The position numbers and the translations under genes are program-made. Below are positions 1 to 64,000 of a stretch of 64,000 nt of DNA, piece by piece; the first letter of the stretch is position 1, and the number at the start of each line of letters is the position of its first letter. This DNA is from Sphingomonas flavescens (GTDB lineage: Bacteria; Pseudomonadota; Alphaproteobacteria; Sphingomonadales; Sphingomonadaceae), in contig NZ_CP133016.1 of the NCBI RefSeq assembly GCF_030866745.1, positions 930,001-994,000 on the forward strand, read 5' to 3'. The notes beneath the pieces are model-generated. The model worked only from the letters and a program-made list of their open reading frames with translations, was not told the origin of the DNA and ran no database searches.

Positions 1-920
1 ACGCCCGAATAGCCGCCGGACAGCGCAAGCCCGCGGAGGACGGCGCCATCGCCGCCGAAGTGGGTCGTCGCATCCACGGTACCGGCAAGCGACGTGTTAT
101 AGCGCTGCACGCGGATGCCTGTCGCACCGGCCGCCCACCGCAACTTCGTACCCTGCGCCGTGCCCATCATCCCGCTGCTTTCGCCCTCAACGATGAGCGT
201 CTGCGTGATGTCGAGCGTCGTCGTGCCGAGAAAATAATGACCGGTAGGCACGAAAAGCCTGGCGGAGGCGCGATTATAGGCGGTGCTGTTGACCGTCATC
301 GCGGCCAGCCAGCGGATCGCACTGAGAAAGGCTGCGCCGTCGTCCGTCGCGCCGTCGCCCGTTGCGCCGAACCAGCGGACATTCAACGGTCCCGAATATT
401 TGCGCACCCAGACGCCTGACGCGCCGCTTGGATCGCTGAAGGGCGCGACCACGACGCCCTGCGCGCTATCGGCTGCGACGAGGGCTGACTGATTTCCGCC
501 TGTCCACGTGAAAAGCCCTTCATGCCCGGGCTCGGTCAGGATCGCAGCCATCTTCGCGGATGGCGATGCAGCCAGTGCCGCGCGGCTCGGTGCGGCAGCG
601 TCGGCCTGGACCTTGGCAAACCATTCGGCCGCCGCAATCAGCGCGATCGACTTGGCGCCGTTGCTGAAATCCGTTCGCGGACCGCCGATCGGGTCGCGCC
701 GGATGACGCCCCCGGACAGCATCGTCCCGCGGCCGACTTCGCGCTCGGTCGGCTTGTCGATGCCAATGGCCGAATAATAGAATTGGTCGCCCACCGCGCA
801 GGCGGCGGTGAAGCTGGTGAAGCCCATCGTCGCCGCGCCCACCACGAAATCGGCGGTGCCGGTCGTGGTCGTGTTGTTGCGCACAAGATCGACGAACTTG
901 GGCTGGAAGAGCTCCGCCAT
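1..920 (-). CDS. Phage tail-fibre / pectate-lyase-like beta-helix protein, 3' end outside the window
   Basis: Reading from an ATG at 920 (AGGAG lies 5 nt upstream), 306 residues are visible with no stop before the window edge. Residues 1-105 resemble the N-terminal domain of phage tail-fibre-type proteins: a Thr-rich NNTTTTGTADF stretch, then a TDFSNGAKSIALI segment. Residues 183-202 read WFGATGDGATDDGAAFLSAI, the entry signature of the pectate lyase 3 / tailspike parallel beta-helix superfamily. It would be a cell-surface or capsule-binding appendage rather than a metabolic lyase, but the catalytic part lies outside the window. It follows the capsid gene on the same strand after 72 nt, where a GTA cluster would normally carry head-tail connector genes. 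The structural family is fairly secure; the role is inferred. Confidence 0.7.
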   Translation of the reverse strand, partial: MAELFQPKFVDLVRNNTTTTGTADFVVGAATMGFTSFTAACAVGDQFYYSAIGIDKPTEREVGRGTMLSGGVIRRDPIGGPRTDFSNGAKSIALIAAAEWFAKVQADAAAPSRAALAASPSAKMAAILTEPGHEGLFTWTGGNQSALVAADSAQGVVVAPFSDPSGASGVWVRKYSGPLNVRWFGATGDGATDDGAAFLSAIRWLAAMTVNSTAYNRASARLFVPTGHYFLGTTTLDITQTLIVEGESSGMMGTAQGTKLRWAAGATGIRVQRYNTSLAGTVDATTHFGGDGAVLRGLALSGGYSG

Positions 921-992
921 CGCGGCTCCTTGCAAAGATCGGGAAAGAATTGGGGGGCTGGGATCAGGGGCAACCCAGCCCCCGCGACAGGC

Positions 993-2112
993 TCAGGCGA
1001 ACTTCAGCAATTTGATGCTTTCCGAGTTCACGACCTGGCCGCCGATTCGCTTCGTTGCGTAAAAGTGGACGTACGGTTTGTGGGTGTAGGGATCGCGCAG
1101 GATCGTCGTCGCATTGCGCTCGGCGATCACATAGCCCGCCTTGAAGTTGCCGAACGCGATCGACAGGCTGCCCGCCGCAATGTCCGGCATGTCCTCCGCC
1201 TCGATCAGCGGATAGCCCAGCAGCGTCGCCGGCTGGCCCGCCGCCAGGCTCGGCTGGAACATGAAGGCGCCGTCCGCAGTCTTGAATTTGCGCACCGCGG
1301 CCGCCGTCGCCGAGTTCATCACGAACACCGCGCCCTGACGGTACGGCGAGCGCAACGTCTGGACGAGGTCGATCAGCTTGTCCGCCGGATTGCTCGCCGG
1401 GAACGCGCCCGCCGCCCCGGTCCCGAGAACCTGCAGCGTGCCCATCGCCCGCGCCCCGTCTGAAGTCGTCGCGTTCGGCGACGTCAGGAAGCCGAGCGGC
1501 TGGTTGACGCCCGTCCCGCTGACGAACGCCTTGCCCTCGGGCGCGCGCGAACTCGGTGGCGATCTCATTTGCGAGCCATTTCTCGACATCGAACGCGACG
1601 TCGTCGAGCATCTGCTGCGACGCCGCCGGATTGGCGTACAGTTCGCCGCCCGCCGGCACGATCTCGCTGAAAGTCGGTGTCCCCGTCTCCGGCCGCGCCG
1701 CCTCGAATCCCACCCAGCCCGACGGCGTGCCGCCCGTGGTGATCAGCTTGCGGTAACCCGCGCTGCCGACTTTCACGACATTGGCGATGCTGCGGATCGG
1801 CGAAATCGCCACCAGCGTCTCGTCGATGACGCGGTCGATCTCTTCCGGCACCGCATAGCCGCCGATGGCATCGCTCGAGCCGCCGATCGCTTTCGTCTCC
1901 ATTCCGGACTCGATCCCGCGCCGCACATATTGGTCGACGAAGTTCACCGCTTCCGCCGACTTCACGCCGTCCAGCATCGGCCGCTGCGCCTGGATCGCGC
2001 CGCTCGCGATCTTCGCCTTCAGCGTCTCCAGCTCCACTTTCAGCGCGGCGACGCCATCATCCTCGAACTGCTCGAACGACTGCTCGAGCGCGTCGGCCTT
2101 AAATTCCAGCAT
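993..2112 (-). pseudogene. Major capsid protein (HK97 fold, GTA/phage type), frameshifted
   Basis: The capsid protein builds the icosahedral head. The N-terminal half (from ATG at 2112, about 190 residues, ending ...KWLANEIATEFAR) and the C-terminal half (EGKAFVSGTGVNQPLGFLT to KLLKFA, stop at 993) lie in different frames. They join around 1535-1550 in the minus-strand run GCGCGCGCCCGAG. Removing one base restores ...EFARAEGKAFVSG, which matches the usual HK97-type capsid sequence. The intact product would be about 372 residues, normal for GTA-type capsids, with a short N-terminal helical (delta-like) segment at residues 1-40. It follows the prohead protease in standard order. Either the head module is decaying or a base was wrongly inserted in a GC run; both halves are otherwise well conserved, with no further stops. 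Confidence 0.85.
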
Positions 2113-2176
2113 TCACTCTTCTCCCGTGTGAAATCCGCAAACAAAAAGGGCCGCGAAAACCGCGACCTTCACCACC

Positions 2177-2210
2177 TTCGTCATCCCCGCGAAGCGGAGA
2201 CCCTGCTCCT
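2177..2210. repeat. Isolated copy of the 34-bp REP-like element
   Basis: A diverged single copy (GTCATCCCCGCGAAGCGGAG) lies in the gap between the prohead protease stop and the capsid start. It has the same orientation as the tandem copies at 5897-6066 and the copy at 8949. Confidence 0.7.
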
Positions 2211-2592
2211 ACTTTACGACTGCATGCACCCGCGCCCGCGGCTGCATCGGGTTCGCGACCAGGCTCACCTCGACCAGATCCAGCTCGACCAACTCGCGAT
2301 GCGGCCCGGCGCTCTTCGCCTCACGCACGCGATAGCCGAAGCTCAACCCGTCCAGCCGCCCGCTTTCGACCAACCGCGACGCCCGCGAGTCCGCGACCCG
2401 CGCAATCACCCGCAGCCCCCGCCGGTCCTCGCTCAAATGCTCGATCCGCCCGACCACCGCGCCAGCCTTGTGCTGCCACAGCAACGGCACCTCGCCCGCA
2501 CGTTGCAGCGCCCGCGCAAACGCGCCTTTGCGAATGATGTCACCGCCCTTGTCCGGCCGGTCGAACACTGCCGCGTAGCCCGCAAACCTCAC
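2209..2592 (-). CDS. HK97-family prohead protease (127 aa)
   Basis: This is the maturation protease that cleaves the capsid delta domain inside the prohead. The chosen start is GTG at 2592, because it overlaps the upstream stop as GTGA and the conserved protein begins there (VRFAGYAAVFDRPDKGGD). A longer ATG-started reading frame only covers the upstream gene. Likely catalytic residues are H41 (LLWQHKAGAVVGR) and S84 (GRLDGLSFGYR), the His and Ser positions of the U35 family, with the acidic partner probably in the LVELDLVEVSLV strand. The length suits GTA-type proteases. It sits between the DUF6127-like gene and the capsid gene, so its role in head assembly is well supported by order. Confidence 0.88.
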   Translation of the reverse strand: MRFAGYAAVFDRPDKGGDIIRKGAFARALQRAGEVPLLWQHKAGAVVGRIEHLSEDRRGLRVIARVADSRASRLVESGRLDGLSFGYRVREAKSAGPHRELVELDLVEVSLVANPMQPRARVHAVVK

Positions 2593-2915
2593 TGCGCCAC
2601 CAGGTCGGTCAGCCGCAGCTTCACCGCGATTCCGATCAGCACCGCCGCCCCCGCGACCCGCACGACCCACGTCACCACCGCCCGCCACGCACTCCGCTTC
2701 GCGTCCCGCCAAGCGCTCAGCAGCTCGCGCAGCTCATCCATGTCGCGCCGCGCGCTCGCATCATCCAAACCTAACGACGCCAATGCCCGCCGCGCCCCCG
2801 CCTGACTCGACTCCTCGACCAGCGCGCGCAGCGTCACCAGATCCACCCCGCGCCCCTCGGCCTGCGCCATCAAGCTCGCCAGCAACCCTTCCGCGCTCAA
2901 GACCCGCTCAGTCAT
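2589..2915 (-). CDS. DUF6127-like small membrane-anchored protein in the head module (108 aa)
   Basis: The start is ATG at 2915, giving MTERVLSAEGLLASLMAQAEG. The preceding AGGACAGG serves as ribosome binding site and comes from a dispersed repeat inside the end of the portal gene. The N-terminal 75 residues are helical and charged (TLRALVEESSQAGARRALASLGL, DMDELRELLSAWRDAKR); one hydrophobic helix follows at about residues 80-100. From memory it resembles DUF6127 proteins found in sphingomonad GTA-like clusters at this same place between portal and protease, where RcGTA has a small extra gene. The function is unknown. Its ends overlap both neighbours (portal by 8 nt, protease by 4 nt), so translation is likely coupled. 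Confidence 0.75.
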   Translation of the reverse strand: MTERVLSAEGLLASLMAQAEGRGVDLVTLRALVEESSQAGARRALASLGLDDASARRDMDELRELLSAWRDAKRSAWRAVVTWVVRVAGAAVLIGIAVKLRLTDLVAQ

Positions 2916-4035
2916 TTGCCTGTCCTGAGCTTGTCGAAGGGGAAAACCCCAGCATGTCGCGCTTCTCCGCATCGCTGAGGAAGTCCGCCTTCCCCACCGC
3001 ATCCCACAACCGCGCCCGGTCCTCCGCAAGCTCGCTCAGCTGATCCGTATCCACCGCCAGCCGCACCGGCCCCAGCCAGTCGCTCAGCATCCGCCCCAAT
3101 TCTTGGAGTACCCGCTCCGCCATCGGCAGGATCGTCTGCCGGTACAGCGCCCGCCCCGCTTCCCGCGCATTGGCGTAAGTCGCGTCGCCCGGCAGCCCGA
3201 CCAGCACCGGCGGCACCCCGAACGCCAGCGCGATATCCCGCGCCGCCCCCTCCTTCAGCGCGACGAAATCCATGTCCGCCGGCGTCAGGCTCATCGCCTG
3301 CCACTTCAGCCCCCCTTCCAGCAACATTGGGCGCCCGGCGTTCGCGCTCCCGGAAAACTCGCTCGTCAGTTCGTCCTTCAGCCGCGCGAACTGCTCCGCC
3401 GACAAGGCCGCACCGTCCGCCGGCTCATAACTCAGCGCCCCGCTCGGCCGCGCTGCATTGTCGAGCAGCGCCTTATTCCATCGCGCCGCCTTATTGTGCA
3501 CCGTCGCCGCCGCGATCGCCGCCTCGACGCAGCCCATCCCGTAATGGTCGTCGCGCGGATGCAGCGCTTTCACGTGCGCGACCTGCGCCCGCTCCAGCCC
3601 GTCGCGCCGCTCGATCCGCACCGCCTTGCCGCCAGCCCGATAAAGGTACGCGACCGGCCACCCGCGCTCGTCGCTGATCACCTGCACCCGCTCGGGCCGC
3701 AACGACGCCAGCTCCGCCGGCGCGTCCCTCCCGTCGGCGATCAGCTGCACATAGGCATTGCCGTGCAGCAGCAGGTTCGCGGCCACTGTCTCCAGCAGCC
3801 CGCCCTCCTTGACCAAGGCCACCGCCCGCGCATCGCCGTCGATGGCCAGCCCGCCGAGCATCCCCGCGACCAGCCGCACCGCGCGCTGGCCGACCGGATT
3901 GCGCCGGTACACCTGCTCGAACTGCTCCGCGTAAGAACGAGCGAACCCCACCTCCGTCGGCTCACTGGCCAACCACGCGGGCACAAACGGCCTCGCGTCT
4001 GGCGCCGCAGACTTGCGGCCAAACCACCACCCCAT
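2908..4035 (-). CDS. Phage/GTA portal protein, HK97 family (375 aa)
   Basis: The portal forms the dodecameric ring at one head vertex through which DNA is packaged. The sequence runs from MGWWFGRKSA through the conserved portal core (RRNPVGQRAVRLVAGMLGG, LLLHGNAYVQLI, HPRDDHYGMGCVEAA, FGVPPVLVGLPGDATYANAREA) typical of the HK97 gp3 family and close to GTA portals in length. An AGGAGTGA ribosome site precedes the ATG; 29 nt separate it from terL. The last residues (STSSGQAND) are encoded by a dispersed repeat and are probably not part of the ancestral protein. It overlaps the downstream small gene by 8 nt. Confidence 0.92.
   Translation of the reverse strand: MGWWFGRKSAAPDARPFVPAWLASEPTEVGFARSYAEQFEQVYRRNPVGQRAVRLVAGMLGGLAIDGDARAVALVKEGGLLETVAANLLLHGNAYVQLIADGRDAPAELASLRPERVQVISDERGWPVAYLYRAGGKAVRIERRDGLERAQVAHVKALHPRDDHYGMGCVEAAIAAATVHNKAARWNKALLDNAARPSGALSYEPADGAALSAEQFARLKDELTSEFSGSANAGRPMLLEGGLKWQAMSLTPADMDFVALKEGAARDIALAFGVPPVLVGLPGDATYANAREAGRALYRQTILPMAERVLQELGRMLSDWLGPVRLAVDTDQLSELAEDRARLWDAVGKADFLSDAEKRDMLGFSPSTSSGQAND
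2920..2941. repeat. Dispersed sphingomonad-type repeat inside the portal 3' end
   Basis: The segment contains TGTCCTGAGCTTGTCGAAGG, a palindrome-containing repeat known from many sphingomonad and other alphaproteobacterial chromosomes. It is the only copy I see in this window. It encodes the extra C-terminal residues of the portal and supplies the AGGACAGG ribosome site of the next gene. Confidence 0.65.
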
Positions 4036-4064
4036 CGCTCGTCACTCCTGAACCTATTTGGATG

Positions 4065-5414
4065 CTAAAGCCGCCGCACCCGCGGCAGCCCGCCGCGCGT
4101 CACGCTCAGCGCTGTCATCGCCCACACCATTGCATCGGCCCGGTCGGGCGACCGCCCGGGCCCCTCGTACCCGCCGCCGGCAATCATTCCGCACAGCTCG
4201 CCCTCTAGCTCCGGAAACTCCCCGGCGAACGCCGCCTTCCCGCTCTCGAACTTCAGCGCCACCGGCTCCGCCCTGGCGCTCTTGCCCTTCGACGCATGGA
4301 CCAGCCGCACGTTGAGCCCCAGGTCCGCCGCCTGCAGCACGCTCAGCACCATCGCCCCGCCGTTGTTGGCCTCGGCCACCACCTGCGCCGTGTCCCAGCG
4401 CGCCGCCGCGGCCGCCACGCGGTTCGACCAGCCTTCAGGCGACAGACCGCGCACGCTGGCATCCTCCATTACGAACAGCCGCCCGCCGCGCGCGCCCGCC
4501 ACCACGATCCCGCAGGCATCGGACGTTTCGCCAGCCCCCGCTGGCGGATCGACGCCAACCACAATTCGATCGAACGTCGCCGGCCGTTCCACCCGCGACC
4601 GCTGGCAAATCTCCCGCGTCCACAACGCCCCCTGCACATCCTTCAGCAGCACCCCGTCGAGCTCCTGCGCGCCCACCCGCGTCCCGCCGTAGGTCGACGT
4701 CATGATCTCCACGAACCGCTCGTCCAGGTTGATGTTGTCGCTCGTCCGCCCCGTCGTCGTCACCGTATGTTTATCGTCGCGGATCCGCTCGAGCAGCGGC
4801 CCTGGCCGCGGCGTCGTGGTGATGAGGGCGCGCGCCCGATGCCCGCCGCGCAGGCCCATCTGCAAGTTCATCCACGCCTCCTCCGCCTGGCGCCATTTCG
4901 CCAGCTCGTCGGCCCAGGCAAAGTGATGCTCAGGTCCGCGCAATCCGTCCGCATTGTCGCCCGAGAACAGATGCGCCTCGCTCCCGTTCGGCCAGCGCAG
5001 CCGCCCGAGGCTCGACTCCCACCGCAGGTTCACGCGGTGCCGCCGCGCCACGCTCAACAACCCGCTCACGCCCTCGACCATGATGCTCCGCGCTTCGGCG
5101 ATCGTCGCTCCGACCAACGCGATCCGGCTGTTCGGCCGGTTCTTCCCCAACCTGTAAACCCATTCCGCCCCGGCGCGCGTCTTCCCGAACCCGCGCCCGG
5201 CCATCATCAGCCAGGTGCGCCAGCCCTCCCCGTCGGGCGGCAGCTGGTTCTTGTGCGCCCAATGCTCGAACTCCGCGTCCAGGCACGCCAGCCGCTCAAT
5301 CGTCATCCCCTTGATGATCTTGTGCTGCTGCTCCGGCGTCGCATCGGACAGCATCGCCATTTCCTCGCGCAGCACTCCGTAATTGGGCTCTTTCCGCTTC
5401 CTGCTCTTGCTCAT
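4065..5414 (-). CDS. Terminase large subunit, GTA type (449 aa)
   Basis: TerL is the packaging motor that pumps and cuts DNA. The N-terminal ATPase shows Walker A GRGFGKT (residues 73-79) and a Walker B-like HHFAWADEL (163-171). The C-terminal RNase H-like nuclease begins at about residue 284 with VVGVDPPAG (D289), and acidic DRADAMVWAM lies near the end. The N-terminal ACLDAEFEHWAHKNQLPP segment is the form I associate with gene-transfer-agent terminases. It is the first large gene of the head module. Its start overlaps the TerS-like gene by 119 nt; a later start at M19 is possible and would shorten the overlap. Confidence 0.92.
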   Translation of the reverse strand: MSKSRKRKEPNYGVLREEMAMLSDATPEQQHKIIKGMTIERLACLDAEFEHWAHKNQLPPDGEGWRTWLMMAGRGFGKTRAGAEWVYRLGKNRPNSRIALVGATIAEARSIMVEGVSGLLSVARRHRVNLRWESSLGRLRWPNGSEAHLFSGDNADGLRGPEHHFAWADELAKWRQAEEAWMNLQMGLRGGHRARALITTTPRPGPLLERIRDDKHTVTTTGRTSDNINLDERFVEIMTSTYGGTRVGAQELDGVLLKDVQGALWTREICQRSRVERPATFDRIVVGVDPPAGAGETSDACGIVVAGARGGRLFVMEDASVRGLSPEGWSNRVAAAAARWDTAQVVAEANNGGAMVLSVLQAADLGLNVRLVHASKGKSARAEPVALKFESGKAAFAGEFPELEGELCGMIAGGGYEGPGRSPDRADAMVWAMTALSVTRGGLPRVRRL

Positions 5415-5883
5415 TGCGCTTCTTCAACCGCTGCAGCTTGCGGACCAGCCGCTCGCGAATTTCGTCGACGTCTTCGGGGGGCAGATCGGCATTAGCCTCG
5501 GCCGCCGTCGGCTGGTGCATCTGCAACAGCTTCAGGCCCAGCGCGTCCGAATATTCGCGCATCCGGCTTTCGCTGCCGTCCTTGTGCCGGATGACCCGCT
5601 CGACCCCGCTGAACGCCCGCTCCAGCAGGATCAGCTCGAGCCGCGAATAGGCAACGCCGATCGCCTCGATCCACGAAGCGCGAAAGCCGGCGTCCAGCTT
5701 CCGCTGGCGGTAGGCCACCGTCATCGGCACCCCGCTCCGCCGGCACGCCTCGGACACGTTGCAAGTCTCCGCCAGCACGCCCAGAAAGGCCCTGGCCTTC
5801 GCCGCCGACCAGTCCCGCACCGCGCGCTTGCGCAGCTTCCTTTCCCTGCCGCCCACCAGCGTCAGCTCCCTCTTCCGCCCCAC
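5296..5883 (-). CDS. Terminase small subunit-like HTH protein (195 aa)
   Basis: The likely role is DNA recognition for packaging. Start choice: GTG at 5883, which has GAGGAGGG immediately upstream; a farther ATG would begin inside the tandem repeat array. Residues about 30-70 form a homeodomain-like helix-turn-helix (AFLGVLAETCNVSEACRRSGVPMTVAYRQRKLDAGF), followed by a helical region (WIEAIGVAYSRLELILLERAF) seen in TerS and RcGTA gene-1-like proteins. The C-terminal 40 residues overlap the start of terL and have a low-complexity look (EQEQEAERAQLRSAARGNGD). That tail may be read-through after a lost stop near the terL ATG. Family placement is by fold pattern and position. Confidence 0.7.
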   Translation of the reverse strand: MGRKRELTLVGGRERKLRKRAVRDWSAAKARAFLGVLAETCNVSEACRRSGVPMTVAYRQRKLDAGFRASWIEAIGVAYSRLELILLERAFSGVERVIRHKDGSESRMREYSDALGLKLLQMHQPTAAEANADLPPEDVDEIRERLVRKLQRLKKRNEQEQEAERAQLRSAARGNGDAVRCDAGAAAQDHQGDDD

Positions 5884-5896
5884 GGCGCCCTCCTCG

Positions 5897-6066
5897 TTTG
5901 TATCCCGGCGAAGGCACGCACCCGGCCTCCTCGTCATCCCCGCGAAAGCGGGGACCCAGCCCGCTCGTCATCCCTGCGAAGGCGAGGATCCACCCCTCTC
6001 GTCATCCTCGCGAAAGCGGCGACCCACCCCTCTCGTCATCCCCGCGAAAGCGGGGACCCAGCCCTA
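5897..6066. repeat. Five tandem 34-bp REP-like units
   Basis: Units begin at 5897 (degenerate), 5931, 5965, 5999 and 6033, exactly 34 bp apart. Each centres on CCCCGCGAAAGCGGGG or a variant, an inverted repeat able to form a GAAA-capped hairpin, preceded by TCGTCAT and followed by a CCCA tract. The units are contiguous with no spacers. The array lies just upstream of the TerS-like gene and so upstream of the whole head module. Confidence 0.9.
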
Positions 6067-6279
6067 ATCCTCAAACCCCGCGCAGCACACAGATCGCGCA
6101 ACGAAGCACCCGCGACCCAGCCACCGAAACCGGCTGTTAAATCCATGTTAATTCTGTTAATGGAGTCGCCGTCGGTTTCGGCTTGAGACCTCCGCAACCG
6201 ATGGGCCCGCGACTGCCCAAAACGAGCGGAAGCGGGCCCTCCCCTGCACGCAGGCAGAATGCTTCCCGACACCCCCAAC

Positions 6280-6313
6280 AAAAACGGGCCGCCTCCCGCA
6301 GGGGAGCGACCCG
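6280..6313 (-). terminator. Rho-independent terminator, minus strand
   Basis: On the minus strand a 12-bp GC-rich stem (CGGGTCGCTCCC paired with GGGAGGCGGCCCG, one bulged G) is followed directly by TTTTTG. The nearest minus-strand gene ends 200 nt upstream. The terminator more likely ends the short unit starting near 6353. Confidence 0.7.
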
Positions 6314-6388
6314 CTAAACGCCACCGCTCCGCCGCGGCGCATTTCTCGACTGTTCCTGACGTGTACCCAAACAGCGTGACGATGTCAA
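6280..6388 (-). ncRNA. Candidate short transcription unit (promoter plus about 74-nt transcript)
   Basis: On the minus strand TTGACA (6388-6383) and TACACG (6365-6360) are 17 nt apart, which fits a sigma-70 promoter with an expected start near 6353. A strong terminator follows about 70 nt later. A short reading frame (ATG at 6342) has no ribosome site and runs through the terminator, so a small RNA is more likely than a peptide. The remaining gap (6067-6279 and 6389-6512) shows nothing else I can support. Confidence 0.35.
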
Positions 6389-6512
6389 GAACTATTTTGC
6401 CTATTTGGTTAGTTTTTCGCTATTGATTGCTTGAACGGCGTTCCATTGGGTGCTGTTGACGTCCGCCCCATGTATCAGCGACCGATGAGTCTACTATTAT
6501 GTCGCCGCAATC

Positions 6513-7121
6513 TCACTGCGACGGATGCAGCGCGTTTAGATCGCTAGCCTTCATTGTCCTGAAGAATGCTTGAATGCTTTCCGGCCCCTCTACAGATCCG
6601 ATGATCTGATCCGCGTGGAGTCCGCAGATCTGTAAGTAGAAGTTTCGGATATTAGTTCGCGGCCACGTCTCTAGATCATCTGCCTGTTCGGGACGAAGCA
6701 TGGTGCCCAAGGCTTGCTTGACGATTTGAGTATCGAAATTGACTTCTATGTGAGCGTGGGCCGCAGCATTGCGAATAAATCGAATGGTGTGAAGGCCGTT
6801 GGCTCGCTCCTTGATGATTAGCCCTGTTGCCAACGCGAAATCGATGCGCCTCGAGAAAGAGCCAAGAGGGCCGTCTGGACCGAAGATCGCCTCCCGAGTT
6901 TCGCTGTTTGAGTATCTCGTCAAGCGTTCTAGCACGGTGCGCAGCGCATCTTCGATTAGAGTGGCGGCCAATATCATAACGCCGCGATCGCTTTCGGATT
7001 TTAGACGCGCGATATGATCTTCAATTTCAACCGCCTTCACCCGCACTTTGCTCAGGCTCTTGAGTTCTGTGAGGATTGAAGCACGGCCCATCCGCTGACC
7101 AGTTTTAGGATTGAGTGCCAT
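6513..7121 (-). CDS. MltR-like domain protein (202 aa)
   Basis: The start is ATG at 7121 with GGAAGG upstream (MALNPKTGQRMGRASILTEL). Residues about 30-155 match the MltR (mannitol operon repressor-like) pattern: SDRGVMILAATLIEDALRTVL, a FGPDGPLGSFSRRIDFALATGLI core and an HTIRFIRNAAAHAH ending. Proteins of this family outside mannitol operons have no fixed role. There is no sugar transport gene nearby. The gene has visibly lower GC and different codon use from its neighbours, beside the repeat array and the phage module, so it was probably acquired horizontally. A defence-related or regulatory role is possible but unsupported. Confidence 0.65.
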   Translation of the reverse strand: MALNPKTGQRMGRASILTELKSLSKVRVKAVEIEDHIARLKSESDRGVMILAATLIEDALRTVLERLTRYSNSETREAIFGPDGPLGSFSRRIDFALATGLIIKERANGLHTIRFIRNAAAHAHIEVNFDTQIVKQALGTMLRPEQADDLETWPRTNIRNFYLQICGLHADQIIGSVEGPESIQAFFRTMKASDLNALHPSQ

Positions 7122-7308
7122 CGTTGACCTTCCGCAACTCCAATGAGGATCGAGCAACGTCAGGCGGACGCCGAAAACGCGCCAATGGCTGCGGAGAAAT
7201 CTCAACCACGGCCCTGCCTCGTTTCGCTATGTGGCCAGATGCCAAATCACCTGTTTCGTTGGACTCCGCGTGTCGTGTTATGCCCCACCGCCAGACAGGA
7301 GTCGCGCC

Positions 7309-7683
7309 GTGCTCAATCTCCGCATCGCAGCCGTAGCTGTCAGTTTGCTTACCCTCCCAACTGTGACGTCTGCCCAACCCGCCACCCAAACCATCACCGT
7401 CTCCAGCTTCAGCTTTGCGCCCAAGCCGGTTCACCTCACGGCCGGTCAGCCGGTCACGCTGACCTTCGTCAACAGCTCGGGGAGCAGCCACGACTTCACG
7501 GCGAAGACCTTCTTCGGCGCCTCGCGCATCACCGCCGGCGCGGCGCCGGGCGGGGAGATCGAATTGCGGGGGCATGAGACGAAGACGATCACGCTCGTTC
7601 CCGCCCGCGGCACCTACACCGCCCACTGCAGCCACTTCTTCCACACCCAGATGGGCATGACCAATCAGATCATCGTCGACTGA
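7309..7683 (+). CDS. Secreted cupredoxin-domain protein (124 aa)
   Basis: The start is GTG at 7309 with AGGAG 7 nt upstream, giving a signal peptide (MLNLRIAAVAVSLLTLPTVTSA) and a periplasmic cupredoxin fold. Likely type 1 copper ligands are the His in SSHDF, then Cys, His and Met within YTAHCSHFFHTQMGM near the C-terminus. Such small blue-copper proteins carry electrons or handle copper. No oxidase or copper exporter lies beside it, so the partner is unknown. It converges with the GAF gene, leaving only 7 nt between stops. Confidence 0.8.
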   Translation: MLNLRIAAVAVSLLTLPTVTSAQPATQTITVSSFSFAPKPVHLTAGQPVTLTFVNSSGSSHDFTAKTFFGASRITAGAAPGGEIELRGHETKTITLVPARGTYTAHCSHFFHTQMGMTNQIIVD

Positions 7684-7690
7684 GCGCGGA

Positions 7691-8179
7691 TTAGGCGACC
7701 GCCGCGGACCCTAGCCTTTGGCCTTCCGACAGGATGCTCCCGACGCGCCGGGCCAGTCCGGTGAACGTCTGCACGATGACTTCGTCGTTCACCTTCCGCG
7801 GCTCCGGGTCGATGGCGCATAGCGTCCCGAAGAAACTTCCGTCGTCCAAGTAAACGGGGAACGAGCAGTAGCTCTTGAACCCATAGATGACCGGGACCGG
7901 GTGGCGCGACCATTTGATGTCCGTGCTCGCGTCGTCGAACACCACGCCCTCGCCGCTGTCGCGGATCTCGTCGCAGATCGTCTCGCACACCTTCAGTTCC
8001 TCGCCCGGATTGAGGCCGAACTCGATGCCGTCCAGAACCTGGCATGCGATCCAACGGTCTTCCGTCACCCTCGCGACTGCAGCGAAGCCCATGCCGGTCA
8101 ATTCGCAGACTTCGCTAAGGATCGCCCGCAGGCGGGCGTCGTCGCCCTGCGCTACGGCCTCGGTCGCTATTTCGTCCAT
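7691..8179 (-). CDS. GAF domain protein (162 aa)
   Basis: A single GAF sensory domain fills the protein (LRAILSEVCELTGMGFAAVARVTEDRWIACQVLDGIEFGL ... GFKSYCSFPVYLDDGSFFGTLCAIDP). No output domain is attached, so it is probably a soluble ligand- or redox-sensing partner of another regulator. A Cys in SYCSFPV sits where some GAF proteins bind a chromophore, but nothing here proves that. It stands alone on the minus strand. Confidence 0.8.
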   Translation of the reverse strand: MDEIATEAVAQGDDARLRAILSEVCELTGMGFAAVARVTEDRWIACQVLDGIEFGLNPGEELKVCETICDEIRDSGEGVVFDDASTDIKWSRHPVPVIYGFKSYCSFPVYLDDGSFFGTLCAIDPEPRKVNDEVIVQTFTGLARRVGSILSEGQRLGSAAVA

Positions 8180-8248
8180 GGAGCAACATTAGACGAGCCC
8201 GCCGGATTTACCAGCGGGCCCGCCTCGATCGGAACTGCAACGGCTTGC

Positions 8249-8809
8249 TTAGACCAGATGCTCCGAATGGCCGTAGACCAGGATAGTCATGTAGCCATCG
8301 CGGGAGCCGGCGCTCGACTTCGCGCCGCCGACGCTCGCTTCGAACTTTTCGGCGGCGGCCTCGTCGCATCCATATTGCGGCGTGACCGCGCCGGACGTGG
8401 CGACGATCTTGCAATGCTTGACTGCGCCGCGCGCGTCGATCGCCAGCGCCATCACCTGGCCCCCTAGCAAGGTCTCACCGGGCTCGAGGGTCTGGGTCTG
8501 CGGCGTCACGCCGGGCGTGAAGCGCCGCTCGAACGTGATCCGCGAATATTGATCCTTCGCGCTCTGCTGGCCGCCGGACACGCTGGCGCCCAGCATCTTG
8601 GCGTTGGCGCCGCCCTCGGTCGAGCAATCCTGGCCGGCAGCTTCGCGGCTCGTTTGATACATGCAGCTATGCGTGGTCCCGTCGTCGCTGACGGTGACAG
8701 TGACGCGCTCCCACCAGCTGTTCGCGGGGTTTAGGGCGGCGGGAGACTGGGCGCCCATCGTCTGGGCGGATGTGGTGGCCAAAGCCAAAGCAGCAATCGC
8801 GCGGAACAC
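8249..8809 (-). CDS. Exported protein with weak TonB C-terminal-like region (186 aa)
   Basis: A signal peptide (MFRAIAALALATTSAQTMGAQ) indicates export. The middle holds paired cysteines (THSCMYQTSR, GQDCSTEGG). The C-terminal part (MALAIDARGAVKHCKIVATSGAVTPQYGCDEAAAEKFEAS) weakly resembles the TonB C-terminal fold found in many sphingomonad periplasmic proteins. There is no TonB-type anchor or proline region. Function unknown; it is flanked by unrelated genes. Confidence 0.65.
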   Translation of the reverse strand: MFRAIAALALATTSAQTMGAQSPAALNPANSWWERVTVTVSDDGTTHSCMYQTSREAAGQDCSTEGGANAKMLGASVSGGQQSAKDQYSRITFERRFTPGVTPQTQTLEPGETLLGGQVMALAIDARGAVKHCKIVATSGAVTPQYGCDEAAAEKFEASVGGAKSSAGSRDGYMTILVYGHSEHLV

Positions 8810-8948
8810 GTTTCACTCCTTCGCACCCGCCGCTCCAACGGCCCGATCGCCGCTGCCACCTGAAGGCCCAAACGGGCGGTCGCGAATTTATATCCGTCGG
8901 TTCGTCGCAAGGCGCCCGCGCCGTCTGACACGTCCCATTCCGGACCAT

Positions 8949-8982
8949 GCGTATCCCCGCGAAGGCGGGGACCCAGCCCCTG
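8949..8982. repeat. Isolated copy of the 34-bp REP-like element
   Basis: One well-conserved unit (GTATCCCCGCGAAGGCGGGG core) lies between two minus-strand genes, 12 bp from the lipase stop. It has the same orientation as the tandem array at 5897-6066. Confidence 0.8.
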
Positions 8983-8993
8983 TCAAAACCCCG

Positions 8994-10112
8994 TCAAAAA
9001 CGCCCGCAATCGCTGGGCGCCGGCCGACCGGCAAAGCGGTCCGCGACCCAGCTGAGCGTCTGCCCCGCACTATCCTTGCCGCTCGTGACATGGCCGCCGC
9101 TGCCGTTGAGCGTGATCCACGCCAGCCGTTGACGGCTGCGGCACAGCGCCTGCGCATAGGTCCGCGTTACTTGCGGCGCGACCAGTTGGTCGCCGCTGTT
9201 CTGCGCAATCAGCAACGGCACGCCGAAGCCGCCCGTCTGCGGACTATTGGCGACCGCATAGCCCGCCCATGGCGGGGTCGACGCCAGGTCGACGTCGCGC
9301 AGGTTGCGCTGCAACGTCGCGATGCCCAGCAAAGTCATCACGTTCGGCTTGCTGTCGACCGAAATGCATTTGTTCGCGAGGTTGTTGATGATGCCGCGGG
9401 ACAGCGGCCGGACGAAGGTCAACGGAATCCCGTAATGCTGCGACCAGCTCGCGGCGATCAGCGCCGTGAAGAAGGTCCGCGCGCCGGCATTCGGCGCCTG
9501 CCGCAAATTGGCCGGCAGGTTGGTTGGCGGCGCGGCGGCGGCCGCGCCGACCAGCTGCAGTTCGGGCGCGTATGTCGGCTGAACCTGCGCCGTCCACAAC
9601 GCCGCGTGCCCGCCCTGGCTTTCGCCCCAAACGGCGAACCGCCGTCCGGCACTCGCGCCATTGACCGATTGCGCCGCCCGCACCGCGTCCAGCACCGCGC
9701 GGCCCGTTGCGATCCCGACCAGGAACGGGTGCATCCCGCCGCCCCCGCCCAGGCCGATGTAATCGGGCGCGACGACCGTCATGCCCTGTTGCAGCGCGCC
9801 AAGGCCTGGGGTCTGGACCCAGAAGTTCGGGCTGGCCGAGGGAGAACAGGCTTGCTGGATGCCCCATGTCCCGTGCGTCCACGCCAGCACGGGCCGCGGC
9901 CGCGCGGACGGCGTCGCCGGCGCGACCACCATGCCGGTCGCCTGAAAAGGCTGGTTATTCTCGTCGGTGGTCCAGTAGCGAATGCGCCAGGCGTTGCTGC
10001 CCGCCACCTGGCTCGCCACCGGGTCCGCCGCGATCAGCTGGCCCGCGCGCTGCGCCTGCGCGCTGCTCCCGAACAGAACGATACCGAAAAGTGCCCCGAT
10101 GATGCGTCGCAT
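8994..10112 (-). CDS. Secreted lipase/esterase, secretory lipase family (372 aa)
   Basis: This alpha/beta-hydrolase probably cleaves lipids or esters outside the inner membrane. The start is ATG at 10112 (GGGGCAAAGG upstream), which gives a clean signal peptide (MRRIIGALFGIVLFGSSAQA); longer frames add an implausible N-terminus. The nucleophile motif GESQG places Ser at residue 165. The surrounding FAVWGESQGGHAALWTAQ and the oxyanion-side LAWTHGTWG match the LIP (Pfam secretory lipase) pattern. Late acidic and His residues (QNSGDQLVAPQ, GSGGHVTSG) are likely triad members. Monocistronic. Confidence 0.82.
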   Translation of the reverse strand: MRRIIGALFGIVLFGSSAQAQRAGQLIAADPVASQVAGSNAWRIRYWTTDENNQPFQATGMVVAPATPSARPRPVLAWTHGTWGIQQACSPSASPNFWVQTPGLGALQQGMTVVAPDYIGLGGGGGMHPFLVGIATGRAVLDAVRAAQSVNGASAGRRFAVWGESQGGHAALWTAQVQPTYAPELQLVGAAAAAPPTNLPANLRQAPNAGARTFFTALIAASWSQHYGIPLTFVRPLSRGIINNLANKCISVDSKPNVMTLLGIATLQRNLRDVDLASTPPWAGYAVANSPQTGGFGVPLLIAQNSGDQLVAPQVTRTYAQALCRSRQRLAWITLNGSGGHVTSGKDSAGQTLSWVADRFAGRPAPSDCGRF

Positions 10113-10275
10113 GCCTTTGCCCCTGCTGCCGATGCACAGGGCATACCGCAGACAACAGCCGTAAGCGACTGAACTTTCGGGCATGTTTCTTGATCGAGTT
10201 CGCTGCCGGGCAGACCCAGCGGCAGAGTGCAGCGCCGATGGCGTGCCGGGTGAGGCCTTCGTCTCGCTAGGCCCA

Positions 10276-10310
10276 AACGAAATGGGGGCCGGCATTGCTG
10301 CCAGCCCCCA
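10276..10310 (-). terminator. Terminator-like hairpin, minus strand
   Basis: TGGGGGCTGGCA pairs with TGCCGGCCCCCA around a 4-nt loop on the minus strand, followed by TTTCGTTT. On the plus strand one pair becomes a C-A mismatch, while on the minus strand it is a G-U wobble. The element therefore appears to act on minus-strand transcripts coming from the structured region upstream. Confidence 0.6.
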
Positions 10311-10720
10311 ATGCGCCGAGCGAAGGATCTGCCGGTATTCGATCTACCTTGGTCCCGCCCTCACGAATGAGTTTGTAACCCCGCTTCTCGATCCTGGCTC
10401 ACCAGCTCAGGCGTCGCATTCCATCTTGCAGCTCCCTCTAGGAGGAGCCCGTCCGATCTGCCGTCCAGCTCGCCCGAAGGCTCCCTGGTCGTCTGATCTA
10501 ACCAGCCTGCTGTGACCGAAGTCCCAGCGAAAACCGCCCGATGTTCCGCGGCCCTTCTTGGGAAAATCTCTCTCGCGTCCCGCTTTGCTCACCTCGGTTC
10601 CGAAGAACCGCGGGAGCCGCGTCGCGCGACAGGAAGATTTTCTCTTCCGGCGCCTCCTACCAGCTGGCCTCAATCGAAATCCGAAGAATTCGATCACTGC
10701 CTGCCGGCGGAGATCGGATC
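10311..10720 (-). ncRNA. Candidate structured RNA of unknown class
   Basis: This stretch has no convincing protein gene but is dense in minus-strand hairpins. Four have the extra-stable cUUCGg tetraloop: 10694-10673 (9-bp stem, one mismatch), 10610-10595 (CGGTTC stem), 10523-10514 (GAC stem) and 10481-10472 (GCC stem, with an outer CCAG/CTGG helix). Others are GGAAGA-GAAAA-TCTTCC at 10648-10632 and CTGG-TGAG-CCAG at 10405-10394. On the plus strand these loops would read CGAA, so the strand is clear. A terminator-like stem closes the region at 10310-10276. I checked for the RNase P, tmRNA, SRP and 6S signatures that I know and saw none. The promoter and the exact 5' end are not identified. The flanks 10113-10275 and 10721-10845 show nothing else. 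Confidence 0.45.
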
Positions 10721-10845
10721 TTAGGCCCTGCCGCTGTCGCCTACCCTTGCGGGTTCTTGTCAGAGGCCGGAACCGCCGTCCCGATCACCTGATGACAATG
10801 CACCTCGCCTCCGAGTCGGGGAAGCGGAATCTTCAACGCGCGGCC

Positions 10846-10863
10846 TGTGGATAATGTGGATAT
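10846..10863. promoter_or_regulatory. Two tandem DnaA boxes upstream of uvrD
   Basis: TGTGGATAA (10846-10854, an exact DnaA box on the opposite strand) is followed with no gap by TGTGGATAT (10855-10863, one mismatch). They lie 76 bp before the helicase start and could link its expression, or that of a minus-strand transcript, to DnaA. Two boxes alone do not make an origin. Confidence 0.5.
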
Positions 10864-10938
10864 TGGTAACAACCGTTCGCAGCGCTTCGCCGATACTGAC
10901 GAGTTGCCGTTTCGTTCCCTTATCCCTACTTCGGCCAA

Positions 10939-13227
10939 GTGCCTGAATCCTCTGCATTGAATACCGAGCCTGCCTATTTGCAGGGGCTCAACGAACCGCA
11001 GCGCGACGCCGTCCTCACCACCGAGGGACCGGTACTTGTGCTCGCCGGCGCAGGAACTGGCAAAACCTCAGCACTGACCGCCCGCCTCGCCCATCTGATC
11101 GCGACTCGGAAGGCGTGGCCAAGCCAGATTCTCGCCGTCACCTTCACCAACAAGGCCGCGCGCGAGATGAAGGAGCGGATCAGCCGGATCAGCGGCGGCG
11201 CAATCGAGGGCATGCCCTGGCTAGGCACCTTTCACTCGGTTGCCGCGCGCATGCTCCGCAGCCATGCCGAGCTCGTCGGCCTGCAGTCGAACTTCACGAT
11301 CCTCGACACCGACGATCAGCTCCGCGTCCTCAAGCAGCTCATCCAGGCCGCGAACATCGATGAAAAGCGCTGGCCGGCCCGTCAGCTCGCTGGCCTGATC
11401 GACCGATGGAAGAACCGCGGCTGGACTCCTGCGCAGGTCGATGCCGGCGAGTCCGAAGGCTTCGCCGCCGGCCGCGGCGCCGAGCTCTACGGCCAGTATC
11501 AGGATCGCCTGCGCGCGTTGAACGCCTGCGACTTCGGCGACCTTCTGCTGCACATGCTCGTCATCTTCCGCACGCAGCCCGACGTGCTGGAACGCTACCG
11601 CGAGCGCTTTCTCTACATCCTCGTCGACGAATATCAGGATACCAACCAGGGCCAGTACGAATGGCTCAGGCTCCTCGCCGAACCGCGCCGCAACCTGTGC
11701 TGCGTCGGTGACGACGACCAGTCCATTTATTCCTGGCGCGGCGCCGAAGTCGCCAACATCCTTCGCTTCGAAAAGGATTTCGCGGGCGCCAAGGTCATCC
11801 GGCTCGAGCAAAACTACCGCTCGACCAGCCACATCCTCGGCGCCGCCGACGGCTTGATCGCCAATAATGCCGGCCGTCTCGGAAAGACCTTATGGACCGA
11901 CGCCGGGGACGGCGAGAAGGTGCGCGTCATCGGCGTATGGGACGGCCCCGAAGAAGCGCGCCGCGTTGGCGAGGAAGCGGAATCGCACATGCGCTCGGGC
12001 GGATCGCTCGATGACATCGCCATCCTCGTCCGCGCGCAGTTTCAGACCCGCGAATTTGAAGAGCGCTTCATCGCGATCGGCCTGTCCTATCAGATCATCG
12101 GCGGTTTCCGCTTCTACGAGCGGGCCGAGATCCGCGACGCCATCGCTTACCTGCGGCTCATCGCGCAGCCAGCCGACGACCTCGCCTTCGAACGCATCGT
12201 CAACCAGCCTAAGCGGGGCCTCGGCGACAAGGCGGTCGCGACGATCCACCGCCACGCCCGCGCCGCCCAGCAGCCGCTGCTCCTCGCCTCCGCTGCACTG
12301 CTGGATAGCGATGAACTGACGCCACAAGCCCGCCGGTCGCTCGGCAACTTCGTCGCCGACATCGCACGCTGGCGAAAGATGGCCGGCGAGCTTCCGCATG
12401 CGGAGCTGGCCCGCATCCTGCTCGACGAGAGCGGCTATACCGCGATGCTCCAGGCCGACCGCTCGGCGGAAAGCAGCGGTCGCCTCGAAAACCTCGCCGA
12501 GCTCACGCGCGCGATGGAAGAATATGAATCGCTCGGCGCGTTCCTGGAACACGTCAGCCTCGTCATGGAAAATGATGAATCCCGCCAGGGCGACCGCGTC
12601 ACCATCATGACGATCCACGCCGCCAAGGGCCTGGAGTTCGACATCGCCTACCTCGCCGGCTGGGAAGAAGGCGTGTTCCCGTCGCAGCGCTCGCTCGATG
12701 AAGGGGGCCTTGCCAGCCTCGAGGAGGAGCGCCGCCTGGCTTACGTCGCGATCACCCGCGCCCGCCGCCGCGCGACGATTTTCCACGCCGCCAATCGTCG
12801 CATCTACGGTCAATGGACAAGCAGCATCCCCTCCCGCTTCATCGCCGAATTGCCAAAAGTGCATATTGATGAAGAGACCACGATGACCGGCGGCGAGAGC
12901 TTGTGGCGGGCTCAATGGTCGGAACGCGCCGACCCCTTCGCCCATCTCGGCCCGGCCCAATCGATGCGCGCTTCTACCCGAGGACCCGGTTGGCAACGCG
13001 CCTCGCGAGGCAATTTCAACGCCGAGCCGCAGCGGGTGATTGAAGCGCGGGCATCCGCCGTATCGCTCGGTAACCAGGGCCGTACGGATTTGACGCTCGG
13101 CCAGCGCGTCTTTCACGGGAAATTCGGCTACGGGATCATCGCGGCAATCGAAGGCAACAAGCTCGAAATCGACTTCGAGCATGCCGGTCGCAAGAAGGTG
13201 CTCGACAGCTTCGTCACCGCCGCCTGA
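10939..13227 (+). CDS. uvrD: UvrD/PcrA-type superfamily 1 DNA helicase (762 aa)
   Basis: This 3'-5' helicase acts in nucleotide-excision and mismatch repair and in clearing recombination intermediates. The start is GTG at 10939. Motifs in order: Q-motif LNEPQRDAV (17-25), Walker A AGAGTGKT (36-43), TFTNKAAREM (motif Ia), LGTFHS, Walker B ILVDEYQDTN, motif III DDDQSIYSWRGA, QNYRS, and motifs V/VI TIHAAKGLEFDIAYLAGWEEGVFP and LAYVAITRARRR. The C-terminal basic tail ending GYGIIAAIEGNKLEIDFEHAGRKKVLDSFV is a Tudor-like RNA-polymerase-binding type region. Length is slightly above E. coli UvrD (720). Monocistronic, with DnaA boxes in its leader. Confidence 0.9.
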   Translation: MPESSALNTEPAYLQGLNEPQRDAVLTTEGPVLVLAGAGTGKTSALTARLAHLIATRKAWPSQILAVTFTNKAAREMKERISRISGGAIEGMPWLGTFHSVAARMLRSHAELVGLQSNFTILDTDDQLRVLKQLIQAANIDEKRWPARQLAGLIDRWKNRGWTPAQVDAGESEGFAAGRGAELYGQYQDRLRALNACDFGDLLLHMLVIFRTQPDVLERYRERFLYILVDEYQDTNQGQYEWLRLLAEPRRNLCCVGDDDQSIYSWRGAEVANILRFEKDFAGAKVIRLEQNYRSTSHILGAADGLIANNAGRLGKTLWTDAGDGEKVRVIGVWDGPEEARRVGEEAESHMRSGGSLDDIAILVRAQFQTREFEERFIAIGLSYQIIGGFRFYERAEIRDAIAYLRLIAQPADDLAFERIVNQPKRGLGDKAVATIHRHARAAQQPLLLASAALLDSDELTPQARRSLGNFVADIARWRKMAGELPHAELARILLDESGYTAMLQADRSAESSGRLENLAELTRAMEEYESLGAFLEHVSLVMENDESRQGDRVTIMTIHAAKGLEFDIAYLAGWEEGVFPSQRSLDEGGLASLEEERRLAYVAITRARRRATIFHAANRRIYGQWTSSIPSRFIAELPKVHIDEETTMTGGESLWRAQWSERADPFAHLGPAQSMRASTRGPGWQRASRGNFNAEPQRVIEARASAVSLGNQGRTDLTLGQRVFHGKFGYGIIAAIEGNKLEIDFEHAGRKKVLDSFVTAA

Positions 13228-13324
13228 GGGCCCTCTCTCCCTCTTAAAACGACAGAAACGCGGAACCCGAATCGGGCCCGGTGCATTTTTGCGTCAAAAG
13301 TCAACAAATAAATTCAGGTGTGAA

Positions 13325-13873
13325 ATGAAGCGTATAGCCCTTGCGCTCGCGTTTGCGAGCTCGTGCACTCTTGGCTTGGCAGCCTCCCCCGCCCTCGCCC
13401 TTGAGACCCCCGAAGCCCAGTTGGAAGCCGCCGACGCAGCCAGCCAGGCCCGCTTGGATATGATGGAAGCGTTCGGCCCCAACTTCCTCAAGCCGGGTCA
13501 ATATGTCTGGCGTGACGTGCCGGCATCCGCCGGTGCCGAACGGGTCGTGGTCAGCCTCGCCGATCAAATGGCGTATCTCTACCGTGGCGACACGATCGTT
13601 GCTGCCTCGACCATTTCCAGCGGTAAGGCCGGAAAGGACACGCCGACGGGCATTTTCTCGGTCCTCGACAAACGTCCGATGTACCGCTCGAAGAAGTACG
13701 ACAACGCGCCAATGCCTTGGATGCAGCGCATCGATCAGTACGGCATCGCGCTTCACGCCGGGTACAATCCCGGACAGCCCGCCAGCCACGGCTGTGTGCG
13801 CTTGCCCAGCGCTTTCGCCAAGAAGCTGTATTCCGTCACCGACCTCGGCACTCCGATCTACATCGGCGCCTAA
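13325..13873 (+). CDS. L,D-transpeptidase (YkuD domain), short periplasmic type (182 aa)
   Basis: It cross-links peptidoglycan 3-3 or attaches proteins to it, in the periplasm. The start at ATG 13325 gives a signal peptide (MKRIALALAFASSCTLGLAASPALA). The catalytic SHGCVRLP motif places H155 and C157; the upstream conserved His is in IALHAGYNPG (H144). Residues 73-180 are the whole YkuD domain and no peptidoglycan-binding module is present. A second, longer L,D-transpeptidase follows 119 nt downstream in the same direction; the two are different subfamilies rather than a tandem duplication. Confidence 0.88.
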   Translation: MKRIALALAFASSCTLGLAASPALALETPEAQLEAADAASQARLDMMEAFGPNFLKPGQYVWRDVPASAGAERVVVSLADQMAYLYRGDTIVAASTISSGKAGKDTPTGIFSVLDKRPMYRSKKYDNAPMPWMQRIDQYGIALHAGYNPGQPASHGCVRLPSAFAKKLYSVTDLGTPIYIGA

Positions 13874-13992
13874 TTGTTCTTCGGCGGGACAGCTTCACAT
13901 ACGGCACAACGGCCGGTTGAACCTCGTCCCGCCAAGAGCGTTGTGGACTTCAGGTGGGCTCGCAAGAGCCTGAAAAAGAAGCGAGTTTAGAC

Positions 13993-15276
13993 GTGAAAAA
14001 CCGGATGCTGGCCGGCGCCGCTTTTGCGGTGCTGACGGCTTTCGCCATGCCGGCGAATGCCGCAAATTCTCCCGAACTCCCCGATGCGACCTTCCGCGCT
14101 CCAGCGGACAATGAGGTCAATGCATTCTATGCGTCGCGCGGCGGCAAATCGTTGTGGTCGCCGACGGCCGCTTCCGCGCTGATTTCGACGCTAGAGCGCG
14201 CACCGCTCGACGGTCTCTCGACCGGCCCGGCCCTCGCGGCCCAGGCACGTGCGTTGATGGCTCGGGCTAATGCGGGGGACGGGGCTGCCCGCAACGATGC
14301 GGACCGCCTGCTATCATCTGCTTGGGTCCAGTACGTTCAGGCGCTGCGCACGCCGCCCGCCGGCATGACGTACGCCGACCAGTGGGTCGCGCCGCGCATG
14401 CTGTCGGCCGGGACGATCCTGGCCCAAGCGGCTGCAGCTCCGTCACTCGCAACGCACGTCGCGCAAGTTGCAGCGGTGAACCCTCTCTACGCACGCATCC
14501 GCGACGCGGCCTGGTCAGCCGCGCAAGCCAATGGCGGCGCGATCGATCCCCGCGCGCTGGCGAGCCTCGACCGAGTGCGAGATGACCCCCCGCAAGGCCG
14601 CTACATCATGGTCGATACCGCGGGCGCGCAGCTCTACATGATTGACAACGGTCAGATCGTTGACTCAATGAAGGTCATCGTCGGGAAGGCCGATCCCTCC
14701 ACCCAGACGCCGATGATCGCCAGCACGATCTATTACGCGACGTTAAATCCGTATTGGCACGTGTCGGGCGAGATCCTGCGTTCGACGATTGCGCCGAACG
14801 TACTTTCCATGGGTACGGGCTATCTCAAGGCTCGTGGCTACCAGGTGATGGCTGCAGACGACAGCGACACGCAGCTCGATCCGGCCAAGGTCAACTGGCG
14901 CGCCGTAGCTGCGGGTACGGAGACGGTTCGCGTCCGCCAGTTGCCTGGACCGGCCAATTCCATGGGCAAGATGAAGATCCCCTTCCCCAACGGCTCGGAT
15001 CTCTATCTCCATGATACTCCGAACAAGAACCTGTTCGCATCGGACGATCGGAGCCTTAGCCACGGGTGCATTCGACTCGAGGATGCCCAGCGTCTCGGTC
15101 GCTGGCTGATGGGCCGTGATCCGCAGACCGCGTCAAGCACGCCCGAGCAAAACGTGCTCCTGCCCGCCCCCGTCCCCATCTACCTGACCTATCTGACGGC
15201 CCAGGTGAAGGGCAATCAGCTAAGCTTCATTGACGACGTCTACGGACGCGACCGGCAGATTGCCGCGCTGCGTTAA
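13993..15276 (+). CDS. YcbB-type L,D-transpeptidase (427 aa)
   Basis: This is a larger periplasmic murein L,D-transpeptidase. The start is GTG at 13993, giving signal peptide MKNRMLAGAAFAVLTAFAMPANA; a farther upstream GTG would precede it with a polar stretch. An N-terminal scaffold region (residues 30-190) is followed by the YkuD domain (GRYIMVDTAGAQLYMIDNG ... LPGPANSMGKMKIPFPNGSDLYLHDTP ... SLSHGCIRLEDAQRLGRWL), with H357 and C359. It is clearly paralogous to the gene at 38083-39405 across the whole catalytic half. Its stop overlaps the convergent gene by 4 nt. Confidence 0.88.
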   Translation: MKNRMLAGAAFAVLTAFAMPANAANSPELPDATFRAPADNEVNAFYASRGGKSLWSPTAASALISTLERAPLDGLSTGPALAAQARALMARANAGDGAARNDADRLLSSAWVQYVQALRTPPAGMTYADQWVAPRMLSAGTILAQAAAAPSLATHVAQVAAVNPLYARIRDAAWSAAQANGGAIDPRALASLDRVRDDPPQGRYIMVDTAGAQLYMIDNGQIVDSMKVIVGKADPSTQTPMIASTIYYATLNPYWHVSGEILRSTIAPNVLSMGTGYLKARGYQVMAADDSDTQLDPAKVNWRAVAAGTETVRVRQLPGPANSMGKMKIPFPNGSDLYLHDTPNKNLFASDDRSLSHGCIRLEDAQRLGRWLMGRDPQTASSTPEQNVLLPAPVPIYLTYLTAQVKGNQLSFIDDVYGRDRQIAALR

Positions 15277-15893
15277 TTCGCGCTGCCGCCGTTCGCGGCG
15301 GCACTTGGATCGACCGAGGGACGAGTGGCGTCGTACTGGCGCCACTCGCTCACTTGGGCCCGCTGCTCCTCACTAAGGCCGGACTCCCACTGTGCCTGCG
15401 CTTCTCCCGACGTCATGCCGAGGTCAGTTCTCTGACCCTGCTCGATTTGGGTCGCAAGCTGCTGCAACAGCGGTTTGGCGGTAAGGTTCAGCATCCAGTC
15501 TGGCGCATAAGCCAGCCGCGCCTTGCTGGTTCCGGCGAGCACCGGTCGCAGTACCGCACGGTCGGCGTCAAGCTTCGCCACGACGAGCGTATCCTTGCCG
15601 TCGTTCTGCGGTACGAACGTGAAGTCCGCCGCCGCGCCCGGCTTGCCGTCAAAATAAAGCCTCACGAGCAAATGCTTGTCGGCATCGCGCTCAACCTTGA
15701 TCTCGTAGGGCACCGGCGTTCCTCCATCGAAGAACGTCGTTCCGCTCGACCGGATGTTGCCGATAGCCTGAGAGACGCCGTCATACGTCGCGCTGGGACT
15801 CTTGTGCACGAGTTGCTCGGCATCGGCACCATAAATGCTGCCGGTAAGATATCCGGCGCCCACCAGGGCCGGGCCAACGATGAACTTCAACAT
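15273..15893 (-). CDS. Exported or membrane-anchored protein of unknown function (206 aa)
   Basis: A hydrophobic N-terminus (MLKFIVGPALVGAGYLTGSIYG) suggests a signal or anchor. The rest is soluble with an alternating beta pattern (YEIKVERDADKHLLVRLYFDGKPGAAADFTFVP) and an acidic, Gln-rich C-terminus. I do not recognise the family. It lies 41 nt downstream of sodC on the same strand and could be the last gene of the mcc-sodC transcription unit. Confidence 0.65.
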   Translation of the reverse strand: MLKFIVGPALVGAGYLTGSIYGADAEQLVHKSPSATYDGVSQAIGNIRSSGTTFFDGGTPVPYEIKVERDADKHLLVRLYFDGKPGAAADFTFVPQNDGKDTLVVAKLDADRAVLRPVLAGTSKARLAYAPDWMLNLTAKPLLQQLATQIEQGQRTDLGMTSGEAQAQWESGLSEEQRAQVSEWRQYDATRPSVDPSAAANGGSAN

Positions 15894-15934
15894 GGCGGGC
15901 GCGATACGCCCGCTGGGCTAAGAAGCGATTAAGG

Positions 15935-16447
15935 CTACCGGAGTTCGGCCGACGGTCGGATCACCGCGCAAGCGATCTTCGCACCGCTGTTTCCTGCAGG
16001 CTGGCTGACATAATCGTCGGGGCCAGCATGTATCATGATCGACGAGCCGTCGGCATCAAGCAATTGGCCCATGGTCGCCTTGGGAAGAACAACCGTTTCC
16101 TGCAGGACCCCATTCGCCGCGACCGTCACGTTGGGCATGTCGCCGTCGTGCGGGCCCTTGGGATTATTCATCCCATGCTCACGGCCACTTGGGTTCCAGT
16201 GCGTGCCCGCAGTCGAAAAATCCGGGGGATCGCACCGGCCAATCGGGTGGACGTGGATGCCATGCACACCATGTGGAAGCCCGCGCGCGTCAATCCGAAA
16301 GCTGACACCGCCCGCAGTCTGCCACGCGCGAACAGTGCCGATTGTCTGGCCACTGGCGCCAATCAGCGGCATCGCAGCGCCGCCCCGCGGTTCATTGTAG
16401 GCACAGGCACTCATTAGCAACGGAATGACGATAGCTAGTTTGCGCAT
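15935..16447 (-). CDS. sodC: Cu/Zn superoxide dismutase, lipoprotein (170 aa)
   Basis: It dismutates superoxide in the periplasm. The start at ATG 16447 has an ideal AGGAGG and yields a lipoprotein signal (MRKLAIVIPLLMSAC, lipobox LMSAC). Copper and zinc ligands are visible in order: GIHVHPIG (two His), GTHWNP, GPHDGDMPN and, near the C-terminus, MIHAGPDDY. The two disulphide cysteines are in GRCDPPDF and KIACAVI. It lies 32 nt after mccA on the same strand, so it is probably co-transcribed with the carboxylase genes although functionally unrelated. Confidence 0.92.
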   Translation of the reverse strand: MRKLAIVIPLLMSACAYNEPRGGAAMPLIGASGQTIGTVRAWQTAGGVSFRIDARGLPHGVHGIHVHPIGRCDPPDFSTAGTHWNPSGREHGMNNPKGPHDGDMPNVTVAANGVLQETVVLPKATMGQLLDADGSSIMIHAGPDDYVSQPAGNSGAKIACAVIRPSAELR

Positions 16448-16479
16448 CTGCTTCCTCCTTCGAAACCGATGCCGCGCCA

Positions 16480-18381
16480 TCAGGACGCGGGCGGATTGCC
16501 TTCGACTTTCACCAACAACGCGTCCACCTGCACTTGGGCTCCGGCCGTCGCATTGAGCTCAGTCACTGCCCCGTCGAATGGAGCGATCAGGCCATGCTCC
16601 ATCTTCATTGCCTCCAGCGTTAGCAAGCGTTGCCCTTTGACAACTTTGTCGCCGATCGAAACGTCGACCGACGTCACCTTGCCCGGCATTGGCGCGACGA
16701 TCTCTCCATCGTGAATGCCGCGCGAGGCTCCGTCGCCGAAGCGGGGCGGCGTGAACAGAAGCGGCTGCGCGTCGCGGAAGACCAAGGCGCCGTCGTCGAA
16801 CGGCAGGCTGAACCCTGAAGCATCTGTGCACTGCTCCAGATCGAGTGTCCGCCGCTCCCCCTTGTGCTGCAGGGTGATGTGCGAATTGTCTTCCCGGTTG
16901 ATCCGAAAGCCCATGTTCTGCGTCCATGGTCCGGCCATCGGCGCTTCGGACTGGGCGTAGAAGGGCGCAAAGCTCTGCAGCGCGGCGAGCTTCCAGTCGG
17001 CGTCCTCCGCTTCGGGCGCGGCAGAAAGCGCGTCGCCGCGATCCGCGATCAGGGAGGTGGTCACGTCGCCGCTCTGGAAATCCGCGTCTTGCAGGCAGGC
17101 GAGCAGGAAAGCTGCGTTCGTCTTCACCGGCCAGATGCGTAGCCCGTACAGGGACGCAGCGAGGTTCATCATCGCTTCGCCGCGGTCTTCCCCGGTCGCG
17201 ACCAGCTTTGCGATCATCGGGTCGTAATAGGGACTGATCGCGTCCCCCTCCTCCACGCCGGTCTCGACCCGCACGACCTCGTCCGGAAATTCGGCCACAT
17301 CCAGCTTGCCGGTGCTGGGCAGGAATCCCGTCGCGGGATCCTCGGCATACAGCCGCGCTTCCATCGCCCAGCCGTTGATTGAAAGCTCAGCCTGCGACAG
17401 CGGAAGCGGCTCGCCCGACGCGACGCGAAGCTGCCACTCGACCAGGTCCTGCCCGGTAATCTCCTCGGTGACGGGATGTTCGACCTGAAGCCGAGTGTTC
17501 ATTTCCATGAACCAGATGCGGTCGGCGCGGAGACCCTCGGACGCGTCGGCAATGAACTCGATCGTCCCGGCGCCCTCGTAGTTCACGGCCTTGGCCGCGC
17601 GCACCGCGGCGCCGCACACAGCCTCCCGGGTCTCTTCGTCCATCCCGGGCGCGGGCGCTTCCTCGATCACCTTCTGGTGACGGCGCTGGAGGGAGCAGTC
17701 GCGTTCGAACAGGTGAACCACATTGCCAAAGCTGTCGCCGAACACCTGCACCTCGATATGCCGCGGCGACAGGATGTATTTCTCGATCAGCACGCGGTCG
17801 TCGCCGAAGCTCGACGCGGCCTCTCGCTTGGCGCTGTCCAGTGCGTCGTCAAATCCAGCGGCATCGTCGACGCGGCGCATGCCCTTCCCGCCGCCGCCGG
17901 CCACCGCCTTAATGAGCACTGGATAACCCACCTTTCCGGCCTCGGACTTGAGGTGAGCCGGATTCTGGTTCTCACCCAGGTAGCCCGGCGTCACCGGCAC
18001 GCCGGCATCCGCCATGAGTTTCTTGGCGGCGTCCTTCAGGCCCATGGCGCGAATGCTGTCCGGCTTGGGCCCGACCCAGATAAGACCGGCATCGATCACC
18101 GCCTGCGCGAAGTCCGCATTCTCGCTGAGAAAGCCGTACCCAGGATGGATGGCCTCGGCGCCGGACTCCTTCGCCACAGCGATGATTTTCTCGCCGACCA
18201 AGTAACTTTCGCGCGCGGCCGGAGGCCCGATACGTACCGCCTCATCCGCTTCCCGGACATGCAGCGCGTTGGCGTCGGCGTCCGAATAAACGGCGACTGT
18301 CCGCACGCCCATTTCGCGCGCCGTGCGAATGATCCGGCAGGCAATTTCACCCCGGTTCGCGATGAGAAGCGAACCGATCAT
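16480..18381 (-). CDS. mccA: 3-methylcrotonyl-CoA carboxylase, biotin-containing alpha subunit (633 aa)
   Basis: It carboxylates its own biotin with ATP and bicarbonate for transfer to 3-methylcrotonyl-CoA in leucine breakdown. The start is ATG at 18381 (MIGSLLIANRGEIACRIIRTA), overlapping the previous stop as ATGA. Domains: biotin carboxylase (1-450) with the ATP-grasp glycine loop KAVAGGGGKGMR and EMNTRLQVEHPVTEEITGQDLVEWQ; a linker domain; and the biotinyl domain with the biotin lysine in LEAMKMEHG (K593). Pairing with mccB and a nearby isovaleryl-CoA dehydrogenase argues for methylcrotonyl- rather than propionyl- or geranyl-CoA as substrate; that is an inference from context. Confidence 0.92.
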   Translation of the reverse strand: MIGSLLIANRGEIACRIIRTAREMGVRTVAVYSDADANALHVREADEAVRIGPPAARESYLVGEKIIAVAKESGAEAIHPGYGFLSENADFAQAVIDAGLIWVGPKPDSIRAMGLKDAAKKLMADAGVPVTPGYLGENQNPAHLKSEAGKVGYPVLIKAVAGGGGKGMRRVDDAAGFDDALDSAKREAASSFGDDRVLIEKYILSPRHIEVQVFGDSFGNVVHLFERDCSLQRRHQKVIEEAPAPGMDEETREAVCGAAVRAAKAVNYEGAGTIEFIADASEGLRADRIWFMEMNTRLQVEHPVTEEITGQDLVEWQLRVASGEPLPLSQAELSINGWAMEARLYAEDPATGFLPSTGKLDVAEFPDEVVRVETGVEEGDAISPYYDPMIAKLVATGEDRGEAMMNLAASLYGLRIWPVKTNAAFLLACLQDADFQSGDVTTSLIADRGDALSAAPEAEDADWKLAALQSFAPFYAQSEAPMAGPWTQNMGFRINREDNSHITLQHKGERRTLDLEQCTDASGFSLPFDDGALVFRDAQPLLFTPPRFGDGASRGIHDGEIVAPMPGKVTSVDVSIGDKVVKGQRLLTLEAMKMEHGLIAPFDGAVTELNATAGAQVQVDALLVKVEGNPPAS

Positions 18382-18848
18382 TTGCCACAACCGGTGGTCC
18401 GCGAGGAGAAGGTCACATTCATGATCTTCCACTCGCCGTTCTGACGGATCAGATCGAAATGGTCGGTGCCGCAAGTTTCGAGCTTGCCGCCGACTTCGAC
18501 CGTAAAGGGCGCCCAGACCATCGCGATGTTGCCGTCGATCTCGATCGCCGGATCGGTGATGCGCTCCTTGAAACCTTCTCCCGGTTTCAGCCGCGCTGCG
18601 AATTCGGTGAAGCTCTGCAGCCTGACACGATCGCTTCCGTCCGGGACTTTCCCCACGGCGGTGACCCGACCTTCGGGAACCACATAGCGCAGCATTGCGG
18701 CACTGTCGCCCGTTTCGAAGGCGGCAAACGCGGCATTGATTGGCGCGAGCACCGCCTGCTGGTCGACCGTTGGCGGTGGGAGCGCTTGAGCGGGCGGGAG
18801 CTTCGTCGACGGCGATTGAGCGGCAAGAGCAAGTAAAATCGTAAACAT
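18378..18848 (-). CDS. NTF2/SnoaL-like protein between mccB and mccA (156 aa)
   Basis: A signal-like N-terminus (MFTILLALAAQSPSTKLPPAQALPPP) precedes an NTF2-fold (DUF4440-like) domain: INAAFAAFETGDSAAMLRYV, a central beta region (DPAIEIDGNIAMVWAPFTVEV) and the closing HFDLIRQNGEWKIMNVTFSS. Such domains bind small molecules or act in unknown ways. It is wedged between the two carboxylase subunits: 2 nt after the mccB stop and overlapping the mccA start by 4 nt, so the three are translated as a unit. If exported, it cannot touch the cytoplasmic carboxylase directly. Confidence 0.75.
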   Translation of the reverse strand: MFTILLALAAQSPSTKLPPAQALPPPTVDQQAVLAPINAAFAAFETGDSAAMLRYVVPEGRVTAVGKVPDGSDRVRLQSFTEFAARLKPGEGFKERITDPAIEIDGNIAMVWAPFTVEVGGKLETCGTDHFDLIRQNGEWKIMNVTFSSRTTGCGK

Positions 18849-18850
18849 TG

Positions 18851-20452
18851 TTACATCCTGAAAACGCCGAACCGCGGCCGCTCGGGGATCGGCGCATTCA
18901 GCGTTGCGGCAAAGGCGAGGCCAAGTACACCGCGGGTCTGGGCCGGGTCGATGATGCCATCGTCCCACAGCCGCGCCGTCGCGTGCCATGGATTGCCCTG
19001 CGCTTCGTAATCGTCGCGGATGGGCTGTTTGAAAGCTTCCGCCTCTTCGGGCGTCCATTTGTCGGCATCGCGGTGCACGGTCGCCAGCACGCTCGCCGCC
19101 TGCTCGCCGCCCATGACGCTGATGCGGCTGTTCGGCCAGGTGAACAGGAAGCGCGGCGAATAAGCGCGGCCGCTCATCCCGTAATTGCCGGCGCCGAAGC
19201 TGCCGCCGATCAGCACGGTGATTTTGGGCACGTTTGCAGTGGCGACAGCGGTGACCAGCTTCGCGCCATGCTTGGCGATGCCCTCGGCTTCATATTTTCC
19301 GCCGACCATGAAGCCGCTGATGTTCTGCAGGAACAGCAACGGGATGCGGCGCTGGCAGGCGAGTTCGATGAAGTGCGCGCCCTTCACCGCGCTTTCGCTG
19401 AACAGCACGCCGTTGTTGGCGAGGATCGCGACCGGCATGCCCCAAATGTGCGCGAAGCCGCAGACGAGGCTGGTGCCGTACTGCGCCTTGAACTCGTGGA
19501 ATTCCGATCCGTCGACGATCCGCGCGATGATCTCGTGCACGTCGTACGGCGCGCGAACGTCCTCCGGGATGATGCCGTACAATTCTTCGCCGTCGAACCG
19601 CGGCGGCTTGGGTTCGCGCATCTCTATGTCGCCGATGCTGCTCGGCGGCAGCGTCGCAACGATGTCGCGGACGATGCTCAGCGCATGCTCGTCATTCTCG
19701 GCAAGGTGGTCAACGACACCGCTCTTCTTGGCATGCAGGTCGCCGCCGCCGAGGTCCTCGGCGCTGATCTCCTCGCCCGTCGCCGCCTTCACCAGCGGCG
19801 GCCCGGCAAGAAAAATCGTGCCCTGGTTGCGGACAATCACGCTCTCGTCGCTCATCGCCGGAACGTAGGCGCCACCCGCCGTGCAGCTTCCCATGACGCA
19901 GGCGATCTGCGGAATGCCCTTCGAAGACATCTGCGCCTGGTTGAAGAAGATGCGGCCGAAGTGGTCGCGGTCGGGGAACACCTCCGCCTGATGCGGCAGG
20001 TTCGCGCCGCCGCTGTCGACCAGATAGACGCACGGCAGACGGCTCTGCTCGGCGATCTCCTGCGCGCGGAGATGCTTCTTGACCGTCATCGGATAGTAAG
20101 TGCCGCCTTTGACCGTGGCGTCGTTGCAGACGATCATCACCTGCCGCCCGCTGACGCGCCCGATGCCCGCGATCATTCCCGCGCCCGGCACCTCGCCTTC
20201 GTACATGTCGCACGCCGCGAGCTGCCCGATCTCGAGGAACGGAGAGCCCGGATCGAGCAGATGCTCGACGCGATCGCGCGGCAAAAGCTTGCCCCGCGCG
20301 ACGTGGCGCTCGCGGCTCTTCTCGCTTCCGCCAAGCGCTGCCTGCGCAACGTCCGCGCGCAGCTTCCCCGCCAGCGCCCGATTATGCGCCGCGCGATTGC
20401 GGAACTCGTCGCTGCCGGTGTCAATCTTGCTGTCGATACGCGGTGCGCTCAT
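18851..20452 (-). CDS. mccB: 3-methylcrotonyl-CoA carboxylase, carboxyltransferase beta subunit (533 aa)
   Basis: It transfers the carboxyl group from biotin to 3-methylcrotonyl-CoA. I chose ATG at 20452 ([28 protein letters not shown]), where homologous proteins begin; upstream Met codons at 20473 and 20542 are possible. The protein has the two crotonase-like carboxyltransferase halves with CoA/biotin-side motifs [63 protein letters not shown] and [18 protein letters not shown], matching methylcrotonyl- rather than propionyl-CoA carboxylase beta chains. It heads the minus-strand unit mccB, NTF2-like, mccA, sodC and is divergent from the M13 peptidase. Confidence 0.92.
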
Positions 20453-20565
20453 GCCGCTATTGGGTCCGTTCATCGAAAAGCCGTGCGGCTGGCCTAGCCG
20501 CTGCTTGCGCCCTTGCAAAGCAGCCGCTTGAGGGAACAGCAATCACGCTCTTGAAAGGGTTTCGC

Positions 20566-22638
20566 ATGACCAAGCCGCTCCTGCTCATCGTTGCATCCGC
20601 GCTCGCACTAAGTGCCTGCCACGTGCAGTCGGGGGGCAATGCCGCGACTGAGCAGAAGGCACCGGGTTCGGAGATCGGGCTTGAACTCGGCTGGATGGAC
20701 AAGACCGCCGTGCCGGGCGACGACTGGTACAAATATGCCAACGGCAATTGGAAGACGGAGATTCCAGCCGACCGGTCACGCATTGGCGGTTTCTGGCTGG
20801 CCGACCAGATCCGCGAGAAGAACACCAAGGAGCTGTTCGACAACATTCTGAAGGCGAAGCCGACCAGCGGAAACGATGCACTGATCGCCAATTACTACAA
20901 CGCCTACCTGAACACCGACGCCATCGACAAAGCTGGCCTAGCGCCCGCAAAGGCCGATCTCGACGCCATCGCGCGCATTGCCGACAAGAAGCAGTTGAGC
21001 GCGGCCATCGGCAGCAACATTCGCGCCGACACCGACCCGCTCAACGCGACTAATTACAAGACAGAAAACCTGTTCGGCATCTTCGTCAGCCAAGGTCTCG
21101 CGACGCCCGGTGAAACGCTGCCTTACCTGATGCAGGGCGGCATCGGCCTGCCTGACGCGCAATATTATCTCTCCGCCGATCCGAAGATGACGGACACGCG
21201 CACGAAGTATCGTGCCTACATCGCGACCATTCTGAAGGCCGCCAACTACGCCGACGCCGACGCGGCAGCGGGCCGGATCATGGATCTCGAGACCAAGATC
21301 GCGAAGGCGCACGAGCCGCGCGAGCAGAGCGAGGACTTCGCCAACGGCGCGCAGGTCTGGACCCGACAGCAGCTGGAGCAGAAGGCCCCCGGCCTTGACT
21401 GGGCGGCACTGCTCGACGCCGCGCAGCTCGGCAGCGTCCAGAAGTTCGACGCCTATCACTTTGCTTCGATCCCGAAGCTCGCCGCGCTGGTGGGGTCGGA
21501 GCCGTTGCAGAACTGGAAGGATTGGCTGGCCTTCCACCAGCTCAACCAGCAGGCGCAGGTGCTGCCGAAGCCCTTCCGCGACGCGAATTTCGCCTTCTTC
21601 GGCACCACGCTCGCCGGAACGCCGCAGCAACGGCCGCGGGACCTCCTCGCGCTCAACGAGACGAGCAACAAGCTGCAGGATGCGGTCGGCAAGGCCTATG
21701 TCGACAAATATTTCCCGGCCTCGTCGAAGGCCGAAATCCAGAAGATGGTCGACAACATCAAGGCTGCTTTCGCAAAGCGCGTTGAGGCCATCGACTGGAT
21801 GGCGCCGTCGACCAAGGCAGAGGCGCTGAAAAAGGTGAAGAATATCGTGGTTGGCGTCGGCTATCCCGACACCTGGCGCGACTACGCCGGGCTGCAGCTG
21901 TCCGCCGACAACGCTTACGCCAATCAGAAGAACGCGCAGCTGGCGACGTATAAGAGTCAGATCGCGAAGATCGGCAAGCCGATGGACCGCGCCGAATGGT
22001 GGATGCCGCCGCAGCTGGTCAACGCGGTCAACCTGCCAGTCCAGAACGCGCTGAACTTCCCCGCCGCGATCCTGGTCAAGCCGTTCTTCGACCCGGCCGC
22101 CGATGCCGCCTTCAACTATGGTGCAATCGGCAGCGTCATCGGGCACGAGATCAGCCACAGCTTCGACAATGGCGGCGCCTTGTTCGACTCTACCGGCGCG
22201 CTCCGCAATTGGTGGACGCCGGCCGACCTGAAGAAGTTCACCGCCGCCGGCGACGCGCTCGCGCAGCAATTCGACCAGTATGAAGCGCTGCCCGGGCTAC
22301 ACGTGAACGGCAAGCTGACGCTCAGCGAGAACATCGCCGATGTCGCCGGACTTGGCGCGTCCTACGACGCCTATCGCGCATCGCTTGGCGGTAAAGAATT
22401 GCCGGCAAAGGACGGGCTGACCGGCGACCAGCGCTTCTTCCTGGCTTACGGTCAGGTGTGGGCGACGAAGTCGCGGCCGGAAACGCTGCGCCAGATCGTT
22501 CTCACCAATGGCCACGCGCCGGAGCAATTTCGTGCGCTGACCGTGCGCAACCTGGATGCGTGGTATCCGGCGTTCCAAGTGAAGCCGGGGCAGAAACTCT
22601 ATCTCGCGCCCGACAAGCGCGTGAAAATCTGGGGCTAG
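20566..22638 (+). CDS. M13-family zinc endopeptidase lipoprotein (PepO/neprilysin-like, 690 aa)
   Basis: A periplasmic metallopeptidase for small peptides. The start at ATG 20566 gives a lipoprotein signal (MTKPLLLIVASALALSAC). An N-terminal M13 domain (LGWMDKTAVPGDDWYKYANGNW onward) precedes the catalytic M13 domain: zinc motif HEISH (H527, E528, H531) in VIGHEISHSFDNGGALFD, third ligand E588 in ENIADVAGL, and NLPVQNALNFPAAIL. Length is typical of the family. It lies between leucine-degradation genes but reads the other way, and no link is evident. Confidence 0.92.
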   Translation: MTKPLLLIVASALALSACHVQSGGNAATEQKAPGSEIGLELGWMDKTAVPGDDWYKYANGNWKTEIPADRSRIGGFWLADQIREKNTKELFDNILKAKPTSGNDALIANYYNAYLNTDAIDKAGLAPAKADLDAIARIADKKQLSAAIGSNIRADTDPLNATNYKTENLFGIFVSQGLATPGETLPYLMQGGIGLPDAQYYLSADPKMTDTRTKYRAYIATILKAANYADADAAAGRIMDLETKIAKAHEPREQSEDFANGAQVWTRQQLEQKAPGLDWAALLDAAQLGSVQKFDAYHFASIPKLAALVGSEPLQNWKDWLAFHQLNQQAQVLPKPFRDANFAFFGTTLAGTPQQRPRDLLALNETSNKLQDAVGKAYVDKYFPASSKAEIQKMVDNIKAAFAKRVEAIDWMAPSTKAEALKKVKNIVVGVGYPDTWRDYAGLQLSADNAYANQKNAQLATYKSQIAKIGKPMDRAEWWMPPQLVNAVNLPVQNALNFPAAILVKPFFDPAADAAFNYGAIGSVIGHEISHSFDNGGALFDSTGALRNWWTPADLKKFTAAGDALAQQFDQYEALPGLHVNGKLTLSENIADVAGLGASYDAYRASLGGKELPAKDGLTGDQRFFLAYGQVWATKSRPETLRQIVLTNGHAPEQFRALTVRNLDAWYPAFQVKPGQKLYLAPDKRVKIWG

Positions 22639-22719
22639 GCTGGCTGGGTCGCCACGACAAAGCGGAGTCACGGGATTTGCTCCCGTGACGTCGTCGGCAC
22701 CATCCGTTAAGAAAGAGGA

Positions 22720-22932
22720 ATGCCCAGGCCAGACCTTTCCGGCAGGCCACGACGACGGTGGTACTTATTCAAACGAGGAGTCACCCCGCCGATATGGTTT
22801 GATACCTTCGACCGACCAAAGCCACGTCGTCGCGACCTGGACGATGGCGTTCCGGTCACACCAAAAGTGCCAAACAATCTTCTAGGCGGCGCGGCTGCAT
22901 CGTTCGATGCGGACGATATTTTGAGCGCCTAA
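22720..22932 (+). CDS. Possible small basic protein (70 aa)
   Basis: An ATG with AGAGGA directly upstream opens a frame reading [20 protein letters not shown], ending in [21 protein letters not shown]. It has a basic N-terminal half and a plausible protein-like C-terminal half, but the codon third positions are less GC-rich than in neighbouring genes and the ribosome site is too close to the start. It converges on the isovaleryl-CoA dehydrogenase gene, overlapping 4 nt. Not recognised; it could be a chance frame. Confidence 0.4.
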
Positions 22933-24080
22933 GCTCCGATGACCTCGCGCCCGATCAGCATTCGGCGAATCTCGTTCGTCCCCGCACCGATGTCGAGCAG
23001 CTTGGCGTCGCGGTAATAACGTTCGACCGGCCAGTCCTTTGTGTAGCCGGCACCGCCCAGCGCCTGCACCGCCTCGTTCGCGACCTTCACCGCATTCTCC
23101 GACGCCAGCAGGATCGCGCCCGCCGCGTCGTAGCGCGTCGTCTTGCCGGCGTCGCAAGCCCGCGCGACCTGGTAGACGTAGGCCCGCGCCGAATTCAGCG
23201 CGACGTACATGTCGGCGATCTTCGCCTGCATCAGCTGAAAACTGCCGATCGGCTTGCCGAACTGCTTGCGCTCGCGGACGTAGGGCAGGACCGTGTCGAG
23301 GCACGCCTGCATGATGCCGAGCTGCAAACCGGCGAGCACCGTGCGTTCGTAGTCGAGCCCGCTCATCAGCACCTCGACGCCCTTGTTTTCCTCGCCGAGG
23401 ATGTTCTCGGGCGGCACGAAGCAGTCGTCGAACACCAGCTCCGCGGTCGGCGATCCGCGGATACCGAGCTTGTCGACCTTCTGCCCGATCGAGAAGCCGT
23501 CCATGCCCTTTTCGATCATGAAGGCGGTGATGCCGCGGCTGCCCTCACCAGTCTTCGCGTAGACGACGAGCGTGTCCGCCTCCGACCCGTTGGTGATCCA
23601 GAACTTGGTGCCGTTGAGGCGATAGCCGTTGCCACTCTTGTCGGCCTTCAGCTTCATGCTGACCACGTCGCTGCCCGCTCCCGCCTCGCTCATCGCCAGC
23701 GCGCCGACATGCTCGCCGCTGATTAGCTTGGGCAGATACTTCTGCTTCTGTTCGGGGTTCGCCCAGCGGCGGATCTGGTTGACGCAGAGATTGGAGTGCG
23801 CGCCGTAGCTGAGGCCCACCGATGCCGAGCCGCGCGCCACCTCTTCCTGCGCGACGACATGCTCGAGATAGCCCAGGCCAAGTCCGCCATCCGCCTCCTC
23901 AACCGTGATCCCATGCAGGCCAAGCTCGCCCATCTGCGGCCATAGCTGGCGCGGAAATTCGTCCGTCGCGTCGATCTCCGCGGCGATCGGCTCGATCTTG
24001 TCCTTGGTGAACCGCCGCGTCGTTTCGCGGATCGTGTCGGCCATCTCGCCCAGGTCGAAATCGAGCGTTGCTTCGGTCAT
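22929..24080 (-). CDS. ivd: Isovaleryl-CoA dehydrogenase (383 aa)
   Basis: This FAD enzyme oxidises isovaleryl-CoA to 3-methylcrotonyl-CoA, the substrate of MccAB. Features: acyl-CoA dehydrogenase N-terminal helices, the middle domain [19 protein letters not shown] and [19 protein letters not shown], and the C-terminal helical domain with [35 protein letters not shown]. The diagnostic feature is E245 in [13 protein letters not shown], the catalytic-base position specific to isovaleryl-CoA dehydrogenases rather than the usual late Glu. It lies 2.5 kb from mccB on the same strand, separated by the divergent peptidase, so it has its own promoter. Confidence 0.9.
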
Positions 24081-24185
24081 TGGTCTTCTCTCCTGACCAG
24101 CGCCGCTAGCAGAGCGGGCCGCGTTTGAACAACCGCGCCCGCGGTCCTATGTGCACTGCAACAAATCGACTCCGGAGCTCAGCAC

Positions 24186-25379
24186 ATGGCAACCCAGGCA
24201 ACCGATCCCACCGTCATTCTTTCCATCGCCCGCACGCCGATGGGCGCGATGCAGGGCTCGCTGGCCGGCGTGTCGGCGACGGAGCTGGGCGCGACGGCGG
24301 TGAAGGCGGCGGTCGAGCGCGCGGGCGTCAGCGGCGACGACATCGATCGCATCTACATGGGTTGCGTGCTGCCCGCCGGCCTCGGCCAGGCCCCGGCGCG
24401 TCAGGCGGCCTTGAAGGCGGGCCTGCCGAAGTCGGTCCAGGCGACGACGGTGAACAAGGTTTGCGGCTCCGGTATGCAGACGGTGATCATGGGGGACGAA
24501 GCGATCCGCACGGGCAATGCCGACGTGATCGTCGCGGGCGGCATGGAATCGATGACCAACGCGCCCTACCTGCTCAAGAAGCATCGCTCGGGCGCGCGGA
24601 TCGGCCACGACACCGCCTATGACCACATGTTCCTCGACGGCCTCGAAGACGCCTATGAGGAAGGCCGCGCGATGGGCAGCTTCGCCCAGTGCACCGCCGA
24701 CGAATATCAACTAACCCGCGAGCAGATGGACGATTACGCGATCGAAAGCCTGCGCCGCGCCAAGGACGCCATCGACAATGGCGGCTTCAAGGATGAGATC
24801 GTGCCGGTCACGATCAAGAGCCGCGCCGGCGAGACCCAGGTCGACACCGACGAGGCGCCAGGCCGCGGCCGTCCGGACAAGATCCCGCAGCTGAAGCCCG
24901 CTTTCGCCAAGGAAGGCACGATCACGGCGGCAACGTCATCATCGATCTCCGACGGCGCGGCTGCGGTCGTGCTGACCAGCGAGTCCAAGGCCAATGAAAA
25001 GGGCCTCCAACCCATAGCCCGCATCGTCGCCACCGCGGCGCATGCGCAGGAGCCCGCCCAGTTCACTGTCGCCCCCATTGGCGCGATCAACAAGGTCCTC
25101 GACAAGGCCGGTTGGAAGGCTGCGGACGTTGACCTGTGGGAAGTGAACGAGGCGTTCGCCTGCGTCGCCATGTTCGCGATGAAGGACCTCGGCATCCCGC
25201 ACGAGAAGATCAACGTCCACGGCGGCGCGACCGCGCTTGGTCACCCGATCGGCGCGAGCGGCACGCGCATCCTCGTCACGCTGATCAACGCGCTAAAGGG
25301 CAAGGGCCTGAAGCGCGGCGTAGCGAGCCTCTGCATCGGTGGCGGCGAAGCCACGGCGGTGGCGGTGGAGCTGCTCTAG
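24186..25379 (+). CDS. Acetyl-CoA C-acetyltransferase (thiolase, 397 aa)
   Basis: It condenses or cleaves acetoacetyl-CoA. Thiolase catalytic residues are present: C93 in NKVCGSGMQTV, the His in NVHGGATALGHPIGASGTR, and the late Cys in VASLCIGGGEATAV. The length fits the biosynthetic/degradative acetyl-CoA acetyltransferase class (PhaA/AtoB-like). Its position, divergent from ivd, fits a role in finishing acetoacetate or acetoacetyl-CoA derived from leucine breakdown, but PHB synthesis cannot be excluded. Confidence 0.9.
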   Translation: MATQATDPTVILSIARTPMGAMQGSLAGVSATELGATAVKAAVERAGVSGDDIDRIYMGCVLPAGLGQAPARQAALKAGLPKSVQATTVNKVCGSGMQTVIMGDEAIRTGNADVIVAGGMESMTNAPYLLKKHRSGARIGHDTAYDHMFLDGLEDAYEEGRAMGSFAQCTADEYQLTREQMDDYAIESLRRAKDAIDNGGFKDEIVPVTIKSRAGETQVDTDEAPGRGRPDKIPQLKPAFAKEGTITAATSSSISDGAAAVVLTSESKANEKGLQPIARIVATAAHAQEPAQFTVAPIGAINKVLDKAGWKAADVDLWEVNEAFACVAMFAMKDLGIPHEKINVHGGATALGHPIGASGTRILVTLINALKGKGLKRGVASLCIGGGEATAVAVELL

Positions 25380-25391
25380 CGGACCATTACC

Positions 25392-25787
25392 ATGGCGGCT
25401 CAGGTAACTGGTGGCTGCCTCTGCGGTAGCCTTCAAGTGGTCGCCACCGGCGATCCTAACCGGGTGGGCCTGTGCCATTGCCTCGATTGCCGAAAGCATC
25501 ACGGCGCCACATTCTTTGCCGCCGCGATGTTCCCTGCGAATGCGATGACCATCACCGGCGAAACGCGCGCCTACGAGGGCCGACACTTCTGTCCGACTTG
25601 CGGCGGGTCTGTGTTCAATCGCTTCGGCGACGAGGTGGAAGTGCATCTCGGCGCGCTCGACGAACCCGGCCGCTTTACGCCAACTTATGAGTGCTGGACC
25701 GTCCGCCGCGAGCCGTGGCTGCCGCCGTTCCGTGTCGCCCACTCCTACGCCGGCAATCGCGAGGGACCGGGACGGACGGAGGACTAA
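25392..25787 (+). CDS. GFA-family zinc-binding protein (131 aa)
   Basis: The protein has the GFA (glutathione-dependent formaldehyde-activating enzyme-like) fold: GGCLCGSLQV at the N-terminus, CHCLDCRKHHGATFFAAAMFP, then FCPTCGGSVFNRFGDEVEVHLGALDEP. The cysteines form the two zinc sites typical of the family. Most members have no proven activity on formaldehyde. It starts 12 nt after the thiolase stop and is probably in its transcript. Confidence 0.85.
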   Translation: MAAQVTGGCLCGSLQVVATGDPNRVGLCHCLDCRKHHGATFFAAAMFPANAMTITGETRAYEGRHFCPTCGGSVFNRFGDEVEVHLGALDEPGRFTPTYECWTVRREPWLPPFRVAHSYAGNREGPGRTED

Positions 25788-25848
25788 CCACAACAGCATT
25801 AGGAACGCGCCCTCCGCCACGCGGGTTTCTCCCGCGAAAGGATTTGGG

Positions 25849-26274
25849 ATGGCAGAGGACAAAGAAACCGGCGCGGTTGGCGCCAAGCGCACCAGCAAAG
25901 GTCTGGGCTATTTCAGCATCGGGCTCGGACTAGCCGAGATCGCCGCGGCACGGCCGATTGCCCGCTGGCTCGGCCTTGAAGACAGTGGCACAGCGCGCAA
26001 GACGCTGCGGGCCTTCGGCGCTCGAGAGATTGCGGCGGGCGTGCTGGCGCTGCGTCAGCCCGCGGACTCCAAGGCCATGTGGAACCGTGTGGCGGGCGAT
26101 GTCATGGATGCGACTGCACTTGGGCTCGCGCTGCGCGACTCAGACCGCAAAGGCGCGGTGGCTGGTGCGCTAGGCTTCGTCGGCGGCGCGATGATCGCCG
26201 ACATCCTCACCGCGCGCGCTCTCGACCGCGACACTGGACGACTTCTCCCCACGAACCAGGAGGCCACGGCATGA
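25849..26274 (+). CDS. Small membrane protein of unknown function (141 aa)
   Basis: The start at ATG 25849 (MAEDKETGAVGAKRTSKGLG) is preferred because upstream in-frame sequence lacks protein character. Several hydrophobic or amphipathic helices follow (YFSIGLGLAEIAAARPIARWLGL, GAREIAAGVLAL, GAVAGALGFVGGAMIADILTARAL), suggesting a membrane-embedded protein. Similar sequences occur in sphingomonads without a known role. Its stop overlaps the next start as ATGA. Confidence 0.7.
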   Translation: MAEDKETGAVGAKRTSKGLGYFSIGLGLAEIAAARPIARWLGLEDSGTARKTLRAFGAREIAAGVLALRQPADSKAMWNRVAGDVMDATALGLALRDSDRKGAVAGALGFVGGAMIADILTARALDRDTGRLLPTNQEATA

Positions 26275-26393
26275 GCACCCGCCCGCCCGAAGACGATGAA
26301 CAACAGCCCGCCGACGCGGAACAGGAAGAAGCGATGGAACAGGCCCAGGAAGAGGCCACCGAAGAACGAAAGGACGAACGCGGCTATCAATAG
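26271..26393 (+). CDS. Acidic 40-residue protein, coupled to the upstream gene
   Basis: ATG at 26271 overlaps the previous stop (ATGA), with CAGGAGG about 10 nt upstream. The product (MSTRPPEDDEQQPADAEQEE...) is almost entirely charged or Gln residues, with a Glu-rich helical region and no hydrophobic segment. It is probably disordered or a coiled coil. The tight coupling is the main evidence that it is real. Role unknown, presumably linked to the membrane protein before it. Confidence 0.6.
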   Translation: MSTRPPEDDEQQPADAEQEEAMEQAQEEATEERKDERGYQ

Positions 26394-26399
26394 GGCGGC

Positions 26400-27131
26400 T
26401 TAGGCCGGGCGGCGGACCACCGCGACCAAGCTCACGCCGAACGGCAGCGGGACCCGGCCGATCAGTCCCGCCTCCGCGCCGAATACCCGCTTCAGTGCAC
26501 CGTTGACCGGCCTGCTCGGCAGCTGGTCGTCGGCGCTCTCGCGGCGGGTCATCTTTCCCACTGCCCGCGCGGCGGCGATCAGCGGGAACAGCAGGCTGTT
26601 GAAATAGCTCAGCAGCTGCACTTCCAGCCCGGCACGCAGGAACAGGTCGGCCAGCTGCGCACGCGTGTATCGGCGGAAATGGTGGTGGGCCGCGTCGTGC
26701 GCGCTCCACATCCACGGGTTTGCCGGGACGCTCAGCAGCAATGCGCCGCCTGGCTTCAGCCGTCGGTGGATCGCTCGCAGCGAGGCGAGGTCGTCCGGCA
26801 CATGCTCGAGCACGTCGAGCAGGGCGATGAGGTCGTAGGCATTGCGCTCGAACATCGACAGGTCGGGCAGCTTGGCTTCCTTGACCGTTCCCGGATGCCG
26901 CGCGTTTGCCAGCGTCCGCGCCGAATGGTCGAGCTCGCTCGCCTCGACGGAGCCGAACGCCTTCAGCATCGGGATGTTGTGCCCGGTCCCGCACCCGACT
27001 TCCAGGATGCGCGCGTCCTGCGGCGGGCGAACCACCCGCCTGATCAGGTTGTCGAGGATGCGCCGGCGGGCGATGAACCACCAATGATGCTGGTCCAGTT
27101 CAGCCATGCGATCGAAGACGGCGCGTTCCAT
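26400..27131 (-). CDS. SAM-dependent methyltransferase (243 aa)
   Basis: Class I methyltransferase fold: motif I ILEVGCGTGHNIPML, acidic SELDHSAR, motif IV DLIALLDVLEHVPDD, then LKPGGALLLSVPANPWMW. The N-terminal HHWWFIARRRILDNLI and FRRYTRAQLADLFLRAGL segments are typical of methyltransferases found with polyprenyl-phosphate sugar transferases. It is divergent from the glycosyltransferase at 27227, and the two may modify the same lipid-linked sugar. The substrate is not predictable from sequence. Confidence 0.85.
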   Translation of the reverse strand: MERAVFDRMAELDQHHWWFIARRRILDNLIRRVVRPPQDARILEVGCGTGHNIPMLKAFGSVEASELDHSARTLANARHPGTVKEAKLPDLSMFERNAYDLIALLDVLEHVPDDLASLRAIHRRLKPGGALLLSVPANPWMWSAHDAAHHHFRRYTRAQLADLFLRAGLEVQLLSYFNSLLFPLIAAARAVGKMTRRESADDQLPSRPVNGALKRVFGAEAGLIGRVPLPFGVSLVAVVRRPA

Positions 27132-27226
27132 TCATTCCCCCCGTTGCCGCTCCGTCTTTCGCGACAACAGGTAAAGGTCTCGTAAACCATTCCGCCCTAG
27201 CTTCGCCAGCAACAGGGGAGGACAAG

Positions 27227-28264
27227 TTGGCCGCTCAGCGGAAGAAACTGGCGATCGCGCCATCACCGGCGATGGGCGACCTGCATGCCCAACTGGTCAA
27301 GCGCGGCATGGTCGCGCCGCTCCTCACGGTCGTCGTCCCGGTCAAGAATGAGGAAATGGCGATCCTGCCCTTCGTCGAGCGCGTCGGTGCGATCCTCGAG
27401 GAAACGGCCGAGGGCGCCGGATGGGAGATCCTGTTCGTTGACGACGGCAGCACCGACGCCACGCTCGCCGCCATCGTCGCCGCCAACCTCGAGGACCCCC
27501 GCGTCCGCGCGCTCTCGCTGTCGCGCAACTTCGGCAAGGAAGCCGCGCTCAGCGCCGGCCTCGACCACGCGCGCGGCAACGCCGTCATCCCAATGGACGT
27601 CGATATGCAGGACCCGCCCGAGGTGCTGCCCGAGATGGTCGCCAAATGGCGCGAAGGCCATGAAATGGTGTTCGGCGTCCGCCGCTGCCGCCAGAGCGAC
27701 AGCTTCGCCAAGCGCCTCACCGCCGGCCTCTATTATCGCGCCCACAACATGGTCGCCACCGACAAAATCCCGGAGAATGCGGGCGACTTCCGGCTGATGG
27801 ACCGCAAGGTCGTCGACGTCATCCGCGCAATGCCCGAGCGCAACCGCTTCATGAAGGGACTGTTCGCCTGGGCGGGCTTCCGCCAGGCCGCCGTCGAATA
27901 TGACCGCACCGAGCGCGAGACCGGCACCAGCAAGTTCAACTACTGGAAGCTTTGGACACTCGCCCTCGACGGCATCACCAGCGCGTCGACCGTGCCGCTG
28001 CGCATCTGGAGCTATATCGGCGCGCTGGTCGCCCTGTTCGCTATTGGCTTCGCGGGGTGGCTGACGATCCAGACGATGATCTTCGGCAACCCGGTCCCGG
28101 GCTACGCGTCGCTGATGACCTCGGTGCTGTTCCTCGGCGGCATCCAGCTCATCTCGCTCGGCGTGCTCGGCGAATATGTCGGCCGCATCCTTACCGAGAC
28201 CAAGCAGCGCCCGCTTTATGTCGTGCGCGACACCGTGGGCATTGAATCGGAGCTGTTTCGCTAG
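27227..28264 (+). CDS. Family 2 glycosyltransferase, polyprenyl-phosphate sugar synthase type (345 aa)
   Basis: It probably transfers a sugar from a nucleotide donor to polyprenyl phosphate at the inner membrane (DPM1/GtrB/ArnC-like). The start is an unusual TTG at 27227 with a strong GGGGAGG upstream and no better alternative. The GT-A domain shows TVVVPVKNEE, LFVDDGSTDAT, the DVDMQDPPE metal/donor motif and GTSKFNYWKLWTLALDGI. Two C-terminal membrane helices follow (IGALVALFAIGFAGWLTIQ and SVLFLGGIQLISLGVLGEYVGRIL). The stop overlaps convergent radA by 4 nt. Confidence 0.87.
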   Translation: MAAQRKKLAIAPSPAMGDLHAQLVKRGMVAPLLTVVVPVKNEEMAILPFVERVGAILEETAEGAGWEILFVDDGSTDATLAAIVAANLEDPRVRALSLSRNFGKEAALSAGLDHARGNAVIPMDVDMQDPPEVLPEMVAKWREGHEMVFGVRRCRQSDSFAKRLTAGLYYRAHNMVATDKIPENAGDFRLMDRKVVDVIRAMPERNRFMKGLFAWAGFRQAAVEYDRTERETGTSKFNYWKLWTLALDGITSASTVPLRIWSYIGALVALFAIGFAGWLTIQTMIFGNPVPGYASLMTSVLFLGGIQLISLGVLGEYVGRILTETKQRPLYVVRDTVGIESELFR

Positions 28265-29628
28265 CGCCCGAGAATCTGATCGACCAACTGCCGCAAGTTC
28301 GCGAACTCGCTGAGCCGCAAACCATCCGCACCCTTCGCGCCCTTCGGCACCCAGCCTTGCTCGAACCCCAGCTTCGCCGCTTCCTTCAGCCGCAGCCCCA
28401 TGTGCGCGACCGGACGGATTTCGCCCGACAGCGCGATCTCGCCAAGCACCACGCTCTCGCTTGGCACGGGCCGCTCGGACATCGCCGACACCAGCGCGGC
28501 GGCCACCGCCAGGTCCGCCGCGGGATCGCTCAGCCGATAACCACCCGCGACATTCAGATAGACCTCCGCCGTCGCGAAGCTCAGCCCGCAGCGCGCCTCC
28601 AGCACCGCCAGGATCATGGCCAGCCGTCCGCTGTCCCAGCCGACTGCCGCACGCCGCGGCGTGGCGCCCGTCGCCAGCCGCACCGTCAGCGCCTGAATCT
28701 CGACCAGCACCGGGCGCGTACCTTCCATCGCCGGGAACACGCTCGTGCCGCTGACCGGCTCGCCGCGGTGCGTCAGGAACAAAGCCGACGGGTTGGGCAC
28801 CTCGGTCAGCCCCTGCCCTTCCATCGCGAACACGCCGATCTCGTCGGTGCCGCCGAAGCGGTTCTTGATGGCCCGCATGATGCGATACTGGTGGCTGCGC
28901 TCGCCCTCGAAGCTGAGCACCGTATCGACCATATGCTCCAGCACGCGCGGGCCCGCGATCGACCCGTCCTTGGTGACGTGCCCGACCAGCACCATCGCTA
29001 CGCCGCGCTCCTTGGCAAAGCGCACCAGCTCCTGCGCCGACGCGCGCACCTGGCTGACCGTGCCCGGCGCACCTTCGATCAGGTCCGAATGCATGGTCTG
29101 GATCGAATCAATGATCAGCAGCGCGGGCGCCTCGCCCTCACCCACCGTCGTCAGGATGTCGCGAACGGAGGTTGCCGCCGCCAGCCGCACCGGCGCGCTG
29201 CCAAGCCCCAGCCGCACCGCGCGCAACCGCACCTGCTCCGCTGATTCCTCGCCCGAGACATAAATGACGGGGCGCCCCGAACTTGCCAGCTTCGCCGCCA
29301 CTTGCAGAAGCAGCGTGGACTTGCCGATCCCCGGATCGCCGCCGACCAGCATCGCCGACCCCGGCACGATTCCGCCGCCGATCGCCCGGTCGAATTCCGC
29401 GAGCCCGCTCGGCATCCGCTCCGGCAAAGCCGCCGGCGTATCCAGCCCAACCAGCGGAATTGCGCGGCCGCCGCCCTGCAGATTGTGCTTGGCGGCGAAG
29501 ATGCTCGACACCTCGGCGCTCTCCTGCACCAAGGTGTTCCACTCGGCGCAATCGGCGCACTGACCCTGCCAGCGGGAAGTGACCGACCCGCAGGCCTGGC
29601 AGACGTATCGGGACTTGGGCTTCGCCAT
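28261..29628 (-). CDS. radA: DNA repair protein RadA (455 aa)
   Basis: A branch-migration ATPase that aids RecA-mediated recombination. Modules in order: zinc finger CQACGSVTSRWQGQCADC (residues 10-27), RecA-like ATPase with Walker A GGDPGIGKST and Walker B LLIIDSIQTM, the RadA-specific KNRFGGTDEIG motif, and a Lon-protease-like C-terminal domain (ALTVRLATGATPRRAAVGWDSGRLAMILAVLEARCGL). The usual family length is about 455, so it is complete. Divergent from the hydrolase gene. Confidence 0.95.
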   Translation of the reverse strand: MAKPKSRYVCQACGSVTSRWQGQCADCAEWNTLVQESAEVSSIFAAKHNLQGGGRAIPLVGLDTPAALPERMPSGLAEFDRAIGGGIVPGSAMLVGGDPGIGKSTLLLQVAAKLASSGRPVIYVSGEESAEQVRLRAVRLGLGSAPVRLAAATSVRDILTTVGEGEAPALLIIDSIQTMHSDLIEGAPGTVSQVRASAQELVRFAKERGVAMVLVGHVTKDGSIAGPRVLEHMVDTVLSFEGERSHQYRIMRAIKNRFGGTDEIGVFAMEGQGLTEVPNPSALFLTHRGEPVSGTSVFPAMEGTRPVLVEIQALTVRLATGATPRRAAVGWDSGRLAMILAVLEARCGLSFATAEVYLNVAGGYRLSDPAADLAVAAALVSAMSERPVPSESVVLGEIALSGEIRPVAHMGLRLKEAAKLGFEQGWVPKGAKGADGLRLSEFANLRQLVDQILGR

Positions 29629-29725
29629 CGTGCAGCTGGTCTAAACGGTTGAGCAACGGTCGCAACCGCCTTCGATACCATCCGTTCAGCAGTCCGGCGG
29701 GGCGGGCAATCCAGGAGTTTTTTCA

Positions 29726-30610
29726 ATGCCCTATGCAAAGGCCAAGGACGGCACCAAGCTTTATTACAAGGATTGGGGCCGCGGCGATCCCGTCGTCCTG
29801 ATGCACGGCTGGCCGCTGACCGGCGACACGTTCGATGACGCCGCCATGCGCCTCGTCGAAGCCGGCAAGCGCTGCATCATCCCCGACCGTCGCGGCTTCG
29901 GCCGCTCGGACCAGCCGTGGGACGGCCACGATTACGACACCTACGCCGACGACGTCACGGCGGTTCTCGAAGATGCCGGCGTGCAGGAACCGGTGGCGCT
30001 GGTGGGCTTCTCGATGGGCGGCGGCGAGGTCGTGCGCTTCCTCACCAAACAGGGCAAGAACCGCGTCAGCAAGGCCGTGCTGATCAGCTCGGTCGTGCCT
30101 TACATGCTGCAGACCGACGACAATCCGAACGGCGTGCCTCAATCGACTTTCGACGAGATGACCGAGGGCATGAAAAAGGACCGCGAGGACTTCTTCCAGT
30201 CGTTCTTCAAGGACTTCTTCGGTGTTGGCGTCGTCTCGCATCCGGTCAGCGACGGCGTTCTGATGAACGCTTGGCGCCAATCGATGCTGGCTGGCCTGCG
30301 TCCGACGCTCGCCGCGGCCCAGGCCTTCGCGACGACGGATTTCCGTCCTGACCTGAAAAGCTTCGACGGCGTGCCGACGCTCGTCATCCACGGGACGTCG
30401 GACAAGACGGTGCCGATCAATGCCACGGGCCGCGTGGTCGCCGACCAGGTGCCCGGTGCCCAGCTGATCGAATATGACGGCAGCGCGCACGGCTTGTTCG
30501 CCACCGACAAGGAACGGCTGTGCGACGACCTCGTCAGCTTCCTCAGCGGCTCCGGCTCCGGCTCCGTCGGCCAGCAGGCCGAACAGCGCCAGGACGAAGC
30601 CGCTTACTAG
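29726..30610 (+). CDS. Alpha/beta hydrolase, chloroperoxidase-like esterase (294 aa)
   Basis: The fold resembles cofactor-free haloperoxidase/esterases: HGWPLTGDTFDD oxyanion region, nucleophile GFSMGGGE (S96), acid in IHGTSDKTVP, and His in SAHGLFATDKERL. No signal peptide, so it is cytoplasmic. The last 25 residues (SGSGSGSVGQQAEQRQDEAAY) form an extra low-complexity tail. The natural substrate is unknown; the family hydrolyses esters or lactones. It may be followed by nhaA in the same transcript (71 nt gap). Confidence 0.85.
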   Translation: MPYAKAKDGTKLYYKDWGRGDPVVLMHGWPLTGDTFDDAAMRLVEAGKRCIIPDRRGFGRSDQPWDGHDYDTYADDVTAVLEDAGVQEPVALVGFSMGGGEVVRFLTKQGKNRVSKAVLISSVVPYMLQTDDNPNGVPQSTFDEMTEGMKKDREDFFQSFFKDFFGVGVVSHPVSDGVLMNAWRQSMLAGLRPTLAAAQAFATTDFRPDLKSFDGVPTLVIHGTSDKTVPINATGRVVADQVPGAQLIEYDGSAHGLFATDKERLCDDLVSFLSGSGSGSVGQQAEQRQDEAAY

Positions 30611-30681
30611 TCGATCGCGAGGGGAGCGAGAAATCGCTCCCCCCTCTTTTCCCGACGGTGCGTGGTGGCTAACCCGCACCC

Positions 30682-31848
30682 GTGAAACGCTTCGTCCATT
30701 CATTGCTGGAAAGCGAAAGCGGTAGCGGGCTGGTGCTCATCGGCGCCGCCGCATTGGCGCTGCTTATTGCTAACTCCCCGTTAGCGCCGGCCTACTTCGC
30801 GGCGCTTGAACATCATGCGGGGCCGCTCAGCCTTCTGCACTGGATCAACGATGCCGCCATGGCCGTCTTCTTCCTGCTCATCGGACTGGAGATCAAACGC
30901 GAATTCGTTGGCGGTGAGCTTTCGGCCTGGCCGCAACGCGTGCTGCCGGGCCTCGCGGCTGCCGGCGGCATGGTCGTTCCGGCCGCAATCTATCTGATGT
31001 TCAACCGGCACTATCCCGAAAACGTAAGTGGTTGGGCCGTGCCGACGGCCACGGACATCGCTTTCGCACTCGGCGTCCTGTCCTTGTTGGGGTCGCGGAT
31101 ACCGAAATCCTTGAAACTCTTCCTCACCGCGCTGGCGATCATCGATGATCTTGGCGCCGTCGCGATCATCGCGCTGCTATATACTGCCGGCTTGCAGCCG
31201 TTGTGGCTCGCTTCCGCGACACTCGTCATCGCCGTCTTGTGGAGCTTGAACCGGTTCGGCGTCACGCGCCTGTCGCCCTACCTCGTGCTTGGCGCTGTCT
31301 TGTGGTTCCTCGTCCATGAATCTGGAGTCCATGCGACTATTGCAGGGGTGTTGCTGGCGCTGACCATTCCCGTGAAACCGGATCACGCCGCGTCGCCACT
31401 GCACAAGCTGGAGCACTTCCTGCAGCCGTGGGTGGGCTTCATCATCGTGCCGCTGTTCGGGTTTGCCAACGCCGGGGTAAGGTTGAGCGTAGCCGGATTG
31501 GAGGGAGCTGCCCTCCAAGTGCCAATGGGCATCGCCATCGGGCTTTTCGTCGGCAAGCAGCTTGGCGTTTTTTCAATGACCTGGGGGGCGATCAAGCTGG
31601 GCTGGGCGCCGCGTCCCGAAGGAACCTCGTTGCGGCAGCTGTATGGCGTCAGCGTCCTCTGCGGGATCGGCTTCACCATGAGCCTGTTCATCGGCCTCCT
31701 CGCGTTTCCGGAGGCGGCGGAGCTCCAGGGTGGGGTGAAGCTCGGCGTCCTCGCCGGCTCCGTGGCCTCGGCTCTGCTAGGCGTTGCCGTTCTCTTGAAG
31801 CCTTCTTCGCCAAGGGCCAAAATTCCGGTTCCGCCCTCATGGAACTGA
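30682..31848 (+). CDS. nhaA: Na+/H+ antiporter NhaA (388 aa)
   Basis: An inner-membrane antiporter exporting Na+ for protons, important at alkaline pH. The start is GTG at 30682. NhaA landmarks: FFLLIGLEIKREFVGGELS, PTATDIAFALGVLSLLGSRIP, the ion-binding aspartates in IIDDLGAVAIIAL (D155, D156, matching D163/D164 of E. coli), and PLFGFANAGV, IKLGWAPRPEGTSLRQLYGVSVLCGIGFTMSLFIGLLAF. Eleven or twelve hydrophobic helices cover the length. Its 3' end overlaps the next antiporter gene by 10 nt. Confidence 0.95.
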   Translation: MKRFVHSLLESESGSGLVLIGAAALALLIANSPLAPAYFAALEHHAGPLSLLHWINDAAMAVFFLLIGLEIKREFVGGELSAWPQRVLPGLAAAGGMVVPAAIYLMFNRHYPENVSGWAVPTATDIAFALGVLSLLGSRIPKSLKLFLTALAIIDDLGAVAIIALLYTAGLQPLWLASATLVIAVLWSLNRFGVTRLSPYLVLGAVLWFLVHESGVHATIAGVLLALTIPVKPDHAASPLHKLEHFLQPWVGFIIVPLFGFANAGVRLSVAGLEGAALQVPMGIAIGLFVGKQLGVFSMTWGAIKLGWAPRPEGTSLRQLYGVSVLCGIGFTMSLFIGLLAFPEAAELQGGVKLGVLAGSVASALLGVAVLLKPSSPRAKIPVPPSWN

Positions 31849-33062
31849 GTGGCAACGCGCTCGCGCCAATCGGTGCGTTGCTGATCATCGCTTGCCTGAT
31901 CGCCATGCTGACCCGGCGCTTTGGCTGGCCCTACGCGGTCGGGCTTGCGGCAGCCGGCATCGGCATCGCGTCACTGCCGAATGTGCCGACGGTCCCCCTA
32001 TCGCGCGACCTCATCTTCAATATCTTTCTGCCGCCGTTGGTTTTTGAAGCAGCGTTGCAGCTCCGGTGGAAGGAGTTTCGCCGGGAAATGCCCGTTACCC
32101 TGCTATTGGCGTTCCTCGGAGTAGCTTTTGCCGCCGCCGTCGTCGCTGGCGGGATGCACTATTTTCTCTCTTGGTCCTGGCTGGGCGCAGCGCTGTTCGG
32201 CGTATTGATCGCGGCGACTGACCCCGTCAGCGTCATCGCGTCATTCCGTGAGATGAAGGTAGAGCCGCGGCTCAGCCTGTTGGTCGAGTCGGAAAGCCTG
32301 CTCAACGACGGTGTGGTAGCGGTCGCCTTCTCGGTGCTGCTCGGAATTGTCGCGTCGAGCGAGACTACTTCGGCGCTTTCGATCGCGGGAAATTTTGCCT
32401 GGACGCTGGGCGGCGGTGTGCTGATCGGCGCCGCCACGAGTGGTGCGATCTTGATGATGGCGGGACGCACCAGCGATCATCTGGTCGAGATCACCCTGAG
32501 CACAATTGCGGCTTATGGGTCGTTTCTACTAGCCGAACATCTTCACGCATCAGGTGTGCTGGCGTCGCTCACGGCCGGTCTGGTCATCGGCAACATTGGA
32601 TGGATGGGCGCAATTTCGCACAAAGGGCGGCAGCATCTGATGGACGCGTGGGATTTCTTCGCGTTCCTTGCCAATTCGTTCGTTTTCCTGCTGATCGGCA
32701 TGAACGAGGCAACGACTCCTCTCGGTTTGCTGAATTTCACGACGGCGGCCGTCGCGATCGCTCTTGTCCTGCTCGGTCGAGTCGCGGCTGTTTACCCGCT
32801 TTCCGCCGTGTTCACGCGAACGCACCTCGCCGTTCCAATGCGCTACCAGCACATTCTGTTCTGGGGAGGGCTGCGCGGGGCGCTGGCCCTTGCCCTAGCA
32901 CTTGCGCTGCCCCCGGTTCCCGAGCGCACGGCGATTATCCTTACGACCTTTATCGTGGTCGCTTTCTCCCTCTTCGTTCAGGGCCTCACGATGCCCAAGC
33001 TGGTCCGTAGGCTCGGGATCGAATGTGGTGTCAATGACCAGGAAGGGCGTTGCTCCGGCTAG
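31839..33062 (+). CDS. CPA1-family Na+/H+ antiporter (407 aa)
   Basis: The start at ATG 31839 lies inside the end of nhaA, so translation is probably coupled. The membrane domain carries the CPA1 core: ATDPVSVIASF (D128) and ESESLLNDGVVAVAFSVLL, with FLPPLVFEAALQLRWKEFRRE and GGLRGALALALALALPP. It ends shortly after the membrane region, without the long C-terminal regulatory tail of larger homologues. The exact cation and direction need not match NhaA. Two structurally unrelated antiporters co-expressed suggest a shared salt/pH response. Confidence 0.9.
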   Translation: MELSGNALAPIGALLIIACLIAMLTRRFGWPYAVGLAAAGIGIASLPNVPTVPLSRDLIFNIFLPPLVFEAALQLRWKEFRREMPVTLLLAFLGVAFAAAVVAGGMHYFLSWSWLGAALFGVLIAATDPVSVIASFREMKVEPRLSLLVESESLLNDGVVAVAFSVLLGIVASSETTSALSIAGNFAWTLGGGVLIGAATSGAILMMAGRTSDHLVEITLSTIAAYGSFLLAEHLHASGVLASLTAGLVIGNIGWMGAISHKGRQHLMDAWDFFAFLANSFVFLLIGMNEATTPLGLLNFTTAAVAIALVLLGRVAAVYPLSAVFTRTHLAVPMRYQHILFWGGLRGALALALALALPPVPERTAIILTTFIVVAFSLFVQGLTMPKLVRRLGIECGVNDQEGRCSG

Positions 33063-34365
33063 ACCCGCTGGCTACGCGGCTAGGGTGAGCTTCCTCCCCG
33101 AACCGCTGCGAATTCCCGCTTTCCGCGCTTATTGGGTAGCGCGCTTTTCCGCGACGATCGCGCAAATGGCGATGGTCATCGTCATCGGCTGGCAGGTCTA
33201 CGACATCGCCCGGTCCATTCATCAAATGAGCGTGCGCGACGCCTCGCTCCAGCTTGGCCTGATCGGCGTCGCGCAGTTCGTGCCGTTGTTCGCCCTAAGC
33301 CTGATCGCGGGCTGGACCGCCGACCGCGTCGACCGCCGCTGGATCGCGCGCGCCTCGGTCTCGCTGGAGCTGATTTGCGCGGTCGCCTTGGCCTGGCACG
33401 CGCATGCCCAATGGAACAGCCTGCCATTCCTCTACGCAATCGCCGCGCTGCTCGGCGTCGCCCGTGCCTTTGCCGGACCTGCGCTCGGTGCGCTCGCTCC
33501 CAACCTCGTTCCGCGCGACATTCTGCCCCGCGCAATCGCATTGTCCTCGATCGCTTGGCAGGTGGGCACGATCCTCGGTCCAGCGCTCGGCGGTTATCTC
33601 TACGCTGTCAGCCCGCAGACGCCTTACGAGGCTAGCGCGGTCCTGTTCGCGACGTCGCTCTTTTGCCTCTTGCTACTGCCCGTCATCGCCAAGCCGGAGA
33701 TCGACCGCACCCGCTCTCCATGGAAGCAGGTGGTCGATGGCCTGCACTACGTTCGCCAGAACCGCCTCGTGCTCGGCGCGATCAGCCTCGACCTGTTCGC
33801 GGTGCTGTTGGGCGGGGCCACGGCCATGCTTCCGGTATTCGCCCGCGACATCCTTCATGCGGGGCCAGAGGGGCTTGGCCACCTCCGTGCCGCGCCTGCC
33901 GTGGGTGCCACACTCACCGCCATCTGGTTCGCCTTCCGGCCGCTCAAGCACAATGTCGGCGTGAAGATGCTGACCGCCGTCGGCGTCTTCGGCGGGGCGA
34001 CCATCATATTCGGGCTGTCGAGATCCATGCCGCTCAGTCTCCTCTGCCTGGCGCTGCTCGGCGCCGCCGACATGCTCAGCGTGTACGTCCGCCAGTCGCT
34101 GATCCAGCTTTACACACCCGACGCCATGCGCGGCCGCGTGGCGGCCGTGTCGACGCTCTTCATATCCGCCTCGAACGAGATGGGCGAAGCCGAAAGCGGT
34201 TTTCTCGCCGCTCTAGTCGGGCCCGTCGTGGCGGTGGTCGGCGGCGGCATCGGCGCGATCCTCGTTGTTATTGCCTGGTCGCGAATATTCCCGGAATTGC
34301 GCCTTGCACGGACCTTCGAGGCCCCCAATCTGGACGCCACCCCCGCAAAGGAGATCAGCGCATGA
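33034..34365 (+). CDS. MFS transporter, EntS-like exporter family (443 aa)
   Basis: Twelve hydrophobic helices and the MFS loop ADRVDRRWI place it in the major facilitator superfamily; the layout ([28 protein letters not shown] start, [23 protein letters not shown]) is that of the MFS_3/EntS exporter group. Substrate unknown. ATG at 33034 overlaps the previous gene by 29 nt without a ribosome site; a GTG at 33085 just before [11 protein letters not shown] is an equally good or better start. Its stop overlaps cysK as ATGA. Confidence 0.87.
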
Positions 34366-35288
34366 AGGCCGCCAACATCCTCGAGACGATCGGCAAGACT
34401 CCGGTTATCCGGCTCAATCGACTGTTCGGCGATCGCGCGGAAGTCTGGGTCAAGTCTGAACGCGCCAACCCCGGCGGCTCGATCAAGGACCGCATCGCAC
34501 TGGCGATGATCGAGGACGCGGAGCGCAGCGGCAAGCTCAAGCCCGGCGGAACGATCATCGAGCCCACCTCAGGCAACACCGGCATCGGCCTTGCCATGGT
34601 CGCCGCGGTCAAGGGCTACAAATTGATCCTCGTCATGCCCGACAGCATGAGCGTCGAGCGGCGTCGCCTGATGCTCGCTTATGGTGCCGAGTTCGAGCTG
34701 ACGGACAAGGCCAAGGGCATGAAAGGGGCGGTCGAGCGGGCCGAGCAACTAATCGCGGAGAACCCCGGCAGCTGGATGCCCCGGCAGTTCGACAATCCCG
34801 CCAACGTCGAAGTGCACCGCAACACGACCGCTCAGGAAATTCTCGAAGATTTCGCTGATAATCCGCCCGATTATTTGATCACCGGTGTCGGCACCGGGGG
34901 ACATATCACCGGCTGCGCGGAAGTCCTGAAGAAGGCCTGGCCCAACCTGAAGGTGTTCGCGGTGGAGCCGGCCTTGTCTGCGCTGCTGACAGGCGGTCCT
35001 CCGGGGCCCCATCCAATCCAGGGCCTCGGCGCGAATTTCATCCCGAGCATCCTCAACCGCGAGGTGCTGGACGGCGTGATCGACGTCGACGCCGGTCAGG
35101 CGAAGGAAATGGCTCGCCGCGCTGCGAGCGAAGAGGGAATCCTCATTGGTATTTCGTCCGGCGCATCCTTGGCAGCGATCGAGCAAAAGCTGCCCGAACT
35201 CGCCGACAAGCCGCGCATCCTGACCTTCAACTACGACACGGGCGAGCGCTATCTGTCGGTGCCTGACTTCCTGCCCGAAGAAAGCTAA
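34362..35288 (+). CDS. cysK: Cysteine synthase A (O-acetylserine sulfhydrylase, 308 aa)
   Basis: This PLP enzyme makes cysteine from O-acetylserine and sulfide. Motifs: [13 protein letters not shown] with the PLP lysine, the substrate loop [16 protein letters not shown], the phosphate-binding [10 protein letters not shown], and [10 protein letters not shown] near the end. The protein starts [21 protein letters not shown]. Translation is coupled to the MFS exporter, which could therefore handle cysteine or a related sulfur compound; this is only a context inference. Confidence 0.93.
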
Positions 35289-35396
35289 GCTGCGCTTAAC
35301 CCTGCTTCTTCAAGAGCCTGTTAACGGCGTAATGCTAAACACTCTGGATTACTGGGCTCGCGCGCGTTTCGGGCGAGCCGGGAGATCCGAGAAATC

Positions 35397-38078
35397 ATGC
35401 GTCGCTCAAGGTTCGCTAACGAAATCGAAGCCAGCAACTCGGTTAGCGAGCGGCCCTCGATTCGCGACACCTTGTGGTTCGACGTCCGCAATCCAGAGCA
35501 TAGCGACGAGGTCGAGCTTGCCGAATGGCGCGTGGCCGGCCTCGACCACCTCGCGCTGCTGCTCGGGTTCACCCATCTCCTGGTAACCATCGGCTACCTC
35601 TGCCTCTCGAGGTCGCTGCAGTGGATGCCCGCGCTCGATAACCCCTTGCTTCCCGCCGCGCTTGTGCTCTGCGTCGACGGCGCCGCGGCGTTCGCGCTGA
35701 TTACCCGCGAGCGCTTCGAAATCGCGACTCAGACCATGGTCCGCGGGCTATGCGTCTATCTTGTCGTCGCCGGCCTCTTGTGGACGTGGTTCGGCCAGAC
35801 GGTCGCCGACGATGCGTTCGCCGCACAGATCTCAGCGACCCAGGTTATCTTGTGCGCGGGCATCGGCATCGGAGCGATCGTCTCGATCAGTTCTCCCCCC
35901 TTAGCGCTGGTCAATACCATCGTGTCGGCAATGATGGCGGTCGTCCTCGCCGACACGCCGCTGGTCGCCGTCGGGGTCGAAATCTTCTCGCTGGTGCTGG
36001 TCGCCTACAGTGTTGCCGGGACGCGGCAGATCATCGCGACGGGCCGCGAGCGCATGAAGCTCGACGCGCTGGCGCGCAAATCGCTTCAGTTCATCAACGA
36101 GTTCGAAAATAGCGGGCGCGGCTGGTTCTGGGAAACCAATGCCCAGGGCACGTTGTCCTACGTATCGCGCCAGCTTGCCGACGATTTCGAATGCGAGCCC
36201 GCGGAACTGCTTGGGCGCCAATTCACCGACCTGCTCTCCGTCGACACCGGTTCGGATGTGATGGAGGAGCGCAAGACCCTCGGTTTCCATCTTTCGGCGC
36301 GCTTCCCATTCTCCGACGTGGTCGTTCGCCCGGCGAGCGAGCAGGACGTCCATTGGTCGTTGTCGGGCAATCCGATCTTCGACGTGCGTGGCCGCTTCCT
36401 CGGCTTCCGCGGTATCGGCACCGACCTCACCGAACAGCGGAAATCCGAGCGCGAGATCTCGCGTCTCGCCCGCTTCGACTCACTGACCGGCCTCCCCAAC
36501 CGCGCCATGATGCGGCAGACGCTGGACGAGGCCCTGCGCAACGCCGCGCACCGCCGCAAGGGCTGCGCCTTGTTCATGATCGATCTCGATCGCTTCAAGA
36601 ACGTCAACGACACGCTTGGTCATCCCATTGGGGATGCCTTGCTGCGCGAAGTCGCCGAGCGGCTGAAATCCGTGATGGGCAACCACGGCCAAATCGGCCG
36701 TCTCGGCGGCGACGAATTCCAGGCGGTGCTGCCGGGCGCGGTCGACATCGGCCTGCTGGAATCCCTCGCCCGGACGCTGATCGAGCAGGTTTCCCGGCCC
36801 TACAGCATCGAAGGCAACAAGGTGACGATCGGCGCGTCGGTCGGCATCGCGATTGGCGATCCGGAACGCGCCAGCGCCGACGCCCTCGTCCGCAACGCCG
36901 ACCTTGCGCTTTATGCCGCCAAGGGCGCGGGCCGCGGCAAGCACCGGCTCTACGAGCCATCGATGCACAGCGAGGCCGCCGAGCGGCAGCTGCTCGAGAA
37001 CGATTTGCGGCAGGCCATCGAGCGCGGTGAATTGGCAGTCCACTACCAGCCTATCGTCCACGCGGCCGGCGAGGAGGTCTCGGGCTTTGAGGCGCTCGTG
37101 CGGTGGAACCACGGCAAGCGCGGTGCCATCTCGCCCGCAAAGTTCATCCCGCTTGCCGAGGAGGCAGGCCTGATCGGCACCATCGGCTCGTGGGTCTTGC
37201 GCACAGCGCTCGAGGAAGCCGCGCACTGGCCGGACCGCGTGCGGGTCGCCGTCAATCTGTCACCGCTGCAGTTCAACGATCCGGCGATCGTCGATTTCGT
37301 CCGGGCGACACTCAAGGAAACAGGCGTTCGCGCCGGGCGCCTCGAGTTGGAAATCACCGAAGGCGTTTTCCTGGCCGATGGAGACTCCACCGACGAAACC
37401 TTCGCCAAGCTCAAAGCGATCGGGGTGCGCCTAGCGCTCGACGATTTCGGAACGGGATACAGTTCGCTCGGCTATTTGAAGAAGGCACCGTTCGACAAGA
37501 TCAAGATCGACCAAAGCTTCGTGCGCGGCGCCGCTTCAAGCACCAACCGCAATGCGGCGATCATCCGAGCGATCGTCACGCTCGCGGAGACGCTGGGAAT
37601 GGACACCTGCGCCGAGGGCGTCGAGACCCACGACGACCTGCAGCTCATTCGTGAACTCGGGGTGAGCATGGTGCAGGGCTACATCTTCAGTAAGCCGGAG
37701 CCCGCCGAGACGGCGCGCCACATCGCCAATAATGTGACGATGGAGGCTGCCGGTTTCGCGTGCGTCCGAGAACCGCGCCACCGCCTGATGCGACGCGCGA
37801 TCGCTCTTCTGGAGGGCGAGATGGTGGAACTCCGTCTCCGCAACATTTCATCCATGGGCGCGCTTGCGGAATGCAAGGTCCCGGTGACGCCTGGCGATGA
37901 GCTGACCATCGATATTGTAGGCGTCGGCCCGGTTCGGGGCATTGTGCGGTGGTCGCAAGCCGACCAGTTCGGCATTCAGTTCGAAGGCCAATTCGACCTC
38001 GGCCGCCTCGCACCCAGAAGGGAAGCGAAGCCGTCGAACGCCCTGCCCTCCTGGCACGCCGAGCGGCGCGCCGGCTGA
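35397..38078 (+). CDS. Membrane PAS-GGDEF-EAL-PilZ c-di-GMP enzyme (893 aa)
   Basis: A bifunctional candidate for making and breaking c-di-GMP. After a soluble start, about six membrane helices (residues 55-220) form the sensor, then a PAS domain (FINEFENSGRGWFWETNAQGTLSYVSRQLADDF to GTDLTEQRKSEREIS). GGDEF is intact (RLGGDEF, 437-441) and EAL is intact (FEALVRW, 565-567) with DDFGTGYSSLGYL, so both activities are possible. Residues about 785-870 form a PilZ domain with RLMRR and RLRNISSMGAL matching the RxxxR and [D/N]xSxxG c-di-GMP-binding motifs, suggesting feedback by the product. It reads away from cysK after a 108-nt gap. Confidence 0.9.
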   Translation: MRRSRFANEIEASNSVSERPSIRDTLWFDVRNPEHSDEVELAEWRVAGLDHLALLLGFTHLLVTIGYLCLSRSLQWMPALDNPLLPAALVLCVDGAAAFALITRERFEIATQTMVRGLCVYLVVAGLLWTWFGQTVADDAFAAQISATQVILCAGIGIGAIVSISSPPLALVNTIVSAMMAVVLADTPLVAVGVEIFSLVLVAYSVAGTRQIIATGRERMKLDALARKSLQFINEFENSGRGWFWETNAQGTLSYVSRQLADDFECEPAELLGRQFTDLLSVDTGSDVMEERKTLGFHLSARFPFSDVVVRPASEQDVHWSLSGNPIFDVRGRFLGFRGIGTDLTEQRKSEREISRLARFDSLTGLPNRAMMRQTLDEALRNAAHRRKGCALFMIDLDRFKNVNDTLGHPIGDALLREVAERLKSVMGNHGQIGRLGGDEFQAVLPGAVDIGLLESLARTLIEQVSRPYSIEGNKVTIGASVGIAIGDPERASADALVRNADLALYAAKGAGRGKHRLYEPSMHSEAAERQLLENDLRQAIERGELAVHYQPIVHAAGEEVSGFEALVRWNHGKRGAISPAKFIPLAEEAGLIGTIGSWVLRTALEEAAHWPDRVRVAVNLSPLQFNDPAIVDFVRATLKETGVRAGRLELEITEGVFLADGDSTDETFAKLKAIGVRLALDDFGTGYSSLGYLKKAPFDKIKIDQSFVRGAASSTNRNAAIIRAIVTLAETLGMDTCAEGVETHDDLQLIRELGVSMVQGYIFSKPEPAETARHIANNVTMEAAGFACVREPRHRLMRRAIALLEGEMVELRLRNISSMGALAECKVPVTPGDELTIDIVGVGPVRGIVRWSQADQFGIQFEGQFDLGRLAPRREAKPSNALPSWHAERRAG

Positions 38079-38082
38079 CTCG

Positions 38083-39405
38083 CTAGCGCGTCGCCATCTG
38101 CCGGCCCTGGGCCCGGTCCTTGCCGTAGAAATCGTCGAAATAGACGATCGACGAACCACTCGGAACCGCAGTCAGATAAGTCAGATAGACGGGCACGGGC
38201 ACCGGCAAGTTGACCTTTTGCTCGGGGCGGGCGCCTTTGACGCTCGGGGGATGGCCATTGAACAGCCAGCGCGCAAAACGGGCAGCGTCTTCAAGCCTCA
38301 CGCAGCCGTTGCTTTCAAGGCGTCCGGCGTCTTCGATCTTCTCGCGTTCTGGCGTATCGTGAAGCCAGATTCCCTGGCCATTGGGAAACATGAATTTCAT
38401 TTTTCCCATCGAATTTGCCGGCCCCGGCTTTTGCCGCATGATAACTTTCTCTCGCCCCGCGACGACGGCCTTCCAGTCGACCGACATCGGGTCAATTACC
38501 TTCGGGTTGTCCCAGCTGGACAAAATTTCGTAGCCCTTTTCGTTGAGATAGGCCCGGCCGCGCTTCAGCACATTCGGCGCGAGCTTCCGCGCGGCGATGT
38601 CCTCGGGTGCATGCCAGTAGGGGTTCAACGCCACGTACCGGATGAAAGCGTTCATCATCGGCGTCTGGGCGATCAGGTCGGGCCGGCCCGCGACAACCCG
38701 CATCGAGTCCACCACGCGGCCATCTTCATACATATAGAGGCGCGCGGCGGGCGGATTGACGATCACGTAGCGCCCATTGCCGGCCGGCAGCGCCCGTGCC
38801 CGCTCCAGGTTGAGCTGAAGGACCTGGTATTGCGCCGGATTGCGATACAGCCGGCTCGCAATCGCCTGTCGCAGCTTGGCGTAAATCGGGTTCATCCACC
38901 CGATCTGCTGGACATAGTCGGCCAAGGACGGGGCTTGCGCCGCCGAATTGAGCACTTCGATTGCGCTCGGCGGGGCGGGTTTCAGCTCCCGGTCGACGTA
39001 GACGATCCCAATTTGCGGATCGTGGCGAGAGTCGCGCACGTAACTCACGAATTCCTGGCTGAACAGGAGTTCGGCCCGCTGGCGGGCCGCAGGGTTGCCG
39101 GACCGCGCGTCCGCCAAAGCGCGGGTTAGTCCCCGAACATTGTAGTTCTTCGGGTTCAGCCGATCCGCCTGGGCCGTCGCGAGGAGCTGAATCAACGCGG
39201 GCGCGGCATTTCCGGAGTTGGGAGCGAACCACAGCGAGGCCCCGCCCCGTGCCCGGTAGAAATTCGCAATCTCGCTCGAAGCGGACGGGTCCGCCGTCCG
39301 AGCGCTGGCGGTCGTCGCAACCGTCACCGGAGCGGCGGCAAGCGCGATCCCCAGACCGGCCACGATGTTGCGAAGCGGCATCCGGCCGCGCGTGAACTTA
39401 ACCAT
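38083..39405 (-). CDS. YcbB-type L,D-transpeptidase, third in the window (440 aa)
   Basis: Periplasmic cell-wall cross-linking enzyme. The start at ATG 39405 (MVKFTRGRMPLRNIVAGLGIALAAAPVTVATTASA signal) has GGGAT upstream; M9 is an alternative. Scaffold region (residues 45-230) followed by the YkuD domain (GRYVIVNPPAARLYMYEDGRVVDSMRVVAG ... PGPANSMGKMKFMFPNGQGIWLHDTP). The catalytic motif is SNGCVRLEDAARFARWLF with C368; the usual His two residues before Cys is Asn here, as some YcbB-type enzymes tolerate. Paralogue of 13993-15276. Its stop lies only 4 nt from the convergent GGDEF-EAL gene. Confidence 0.87.
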   Translation of the reverse strand: MVKFTRGRMPLRNIVAGLGIALAAAPVTVATTASARTADPSASSEIANFYRARGGASLWFAPNSGNAAPALIQLLATAQADRLNPKNYNVRGLTRALADARSGNPAARQRAELLFSQEFVSYVRDSRHDPQIGIVYVDRELKPAPPSAIEVLNSAAQAPSLADYVQQIGWMNPIYAKLRQAIASRLYRNPAQYQVLQLNLERARALPAGNGRYVIVNPPAARLYMYEDGRVVDSMRVVAGRPDLIAQTPMMNAFIRYVALNPYWHAPEDIAARKLAPNVLKRGRAYLNEKGYEILSSWDNPKVIDPMSVDWKAVVAGREKVIMRQKPGPANSMGKMKFMFPNGQGIWLHDTPEREKIEDAGRLESNGCVRLEDAARFARWLFNGHPPSVKGARPEQKVNLPVPVPVYLTYLTAVPSGSSIVYFDDFYGKDRAQGRQMATR

Positions 39406-39516
39406 CTGGATCCCTTGTTATGGGCGCGGTTCTCTCCGCGCAACGTGCCCAACGCACGTGTCGTCGCGCGGTTACACCCCATTGCCGCTGACCGGCGGCT
39501 GAACCGCATGCAAAGA

Positions 39517-39541
39517 GGAGCGCCGGCGGGGCCGGCGCTCC
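39517..39541. terminator. GC-rich hairpin between convergent or tandem minus genes
   Basis: GGAGCGCCGGC pairs perfectly with GCCGGCGCTCC around GGG. It lies 24 nt after the stop of the 39565 gene and is followed on the minus strand by TCTTTG, and on the plus strand by GTCTCTTTT. A bidirectional terminator is likely. Confidence 0.65.
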
Positions 39542-39564
39542 GTCTCTTTTGCTAAAATAACCGC

Positions 39565-40050
39565 TTAGCGGCGGTTGATGTCCACCCTATAGATCTGGCC
39601 ATTGGGCGCCACGTCGCAGCGGAAGCTAAGGTCAGCGGCATTTGCATAGCCGTAACCGACGGCGCCATACGCTCCGACGCCATAAGGGCCATAACCGTTG
39701 TTCGCATAGCGCCCGCTACTGGCGAGCCCGCGGACACGGACGAGGCCATTGTTGCGTGGCGTTACCTGCGTCACCGACAGCACCCGGCCGCTGGTGTTGG
39801 CACCGAGCAGGACGCCTAGGATGCCACCGATGTTCTGACGGTTATAAAGACGGCTCTGCACCGCCGCAGTGCACTGCTGTGTGGCGACGTTTGTGTTCAT
39901 GTAACCGTAGTTCTGGGCATAGCCATAGGGCTGAGCATAGCCGTAGGGCTGCGCATAGCCGCGCTGGTAATATTGCGCAGAAGCAGGACTGGTTGCCGCA
40001 ATCGCCGCGGCGCCGGCACCAAGGATCGCTAGTTTCTTCATCATCGACAT
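39565..40050 (-). CDS. Secreted Tyr/Gly/Gln-rich protein (161 aa)
   Basis: A signal peptide (MKKLAILGAGAAAIAATSPASA) is followed by three copies of a YAQPYG-type hexapeptide (residues 30-48), then a folded region with two cysteines (TQQCTAAVQSRLYNRQ, LSFRCDVAPNGQIYRVDI) around a second Gly/Tyr-rich stretch (YGPYGVGAYGAVGYGYA). The N-terminal repeat would be flexible and surface-exposed. Similar 17-kDa-type secreted proteins are common in sphingomonads; function unknown. Confidence 0.75.
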   Translation of the reverse strand: MSMMKKLAILGAGAAAIAATSPASAQYYQRGYAQPYGYAQPYGYAQNYGYMNTNVATQQCTAAVQSRLYNRQNIGGILGVLLGANTSGRVLSVTQVTPRNNGLVRVRGLASSGRYANNGYGPYGVGAYGAVGYGYANAADLSFRCDVAPNGQIYRVDINRR

Positions 40051-40158
40051 GATTCTTCTCCACTGGAGGACCTGTCGACAAAACGTTTGGGTGGGCGGGG
40101 CGGCGCAGCATCCACCGCGCTAGGCTATCGATTCACCGCTCGGAGATGAACCGCGCAT

Positions 40159-40190
40159 AAAAAAAGCGGCCGCGACCAAGTCGCGACCGC
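40159..40190 (-). terminator. Rho-independent terminator of the DUF4402 gene
   Basis: On the minus strand GCGGTCGCGA and TCGCGGCCGC form a strong stem followed by TTTTTTT, starting 23 nt after the stop of the upstream gene. Confidence 0.9.
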
Positions 40191-40213
40191 CCTTTCCTCT
40201 GGTCTTGATCGAC

Positions 40214-40738
40214 TTACGGATAGACCGCCGTCAGATCGAACTGCGACGTGTACAGGCCGGCCGGCTGAGCAGCCGCCAGCGTGAACGTACCACCGACGTT
40301 GACGGTGAAGGCACCGGTGCCGCCCGTGCTGCGCGTCGTAAGGCCACCCTGGTCGAGCGACAGCGCCGCGCCGATCGTGTTCACGCAACCCGTGCCGTTA
40401 CAGATCACGCCACCAGCGGGCTGCGTCAGGGTGAGCTGGACGTTGACGTTCGGCGACGCAAAGCCGTCGAACTGGGCGCGGTTGAAAGCACCCGGGAGCG
40501 CAACGACCGCACCGGTCGTCGAACGAGCACCGGTGTCGGAATTGACGACGACGGTGCCGCCGGTCGACGGGTCAGAAGCGACGGTGCCGAAATCCAGGTC
40601 CTTGACCCAGTTCAGCGTCAGCGACTGAAGCACAACGCCCTTCGCATTGGCGGTCGCGGTCGCGGTCGAGGCGGCCATGGCCGGCGTCGCAGCAACAAAG
40701 GTAGCGGCAAGCGCCGCGAGGCAAACATTCAAACGCAT
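40214..40738 (-). CDS. Secreted DUF4402-type protein (174 aa)
   Basis: The signal peptide (MRLNVCLAALAATFVAATPAMA) is followed by an all-beta, Gly/Thr-rich domain: LNWVKDLDFGTVASDPSTGGTVVVNSDTGARS, a cysteine pair (GGVICNGTGCVNT) and the closing VNVGGTFTLAAAQPAGLYTSQFDLTAVYP. This matches the DUF4402 pattern, which is fimbria-subunit-like and often found singly in sphingomonads. No chaperone/usher genes are nearby, so it may not form a pilus. It has its own terminator. Confidence 0.82.
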   Translation of the reverse strand: MRLNVCLAALAATFVAATPAMAASTATATANAKGVVLQSLTLNWVKDLDFGTVASDPSTGGTVVVNSDTGARSTTGAVVALPGAFNRAQFDGFASPNVNVQLTLTQPAGGVICNGTGCVNTIGAALSLDQGGLTTRSTGGTGAFTVNVGGTFTLAAAQPAGLYTSQFDLTAVYP

Positions 40739-41041
40739 CTTGGTTCCCCACTATCGAAGGATGAGAGGGCCCCTTTGCATCGCAGCCCGTTCACACGGCT
40801 TGAAAGCTTGTGGTTGCCGAAAAATTTACCTTCTTCGTCCGTACTTGCCGAGCCATGCGGATAGTCCGCGCGAGCACGCGGGTGCATGCATGGGCGAGAG
40901 GAAACGCGAAATTTACCGAACCGCTTATTCAAGCGCGTGGACGGTAAAGAACGCGCTAAGCGTAGCGGTTCAGCCCAGCGCGCGAAATGTGAGGCGAAGC
41001 TTAAATCAACCGTTTACTCATTTCGACTAAGTAAGTCCGTG
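40739..41041. other. Intergenic region between divergent secreted-protein and PilZ genes
   Basis: About 300 bp between two divergent genes. It is less GC-rich near 40885-41040 and presumably carries both promoters, but I see no clear promoter pair, hairpin or gene in it. Confidence 0.5.
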
Positions 41042-41452
41042 ATGGACCAGAGCAGCATTTCACAGAACCGGCGTTCCAAGCGCTCTCCGCTGCTGTTAAG
41101 CGCGCAGATCGAAGTTGACGGAGCGCCCGCGTCCGTCGTGGTACGCAATCTTTCCTCAGAAGGCGCATTGATCGAAGGCGCCAAGCTTCCGCATGATGGA
41201 ACGCTGACCACCTTCCGCCGCAACGACCTGACGGTCAGCGGCCGAATTGTCTGGGTTCAGGGACGGCTTGCCGGAGTCGCGTTTGATCGGGAGCTCGAGC
41301 GCGAGGAACTGCTTCGCCAGGTGCCCAAGCCGAGACAGAAGTTCGACGCGAATTTCCGCCGGCCGGGTCTTGCCTGCCAGCCACTCAGCGAAGCCGATCG
41401 CAAGATGCTCGAACTCTGGGCAACCTCGGCACCCGTCGCTGTCTTCGACTGA
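41042..41452 (+). CDS. PilZ domain protein (136 aa)
   Basis: A stand-alone c-di-GMP receptor candidate. Residues 8-100 form the PilZ barrel with NRRSKRSP (RxxxR) and VRNLSSEGALIEG ([D/N]xSxxG). A short C-terminal extension (PRQKFDANFRRPGLACQPLSEADRKMLELWATS) may be the output surface. The start at ATG 41042 directly precedes the domain; a GTG one codon earlier is also possible. It is 3 kb from the c-di-GMP enzyme but not in an operon with it. Confidence 0.87.
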   Translation: MDQSSISQNRRSKRSPLLLSAQIEVDGAPASVVVRNLSSEGALIEGAKLPHDGTLTTFRRNDLTVSGRIVWVQGRLAGVAFDRELEREELLRQVPKPRQKFDANFRRPGLACQPLSEADRKMLELWATSAPVAVFD

Positions 41453-41467
41453 GCCGCTGTCCCCGCG

Positions 41468-43264
41468 CTAGAAAACTTCGGCGGGGATCTTCATCAGCGT
41501 TTCGGCGCCGGCCTCGATCTTCTTTCGCAACGCGCCGGACATCGGCAATTCGCGCTTCGCATAGAATTCCGCGGTCACCAGCTTGGCCTCGTGGAAGAGC
41601 TTGTCGCTCTCGCCCGCATCGAGTGCCCGCTTGGACGCCGCTGCCAGCTTCACCCACATCCAGCCGAGGCTGACAAGACCCATCAGATCCATATAGGCAT
41701 AAGCGCCTGCGCCGGCATTGTTCGGATCGGCCATGCCATTCTGCGCCAACCACATCGTGGCGGCCTGTAGATCCTGCAGAGCGGGTTCTAGAGCAGCGGC
41801 AACACCTGACGGGTCACCGCCCTGCTTGGCTTCCGCAATGTCGCGTCCGACCAGCTCGAAGAATGCACGAACCGCGCGCCCGTTGTCCTTCGGCAGCTTG
41901 CGGCCGACGAGGTCCATCGCCTGGATGCCATTCGTGCCCTCGTAAATCTGGCAAATGCGGGCGTCGCGGACGAACTGCTCCATCCCCCATTCACGGATGT
42001 AGCCGTGGCCGCCCAGCACTTGCTGGCCGTATACTGCCGCCTGAAGCCCCTTGTCCGTCAGGTATCCCTTGATGACCGGCGTGATCAGCCCGAGCAGGTC
42101 ATCGGCCTGCTGCCGCTCCGCCTCGTCCTGCGAGCGACGCATCAGGTCGACCTGCAGCGCGCCCCACAGCACCAGCGCGCGCCCCGCCTCGTTCCAGGCT
42201 TTGGCTTCCATCAGCATTCGGCGGACGTCCGGGTGGACGATGATCGGGTCGGCCTTGGCGCCTTCCTCGCGGTCGCTCTGCTTCAAAGCCCGGCTCTGCC
42301 GTCTCTCGCGCGCGTAGGCAGCCGCATTCTGGTAGGAGACCTCGCCCTGCGCGAGGCCCTGCAGGCCGACACCGAGCCGCGCCGCGTTCATCATGATGAA
42401 CATCGCCGCCAGGCCTTTCTCGGGCTCGCCGACCAGCCAGCCCTTGGCGCCGTCGTAGTTCATGACGCAGGTCGCGTTGCCGTGAATGCCCATCTTCTTT
42501 TCGAGCGCGCCGCAGCTCAGCTTGTTGCGCTCGCCCAGCGACCCGTCGTCGTTGACCAAGAACTTCGGCACCACGAACAGCGAGATGCCCTTCACATTGT
42601 CCGGCGCCCCGGCCCGCTTGGCGAGGACGAGGTGGATGATGTTTTCGGCCAGGTCATGCTCACCCGACGAAATGAAGATCTTTGTGCCGGTGATCGAGTA
42701 GCTGCCGTCAGGATTCTCCTCGGCCTTGGTCTTGAGAAGGCCGAGGTCCGTGCCGCAGTGCGGCTCGGTCAGGTTCATTGTTCCGGTCCATTTGCCGGTA
42801 ATCATCGTCGGCACGAACTTTTGCTTCAGCTCGTCACTGCCCTTGACCAGCAGCGAGGCAATCGCGCCAGACGTCAGCCCCTGGTACATCTCGAAGCTGT
42901 GGTTAGCCGAAAGGATATATTCGGTGACCGCGGTACCGACCACCTGCGGCAGCCCCTGCCCACCATATTCCTCCGGACCTGTCAGCGTCGGCCAGCCAGC
43001 CTCGACAAACTGATCGTACGCTTCCTTGAATCCCGGCGGGGTCACGACCGAGCCGTCATCGTTACGCTTGCACCCAACCTCGTCGCCGACGCGGTTCAGC
43101 GGTTGCAACACTTCGGCGGCGAAGCGGCCCGCCTCTTCCAAAATCGCGTCGACCAGGTCCGGCGTCGCATTGGCGAAGCCCGGCAGGTTCGAATAGCGGC
43201 CAATGTCCAGCACGTCGTTAAGGATGAACTGCGTGTCGCGAACGGGCGCGGTGTAGGTGGGCAT
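41468..43264 (-). CDS. Acyl-CoA dehydrogenase, large FadE/DmdC-like type (598 aa)
   Basis: A FAD enzyme of the about 600-residue subfamily with an extra C-terminal domain. The core shows [81 protein letters not shown] and [44 protein letters not shown]; the last segment carries the catalytic Glu region. The C-terminal 100 residues are the extra domain of this subfamily. It resembles enzymes acting on medium/long acyl-CoA or methylmercaptopropionyl-CoA; the substrate cannot be chosen from sequence. Monocistronic. Confidence 0.88.
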
Positions 43265-43562
43265 TGCTTACCTCCGTGTCAGCAGCGTCTTTGCCGCGCG
43301 ATTTGCACAACGTCCAGCGGGACGATGGTCGGTGAAAAATGCTGTCCTACAGGGCAAGCTCTGTGCCTAATTCCTCGCCCCTTGTTTAGCAGCGTGCGCG
43401 ATCAGGGGGATTTGCGTTGTCATTCCGGCAAAGGTCACAAAGTGGAGGAAGTAGAGGACCCTTCGGTTTCACGCATTCTGGGTAACACGCAGCCACCGGC
43501 TATCGGCAGGTGCAGACGCCGTTAATCGACGAGAAGATAAACGGGCAGCCAGGAGATTCCCT

Positions 43563-44159
43563 ATGAAATCGCGCTTCATTCTGCTGTCCATTCTTGCGCT
43601 TGGCGCCGCCGCCCCCGCTCAGGCGAAAGCCGAAACCGCCGTGCTGGCCGGCGGCTGCTTCTGGGGGATGGAAAGCGTATTCGAGCACGTGAAGGGCGTC
43701 ACCAACGTCGTGTCTGGCTACGCCGGGGGCAGTGCGAAGGACGCGAATTACGACAAGGTCAGCAGCGAAAGCACCGGCCATGCCGAGGCCGTGAAGATTA
43801 CCTATGACCCGTCGAAGGTCAGCTATGCCCAGCTGCTGCAAATCTATTTCACCGTCGCGCATGATCCGACGCAGGTGAACCGGCAGGACCCGGACACCGG
43901 CCCCAGCTACCGATCGGCCATCTTCCCGCAATCGCCGCAACAGGCCGCCTTCGCCCGCGCCTTCATCAGCCGGCTCAACGGCGCGCACATCTTCAAGGCG
44001 CCCATCGCGACAAAAATCGAAAAGGGTGGTTTTTATCCGGCGGAAGCCTATCATCAGGACTTCGCGCGCAAGAACCCGACCTATCCGTACATCGTGATCA
44101 ACGATCGCCCGAAGGTGGTCGCGCTCAAGAAGAAATTTCCCGCTTTCTACCGCGCTTAG
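43563..44159 (+). CDS. msrA: Exported peptide methionine sulfoxide reductase A (198 aa)
   Basis: It repairs S-methionine sulfoxide in periplasmic proteins. A signal peptide (MKSRFILLSILALGAAAPAQA) precedes the MsrA domain with the catalytic GGCFWGMESVFEHVKGV motif, VSGYAGG, STGHAEAVKITYDPSKVSYAQLLQIYF and DPTQVNRQDPDTGPSYRSAIF. There is an AGGAG ribosome site. The C-terminal part ends KFPAFYRA without obvious resolving cysteines, so it may use an external reductant. Nothing else recognisable lies in the 298 bp before it. Confidence 0.92.
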   Translation: MKSRFILLSILALGAAAPAQAKAETAVLAGGCFWGMESVFEHVKGVTNVVSGYAGGSAKDANYDKVSSESTGHAEAVKITYDPSKVSYAQLLQIYFTVAHDPTQVNRQDPDTGPSYRSAIFPQSPQQAAFARAFISRLNGAHIFKAPIATKIEKGGFYPAEAYHQDFARKNPTYPYIVINDRPKVVALKKKFPAFYRA

Positions 44160-44255
44160 CGCGGCGAAAAGTTTTCACGCCGGGTTGGCTGGGGGCGACA
44201 AGTCCGCCCGTCCACCCTATATCGCGATTCCACGCCGCCAGCAGAGGCCGGAGAC

Positions 44256-45704
44256 ATGCTGACGACCAATCCGTTCGATGACGACAAGCTGCGCGAGGAG
44301 TGCGGCGTCTTTGGTATCTGGGGCGCCGACAATGCGGCGAGCTTCGTCGCGCTGGGCCTTCACGCCTTGCAGCATCGCGGCCAGGAAGCGGCGGGCATCA
44401 CCACCTTCGATGGCAGCCATTTCCATTCGCACCGCGCGATGGGTCATGTCGCGGGCAATTTCGATCGCGATGAGGTGATGCGTCGGTTGGGCGGGCGTTC
44501 CGGTATCGGTCACGTCCGCTATTCGACCACGGGTGAGACGGCGCTGCGTAACGTGCAGCCTCTTTTTGCCGAATTGTCCGAAGGCGGTTTTGCCGTTGCG
44601 CACAACGGCAATCTTTCGAATGCGATGAAGTTGCGTCGCACGCTCAACCGCCGCGGGTCGATTTTCCAGTCCACCAGCGACACCGAAGTCATCATTCACC
44701 TGGTCGCGACATCGAAGCGAACGACGACGCTCGATCGCCTGACCGACGCGCTGAAGCAGGTCGAAGGTGCCTATGCGCTGGTCGTTCTCACCGAGGAAGG
44801 TCTCGTCGCCTGCCGCGATCCGCTCGGCATCCGTCCGCTGGTCATGGGAAAGCTCGGCGAAGCGACGATTTTCGCCAGTGAAACCGTGGCGCTCGACGTA
44901 GTCGGTGCCAGCTTCCTTCGCGACGTCGAGCCAGGCGAGCTGATCCTCGTCAACGGTTCGGGCATTCGTTCCTTCCGTCCCTTCGAGGCGAAGGCGCCGC
45001 GGCCCTGCGTGTTCGAGCACATCTATTTCGCACGACCGGATTCGATCGCCGAAGGCATGTCCGTTTACGAAGTCCGCAAGAACATCGGTGCCGAGCTTTC
45101 GCGCGAGGCGCCGGTCGAGGCCGACTATGTCGTGCCGGTGCCGGACAGCGGCGTCCCGGCGGCGCTCGGCTTTTCTCAAGCCAGCCAAATCCCATTCGAG
45201 CTCGGCATCATCCGCTCGCACTATGTCGGGCGCACCTTCATCCAGCCGAGCCAGGAAGTCCGCCACCTCGGGGTGAAGCTGAAGCACAACGCAAACAGCG
45301 CGCTGGTCGACGGCAAGAGCATCGTGCTCGTCGACGATTCGATCGTGCGCGGCACCACCAGCGTGAAGTTGGTGCAGATGATGCGCGACGCCGGCGCCCG
45401 CGAAGTGCACATGCGCATCGCCTCGCCGCCGACCAAGAACAGCTGCTTCTACGGCGTCGACACGCCGGAGCGCGCCAAGTTGCTCGCGGCGCAGATGAGC
45501 GTCGAGCAGATGCGCGACTACATCAACGCCGACAGCCTTGCCTTTATTTCGATCGAGGGACTGTATCGCGCTTTGGGTCAGGAACGGGATGCCGCGCAGC
45601 CGCAACGTTGCGATGCCTGCTTCACCGGTGCTTATCCGACGACGTTGACCGATCTGGTCGAGCGCGAAGGACCGTCAGCGCTTTCATTGGTTGCCAGCCG
45701 CTAA
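44256..45704 (+). CDS. purF: Amidophosphoribosyltransferase (482 aa)
   Basis: First enzyme of purine synthesis: PRPP plus glutamine gives phosphoribosylamine. The short propeptide MLTTNPFDDDKLREE would be removed to expose the catalytic C16 (CGVFGIWG). The N-terminal glutaminase has GLHALQHRGQEAAGI, HVRYSTTGE and VAHNGNLSNA; the C-terminal phosphoribosyltransferase has the PRPP loop VLVDDSIVRGTTS and SPPTKNSCFYGVDTP. It is followed 18 nt later by an SDR gene. Confidence 0.95.
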   Translation: MLTTNPFDDDKLREECGVFGIWGADNAASFVALGLHALQHRGQEAAGITTFDGSHFHSHRAMGHVAGNFDRDEVMRRLGGRSGIGHVRYSTTGETALRNVQPLFAELSEGGFAVAHNGNLSNAMKLRRTLNRRGSIFQSTSDTEVIIHLVATSKRTTTLDRLTDALKQVEGAYALVVLTEEGLVACRDPLGIRPLVMGKLGEATIFASETVALDVVGASFLRDVEPGELILVNGSGIRSFRPFEAKAPRPCVFEHIYFARPDSIAEGMSVYEVRKNIGAELSREAPVEADYVVPVPDSGVPAALGFSQASQIPFELGIIRSHYVGRTFIQPSQEVRHLGVKLKHNANSALVDGKSIVLVDDSIVRGTTSVKLVQMMRDAGAREVHMRIASPPTKNSCFYGVDTPERAKLLAAQMSVEQMRDYINADSLAFISIEGLYRALGQERDAAQPQRCDACFTGAYPTTLTDLVEREGPSALSLVASR

Positions 45705-45722
45705 GCGGCTAACAGCCTCGGC

Positions 45723-46457
45723 ATGAACGATTCGAAGAGTTTTGCCGGCAAGCTTGCGCTTGTCACCGGAGCCAGCCGTGGCATCGGCGCGGCCACGGCC
45801 GAAGCCCTTGCTGCAGAGGGCGCGCACGTGATCCTCGTCGCCCGCAGCGCCACCGCGCTTGAAGAGATTGAAGACCGCATCCACGCCGCTGGCGGCAGCG
45901 CGACCATCGCTCCTTTGGACCTCACGGAAGGCGAGAGCATCGGCAAGCTGGCGAGCGCGATTGCGGAGCGGTGGCAGAAACTCGACATCATGGTGCTCAA
46001 CGCCGCGATGCTCGGCTCTCTGACGCCCGTGCAGGACATTGATCCAAAAGAATACTCGCGGCTGCTAAGTCTCAACCTGCTCGCGAACCAGGCGCTGATC
46101 GCCGCTTTTGACCCATTGCTACGCAAGGCTGAGACGGCGGACGTCGTCGTCCTGACATCCTCGGTGGGAAGCACGCCTCGCGCTTTCTGGGGCGCCTACG
46201 GTTCGTCAAAGGCCGCGCTCGAAAATCTCCTCGGCACTTATGCCGACGAAACTGCCTACACGAACCGCATTCGCGTGCAGATCATAGATCCCGGCGCGAC
46301 TCGGACGCGGATGCGTGCCTTGGCTTTTCCGGGCGAAGACCCTGACGAACTCAAGACACCGGAAGTCGTCGCAACGGCAATCGTTGATACCATCCGGTCA
46401 GGCGCTGCGAGCAGCGACCACATTCGCGTTGATCCAGAACGCGGAACTGTCGGATAG
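45723..46457 (+). CDS. Short-chain dehydrogenase/reductase (244 aa)
   Basis: Classical SDR fold: cofactor loop TGASRGIG, NAAMLG, catalytic Ser in LTSSVGS and YGSSK. The adapted NAD(P) pocket with VARSATALEE suggests NADPH. The SDR after purF is a frequent neighbour in sphingomonads; substrate unknown. Close spacing suggests co-transcription with purF. Confidence 0.85.
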   Translation: MNDSKSFAGKLALVTGASRGIGAATAEALAAEGAHVILVARSATALEEIEDRIHAAGGSATIAPLDLTEGESIGKLASAIAERWQKLDIMVLNAAMLGSLTPVQDIDPKEYSRLLSLNLLANQALIAAFDPLLRKAETADVVVLTSSVGSTPRAFWGAYGSSKAALENLLGTYADETAYTNRIRVQIIDPGATRTRMRALAFPGEDPDELKTPEVVATAIVDTIRSGAASSDHIRVDPERGTVG

Positions 46458-46625
46458 ATTTTTCGTTAAACGCTGATTGCCGAATCGTGGTAAATACTTA
46501 TCAGTTTGTCGCGGACCTAAACCTCTGGCATGGCTGCTGTGGAGCCATTGGCCGGCGCCCTCACAAAGGTAGCAGGGGCTAGTGCGTAGAGATTGCTCGG
46601 TGCAACGTTGCCCCTGTGCCGGGCA

Positions 46626-46668
46626 CGAGTGAGCTCTGCCAAACCTTTCGGTCGGCAGAGCTCACTCG
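46626..46668. terminator. Fifteen-bp perfect inverted repeat between convergent genes
   Basis: CGAGTGAGCTCTGCC (46626-46640) and its exact reverse complement (46654-46668) face each other around a 13-nt loop, ending 6 nt before the stop of the minus gene. There is no T tract; it probably separates the convergent transcripts. The rest of the 46458-46674 gap shows nothing else. Confidence 0.6.
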
Positions 46669-46674
46669 ACTCGA

Positions 46675-47139
46675 TCAACGCGCGGTCTCCAACGCCGCCT
46701 CATGCTCTAATACGACTTCGCCTTCGTCATATCCGTCCCAATAGTGAAGCCGCTGTGCTTTCACCTTGATCAGGGTGAGGCCGGGCGTGTCCGTGCCTTC
46801 CTTGAACCATTCGTCCAGATCCTTGGTCCAATGTTCTTCGAACTGGGCCTTGTCGCGGATCAGTTCGGCACGGCCCTCGATGGTGATGAAGAAGGGCTTC
46901 ATGCCGAGCATACCCGACTTAGACTGGTAATTTACGGCGACGTTGGGATCGCCCTCGATGTCCTTCACTGCGCCGTGGTGGTCGCAGGTGAAGAAGAAAT
47001 TGTCGCCGTCATATTCGACTTGGCGATTATTGCTCATCGGTCGGCCGGAAATCGCGCCGCCGGCGGTCCGCGTCGACAGAATGGCAAAGTCGATGTCGCG
47101 CATTTTCTCGGAAATATCGCTGAGCTTGAGGTCGCCCAT
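46675..47139 (-). CDS. Pyridoxamine 5'-phosphate oxidase-like flavin protein (154 aa)
   Basis: A split-barrel FMN-binding protein of the general-stress-protein 26 group: ISEKMRDIDFAILSTRTAGGAISGRPMSNN, FFFTCDHHGAVKDIEGDPNVAVNYQSKSG, FFITIEGRAELIRDKAQFEEHWTKDLDEWFKEGTDTPG. The last segment is characteristic of this subgroup. It is not the vitamin B6 enzyme. Likely a stress-related flavin protein. Confidence 0.85.
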   Translation of the reverse strand: MGDLKLSDISEKMRDIDFAILSTRTAGGAISGRPMSNNRQVEYDGDNFFFTCDHHGAVKDIEGDPNVAVNYQSKSGMLGMKPFFITIEGRAELIRDKAQFEEHWTKDLDEWFKEGTDTPGLTLIKVKAQRLHYWDGYDEGEVVLEHEAALETAR

Positions 47140-47220
47140 GGTTTCGCTCCTCGTGATTGTTCGAGGTTCAAACGTCAGTCGGGTGGCTACGGGTCCAAAC
47201 CCCGACGAAAGCCCTAAATT

Positions 47221-48603
47221 TCAGGCCAATACGAACTGCGTCCGGCGCTGTGCGGGATCGCTCGCGACGAGCTTCAGCCGCAGGCGATCACCGATCGCCG
47301 GAGCATTTAGCGATACGCGGATGATGATCGCTTCGCCGCACAGCTGAACTCGCGCACCACGCTGGTCGATATCCGTCACTTGTCCATCGAAGGTTTGCCC
47401 GACCCGCGACTGCAATTCGACGGCCTCGGCAAGCTCCACAGCGGCAGCACCGACCTGCGCCGCTTTCGCATCCGCCTTGGCCATCGCCGCAGGAAGTTCC
47501 CGGAACGCTTGCTGCGCATATTCTGGAACCGAAAGTCCGTTTGCGACGGCGTGAGCCGCTTCGATCACATAACGATCGGCAAGCCTGCGTAGTGGCGCGG
47601 TGGCGTGGACGTAAGTTGCCGCCATCGCCCAGTGCCAGGGTCGCTCGCCGTCTTTGTAAGCCTCGTAAGCGGCGTGCGCGCCGGAGCGCCGGATCGCAAG
47701 CATCAGTGCCGCCTGGGCCTTGTCATTTGGGTTGAGCCGCCGTTGAAGATCCTGCAGCGATTCCTCCTTCGGCCAATCGATCCCCAGCGCTTTGGCGCTT
47801 TCTGCCACGCGGCGCCGCGCGCGCTTGTCGGGATCGGGCATCACCCGGAAAAGGCCGGTGTGATGCGCATAGAGCGTGTCAGCGATCGCCATGTTGGCGG
47901 CCAGCGACAGCGCCGCGTTGGCGATCTCGGCCTCGCTTACCGTCCGAAACTGCAATGCAAACGAGCCATCTGGGAGCTCGACGACTTCCTGTTGCGGCGG
48001 GTCGACTCGTGACGCGCCGCGCGATGCCTCATTAGCTGCGATCCGGCGGGCGAGTTCGAAAAACTCGCCTGGGAGCTGCTCCGGGGTCACGGTCGCATAG
48101 CCGAGCTTGGCCCGGCTCCGGATGATCGCCCGTTCGACAGCGTCGAGTTTCACCGCGCCGGCGGGATCGATCCGGACCGTGAACACCACCGCTGGCCGTG
48201 GACCGTCGGGCAACAGGCTTGCCACGCCCTCGCTAAGGATCGGTGGGTACAGGCCTACCTTGCCATCGGGCAGGTAGACCGTTTCGCCGCGCGCCCAAGC
48301 CTCGCGATCGATCGTCCCACCCGGATCGACGAAGCTCGCGACATCGGCGATCGCATAGTGGAGCAAGATGTCCGAACCGCTGGATTCGATCGCGAACGCC
48401 TGGTCGAGATCGGTGGAGCTTGTGGGGTCAAGCGTGACGAACGGCTGGTCCGAGCGATCGCGGTGCGTCGGAAAGGTCCGCTTCGCGGCGCGCTCCGCTT
48501 CCTCCAGTACGGCGGGCGGAAACGCCTGCGGCAAATGATATTGCTCGCGGATGGCAGCGAGGCCCGTCGCCAGTGCGTGGGCGTGGTCGTGGATTGCCTT
48601 CAA
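47221..48603 (-). CDS. RNB-domain ribonuclease (RNase II family, 460 aa)
   Basis: A 3'-5' exoribonuclease core. The start is TTG at 48603, overlapping the upstream stop as TTGA; no ATG lies near. The catalytic RNB domain carries TLDPTSSTDLDQAFAIE (the conserved Asp cluster), HYAIADVASFVDPGG, and YLPDGKVGLYPPILSEGVASLLPDGPRPAVVF, and ends near ATAPLRRLADRYV. N-terminal cold-shock domains are missing and the C-terminal S1-like part is short (VGQTFDGQVTDIDQRGARVQLCGEA). A compact relative of RNase II found in alphaproteobacteria. Confidence 0.87.
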   Translation of the reverse strand: MKAIHDHAHALATGLAAIREQYHLPQAFPPAVLEEAERAAKRTFPTHRDRSDQPFVTLDPTSSTDLDQAFAIESSGSDILLHYAIADVASFVDPGGTIDREAWARGETVYLPDGKVGLYPPILSEGVASLLPDGPRPAVVFTVRIDPAGAVKLDAVERAIIRSRAKLGYATVTPEQLPGEFFELARRIAANEASRGASRVDPPQQEVVELPDGSFALQFRTVSEAEIANAALSLAANMAIADTLYAHHTGLFRVMPDPDKRARRRVAESAKALGIDWPKEESLQDLQRRLNPNDKAQAALMLAIRRSGAHAAYEAYKDGERPWHWAMAATYVHATAPLRRLADRYVIEAAHAVANGLSVPEYAQQAFRELPAAMAKADAKAAQVGAAAVELAEAVELQSRVGQTFDGQVTDIDQRGARVQLCGEAIIIRVSLNAPAIGDRLRLKLVASDPAQRRTQFVLA

Positions 48604-49847
48604 GATTTACCCAGCGTCACTTGCGCGACATCGATCCCCCGGCCCCGGAACCCGCCTTCGCAGTACATCAGGTAATAGCGCCACAGATTGTGGAATTCTT
48701 CGCTGAAATCGCGCAGGTCGCCGCGCTCGACCGCATCGTCATAGCGATGTCGCCAAGCTTCCAGCGTTCGCGCATAGTCCAGGCCGAAGCCTTCGCTTCT
48801 GTCCTGCCACGCGAGGCCTCGACCGCTCGCCAGTTCGGCAAATCGCGGCTCATTGATCAGCATGCCGCCCGGGAAAATATAGGTCTGAATGAAGTCGGCT
48901 GACGCAGCATAGGAGTCGAACAACTCCGGCCGGATCAGAATATATTGCAGGGCGGCGCGCCCTCCGGGTTTGAGGTTGCGCGTGACGCTGTCCATGAACG
49001 CAGGCCACCAGCGCTCGCCGACCGCTTCGACCATCTCGACCGAAGCGATGGCGTCGAACCGTTCGGCGATGTCACGATAATCCTGCAGACGGATCTGGAT
49101 CCGATCGCCTAACCCTGCTTCGGCAATGCGACGCTCGGCCCAGGCCTTTTGCTCCGAAGACAGCGTGAGCCCGACCACAGACGCGCCCCTCTTGGCAGCT
49201 TCGATTGCCAGTGTGCCCCATCCGCATCCAATCTCGAGCAGGCGATCGCCGGGCTTCAGGTTCAGCCGGTCGAGCAACAGAGCGACCTTCACAATCTGCG
49301 CCGCTGTCAGGTCGTCAGTCCCGGCATAGCGGGCCGAGGAGTAGCTCATGGTCGGGTCGAGCCAGGCCGCGTAGAAATCGTTGCCAAGGTCATAGTGCGC
49401 GCTGACATTTTCCCGCGCGCCCGCCCGGTCATTGTCGCGCAGGCGGTGCGCGATGGCGTTGATTAGCCGAAACGGGCCCTTCGCGCGCGCGGCGCCGCGG
49501 AGACTTTCCGCATTCGCCATGAACAAGGCGAACAAGGGCACCGGGTCCGGCGATTCCCACTCGCCATTCGCCCAAGCCTTGTACCAGCCGACGCTGCCTG
49601 CCGTCGCCAGCCTGACCAGCGCCATCCAGCTGTTGAGCCGCACTTCGGCACGAAAGCCGGCACGATGGAAACCGATCCGGCGGTGGCTGCCATCGGGAAG
49701 CGTTGCGTCGATCCCGCCGGCTTCGAGACGCTTGTCGAGCGCGTCGAGCAGCCGGGCGAACGCTGGCGCAACCGCACGCCCGATCAGGCTCCCCCCGGTC
49801 GAAAAGCCGCGGTCGGCGCGGATTAGATGCTCGCCTCGCGTGCCCAT
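48600..49847 (-). CDS. Cyclopropane-fatty-acid synthase-like methyltransferase (415 aa)
   Basis: Methylates or cyclopropanates acyl chains of membrane lipids using SAM. The start at ATG 49847 (MGTRGEHLIRADRGFSTGG) avoids overlap with the preceding gene. Features: N-terminal lipid-side domain, then YDLGNDFYAAWLDPTMSYSSA, SAM motif LLEIGCGWGTLAIEAA, FDAIASVEMVEAVGERWW, and the YIFPGGML segment. The C-terminal Tyr-rich FSEEFHNLWRYYLMYCEGGFRGRGIDV is typical. Its stop overlaps the RNase gene by 4 nt. Confidence 0.9.
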   Translation of the reverse strand: MGTRGEHLIRADRGFSTGGSLIGRAVAPAFARLLDALDKRLEAGGIDATLPDGSHRRIGFHRAGFRAEVRLNSWMALVRLATAGSVGWYKAWANGEWESPDPVPLFALFMANAESLRGAARAKGPFRLINAIAHRLRDNDRAGARENVSAHYDLGNDFYAAWLDPTMSYSSARYAGTDDLTAAQIVKVALLLDRLNLKPGDRLLEIGCGWGTLAIEAAKRGASVVGLTLSSEQKAWAERRIAEAGLGDRIQIRLQDYRDIAERFDAIASVEMVEAVGERWWPAFMDSVTRNLKPGGRAALQYILIRPELFDSYAASADFIQTYIFPGGMLINEPRFAELASGRGLAWQDRSEGFGLDYARTLEAWRHRYDDAVERGDLRDFSEEFHNLWRYYLMYCEGGFRGRGIDVAQVTLGKS

Positions 49848-49869
49848 CGCGGGCGAGGTATGAAGTCCC

Positions 49870-50781
49870 TCAGCGATTGTCGAGCGGGACCATGAAGGTC
49901 GTCCGGCGCAACGCCGGGAAACGCTGGTCGCTGAGATAAGCGCGGCCATCCCGCTCGATGACGTAAGGCATCCGCGACCAGAAGAGGAAATCGCGGACTT
50001 CCGAGCTCGTCTGAACTGCTCGCATGAAGCTAGGGTCGTCGAGGCGCAGCGGATAGGGTTTGGCGCTCAAAGTCAGTGCGCCAGTGAGGCCATCGTAATC
50101 GGCAGTCCCACCGAACTTGTCGCCGCGCCACATGATTTGCCGTTTCCAGAACGTGAGCGGAACCTCGCCGGCAACGATCATGCGCGGCGCTTCGATCTGC
50201 GCGATCTGCGGACGCGCAGTCTCGACCGCCCGCGCGGAGATGCCGGCGTTGAACGCGACATAGGTAAGCACCGCACCAAAGGCGACGATGGCCGGCATCT
50301 GCCAATTGCGACCGCGACGCTCGGCACGCCACGACATTTCAAGGCCAAGGATAAAGGCGATCCAGATCCAGGGATCGACGATGAAGATCATGTCGCCGTA
50401 GAACCAGCGCTTGGAGAACGGCTCGAGGAAGCGGACGCCGTAGGTGTTCATGAAATCGAGCAGCGGATGGCTGAGCGTCCCGACCGCGCAGGCGAGCAAC
50501 AGGCCACCAAGCTTCAGCGGTCCATCCTTGCCGGGACGCAACCGTTCCCACAGCCAAATGATTGCCAACGTAACGAATGGCATGACCAGCAGGCCGCCGA
50601 TGCCGTGGGTGAAGCCTCGGTGGAAAGTCCGGGCCGAGACGTTGAACAGGGGCGCCACGAAGCTGTCGATGTCCGGCAGATTGGCCGCGACGATCATCGC
50701 CGGCATCGCGCGCGGACTAAGGCGCCTGAAGCCCATGCGCCCGAGCACGGCGCCGGCGAGGCTGTGCGTGAGATTGTCCAC
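49870..50781 (-). CDS. YdjM-like membrane metal-dependent hydrolase (303 aa)
   Basis: LexA-binding-type inner-membrane hydrolase family: N-terminal MDNLTHSLAGAVLGRMG, metal-binding NLPDIDSFVAPLF, HRGFTHGIGGLL and GTLSHPLLDFMNTYGVRFLEPFSKRWFYGD. Four or so hydrophobic helices span residues 25-200, and a soluble C-terminal part follows. Reaction unknown. It lies 14 nt after korB and 22 nt before the cyclopropane-synthase-like gene, within a long minus-strand run. Confidence 0.87.
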   Translation of the reverse strand: MDNLTHSLAGAVLGRMGFRRLSPRAMPAMIVAANLPDIDSFVAPLFNVSARTFHRGFTHGIGGLLVMPFVTLAIIWLWERLRPGKDGPLKLGGLLLACAVGTLSHPLLDFMNTYGVRFLEPFSKRWFYGDMIFIVDPWIWIAFILGLEMSWRAERRGRNWQMPAIVAFGAVLTYVAFNAGISARAVETARPQIAQIEAPRMIVAGEVPLTFWKRQIMWRGDKFGGTADYDGLTGALTLSAKPYPLRLDDPSFMRAVQTSSEVRDFLFWSRMPYVIERDGRAYLSDQRFPALRRTTFMVPLDNR

Positions 50782-50795
50782 TTAAGTCATGCAGG

Positions 50796-51806
50796 TCAGA
50801 GCTGGTGCGGCTCCTTTTCGACCTGCCAGGTCTGGCCCTTGCTGACCAGCGCCTGGAGGTCGGCCAGTTTGCCGGAGGCAGCGGCGGCGTTTTGCTCAAT
50901 GACCGCGCTCTCGAAGGTCGGGGCGGGATCTTCGTAGATCACGCCGAGCGCGACCGGGAAACCCTGCGGCATCTCGATCAGCATCGCGGCGATGCCCTTG
51001 TTCTTCGGATCGTGGACAATGACCGATGGATCGTCGCCGTCGACAACCTTCAGCTTCAGCGTGGCGACATCGAGTGCAATGCCCTTGGCACCACCGGCGA
51101 ACAGCATCTTCTCGCCCGGCTTCAGCCAGAGCTGCTTCTCCTGCGCGACGCTGCGTTCGGTAAAGCTGGCGAAGACGTCATCGTTATAGACGACGCAATT
51201 TTGGTAGATTTCGACGAAGCTGGCCCCGCGATGCGCATGCGCCGCCTTGAGCACGTCGGGCAAATTCTTGTGCACATCGATGCCGCGGGCGATGAACCGG
51301 GCGCCGGAACCTAGAGCCACCATGCATGGGGTCACCGGCCGGTCGACCGAGCCGAACGGCGTCGACGGCGAGCGGGTACCGACGCGGCTGGTCGGCGAAT
51401 ATTGGCCCTTGGTCAGGCCGTAGATCTCATTGTTGAAGAGCAGGATCTGACAATCGAGGTTACGTCGCAGCACGTGCATCGTGTGGTTGCCGCCGATCGA
51501 CAGCGCGTCGCCGTCGCCGGTGATAATCCACACATCGAGCTCGGGATTGGCGAGCTTGATGCCGGTTGCGAAGGCCGGCGCGCGGCCGTGGATGGTATGG
51601 AAGCCGTATGTCGCCATGTAATAAGGGAAGCGGCTGGAGCAGCCGATCCCGCTGACGAACACGGTCTTTTCGCGCGCGACACCGAGGTCGGGCATCGTCC
51701 GCTGCACAGCCTTCAACACCGCATAATCGCCGCAGCCGGGGCACCAGCGCACTTCCTGGTCGCTCGCCCAGTCCTTGGCGGTGGTGACGGGTGTCATGTC
51801 ATTCAT
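50796..51806 (-). CDS. korB: 2-oxoacid:ferredoxin oxidoreductase, beta subunit (336 aa)
   Basis: The thiamine-diphosphate subunit that decarboxylates 2-oxoacids, probably 2-oxoglutarate, and passes electrons to ferredoxin. The start at ATG 51806 (MNDMTPVTTAKDWASDQEVRWCPGCGDYAVLK) shares one base with the stop of the small gene before it (TGATG), with GAGG 8 nt upstream. The iron-sulfur/TPP region shows WCPGCGDY, GIGCSSRFPYY, HTIHGRAPAFATGIKLANP and GDGDALSIGGNHTMHVLRRN...LLFNNEIYGLTKGQ. Symbol given by similarity; pyruvate or branched 2-oxoacids are possible substrates. Confidence 0.88.
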   Translation of the reverse strand: MNDMTPVTTAKDWASDQEVRWCPGCGDYAVLKAVQRTMPDLGVAREKTVFVSGIGCSSRFPYYMATYGFHTIHGRAPAFATGIKLANPELDVWIITGDGDALSIGGNHTMHVLRRNLDCQILLFNNEIYGLTKGQYSPTSRVGTRSPSTPFGSVDRPVTPCMVALGSGARFIARGIDVHKNLPDVLKAAHAHRGASFVEIYQNCVVYNDDVFASFTERSVAQEKQLWLKPGEKMLFAGGAKGIALDVATLKLKVVDGDDPSVIVHDPKNKGIAAMLIEMPQGFPVALGVIYEDPAPTFESAVIEQNAAAASGKLADLQALVSKGQTWQVEKEPHQL

Positions 51807-51882
51807 CAGTGCGGCCTCAGCCAATATACGAGGAACAGGACTGCGATCAGCAGCATGATCAGCGGGAAGACGTTGAGCTGCT

Positions 51883-51886
<4 letters not shown>
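51806..51886 (-). CDS. 26-residue single-pass membrane peptide between korA and korB
   Basis: ATG at 51886 overlaps the korA stop (ATGA); its own TGA shares a base with the korB ATG (TGATG). The peptide begins MKQL and continues NVFPLIMLLIAVLFLVYWL, then a short basic end (RPH): one membrane helix with the charged ends expected of an inserted peptide. All three genes are chained by stop-start overlaps, and the spacing keeps the GAGG ribosome site of korB inside this gene. It could anchor the complex to the inner membrane or assist its assembly, or serve only as a coupling leader. I know of no described peptide at this position. Confidence 0.65.
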
Positions 51887-53778
<1,892 letters not shown>

Positions 53779-53834
53779 GCCCTGCCCTCTAATCCCCTCG
53801 CCCGCCTTGCGCCACCTTCTTAAGCGCCCAAGCC

Positions 53835-55430
53835 CTACGCACTGGGATCGCCCTCGCGCTGAAAGATCATCGCCATTTCCTCAAGGTCGAGGTCGCGCTC
53901 GAGATTGTGCAGCGTCTCATCCTCGATGAGGCCCGCGCGATGCTGCCGGACCAGTTCGGCCCGACCAGCGGCGATTGAAGCGAGGATCACCCCGAAATGC
54001 TCGCGCAGGCCCTCCATGAACTTGTCCGCGTCCGCGGCGTAACGCTCGGTCGCGCGGGCGCGGTTCTGATACTGCTCCAGCAGTTGCGGATGGATGAGCT
54101 TGCCGTCGGCATCATAGGCCTGCGCTTCGACGGCAGCGAGCCGCGCGCGGGCGACGGCGGCTTCCGATGCCGGCAAGTCCAGCGGCGCCTCCGGCTCCTT
54201 GTCCTCCGGGTTCACAAGACGGATTAGCCACGGCAACGTCGTCCCCTGGCCGACCACCGTCACGAAAATGACGGTAAAAGCCGCAATCAGCATGAGATCG
54301 CGTCCCGGCATGGTCTGGGGAAGCGACAGGGCCGCGGCCAGCGTGACGACGCCGCGCATGCCCGCCCAGCCGAGCACGGCGGACTGCCGCCAGCCCAAGG
54401 GCCGGGCGCGGGCGAGGCCGATGCCGCGCAAGAGCTTGAGGACGACTTCGCTGCCCGCGATCCAGGCGAAGCGCGCAAGAATCACTGCAAGCACGACGGC
54501 TACAACCGGCCAGAAGCTCGCAGCGAAAGAGGCCTCGAACCCACCGACACGCTCGATCGCGTCGCGGAGCGAGAAGCCGATGAGGATGAACACCAGCGCC
54601 TCGATCACGAACACCATCACCTGCCAGAAGGCATTGCCGCGCAGGCGCACGGCCGCAGGGAAGACGATGTGCTGATACCAGCCGAGCACCAGTCCAGCGG
54701 CAACGGTCGCGATGACGCCCGACACGTGCAGCGCCTCTCCGGCAAGATAGGCAACCCAGCATAGCATTGTCGTGGTGGCGACAATCAGTGTCTGATCGCG
54801 CAGCCGCTTGACAACGAATAGCCAGGCCACCGCCACGGCGAGACCAACCAGACATCCGCCGATGGCCAGGAAAAGAAAGCTCTGCGCCGCAGCGCCCGCA
54901 TCGAACACGCCGCTGAGCGTTGCCGCCACGGCGAAGCGGAACAGGACCAGGCCGGTTGCGTCGTTGAGCAGGCTTTCGCCCTCCAGCAGTGCGGTCAGGC
55001 GGCGCGGCAGGTTGACCCGCTGCAGGATTGCCCGCGCCGAGACAGCATCGGGCGGTGACACGATCGCCCCGAGTGCGAAGCATGCCGCCATCGGCAGGCT
55101 TGGCACGAACCAGTGCACGACGAGCCCGACGACCAGCGTCGTGAACACGACCGCGCCCAGCGCAAGGCCGATGATGCCCGGCAAGTGCCGGCGGAAACGT
55201 CCGAGCGCCGTATAATAAGCGCCGTCCATCAGCAGCGGAGGGAGAAAGAAGACCAGGGCCAGTTCGGGATTGAGGCTGATGGACGGAATGCCCGGAATGA
55301 AGGCGAGCGCCCCGCCCCCCACCAGCAAGGCGGCTGCGGGCGGAAGATGCAGCCGTCGCGCGGCCCAGTGGAGGGCGATGACCATGCCAAGCAAGCCGAG
55401 CACAACTTCGACGGTCTGGGTGGGGCTCAT
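53835..55430 (-). CDS. CPA1-family Na+/H+ antiporter, long form (531 aa)
   Basis: The start at ATG 55430 has an ideal AGGAGG. The membrane half (residues 1-400) carries FFLPPLLMDGAYYTALGRFRRH, GAIVSPPDAVSARAIL (the usual Asp pair region) and EGESLLNDATGLVLFRFAVA, then GWAGMRGVVTLAAALSLPQ. The soluble C-terminal tail of about 130 residues (DLPASEAAVARARLAAVEAQAYDADGKLIHPQLLEQYQNRARATERY) is the regulatory region typical of the NhaP/YjcE-type proteins. It is the third cation/proton antiporter in the window and differs from the 31839 gene mainly by this tail. Confidence 0.9.
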   Translation of the reverse strand: MSPTQTVEVVLGLLGMVIALHWAARRLHLPPAAALLVGGGALAFIPGIPSISLNPELALVFFLPPLLMDGAYYTALGRFRRHLPGIIGLALGAVVFTTLVVGLVVHWFVPSLPMAACFALGAIVSPPDAVSARAILQRVNLPRRLTALLEGESLLNDATGLVLFRFAVAATLSGVFDAGAAAQSFLFLAIGGCLVGLAVAVAWLFVVKRLRDQTLIVATTTMLCWVAYLAGEALHVSGVIATVAAGLVLGWYQHIVFPAAVRLRGNAFWQVMVFVIEALVFILIGFSLRDAIERVGGFEASFAASFWPVVAVVLAVILARFAWIAGSEVVLKLLRGIGLARARPLGWRQSAVLGWAGMRGVVTLAAALSLPQTMPGRDLMLIAAFTVIFVTVVGQGTTLPWLIRLVNPEDKEPEAPLDLPASEAAVARARLAAVEAQAYDADGKLIHPQLLEQYQNRARATERYAADADKFMEGLREHFGVILASIAAGRAELVRQHRAGLIEDETLHNLERDLDLEEMAMIFQREGDPSA

Positions 55431-55510
55431 CCGCCTCCTTTGCCCGACACGGCTGTTTTCGCATAGCGTGTGATGCTGACAGCCTGGCTGCGGCCCGCTA
55501 GTGCCGCCCC

Positions 55511-55867
55511 GTGCTCCGGCGAAAGTCCACAAGATCGCTGTTCGCGATGCTGTTCGCGCTTGTGGTCGGCGCGCGATTGCTCAGTCCGGCAGGGTTCATG
55601 CCGTCGTTCGCGAACGGGGGCATTGCAATTGTCGCGTGCCCGGAAGCTGGCCCCGCACGAGGTCATCAGGAGCATGATAAGCAAAAAAGCGCCCAGCCCT
55701 GCCCGTATGCCGCGGGTGCCGCGTTGGGCGCGCTCGGCGGCGCGCCCGGGTTGCTGCTCGCGCTCGTCTTCTTTCCCATTGTCTGGACGTTCGCGCCGCG
55801 CCTGATTGCGCCGTTTGGCGCGCAGCGGCTTCGGCCCCCGCCAACCGGTCCGCCAATCCTCATCTAA
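55511..55867 (+). CDS. DUF2946-like small membrane protein (118 aa)
   Basis: The start is GTG at 55511. It has an N-terminal helix (SLFAMLFALVVGARLLSPAGFMPSF), a short loop with Cys and His residues (GIAIVACPEAGPARGHQEHDKQKSAQPCPYAAG) and a second helix (GAPGLLLALVFFPIVWTFAP). LLSPAGFMP and the IVACPEAG motif match DUF2946, a family often found next to copper or other heavy-metal genes. The loop could bind metal. It is followed 55 nt downstream by a His-rich outer-membrane-type protein. Confidence 0.72.
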   Translation: MLRRKSTRSLFAMLFALVVGARLLSPAGFMPSFANGGIAIVACPEAGPARGHQEHDKQKSAQPCPYAAGAALGALGGAPGLLLALVFFPIVWTFAPRLIAPFGAQRLRPPPTGPPILI

Positions 55868-55922
55868 ACCGAACAACGACAATTTATGCGTCCGCGCCTG
55901 CGCGGGGGCGATGAGGGTTATT

Positions 55923-56984
55923 ATGAAATATCAGTACTTTGGGGGCCTCAGGGGGCGTCGTTATGTGTGGCTTGCTGCTAGCATGTCCGTCGCGTCTCCG
56001 GCGTTCGCTGACCATGTCGGCCCAAGCGGTTTCGGTGCGGGCGGCGGGATCAGCGTGTTCGCTCCCGACACGCTCGATGCAGGGCAGTGGGCCGCAGGGC
56101 TTCGGCTCACCTACACCCGGCCCGAACAGCGGTCGGACGCGCAACTCGCTGCGCTGGCAGCGCAACACGTCCACGCGCACAATAGCGATCACAATCTCAA
56201 CGCGTCCGCGGGCGTGGCGTTCGGAATCAATCATCATCTGACCCTGTCCGCGGAGCTGCCCTGCGTCCGCCGCGACAGCTTGCGTGAGGGCACGCACGCC
56301 CATTCGGGCGGGGTCGCCGTGAATGCGGTGGAGCAGCTAGGCAGCGTCAGTGGCATCGGCGACGCGAACATCCTCGCGAAATATCGCCTGACCGACGATG
56401 AGCGCTTTGGCTTTGCAATCATCGGCGGGATCAAGCTGCCGACAGGGAGCACGCACCGGCGGAGTTTGGACGGCGAGCGGCTGGAAACCGAGCATCAGCC
56501 GGGCACCGGAAGCTGGGATCCGATCTTCGGCGCGTCCGGGTCGGCGAATCTCGGTGCGGTGCAACTGGCGGTGAGCGGCCTTTATCAACTTTCCACGCAG
56601 GGCGCGCAGCGCACCCGGCTCGGCGACCGCTTCCAGGGCGGGCTCGCGCTCTCACATCGCTTCGGTGGCGGGGTTCATGCACCGCATTCAAGCGTCAATC
56701 ATCATCACGGCGATGAATTGGACGAGCATCACGGCGTCGCCGGCTCGAGTTGGGACGCGTTCGTCGAGGTCGGCGGCGAGTGGGAAGGCCGCCAGAAGGT
56801 TGCCGGCGAAATCGAAGCCGAGAGCGGCGGCTCATGGGCCTATGTCGCCCCGGGGCTGCGTTACAACGCCGCGGCGGGATGGTCGGCCGGCGCGGCGCTC
56901 GCGCTGCCGGTCTGGCAGCACATCCGCGCGTCGCACCCGGACAACCGGTACCGGCTCACGCTGTCGCTCGGCAAAGCCTTCTAG
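55923..56984 (+). CDS. His-rich outer-membrane beta-barrel-type protein (353 aa)
   Basis: A signal region (MKYQYFGGLRGRRYVWLAASMSVASPAFA) precedes a barrel of short amphipathic strands ending in F (YRLTLSLGKAF). Histidines cluster in AAQHVHAHNSDHNLN, REGTHAHSGG and VHAPHSSVNHHHGDELDEHHG, which look like metal-binding loops. Strand segments such as GDANILAKYRLTDDERFGFAIIGGIKLPTG resemble phenol-transport/MetA-type barrels. With the DUF2946 gene it forms a likely metal-related locus. Whether it imports, exports or only binds metal is unknown. Confidence 0.72.
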   Translation: MKYQYFGGLRGRRYVWLAASMSVASPAFADHVGPSGFGAGGGISVFAPDTLDAGQWAAGLRLTYTRPEQRSDAQLAALAAQHVHAHNSDHNLNASAGVAFGINHHLTLSAELPCVRRDSLREGTHAHSGGVAVNAVEQLGSVSGIGDANILAKYRLTDDERFGFAIIGGIKLPTGSTHRRSLDGERLETEHQPGTGSWDPIFGASGSANLGAVQLAVSGLYQLSTQGAQRTRLGDRFQGGLALSHRFGGGVHAPHSSVNHHHGDELDEHHGVAGSSWDAFVEVGGEWEGRQKVAGEIEAESGGSWAYVAPGLRYNAAAGWSAGAALALPVWQHIRASHPDNRYRLTLSLGKAF

Positions 56985-57022
56985 ATCATTGCGGACCTTG
57001 GCCATGGGGCTACATCGGCTCC

Positions 57023-57496
57023 ATGGCCCAGACCGATCATCTCTACCGCCGCGGTGTCGGCGTCATGCTGCTCAATGCGGAGCGCAAGGTGTGGGTCGGG
57101 GCGCGGATCGATAATCCGGACGACGCCTGGCAAATGCCGCAGGGCGGCATGGACAAGGGTGAGGAGCCGTGGGCGACCGCGCTTCGCGAACTCGAGGAAG
57201 AAACCGGGATCGCGCCGCATTTGGTGGAACCGGTGGCCGCGGCCCCGGAGCGTATCCGCTATGACTTGCCCGAAGAACTGCGCGGCAAGCTTTGGGGTGG
57301 AAAGTGGCTGGGCCAGGACCAGGATTGGTTTCTGACCCGCTTTCTCGGCCGCGACAGCGACGTAAACATCGCGACCGCGCATCCGGAATTTCGCGACTGG
57401 CGATGGGTGGAGCCGGCGCGGCTGCCCGAGCTGATCGTGCCATTCAAACGCGAGCTTTACTGCCGCGTCGTCGCGGAATTTGCGGAGTATCTATAG
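57023..57496 (+). CDS. rppH: RNA pyrophosphohydrolase (Nudix, 157 aa)
   Basis: It removes pyrophosphate from mRNA 5' ends to start decay. The start at ATG 57023 (MAQTDHLYRRGVGVMLLNAERKVWVGARIDNPDDAWQMPQGGMD) is where family members begin. The Nudix box GGMDKGEEPWATALRELEEETGI is complete (residues 35-57), and DLPEELRGKLWGGKWLGQDQDWFL and FRDWRWVEPARLPELIVPFKRELYCRVV match the RppH/NudH group. Small gap to the barrel gene; possibly co-transcribed. Confidence 0.93.
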   Translation: MAQTDHLYRRGVGVMLLNAERKVWVGARIDNPDDAWQMPQGGMDKGEEPWATALRELEEETGIAPHLVEPVAAAPERIRYDLPEELRGKLWGGKWLGQDQDWFLTRFLGRDSDVNIATAHPEFRDWRWVEPARLPELIVPFKRELYCRVVAEFAEYL

Positions 57497-57500
57497 AGAG

Positions 57501-57533
57501 GTGAGGCAGCCCGCGTTCGACGGACTGCCTCAC
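57501..57533. terminator. Hairpin between convergent rppH and the 57547 gene
   Basis: GTGAGGCAG and CTGCCTCAC form a 9-bp stem around a 15-nt loop, 5 nt after the rppH stop. It is shared by the convergent transcripts; no T tract. Confidence 0.55.
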
Positions 57534-57546
57534 GACAATCAGTGTG

Positions 57547-58188
57547 TTACTTCGGCTGCGCGACCGGTGCTGCAGCCGGCAGGAGTGCGGCGACTGGAGC
57601 AGCAGCGACGGGTGCGGAAGCGATTGCAAGGTCTTCATCCAAGAAGCCCTTGACGCTCCCGCCCGCGGGTATCTTCGCGCTGGTCCCGGTCATGAAGAAC
57701 CCGGCGATCGGCACGAACGCAATTGCCGCGACGACGCCCGCCGTGCCCGTAACGCCCTTGTCATCGAAAGTGCCGGCCAGGCGGATCAGGCGATCACCAA
57801 CGCGAACGTTGAGGACACGCGCAGCGATCCGACCAGACTTGCCCCACATCCCCTTGCGGCGAAGATCCGTGATTTCAGCAACCGCCGGGCTACCGGCAGG
57901 GATCACGACCATGTTGCCTGCGCGCACGTCGCTGGCGACGGACATGCGTACCTGCTGGCCTTCGCGAAGTGTTTTGTTGTTGGAATCGAGTCCTTCTTCC
58001 ATCCGCAGCGGCACCTCGGTCCCAGCGCGCAGCACCGACTGAGTTGGGGCGGACAAAATTACTGCCTGAGGCGCGGCCGGAGCCAGCATCGGCTGCGCAA
58101 CAGCGGCGGGTTGCAAGGCCGTTGCATTGGACGGCAAAGAAGCCTGCGCCGCCGCAGCAGCGGCGAGCGCAAAGATCGAAATTGTCAT
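57547..58188 (-). CDS. Exported protein of unknown function (213 aa)
   Basis: The N-terminus (MTISIFALAAAAAAQASLPS) looks like a signal peptide. Ala/Pro-rich linkers surround a folded core: LRAGTEVPLRMEEGLDSNNKTLREGQQVRMSVASDVRAGNMVVIPAGSPAVAEITDLRRKGMWGKSGRIAARVLNVRVGDRLIRLAGTFDDKG, a beta-rich module also seen in other sphingomonad exported proteins and faintly TrbI/SH3-like. One hydrophobic segment (VVAAIAFVPIAGFFMTG) follows. No known function. Confidence 0.68.
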   Translation of the reverse strand: MTISIFALAAAAAAQASLPSNATALQPAAVAQPMLAPAAPQAVILSAPTQSVLRAGTEVPLRMEEGLDSNNKTLREGQQVRMSVASDVRAGNMVVIPAGSPAVAEITDLRRKGMWGKSGRIAARVLNVRVGDRLIRLAGTFDDKGVTGTAGVVAAIAFVPIAGFFMTGTSAKIPAGGSVKGFLDEDLAIASAPVAAAPVAALLPAAAPVAQPK

Positions 58189-58296
58189 CGAAAAAAGTCC
58201 CCTTGTTGAAACACGCTCGCCCCCGCGAGCCGGTGGAGACTGCAGCAGTTTGTTTAACTTTCCTACTGCCTTTGTTGGTTAACCCATTTTGCTAGG

Positions 58297-58884
58297 TCAG
58301 ACACTCATTCGCTGCAGCAGCAGGTCGAGAACGGCGGGGTGGATTGCGTTCCGAAACGTCAGGCCGGCGGTGGCACCTTCGACCCAGGCGACGGTCGCCT
58401 CCAGCACATCGAGCCCGTCGAACTTCACTGACATCGCGTCGCCCACGAGCGGCCGTTCGACCAATTCTACCTTGCAGCCCTGGCTGGAGAGATCGAACAC
58501 GCGGACGCGGAAGCTGTTGCGGCCGATCGAGCGAAGCCCGACCTCTGCGCTGACCTCCACGCGTGTCGCCTGGCGTTCGACCTGCGCCCGCGGCGGCGCC
58601 GGTTCGAAATCGAGCCCCGCCTTGCCGCTCCGATACCAGCGCACTTCGGCAGGAATCGCCCCGCGGTTGTGCACGGAAAGTTGGATGGCCTCGCCGGGAT
58701 CGAGCGCGACGGGCGTTTGAATTCCGCAACCGCCATAGTTCAAGTCGATGATCTGGATGACGTGTGTCTCTCCGCCGCGCCGAATGATGTACCCACGCAT
58801 GCTGACTGGCCGGCGTTCACGACGGCGGTCGCTGCTGCTCCGCTCACCTTCGCCTTCGCCGGCGCTTACGCGTCCTTCGGTCAT
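58297..58884 (-). CDS. Tandem PilZ-domain protein (195 aa)
   Basis: Two PilZ-type barrels follow each other. The first (residues 20-95) has RRRERRPVSMRG and IIDLNYGGCGIQ, where the usual Ser of [D/N]xSxxG is Asn. The second (100-185) has VERQATRVEVSAEVG and VFDLSSQGCKVEL, a complete motif. One domain may therefore bind c-di-GMP and the other be structural. It is the third PilZ protein of the window. A long Ser/Glu/Arg N-terminal stretch precedes domain one. Confidence 0.82.
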   Translation of the reverse strand: MTEGRVSAGEGEGERSSSDRRRERRPVSMRGYIIRRGGETHVIQIIDLNYGGCGIQTPVALDPGEAIQLSVHNRGAIPAEVRWYRSGKAGLDFEPAPPRAQVERQATRVEVSAEVGLRSIGRNSFRVRVFDLSSQGCKVELVERPLVGDAMSVKFDGLDVLEATVAWVEGATAGLTFRNAIHPAVLDLLLQRMSV

Positions 58885-59000
58885 GCTTTTGCCCCCGCAT
58901 CAGACCAACTCGCGATTACGCCGCCATCTCAAGATATGGCAGGCGAGAGGCCGCGTCGAGGGATTAGCTTGAGGGGTAAAGCGCCGCGATCCGACGACGC

Positions 59001-59246
59001 CTAACCGCGTAGCGCGGCGATCTTCGGTGCTGGAGGCGGCGGGGCGCTCTTCTTGCGGCCCATCGACCAATTGGCCTGGAGACGGACCTGCGGATTGGGC
59101 ACGCACCAGATTTCGCCGCCGTCATCCATGCCCACGACCCACAGCAGGTCGAATTCCTGCCCATAGTCGATGACGGCAATGGCGAACCCAGAACCCCGAT
59201 CGACCACGTGAAGCGGAATGGGCGGATCGAGTTGGGTGAAGGCCAT
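59001..59246 (-). CDS. Conserved small protein (81 aa)
   Basis: The start at ATG 59246 (MAFTQLDPPIPLHVVDRGSG); a GTG 27 nt upstream is an alternative. The sequence (FAIAVIDYGQEFDLLWVVGMDDGGEIWCVPNPQVRLQANWSMGR) has a short beta-sheet look and a basic, Pro-rich tail. I do not recognise a named family; similar small proteins occur in sphingomonads. No ribosome site is evident. Confidence 0.55.
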   Translation of the reverse strand: MAFTQLDPPIPLHVVDRGSGFAIAVIDYGQEFDLLWVVGMDDGGEIWCVPNPQVRLQANWSMGRKKSAPPPPAPKIAALRG

Positions 59247-59297
59247 GGCGGAATAACCCGCCGAGGCTAACACCCGTTCCCGCCCGGGTCGAAAGCC

Positions 59298-59492
59298 CTA
59301 GGCCGCGCGCTCGGCGTTGAGCGTGGCGACGAGGTCGCGACCGTCCCAGATCTCGCACTTGGAGCCAAAGCCCATCGCCTCGACCAGCGCGATCGCTTCT
59401 TCGTGATTGCTCGCTTCGACGGAATCGGCGCTGACATTCATCGACGCCGCGTCGTAGCGGTAGATCTTATAAGTGTTTTTGGGTTGGGACAC
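59298..59492 (-). CDS. Small hypothetical protein (64 aa)
   Basis: The start is GTG at 59492 (VSQPKNTYKIYRYDAASMNVSADSVEASNHEEAIALVEAMGFGSKCEIWDG...), chosen because upstream codons look non-coding. The pattern KIYRYD...ADSVEASNHEEAIALVEAMGFGSKCEIWDGRDLVATL is a compact alpha/beta sequence with one Cys. No family recognised; an ATG at MNVSADS would give a 47-residue protein. Confidence 0.5.
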   Translation of the reverse strand: MSQPKNTYKIYRYDAASMNVSADSVEASNHEEAIALVEAMGFGSKCEIWDGRDLVATLNAERAA

Positions 59493-59685
59493 GCAACAGC
59501 TCTTCGAACAGCGGGAGCTCTCATTTGTCTCTCGGTTACCGCTGCGCTGAGGCAAGTGGCGGCAATGAGGGGGGGTATACACGGTTGCCCGCCGATCACC
59601 TAATGTCGGCCTTGCGACAGTGATTGTGCCTTCCCGCGAACCGCGGTTTCGTCCACAGTCGAGCAAATAGAACAAGGGGAAAGCG

Positions 59686-60554
59686 ATGCGTAAGCTGGTT
59701 TTGGGAGCGGCGCTGATTGCCGGCGTGGCGGCACCGGCCGCGGCGCGCGATGGACTGCCATACGTCGGCGTTGACGCAGGGATCATGAAGCCCCGGACCT
59801 TCGACCTTCGCTACACCAGCGCAAATCTGTCGGTCGGCGACGGCGTTCGCTTGCGGCACAAGGTCGGCTACGATGTCGACGGCGTATTCGGGTACGACTT
59901 CGGCATGCTCCGCATCGAGGGTGAACTCGGCTACAAGCGCGCCTCGCTGAAAGATGCGTTTCTCGATCCGGCCGCGCTCTGGGGAGTCTCGACGCCCAAT
60001 CTTCCGACGCGCGTCAATGCCACGGGCCGCGGCTCATTCTGGAGCGGAATGATCAATGCGCTCGTCGATCTCGGGCCAAGCGACGGGGTCAATGGATCGA
60101 TCGGCGCCGGCGTCGGTGCGATCCGCGCGCGCTATCGTGCCGGCCTGGTGCCCAGCAGCGCGCCCTCAACTTCACCAGTTCCGATCGGGCGATCGCCTTC
60201 CAGGGGCTCGCCGAACTGCGTGCGCCGGTGTCCGCCAATTTCGATGTCGGGGTGAAATATCGGTATTTTCGAACCGCCAACCTGAACTTCGGCGACTTCT
60301 GCGTCACCACCTGCCCGGGCATCGCTCCATATCGGCTGCGCGGGCAGTTCCAGTCGCACAGCGTCTTGTTCAGCATGCGGTACAATTTGGGGATCGTTGC
60401 AGCGCCCCCACCGCCGCCACCGCCCCCCGCACCACCGCCGCCTCCGGCCACGCAAACTTGCCCCGACGGCTCGGTGATCGACGCCACGGCAGCCTGTCCA
60501 GCGCCGCCGCCGCCGCCGCCTCCACCGCCCCCCGCGCCGGAGCGCGGGCTTTAG
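59686..60554 (+). pseudogene. Outer-membrane beta-barrel protein, frameshifted and lacking an OmpA domain
   Basis: The signal peptide (MRKLVLGAALIAGVAAPAAA) and barrel strands (YVGVDAGIMKPRTFDLRY, VDGVFGYDFGMLRIEGELGYKRASLKD, INALVDLGPSDGVNGSIGAGVGAIRARYRAGLVPSS) read in frame to about 60157. From there the correct continuation (ALNFTSSDRAIAFQGLAELRAPVSANFDVGVKYRYF) is in another frame; the join lies in AGCAGCGCGCCCTCAAC at 60153-60169. The C-terminus is two poly-proline tracts around TQTCPDGSVIDATAACP, then PERGL and stop. In the sphingomonad proteins I know, a peptidoglycan-binding OmpA domain follows such a tail; here the Slam gene begins instead, overlapping by 4 nt. Confidence 0.75.
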
Positions 60555-61879
60555 AAAGCGCGCGACACGCCGAACTCGGTTCGGGTCCGGCGATAGTCGT
60601 AAAAAGCGACGGTACTGCGGTTGCGCTCGCGCGACACGCGCAGGAGTGGGGCGAAGCCGCGAAAAGCAAGCTGCCGGAACGTTGCCCCGAGCGAGAAGCG
60701 CGAGTACCTATCCTCTCGCCGTCCCGGCAGAAGCGCCAGGCGCTGGTCGGCCTTGAGCCTGCCGACTTCCGCGCCCAGCGTTAGCGTAATCCTCCCCAGG
60801 TCGCGCCAGCCGACGACACCCGCGCGCCAGCCCGTGGTCGAGTAAGCGGGCTCCTTGAGGCTTTGACGGTCACCGCCAAGGCTGAGGGCGAATCCCATCG
60901 TAGGGGTCAGCGCGTGCTCGATGCCAACCTGCGCGGAATAGCCGCGGCCGTCTTGGCGATGGCTCTGCCGGTTATCGATCAGGCTCGCCGCGCCGCTCAA
61001 GCGCAACATGGTCCGGCTGCCAGCCTGATGAGACAGGGTCGCGCCGATGCGGGCGGAGCGCAGGAACGGCCTTTGCCCGTACCAGCGCTGGGTAGCACCG
61101 AGCTCCATCTGCAGACGGTCACGCTTCCAGTTGAATTCCGGGCCGGCCGCAACGTCCGCCGCGATGTCGTTGAATCGCGCTTCCTTGTAGAGGTTGGCGA
61201 TGCCGGTGGCCCGGATCAGCAGGCTGATGTCGTCGCTTACCGGCAAGCGGCGATAGGTTTGGGCGTTGATCGCGAGGCCCGTGCCTGAGCGCGCCTTGCC
61301 GTCATCAGCAATTTCAAAGTCGCCCAGGATCGTTCCCAGCCGGTCCGATCGCGTGGCGCGATTGATATTACTGTCCGGCGCCAAAGCGAGTTCGATGCTG
61401 GTGCCGGCAGGCCGCTGCGCGCGAAGCGCCTCCGAATAGCGATCGACGAGCCGCGTAACTTCGGGCGGCAGCGCGCCGGCGCGGATCGCGCGCACCTGGC
61501 GCCACGCCCCGTCCTTGTCACCCATCCGGTCGAGCACGCCCGCCAGCTCGAGCCGTACTCGGACGGCATCGGGGCGGCTGTCGACGACCTGCCGCAGCAG
61601 CATCGCCGCGCGCGTGAGATTCCCGCGCTTGCCCTCAATCAGCGCAAGCCTGAACCGGGCTTCCAGCCGGACTTCCTGCGAAGGGTCCTGAACCAGCGCT
61701 TCATAGGCCCGGACGGCGGTCGCTGTATCGCCCTTGGTCGCCGCTGACTCCGCGATGACGAAAAGTTGCGCCGCGCTGACGCGCACTATCGTTTGCTCGC
61801 TCGGAGCACCTTCAGCCGCGAGGGGCATCGGGCCTCCCGCGGCAAGCACGGCTCCAGCGAAAACGCTCATCCGCTTCAT
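60551..61879 (-). CDS. Slam-type surface lipoprotein assembly modifier (442 aa)
   Basis: Slam proteins move lipoproteins to the outer face of the outer membrane. The start at ATG 61879 gives a signal peptide (MKRMSVFAGAVLAAGGPMPLAAEG). Residues about 30-150 are TPR-like helices (ESAATKGDTATAVRAYEALVQDPSQEVRLEARFRLALIEGKRGNLTRAAMLLRQVV). The DUF560 barrel opens with SIELALAPDSNINRATRSDRLGTILGDFEI and ends with the F-terminal strand TRTEFGVSRAF. Its only upstream neighbour, 5 nt away, is a poly-Gly lipoprotein with a TbpB-like domain, the classic Slam substrate arrangement. Confidence 0.87.
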   Translation of the reverse strand: MKRMSVFAGAVLAAGGPMPLAAEGAPSEQTIVRVSAAQLFVIAESAATKGDTATAVRAYEALVQDPSQEVRLEARFRLALIEGKRGNLTRAAMLLRQVVDSRPDAVRVRLELAGVLDRMGDKDGAWRQVRAIRAGALPPEVTRLVDRYSEALRAQRPAGTSIELALAPDSNINRATRSDRLGTILGDFEIADDGKARSGTGLAINAQTYRRLPVSDDISLLIRATGIANLYKEARFNDIAADVAAGPEFNWKRDRLQMELGATQRWYGQRPFLRSARIGATLSHQAGSRTMLRLSGAASLIDNRQSHRQDGRGYSAQVGIEHALTPTMGFALSLGGDRQSLKEPAYSTTGWRAGVVGWRDLGRITLTLGAEVGRLKADQRLALLPGRREDRYSRFSLGATFRQLAFRGFAPLLRVSRERNRSTVAFYDYRRTRTEFGVSRAF

Positions 61880-61884
61880 CGACA

Positions 61885-62847
61885 CTAGGGGCGCTTGGCA
61901 ATCCAGGCCCCGATCGCCGTGTGAACCTGACCCGTCGCCGGCTCGACGAACGGTACCGTCCATGCACCAATAGTCTCCTCGGCGTTGGGACCGGTGAAGC
62001 GGCCCAGAAAGTTCGCCGCCCCTGGCAGGTTGGTCTCGAATTTCCCCGAGTAGGTCGTCGCTCCGGCGCCGAAGACGGTGTCTCGAAATCGATAGGTCCC
62101 GACCGGCACCGGATTCATGCCGCCGTCGATCATCAGATCCATCAAGCCTGAGAGACTTGCCGCGCGAAAGTCGAAGACGAGCGACACCGTTCCGCCAGCC
62201 CCGTGGGAAAAAGTCCCACCGTAAAGATTATCGTATTCCAGCACGTCGGTCGTGCCGGAGATTTTCCCCGAGTACGTCGCCGAACCACTGACCGGGACCG
62301 CACCAGCGGGCGTCGGAACGCCGAAGGCGACCGCGCCATAACCACCTTCCAGGCTGAGGTTCAGGTTACCCCACGTGCCCAGTTCGGAATATTTGTAGCC
62401 CGAGTCACGTGCCTTCGAGATGACCAGGTAGCCATAATTCATCGGCACGCTGGCCGGCTGGAAGTAGTTGTTACCGGAGTCGGGATTGCCGATGCCTTTA
62501 TAGTGCGTCAGGCGATCCCATTCGCGGCCAGGCATCTGGATTTCGTAATATCCGGCAGAAGAGTAGCGGATGCGCGGCAAATCGGCTTCGGAAAGTGAGA
62601 TTGATTGGATCCGCGCGCTCGTGCTCCGGCTCAGATTGTCGCTGGTCGATGCCCCGACCGATACATATTCCCCGGGGACGGGTGCCGCGAATATGGTCAC
62701 CGGCGGCGTAGAGGTTGGGGGCGACGGTGCTGGTGCTGGGGCTGGCGGCACTGTGGAGACGGTCGCAACAGTCCCGCCGCCACCGCCACAAGCGGCAAGG
62801 GCCACTGCAAGCCCAGTAAGTGCCGCCCCGCGTGTAAGTCGGAACAT
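61885..62847 (-). CDS. Surface lipoprotein, TbpB-like barrel domain, likely Slam substrate (320 aa)
   Basis: The lipobox LAAC20 is followed by five glycines (CGGGGG), then a Pro/Thr/Ser linker, all typical of Slam-dependent lipoproteins. The C-terminal half (about residues 180-320) has the eight-stranded TbpB/factor-H-binding-type barrel signature: ATYSGKISGTTDVLEYDNLYGG, SLVFDFRAASLSGLMDLMID, TYSGKFETNLPGAANFLGRFTGPNAEETIGAWTVPF. The last segment is the hallmark xFyGpxAxExGG-type motif. It probably sits on the cell surface. The ligand (metal carrier, haem or other) is not predictable. It is first in a two-gene unit with Slam. Confidence 0.85.
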   Translation of the reverse strand: MFRLTRGAALTGLAVALAACGGGGGTVATVSTVPPAPAPAPSPPTSTPPVTIFAAPVPGEYVSVGASTSDNLSRSTSARIQSISLSEADLPRIRYSSAGYYEIQMPGREWDRLTHYKGIGNPDSGNNYFQPASVPMNYGYLVISKARDSGYKYSELGTWGNLNLSLEGGYGAVAFGVPTPAGAVPVSGSATYSGKISGTTDVLEYDNLYGGTFSHGAGGTVSLVFDFRAASLSGLMDLMIDGGMNPVPVGTYRFRDTVFGAGATTYSGKFETNLPGAANFLGRFTGPNAEETIGAWTVPFVEPATGQVHTAIGAWIAKRP

Positions 62848-62908
62848 CTGCCCGGTCCCCGTTCCTTGCCCTTGGTCTTTGCGCGTAGAAACGTTGCGAA
62901 CGATGTGC

Positions 62909-62940
62909 GATGATCATTGTCTGATGATCTTCTGATGATG
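62909..62940. promoter_or_regulatory. Three GATGATC/G direct repeats between divergent genes
   Basis: GATGATC at 62909-62915 and 62923-62929 and GATGATG at 62934-62940 are 14 and 11 bp apart, in the gap between the lipoprotein and regulator genes. They could be an operator for the winged-helix protein or an upstream promoter element. Confidence 0.35.
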
Positions 62941-62971
62941 TCCTGACGCGAACGGTGGGGCTGCTCTTCGG

Positions 62972-64000
62972 GTGTTGAAGTTGGTCGATTTGGCAGGTCG
63001 CGCGGATTTTCATGCCAGACCGTTGCGCGTCAGTCCCGGGCGCAGACTGGTCGAAGGTCCGGCAGGAAGCGCGCATCTCGAGCCCATCGTCATGAAGGTA
63101 TTTCTGCTGCTGCTCGACGCCCGGGGCAGCGTGGTCACCCGGAACGACTTGTTCGATCAAGCGTGGGGTGGTTCCATCGTTGGTGATGACAGCCTCAATC
63201 GAGCCATTGCGCGCGTGCGGAAAATCGCGTCGGAAACGGCGCCAGGCTCCTTCGAGATCGAGACAATTCCGCGGACCGGGTACCGCGTCACAGGCGACAT
63301 CGTCGACAATCTGATTGCGGAAAAGGCGTTACCGTCGGGCTCCACGCCCCGAATTTCCCGACGCAATGCCATGGTTGGGGCAGCCACCCTAGGCTTGGCC
63401 GGGGTGGCGGGGGTCGCGGTCTGGACCACGACCCGTCGCAGCCAAGGTCACTTCAGCGAGCTGATGCGAAAGGGGGATGACGCGCTTGCGTATAACCCCG
63501 GAGACGGCAAGGCTGCGAAGCTCTTCCAAGAGGCCGTTGACCTGCAACCGACAAGCGCCGCTGCCCAGGGGCGGCTCGCTTATGCACTGGCGGTAGGTCT
63601 CGGCGACCGCAACAATCTGTCGAGGAATGAGGAAGATCAGAGCGGCGCGGCGGCTGAGGCCGCCAAAGTCTCCTTGAGCCTCGATCCTACCGACCCTTCG
63701 GCAAAGCTTGCGCAAATTCTGCTTCAGCGCAGCACGCTGGATCTTCTGCAGACGGAGGATCGGCTGCGGCAGGTTCTGGCCGCATCTCCAAACAACATCT
63801 TCGCCATGCGGCACCTGTGGGACTTGCTGCAGTCGGTGGGGCGCAGCCACGAGGCGTTAGCAATTGTGCAGCGGGCCACGGCGATCGCGCCACTGTCGGC
63901 GGCATGCAATTTTCCATTGGCGCAGCTCCTTTGGATCAACAACCGCACCGCCGAAGCAGACCGGATCATAGACCGTGCGTTGGGGGTATGGCCTGAACAC
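62972..64000 (+). CDS. Winged-helix/TPR transmembrane regulator, 3' end outside window
   Basis: Reading from GTG at 62972 (VLKLVDLAGRADFHARPLRVSPGRR), 343 residues run to the window edge; the start lacks a ribosome site and could be the following TTG. Residues 1-108 are a trans_reg_C-type winged helix (EPIVMKVFLLLLDARGSVVTRNDLFDQAWGGSIVGDDSLNRAIARVRKIASE...IETIPRTGYRVTG). A single membrane helix follows (MVGAATLGLAGVAGVAVW, about 134-151), then TPR-like repeats. This CadC-like layout is common in sphingomonads. It is divergent from the Slam/lipoprotein unit and may control it; that link is only positional. Confidence 0.85.
   Translation, partial: MLKLVDLAGRADFHARPLRVSPGRRLVEGPAGSAHLEPIVMKVFLLLLDARGSVVTRNDLFDQAWGGSIVGDDSLNRAIARVRKIASETAPGSFEIETIPRTGYRVTGDIVDNLIAEKALPSGSTPRISRRNAMVGAATLGLAGVAGVAVWTTTRRSQGHFSELMRKGDDALAYNPGDGKAAKLFQEAVDLQPTSAAAQGRLAYALAVGLGDRNNLSRNEEDQSGAAAEAAKVSLSLDPTDPSAKLAQILLQRSTLDLLQTEDRLRQVLAASPNNIFAMRHLWDLLQSVGRSHEALAIVQRATAIAPLSAACNFPLAQLLWINNRTAEADRIIDRALGVWPEH

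Follow-up and report, generated by a model that had tools for sequence, protein, structure and literature searches.

The gap between a hydrolase-like open reading frame (ORF) on the minus strand and a UvrD-type helicase ORF on the plus strand almost certainly encodes a structured RNA, whose predicted fold, a junction of four helices, is supported across five genera and which is kept in most genomes of the genus. The RNA family is very probably new by sequence and fold, a claim of novelty that excludes its mechanism. Our best explanation, to which as a whole we give about even chances, is a stand-alone structured noncoding RNA (ncRNA) of the Sphingomonadaceae that would be produced in time with the cell cycle and would act in trans via a bound protein. 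Only a few large structured RNAs are known that are conserved across many bacterial species, and such RNAs often have a central role. If its promoter works as we read it, the cell-cycle circuit formed by DnaA and GcrA/CcrM would have this RNA as an output; a covariance model is now available for its annotation.

An earlier note on this DNA had proposed a candidate structured RNA of no recognized type for the minus strand at 10276..10720 of the window, that is, of the whole 64-kb stretch analyzed here. The RNA gene itself is borne out by compensatory changes and by the missing match in Rfam, its extent is not: The gene appears to be longer, with a start near 10788 and an end near 10280. The 5′ block GTGATCGGG, located at 10788, is invariant in 28/28 relatives, which had been excised with this block as anchor at up to two mismatches, and a 3′ terminator around GGCAGCAATGCCGG, located at 10280, is common to them. 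These relatives, 366–537 nt long, constitute alignment A1 and correspond to 28 of the 30 genus loci found by BLASTN (without L025 and L027). We place the transcript start near 10788 based on a −10-like CAT element 6 nt upstream, which would make GTGATCGG the 5′ end of the transcript. The gene and its neighbors, the latter with names suggested by their sequences, are as follows:

10280..10788, minus strand: predicted structured ncRNA gene of about 509 nt, delimited by the start block and the terminator of alignment A1
10280..10311, minus strand: intrinsic-terminator-like hairpin with 12 pairs, 99.1% of cells paired and double changes in two pairs
8994..10113, minus strand: hydrolase-like ORF downstream of the RNA
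10939..13227, plus strand: UvrD-type helicase ORF, a divergent neighbor outside the RNA

A uvrD-like match is found in 28/30 of the genus BLASTN loci and is divergent from the RNA in 27/30. Counted without L025, the distance from uvrD to the RNA start is 136–247 nt in 23 loci and 609–1089 nt in three (L009, L014, L024); in L010 uvrD is on the same strand as the RNA, at L018 it is absent, and the contig of L022 is too short to tell. Not one of 15 loci in other genera that carry either the RNA or a similar promoter (L111, L115, L117, L118, L126, L127, L130–L132, L135–L137, L139, L140, L160; some are the same place fetched twice) has a uvrD match, and the hydrolase adjoins the RNA in only 4/30 genus loci, the window's own included. 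For this reason, the RNA and its promoter seem to travel together as one unit. A leader of uvrD was ruled out by the opposite strand and by the other-genus loci without a uvrD match. As the hydrolase-like ORF comes next on the same strand in the window, one might also think of an extended untranslated region belonging to the next mRNA or of a gene for a small protein; this is hardly credible, since the conserved terminator separates the RNA from a hydrolase that is rarely its neighbor, and since the longest sense ORFs vary from 37 to 173 aa across 29 relatives. These unconserved lengths speak against a protein gene, as the initial judgment that coding is unlikely had anticipated.

In kind, the RNA resembles OLE, GOLLD, and ROOL, which are large, stand-alone, and highly structured bacterial ncRNAs whose function is hard to guess. 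In the 64-kb window and in six other-genus loci, all Rfam 15 families stay below their gathering scores. At lax E-values only matches below the gathering scores appear; at E ≤ 5 the segment gives a single one, far below its gathering score. The window contains no tRNA and no tmRNA. RNase P RNA of class A and tmRNA are of the same size class (a few hundred nt), structured, and transcribed from a gene of their own; neither matches here, in line with what had been read from the segment at the outset, and the genome's only matches at E ≤ 0.001 fall elsewhere, at 642170–642547 for the former (RF00010, 274 bits) and at 2552676–2553023 for the alphaproteobacterial tmRNA (RF01849, 214.7 bits). In the parts consulted, the literature searched, which includes PMC6429828, PMC8632094, PMC11109978, and PMC2864571 and whose scope excludes a 2017 survey of 224 candidates, supplements, and most subscription journals, contains no report of this RNA; among these four texts, only PMC8632094 has a "sphingo" mention, a Sphingomonas used for another motif. 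In a Sphingopyxis genome paper, ncRNAs were predicted with Rfam models, according to the part consulted (PMC4741004).

The four CTTCGG motifs that had first drawn attention to the segment are in place; the minus strand carries all of them, the plus strand none. When the 64 kb were scanned in 445-nt segments with a step of 25, at least four such motifs occurred in 0/2543 segments of the plus strand and in 9/2543 of the minus strand, all nine of which overlap this region (10256–10900). Three of the four proposed cUUCGg hairpins hold, closing at least 3 bp without mismatch, whereas the one at 10694–10673 has an inner mismatch, as judged by eye. Compared with dinucleotide shuffles, the folding of the minus strand is better (z −3.83, 0/100 as good), but so is that of the plus strand (z −3.05, 1/100 as good).

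Comparison of the relatives supports a core of four helices, P1 to P4, which would meet at one junction; the segments that join them are near-invariant, and the outer arms, many of them capped by cUUCGg, vary. The order is P1 (GCGCC/GGCGC), the joining segment GGAAG, P2, the joining segment CCAAGAA, P3 (GGGCCGC/GCGACGCCU), and P4 (GAGC/GCUC), which lies directly between P3 and P1. The predicted elements are located as follows:

10781..10786, minus strand: 5′ hairpin strand GATCGG, pairing with CCGATC at 10712–10717; paired in 28/28 and invariant
10649..10653, minus strand: P1 5′ strand GCGCC, pairing with GGCGC at 10313–10317
10636..10642, minus strand: P2 5′ strand, pairing with 10562–10568; strongest covariation
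10555..10561, minus strand: A-rich joining segment between P2 and P3 (CAAGAA region)
10548..10554, minus strand: P3 5′ strand GGGCCGC, pairing with GCGACGCCU at 10409–10417, AC bulged
10540..10543, minus strand: upper P3 arm CATC, pairing with GATG at 10422–10425
10405..10408, minus strand: P4 5′ strand GAGC, pairing with GCUC at 10318–10321

P1 is 100% paired in 28 genus sequences and in 16 sequences across genera, with one pair varying to G–U. In P2, pair 27–97 across genera is occupied by UA in seven, CG in four, GC in three, and AU in two sequences, and pair 190–276 of the genus alignment by UA in 15, AU in eight, CG in four, and GC in one. It is this pairing of 10642–10636 with 10568–10562 that is conserved, and not the local stem 10648–10632 that the earlier note had drawn. 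The motif CCA(A/G)GAAGGGCC between P2 and P3 occurs in all 16 sequences of alignment A3 and likewise of A4, from five genera. The six lowest pairs of P3 are invariant and 100% paired, while its upper arm is changed on both sides in 5/5 pairs, with 85.7% of cells paired; in L137, the P3 helix seems to be continued by other pairs (by eye). P4 carries a G–C to U–G double change in L028 and L030 and is 9 bp long in L160 (by eye).

Taken together, the 51-pair structure of A1 has 97.0% of its cells paired and 16 pairs changed on both sides; it contains 96 double-changed cells compared to 29.3 (sd 4.5) in shuffles, of which 0/500 reach 96. Sliding the partners by 1–3 columns lowers the pairing to 30–45%, a comparison that favors our structures, as they were derived from the same alignments in which the pairs were counted. 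Alignment A3 comprises 16 of 46 cores, some chosen for short arms and, in addition, the four from outside the genus, with row L022 cut at a wrong 3′ end; the RNAalifold structure on A3 yields 67 double-changed cells versus 23.7. In A4, which is A3 without L022 and L077 and with L027 and L160 added (16 sequences, five genera), 95.7% of cells are paired, with 34 double-changed cells versus 9.7 (sd 3.1) and 0/500 shuffles reaching this number. Compensatory changes in homologs, by which the RNA was to be judged, are thus present beyond the controls in A1, A3, and A4. Covariation support comes chiefly from P2 (four double-changed pairs), from the upper arm of P3, and from one outer hairpin; P1, the lower part of P3, and the 5′ hairpin are consistent with the fold but vary too little for covariation to bear on most of their pairs. 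Moreover, certain pairs exist as G–U on the minus strand only: The single non-Watson–Crick pair of the terminator, correctly recognized as U·G from the window alone, is U·G in 28/28 relatives, and a pair of P3 is G–U in 28/28. On the genus-only alignment, RNAalifold prefers other partners for some P1 bases, which makes alternative folds possible; one of these partners, CCGGC, is missing from the corresponding position in other genera, as judged by eye.

A four-way junction with near-invariant A-rich joining segments in five genera would also suit a ribozyme or a ligand-binding RNA with the invariant junction as its active site. We consider this improbable, as no downstream expression platform is apparent: The RNA ends at its own terminator, and the hydrolase is found next to it in just the four loci mentioned above. 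We know of no ligand or cleavage product for this RNA.

By eye, two further features of the junction were seen. The GGCGCC at P1 (10649–10654 with 10313–10321) is palindromic and could pair between two RNA molecules, and the bases at the border of P1 and P4 can pair either way, so that a switch or a dimer is conceivable.

BLASTN with 491 bases against 100 genomes returned matches in 55, all in the window's genus (55/61 genus genomes, the window's own included), and in 0/39 genomes outside it; a few of these matches (in G002, G013, G026, and G058) are short fragments with E near 1e-3. Among the six genus genomes without a match, G006 was recovered by model R1 and four are 67–83% complete; G012 (97% complete, 290 contigs) remains without a match. 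A pattern scan of GTDB contigs named Sphingomonas segetis, alba, caseinilyticus, cremea, rhizophila, edaphi, hankyongi, sediminicola, and daechungensis, among others, as carriers: 27/36 returned contigs have a strong R1 match (109–150 bits), the other nine (Devosia, Nocardiopsis, Paenibacillus, and others) have none.

Model R1, which includes the terminator, matched 26/27 genus genomes and, at E ≤ 0.01, 228/396 genomes of the order, 26 of them in the genus. Outside the genus, G315 reached 69.6 bits and the others, among the matches listed, at most 45.8; we take these weak matches to be mostly terminator-like stems. Four weak R1 loci were inspected, and L115, L117, and L118 have a like promoter upstream, L116 does not. 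The core model R2 matched 24/27 genus genomes (G002, G006, and G058 fall below its threshold) and 29/396 genomes of the order, namely these 24, G315 (genus g71), G284 (genus g66), and three marginal ones in g28/g40. Both G315 and G284 hold all four core motifs, and G284, which is not part of the R2 training set, scores 49.7 bits. The promoter pattern led to two additional genera, g74 (L135) and g96 (L137), which score 79.3 bits each with R2; the training set of this model includes L135, L137, and G315. The marginal matches in g28/g40 have neither the P2–P3 joining motif nor the P3/P4 motif, and in a draw from the class R2 gave four marginal matches in 384 other genomes, none with either motif; with these motifs missing, both the three and the four were taken as chance. 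The predicted core is accordingly seen in five genera of one family, the window's genus and g66, g71, g74, and g96, in searches whose strict filters could have lost weak relatives beyond the Sphingomonadaceae. The R2 match is split in two in L025 (G004), G047, G056, and G017, where one arm may therefore contain long inserts.

The region upstream of the predicted start contains the following elements:

10844..10863, minus strand: tandem DnaA-box-like repeat ATATCCACA-TTATCCACA-GG, about 60 nt upstream of the predicted start
10827..10831, minus strand: second GANTC site (GATTC) just upstream of the putative −35 region, read from the sequence in part of the relatives
10813..10817, minus strand: GANTC site (GACTC) between the putative −35 and −10 regions
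10795..10800, minus strand: −10-like CATTGT, 6 nt before the predicted start; putative role

Among 29 of the 30 BLASTN loci (without L025), TTATCCACA is present upstream exactly in 25/29 and with at most one mismatch in 29/29; among random stretches of 110 nt from the window, 0.19% have it in the latter form and 0.06% have it together with CGANTC. CGANTC lies within 60 nt upstream in 28/29 relatives, with the site broken in L008 and GAATC in L019 and L022, and a CAT stands 5–18 nt before the start block in 23/29. In other genera, too, the RNA is preceded by a similar promoter, at loci without a uvrD match, and several other-genus loci have the longer form TTATCCCCG-ATATCC(C/T)CG-TTATCCACA; the list of other-genus promoters comprises only places that fit our own search rule and is not a count.

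According to the parts of the sources consulted, GcrA acts with σ70 at promoters having adjacent methylated GANTC in Caulobacter and Brevundimonas (PMC7987155; PMC8116508), and YGAKTCK was proposed as an extended form for Caulobacter (PMC7987155). The putative promoter described here is similar in that it has GANTC between presumed −35 and −10 regions in a genome that encodes GcrA (80.1 bits) and a CcrM-type RAMA domain (64.8 bits), but its CGACTCG does not fit the YGAKTCK form as given there. Judged from these sites, control of the promoter by GcrA/CcrM or DnaA is reasonably probable. Either factor may be dispensable or misnamed, because the site is broken in L008, because YGAKTCK does not fit, and because genus g45 keeps the TTATCCCCG repeats without an exact DnaA box.

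The motif TT[AT]TCCACA is scarce, occurring once in the 64-kb window and three times in 464 kb sampled, as one would like to see for a DNA-level element, a DnaA-titrating or replication-control site at which the RNA structure is incidental. Such an explanation is very improbable, since compensatory changes and strand-specific G–U pairs need RNA; in addition, the element lies between two switches of GC skew and at neither of them, with the skew being sampled and weak. In 20 stretches and the window, this weak skew changes its sign near 1.6 Mb and near 0.2–0.3 Mb, whereas the RNA is located at 0.94 Mb, which speaks weakly against an oriC element.

Within the window, the GC skew is strongly negative at 2001–6000 (−0.276 and −0.235 in 2-kb steps) and ranges from −0.125 to +0.040 in all remaining steps. 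As an origin marker, PF03618 (PPDK regulatory protein) matched in 0/18 genus genomes. In other genera, start regions that presumably belong to such a gene, judging by their look, follow exact TTATCCACA boxes.

Returning to the cell-cycle-timed RNA, we propose the following mechanism: A σ70-type promoter would be controlled by DnaA through the tandem box-like repeat, which lies about 60 nt before the start, and GcrA together with CcrM methylation would act at the GANTC between −35 and −10. Through this putative control, the passage of the replication fork would determine the period in which the RNA is made. The RNA would then most likely sequester a protein or serve as a scaffold for it, and less likely act by antisense pairing, since its invariant bases are located in the junction and in the paired P1 and P3 instead of one open loop or seed. 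Such a placement appears to suit an RNA that binds a protein or is catalytic better than one that pairs with an mRNA. We therefore lean toward a protein over an mRNA as partner, a preference based entirely on where the conservation lies. As the relatives have kept both the fold and a promoter with cell-cycle marks, the job of the RNA is probably tied to the growth cycle.

The promoter logic would also suit a trans-acting antisense regulator that pairs with cell-cycle mRNAs, in the manner of CcnA or EcpR1, which the consulted parts of their sources describe as alphaproteobacterial ncRNAs acting on ctrA, gcrA, or dnaA. We regard this alternative as possible, yet doubtful. No single open invariant loop is apparent, and the duplex energies of the whole RNA and of five conserved blocks against the start regions of gcrA and ccrM, the only targets considered, are ordinary: With accessibility ignored, a fraction of 0.27 to 0.98 of 506 crudely called start regions from sampled stretches is at least as strong. 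EcpR1 of Sinorhizobium meliloti (Rhizobiales), a conserved trans-acting small RNA linked to dnaA and gcrA, is mainly 101 nt long and has two stem-loops with one conserved open loop, as stated in the part consulted (PMC4414408), whereas the RNA described here is without unusual complementarity to gcrA. CcnA of Caulobacter crescentus lies in the replication origin, is presumably activated by CtrA, and was proposed to pair via a CCCC loop, again according to the part consulted (PMC8959179). Like CcnA, our candidate is an alphaproteobacterial ncRNA gene with its own putative promoter and DnaA-like boxes nearby; unlike CcnA, it has a DnaA-like/GANTC promoter, a predicted four-way-junction core, and probably, given the weak sampled skew, a location away from the origin. 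The consulted text of the CcnA paper has no "sphingomon" mention, and no report of cell-cycle RNAs in Sphingomonadaceae was found in the literature searched.

A similar promoter and terminator also surround bodies that R2 misses, about 260–400 nt long, in genera g45, g46, g50, and g52; loci with a like promoter and terminator and a different body are L130–L132, L117, L118, L136, L126, L127, and L115. The unrecognized bodies in the four genera may be diverged homologs or different RNAs under one control. Tentatively, there could be a family-wide class of replication-timed Sphingomonadaceae RNAs in which the promoter (TTATCC repeats and CGCTT-N3/4-CGACTCG) and the terminator (GCAGTGGGGGC...GCCCCCATT or similar) are kept and the body is replaced or diverged beyond recognition between genera; the four-way-junction body would be one type, a ribonucleoprotein component feeding the replication state into physiology. 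The pattern TTYCGCTTNNNNCGACTCG matched in 15/249 genomes and by itself proves nothing, because its reversed control gave 11 matches in the same genomes; 11/15 matches are also accompanied by the upstream repeat and the downstream terminator, and four are not (L128, L129, L133, L134). The folding z-scores of 11 other-genus RNA bodies are mixed, from −7.2 to −0.1, and in 3/11 bodies (L115, L126, L135) the opposite strand folds as well or better.
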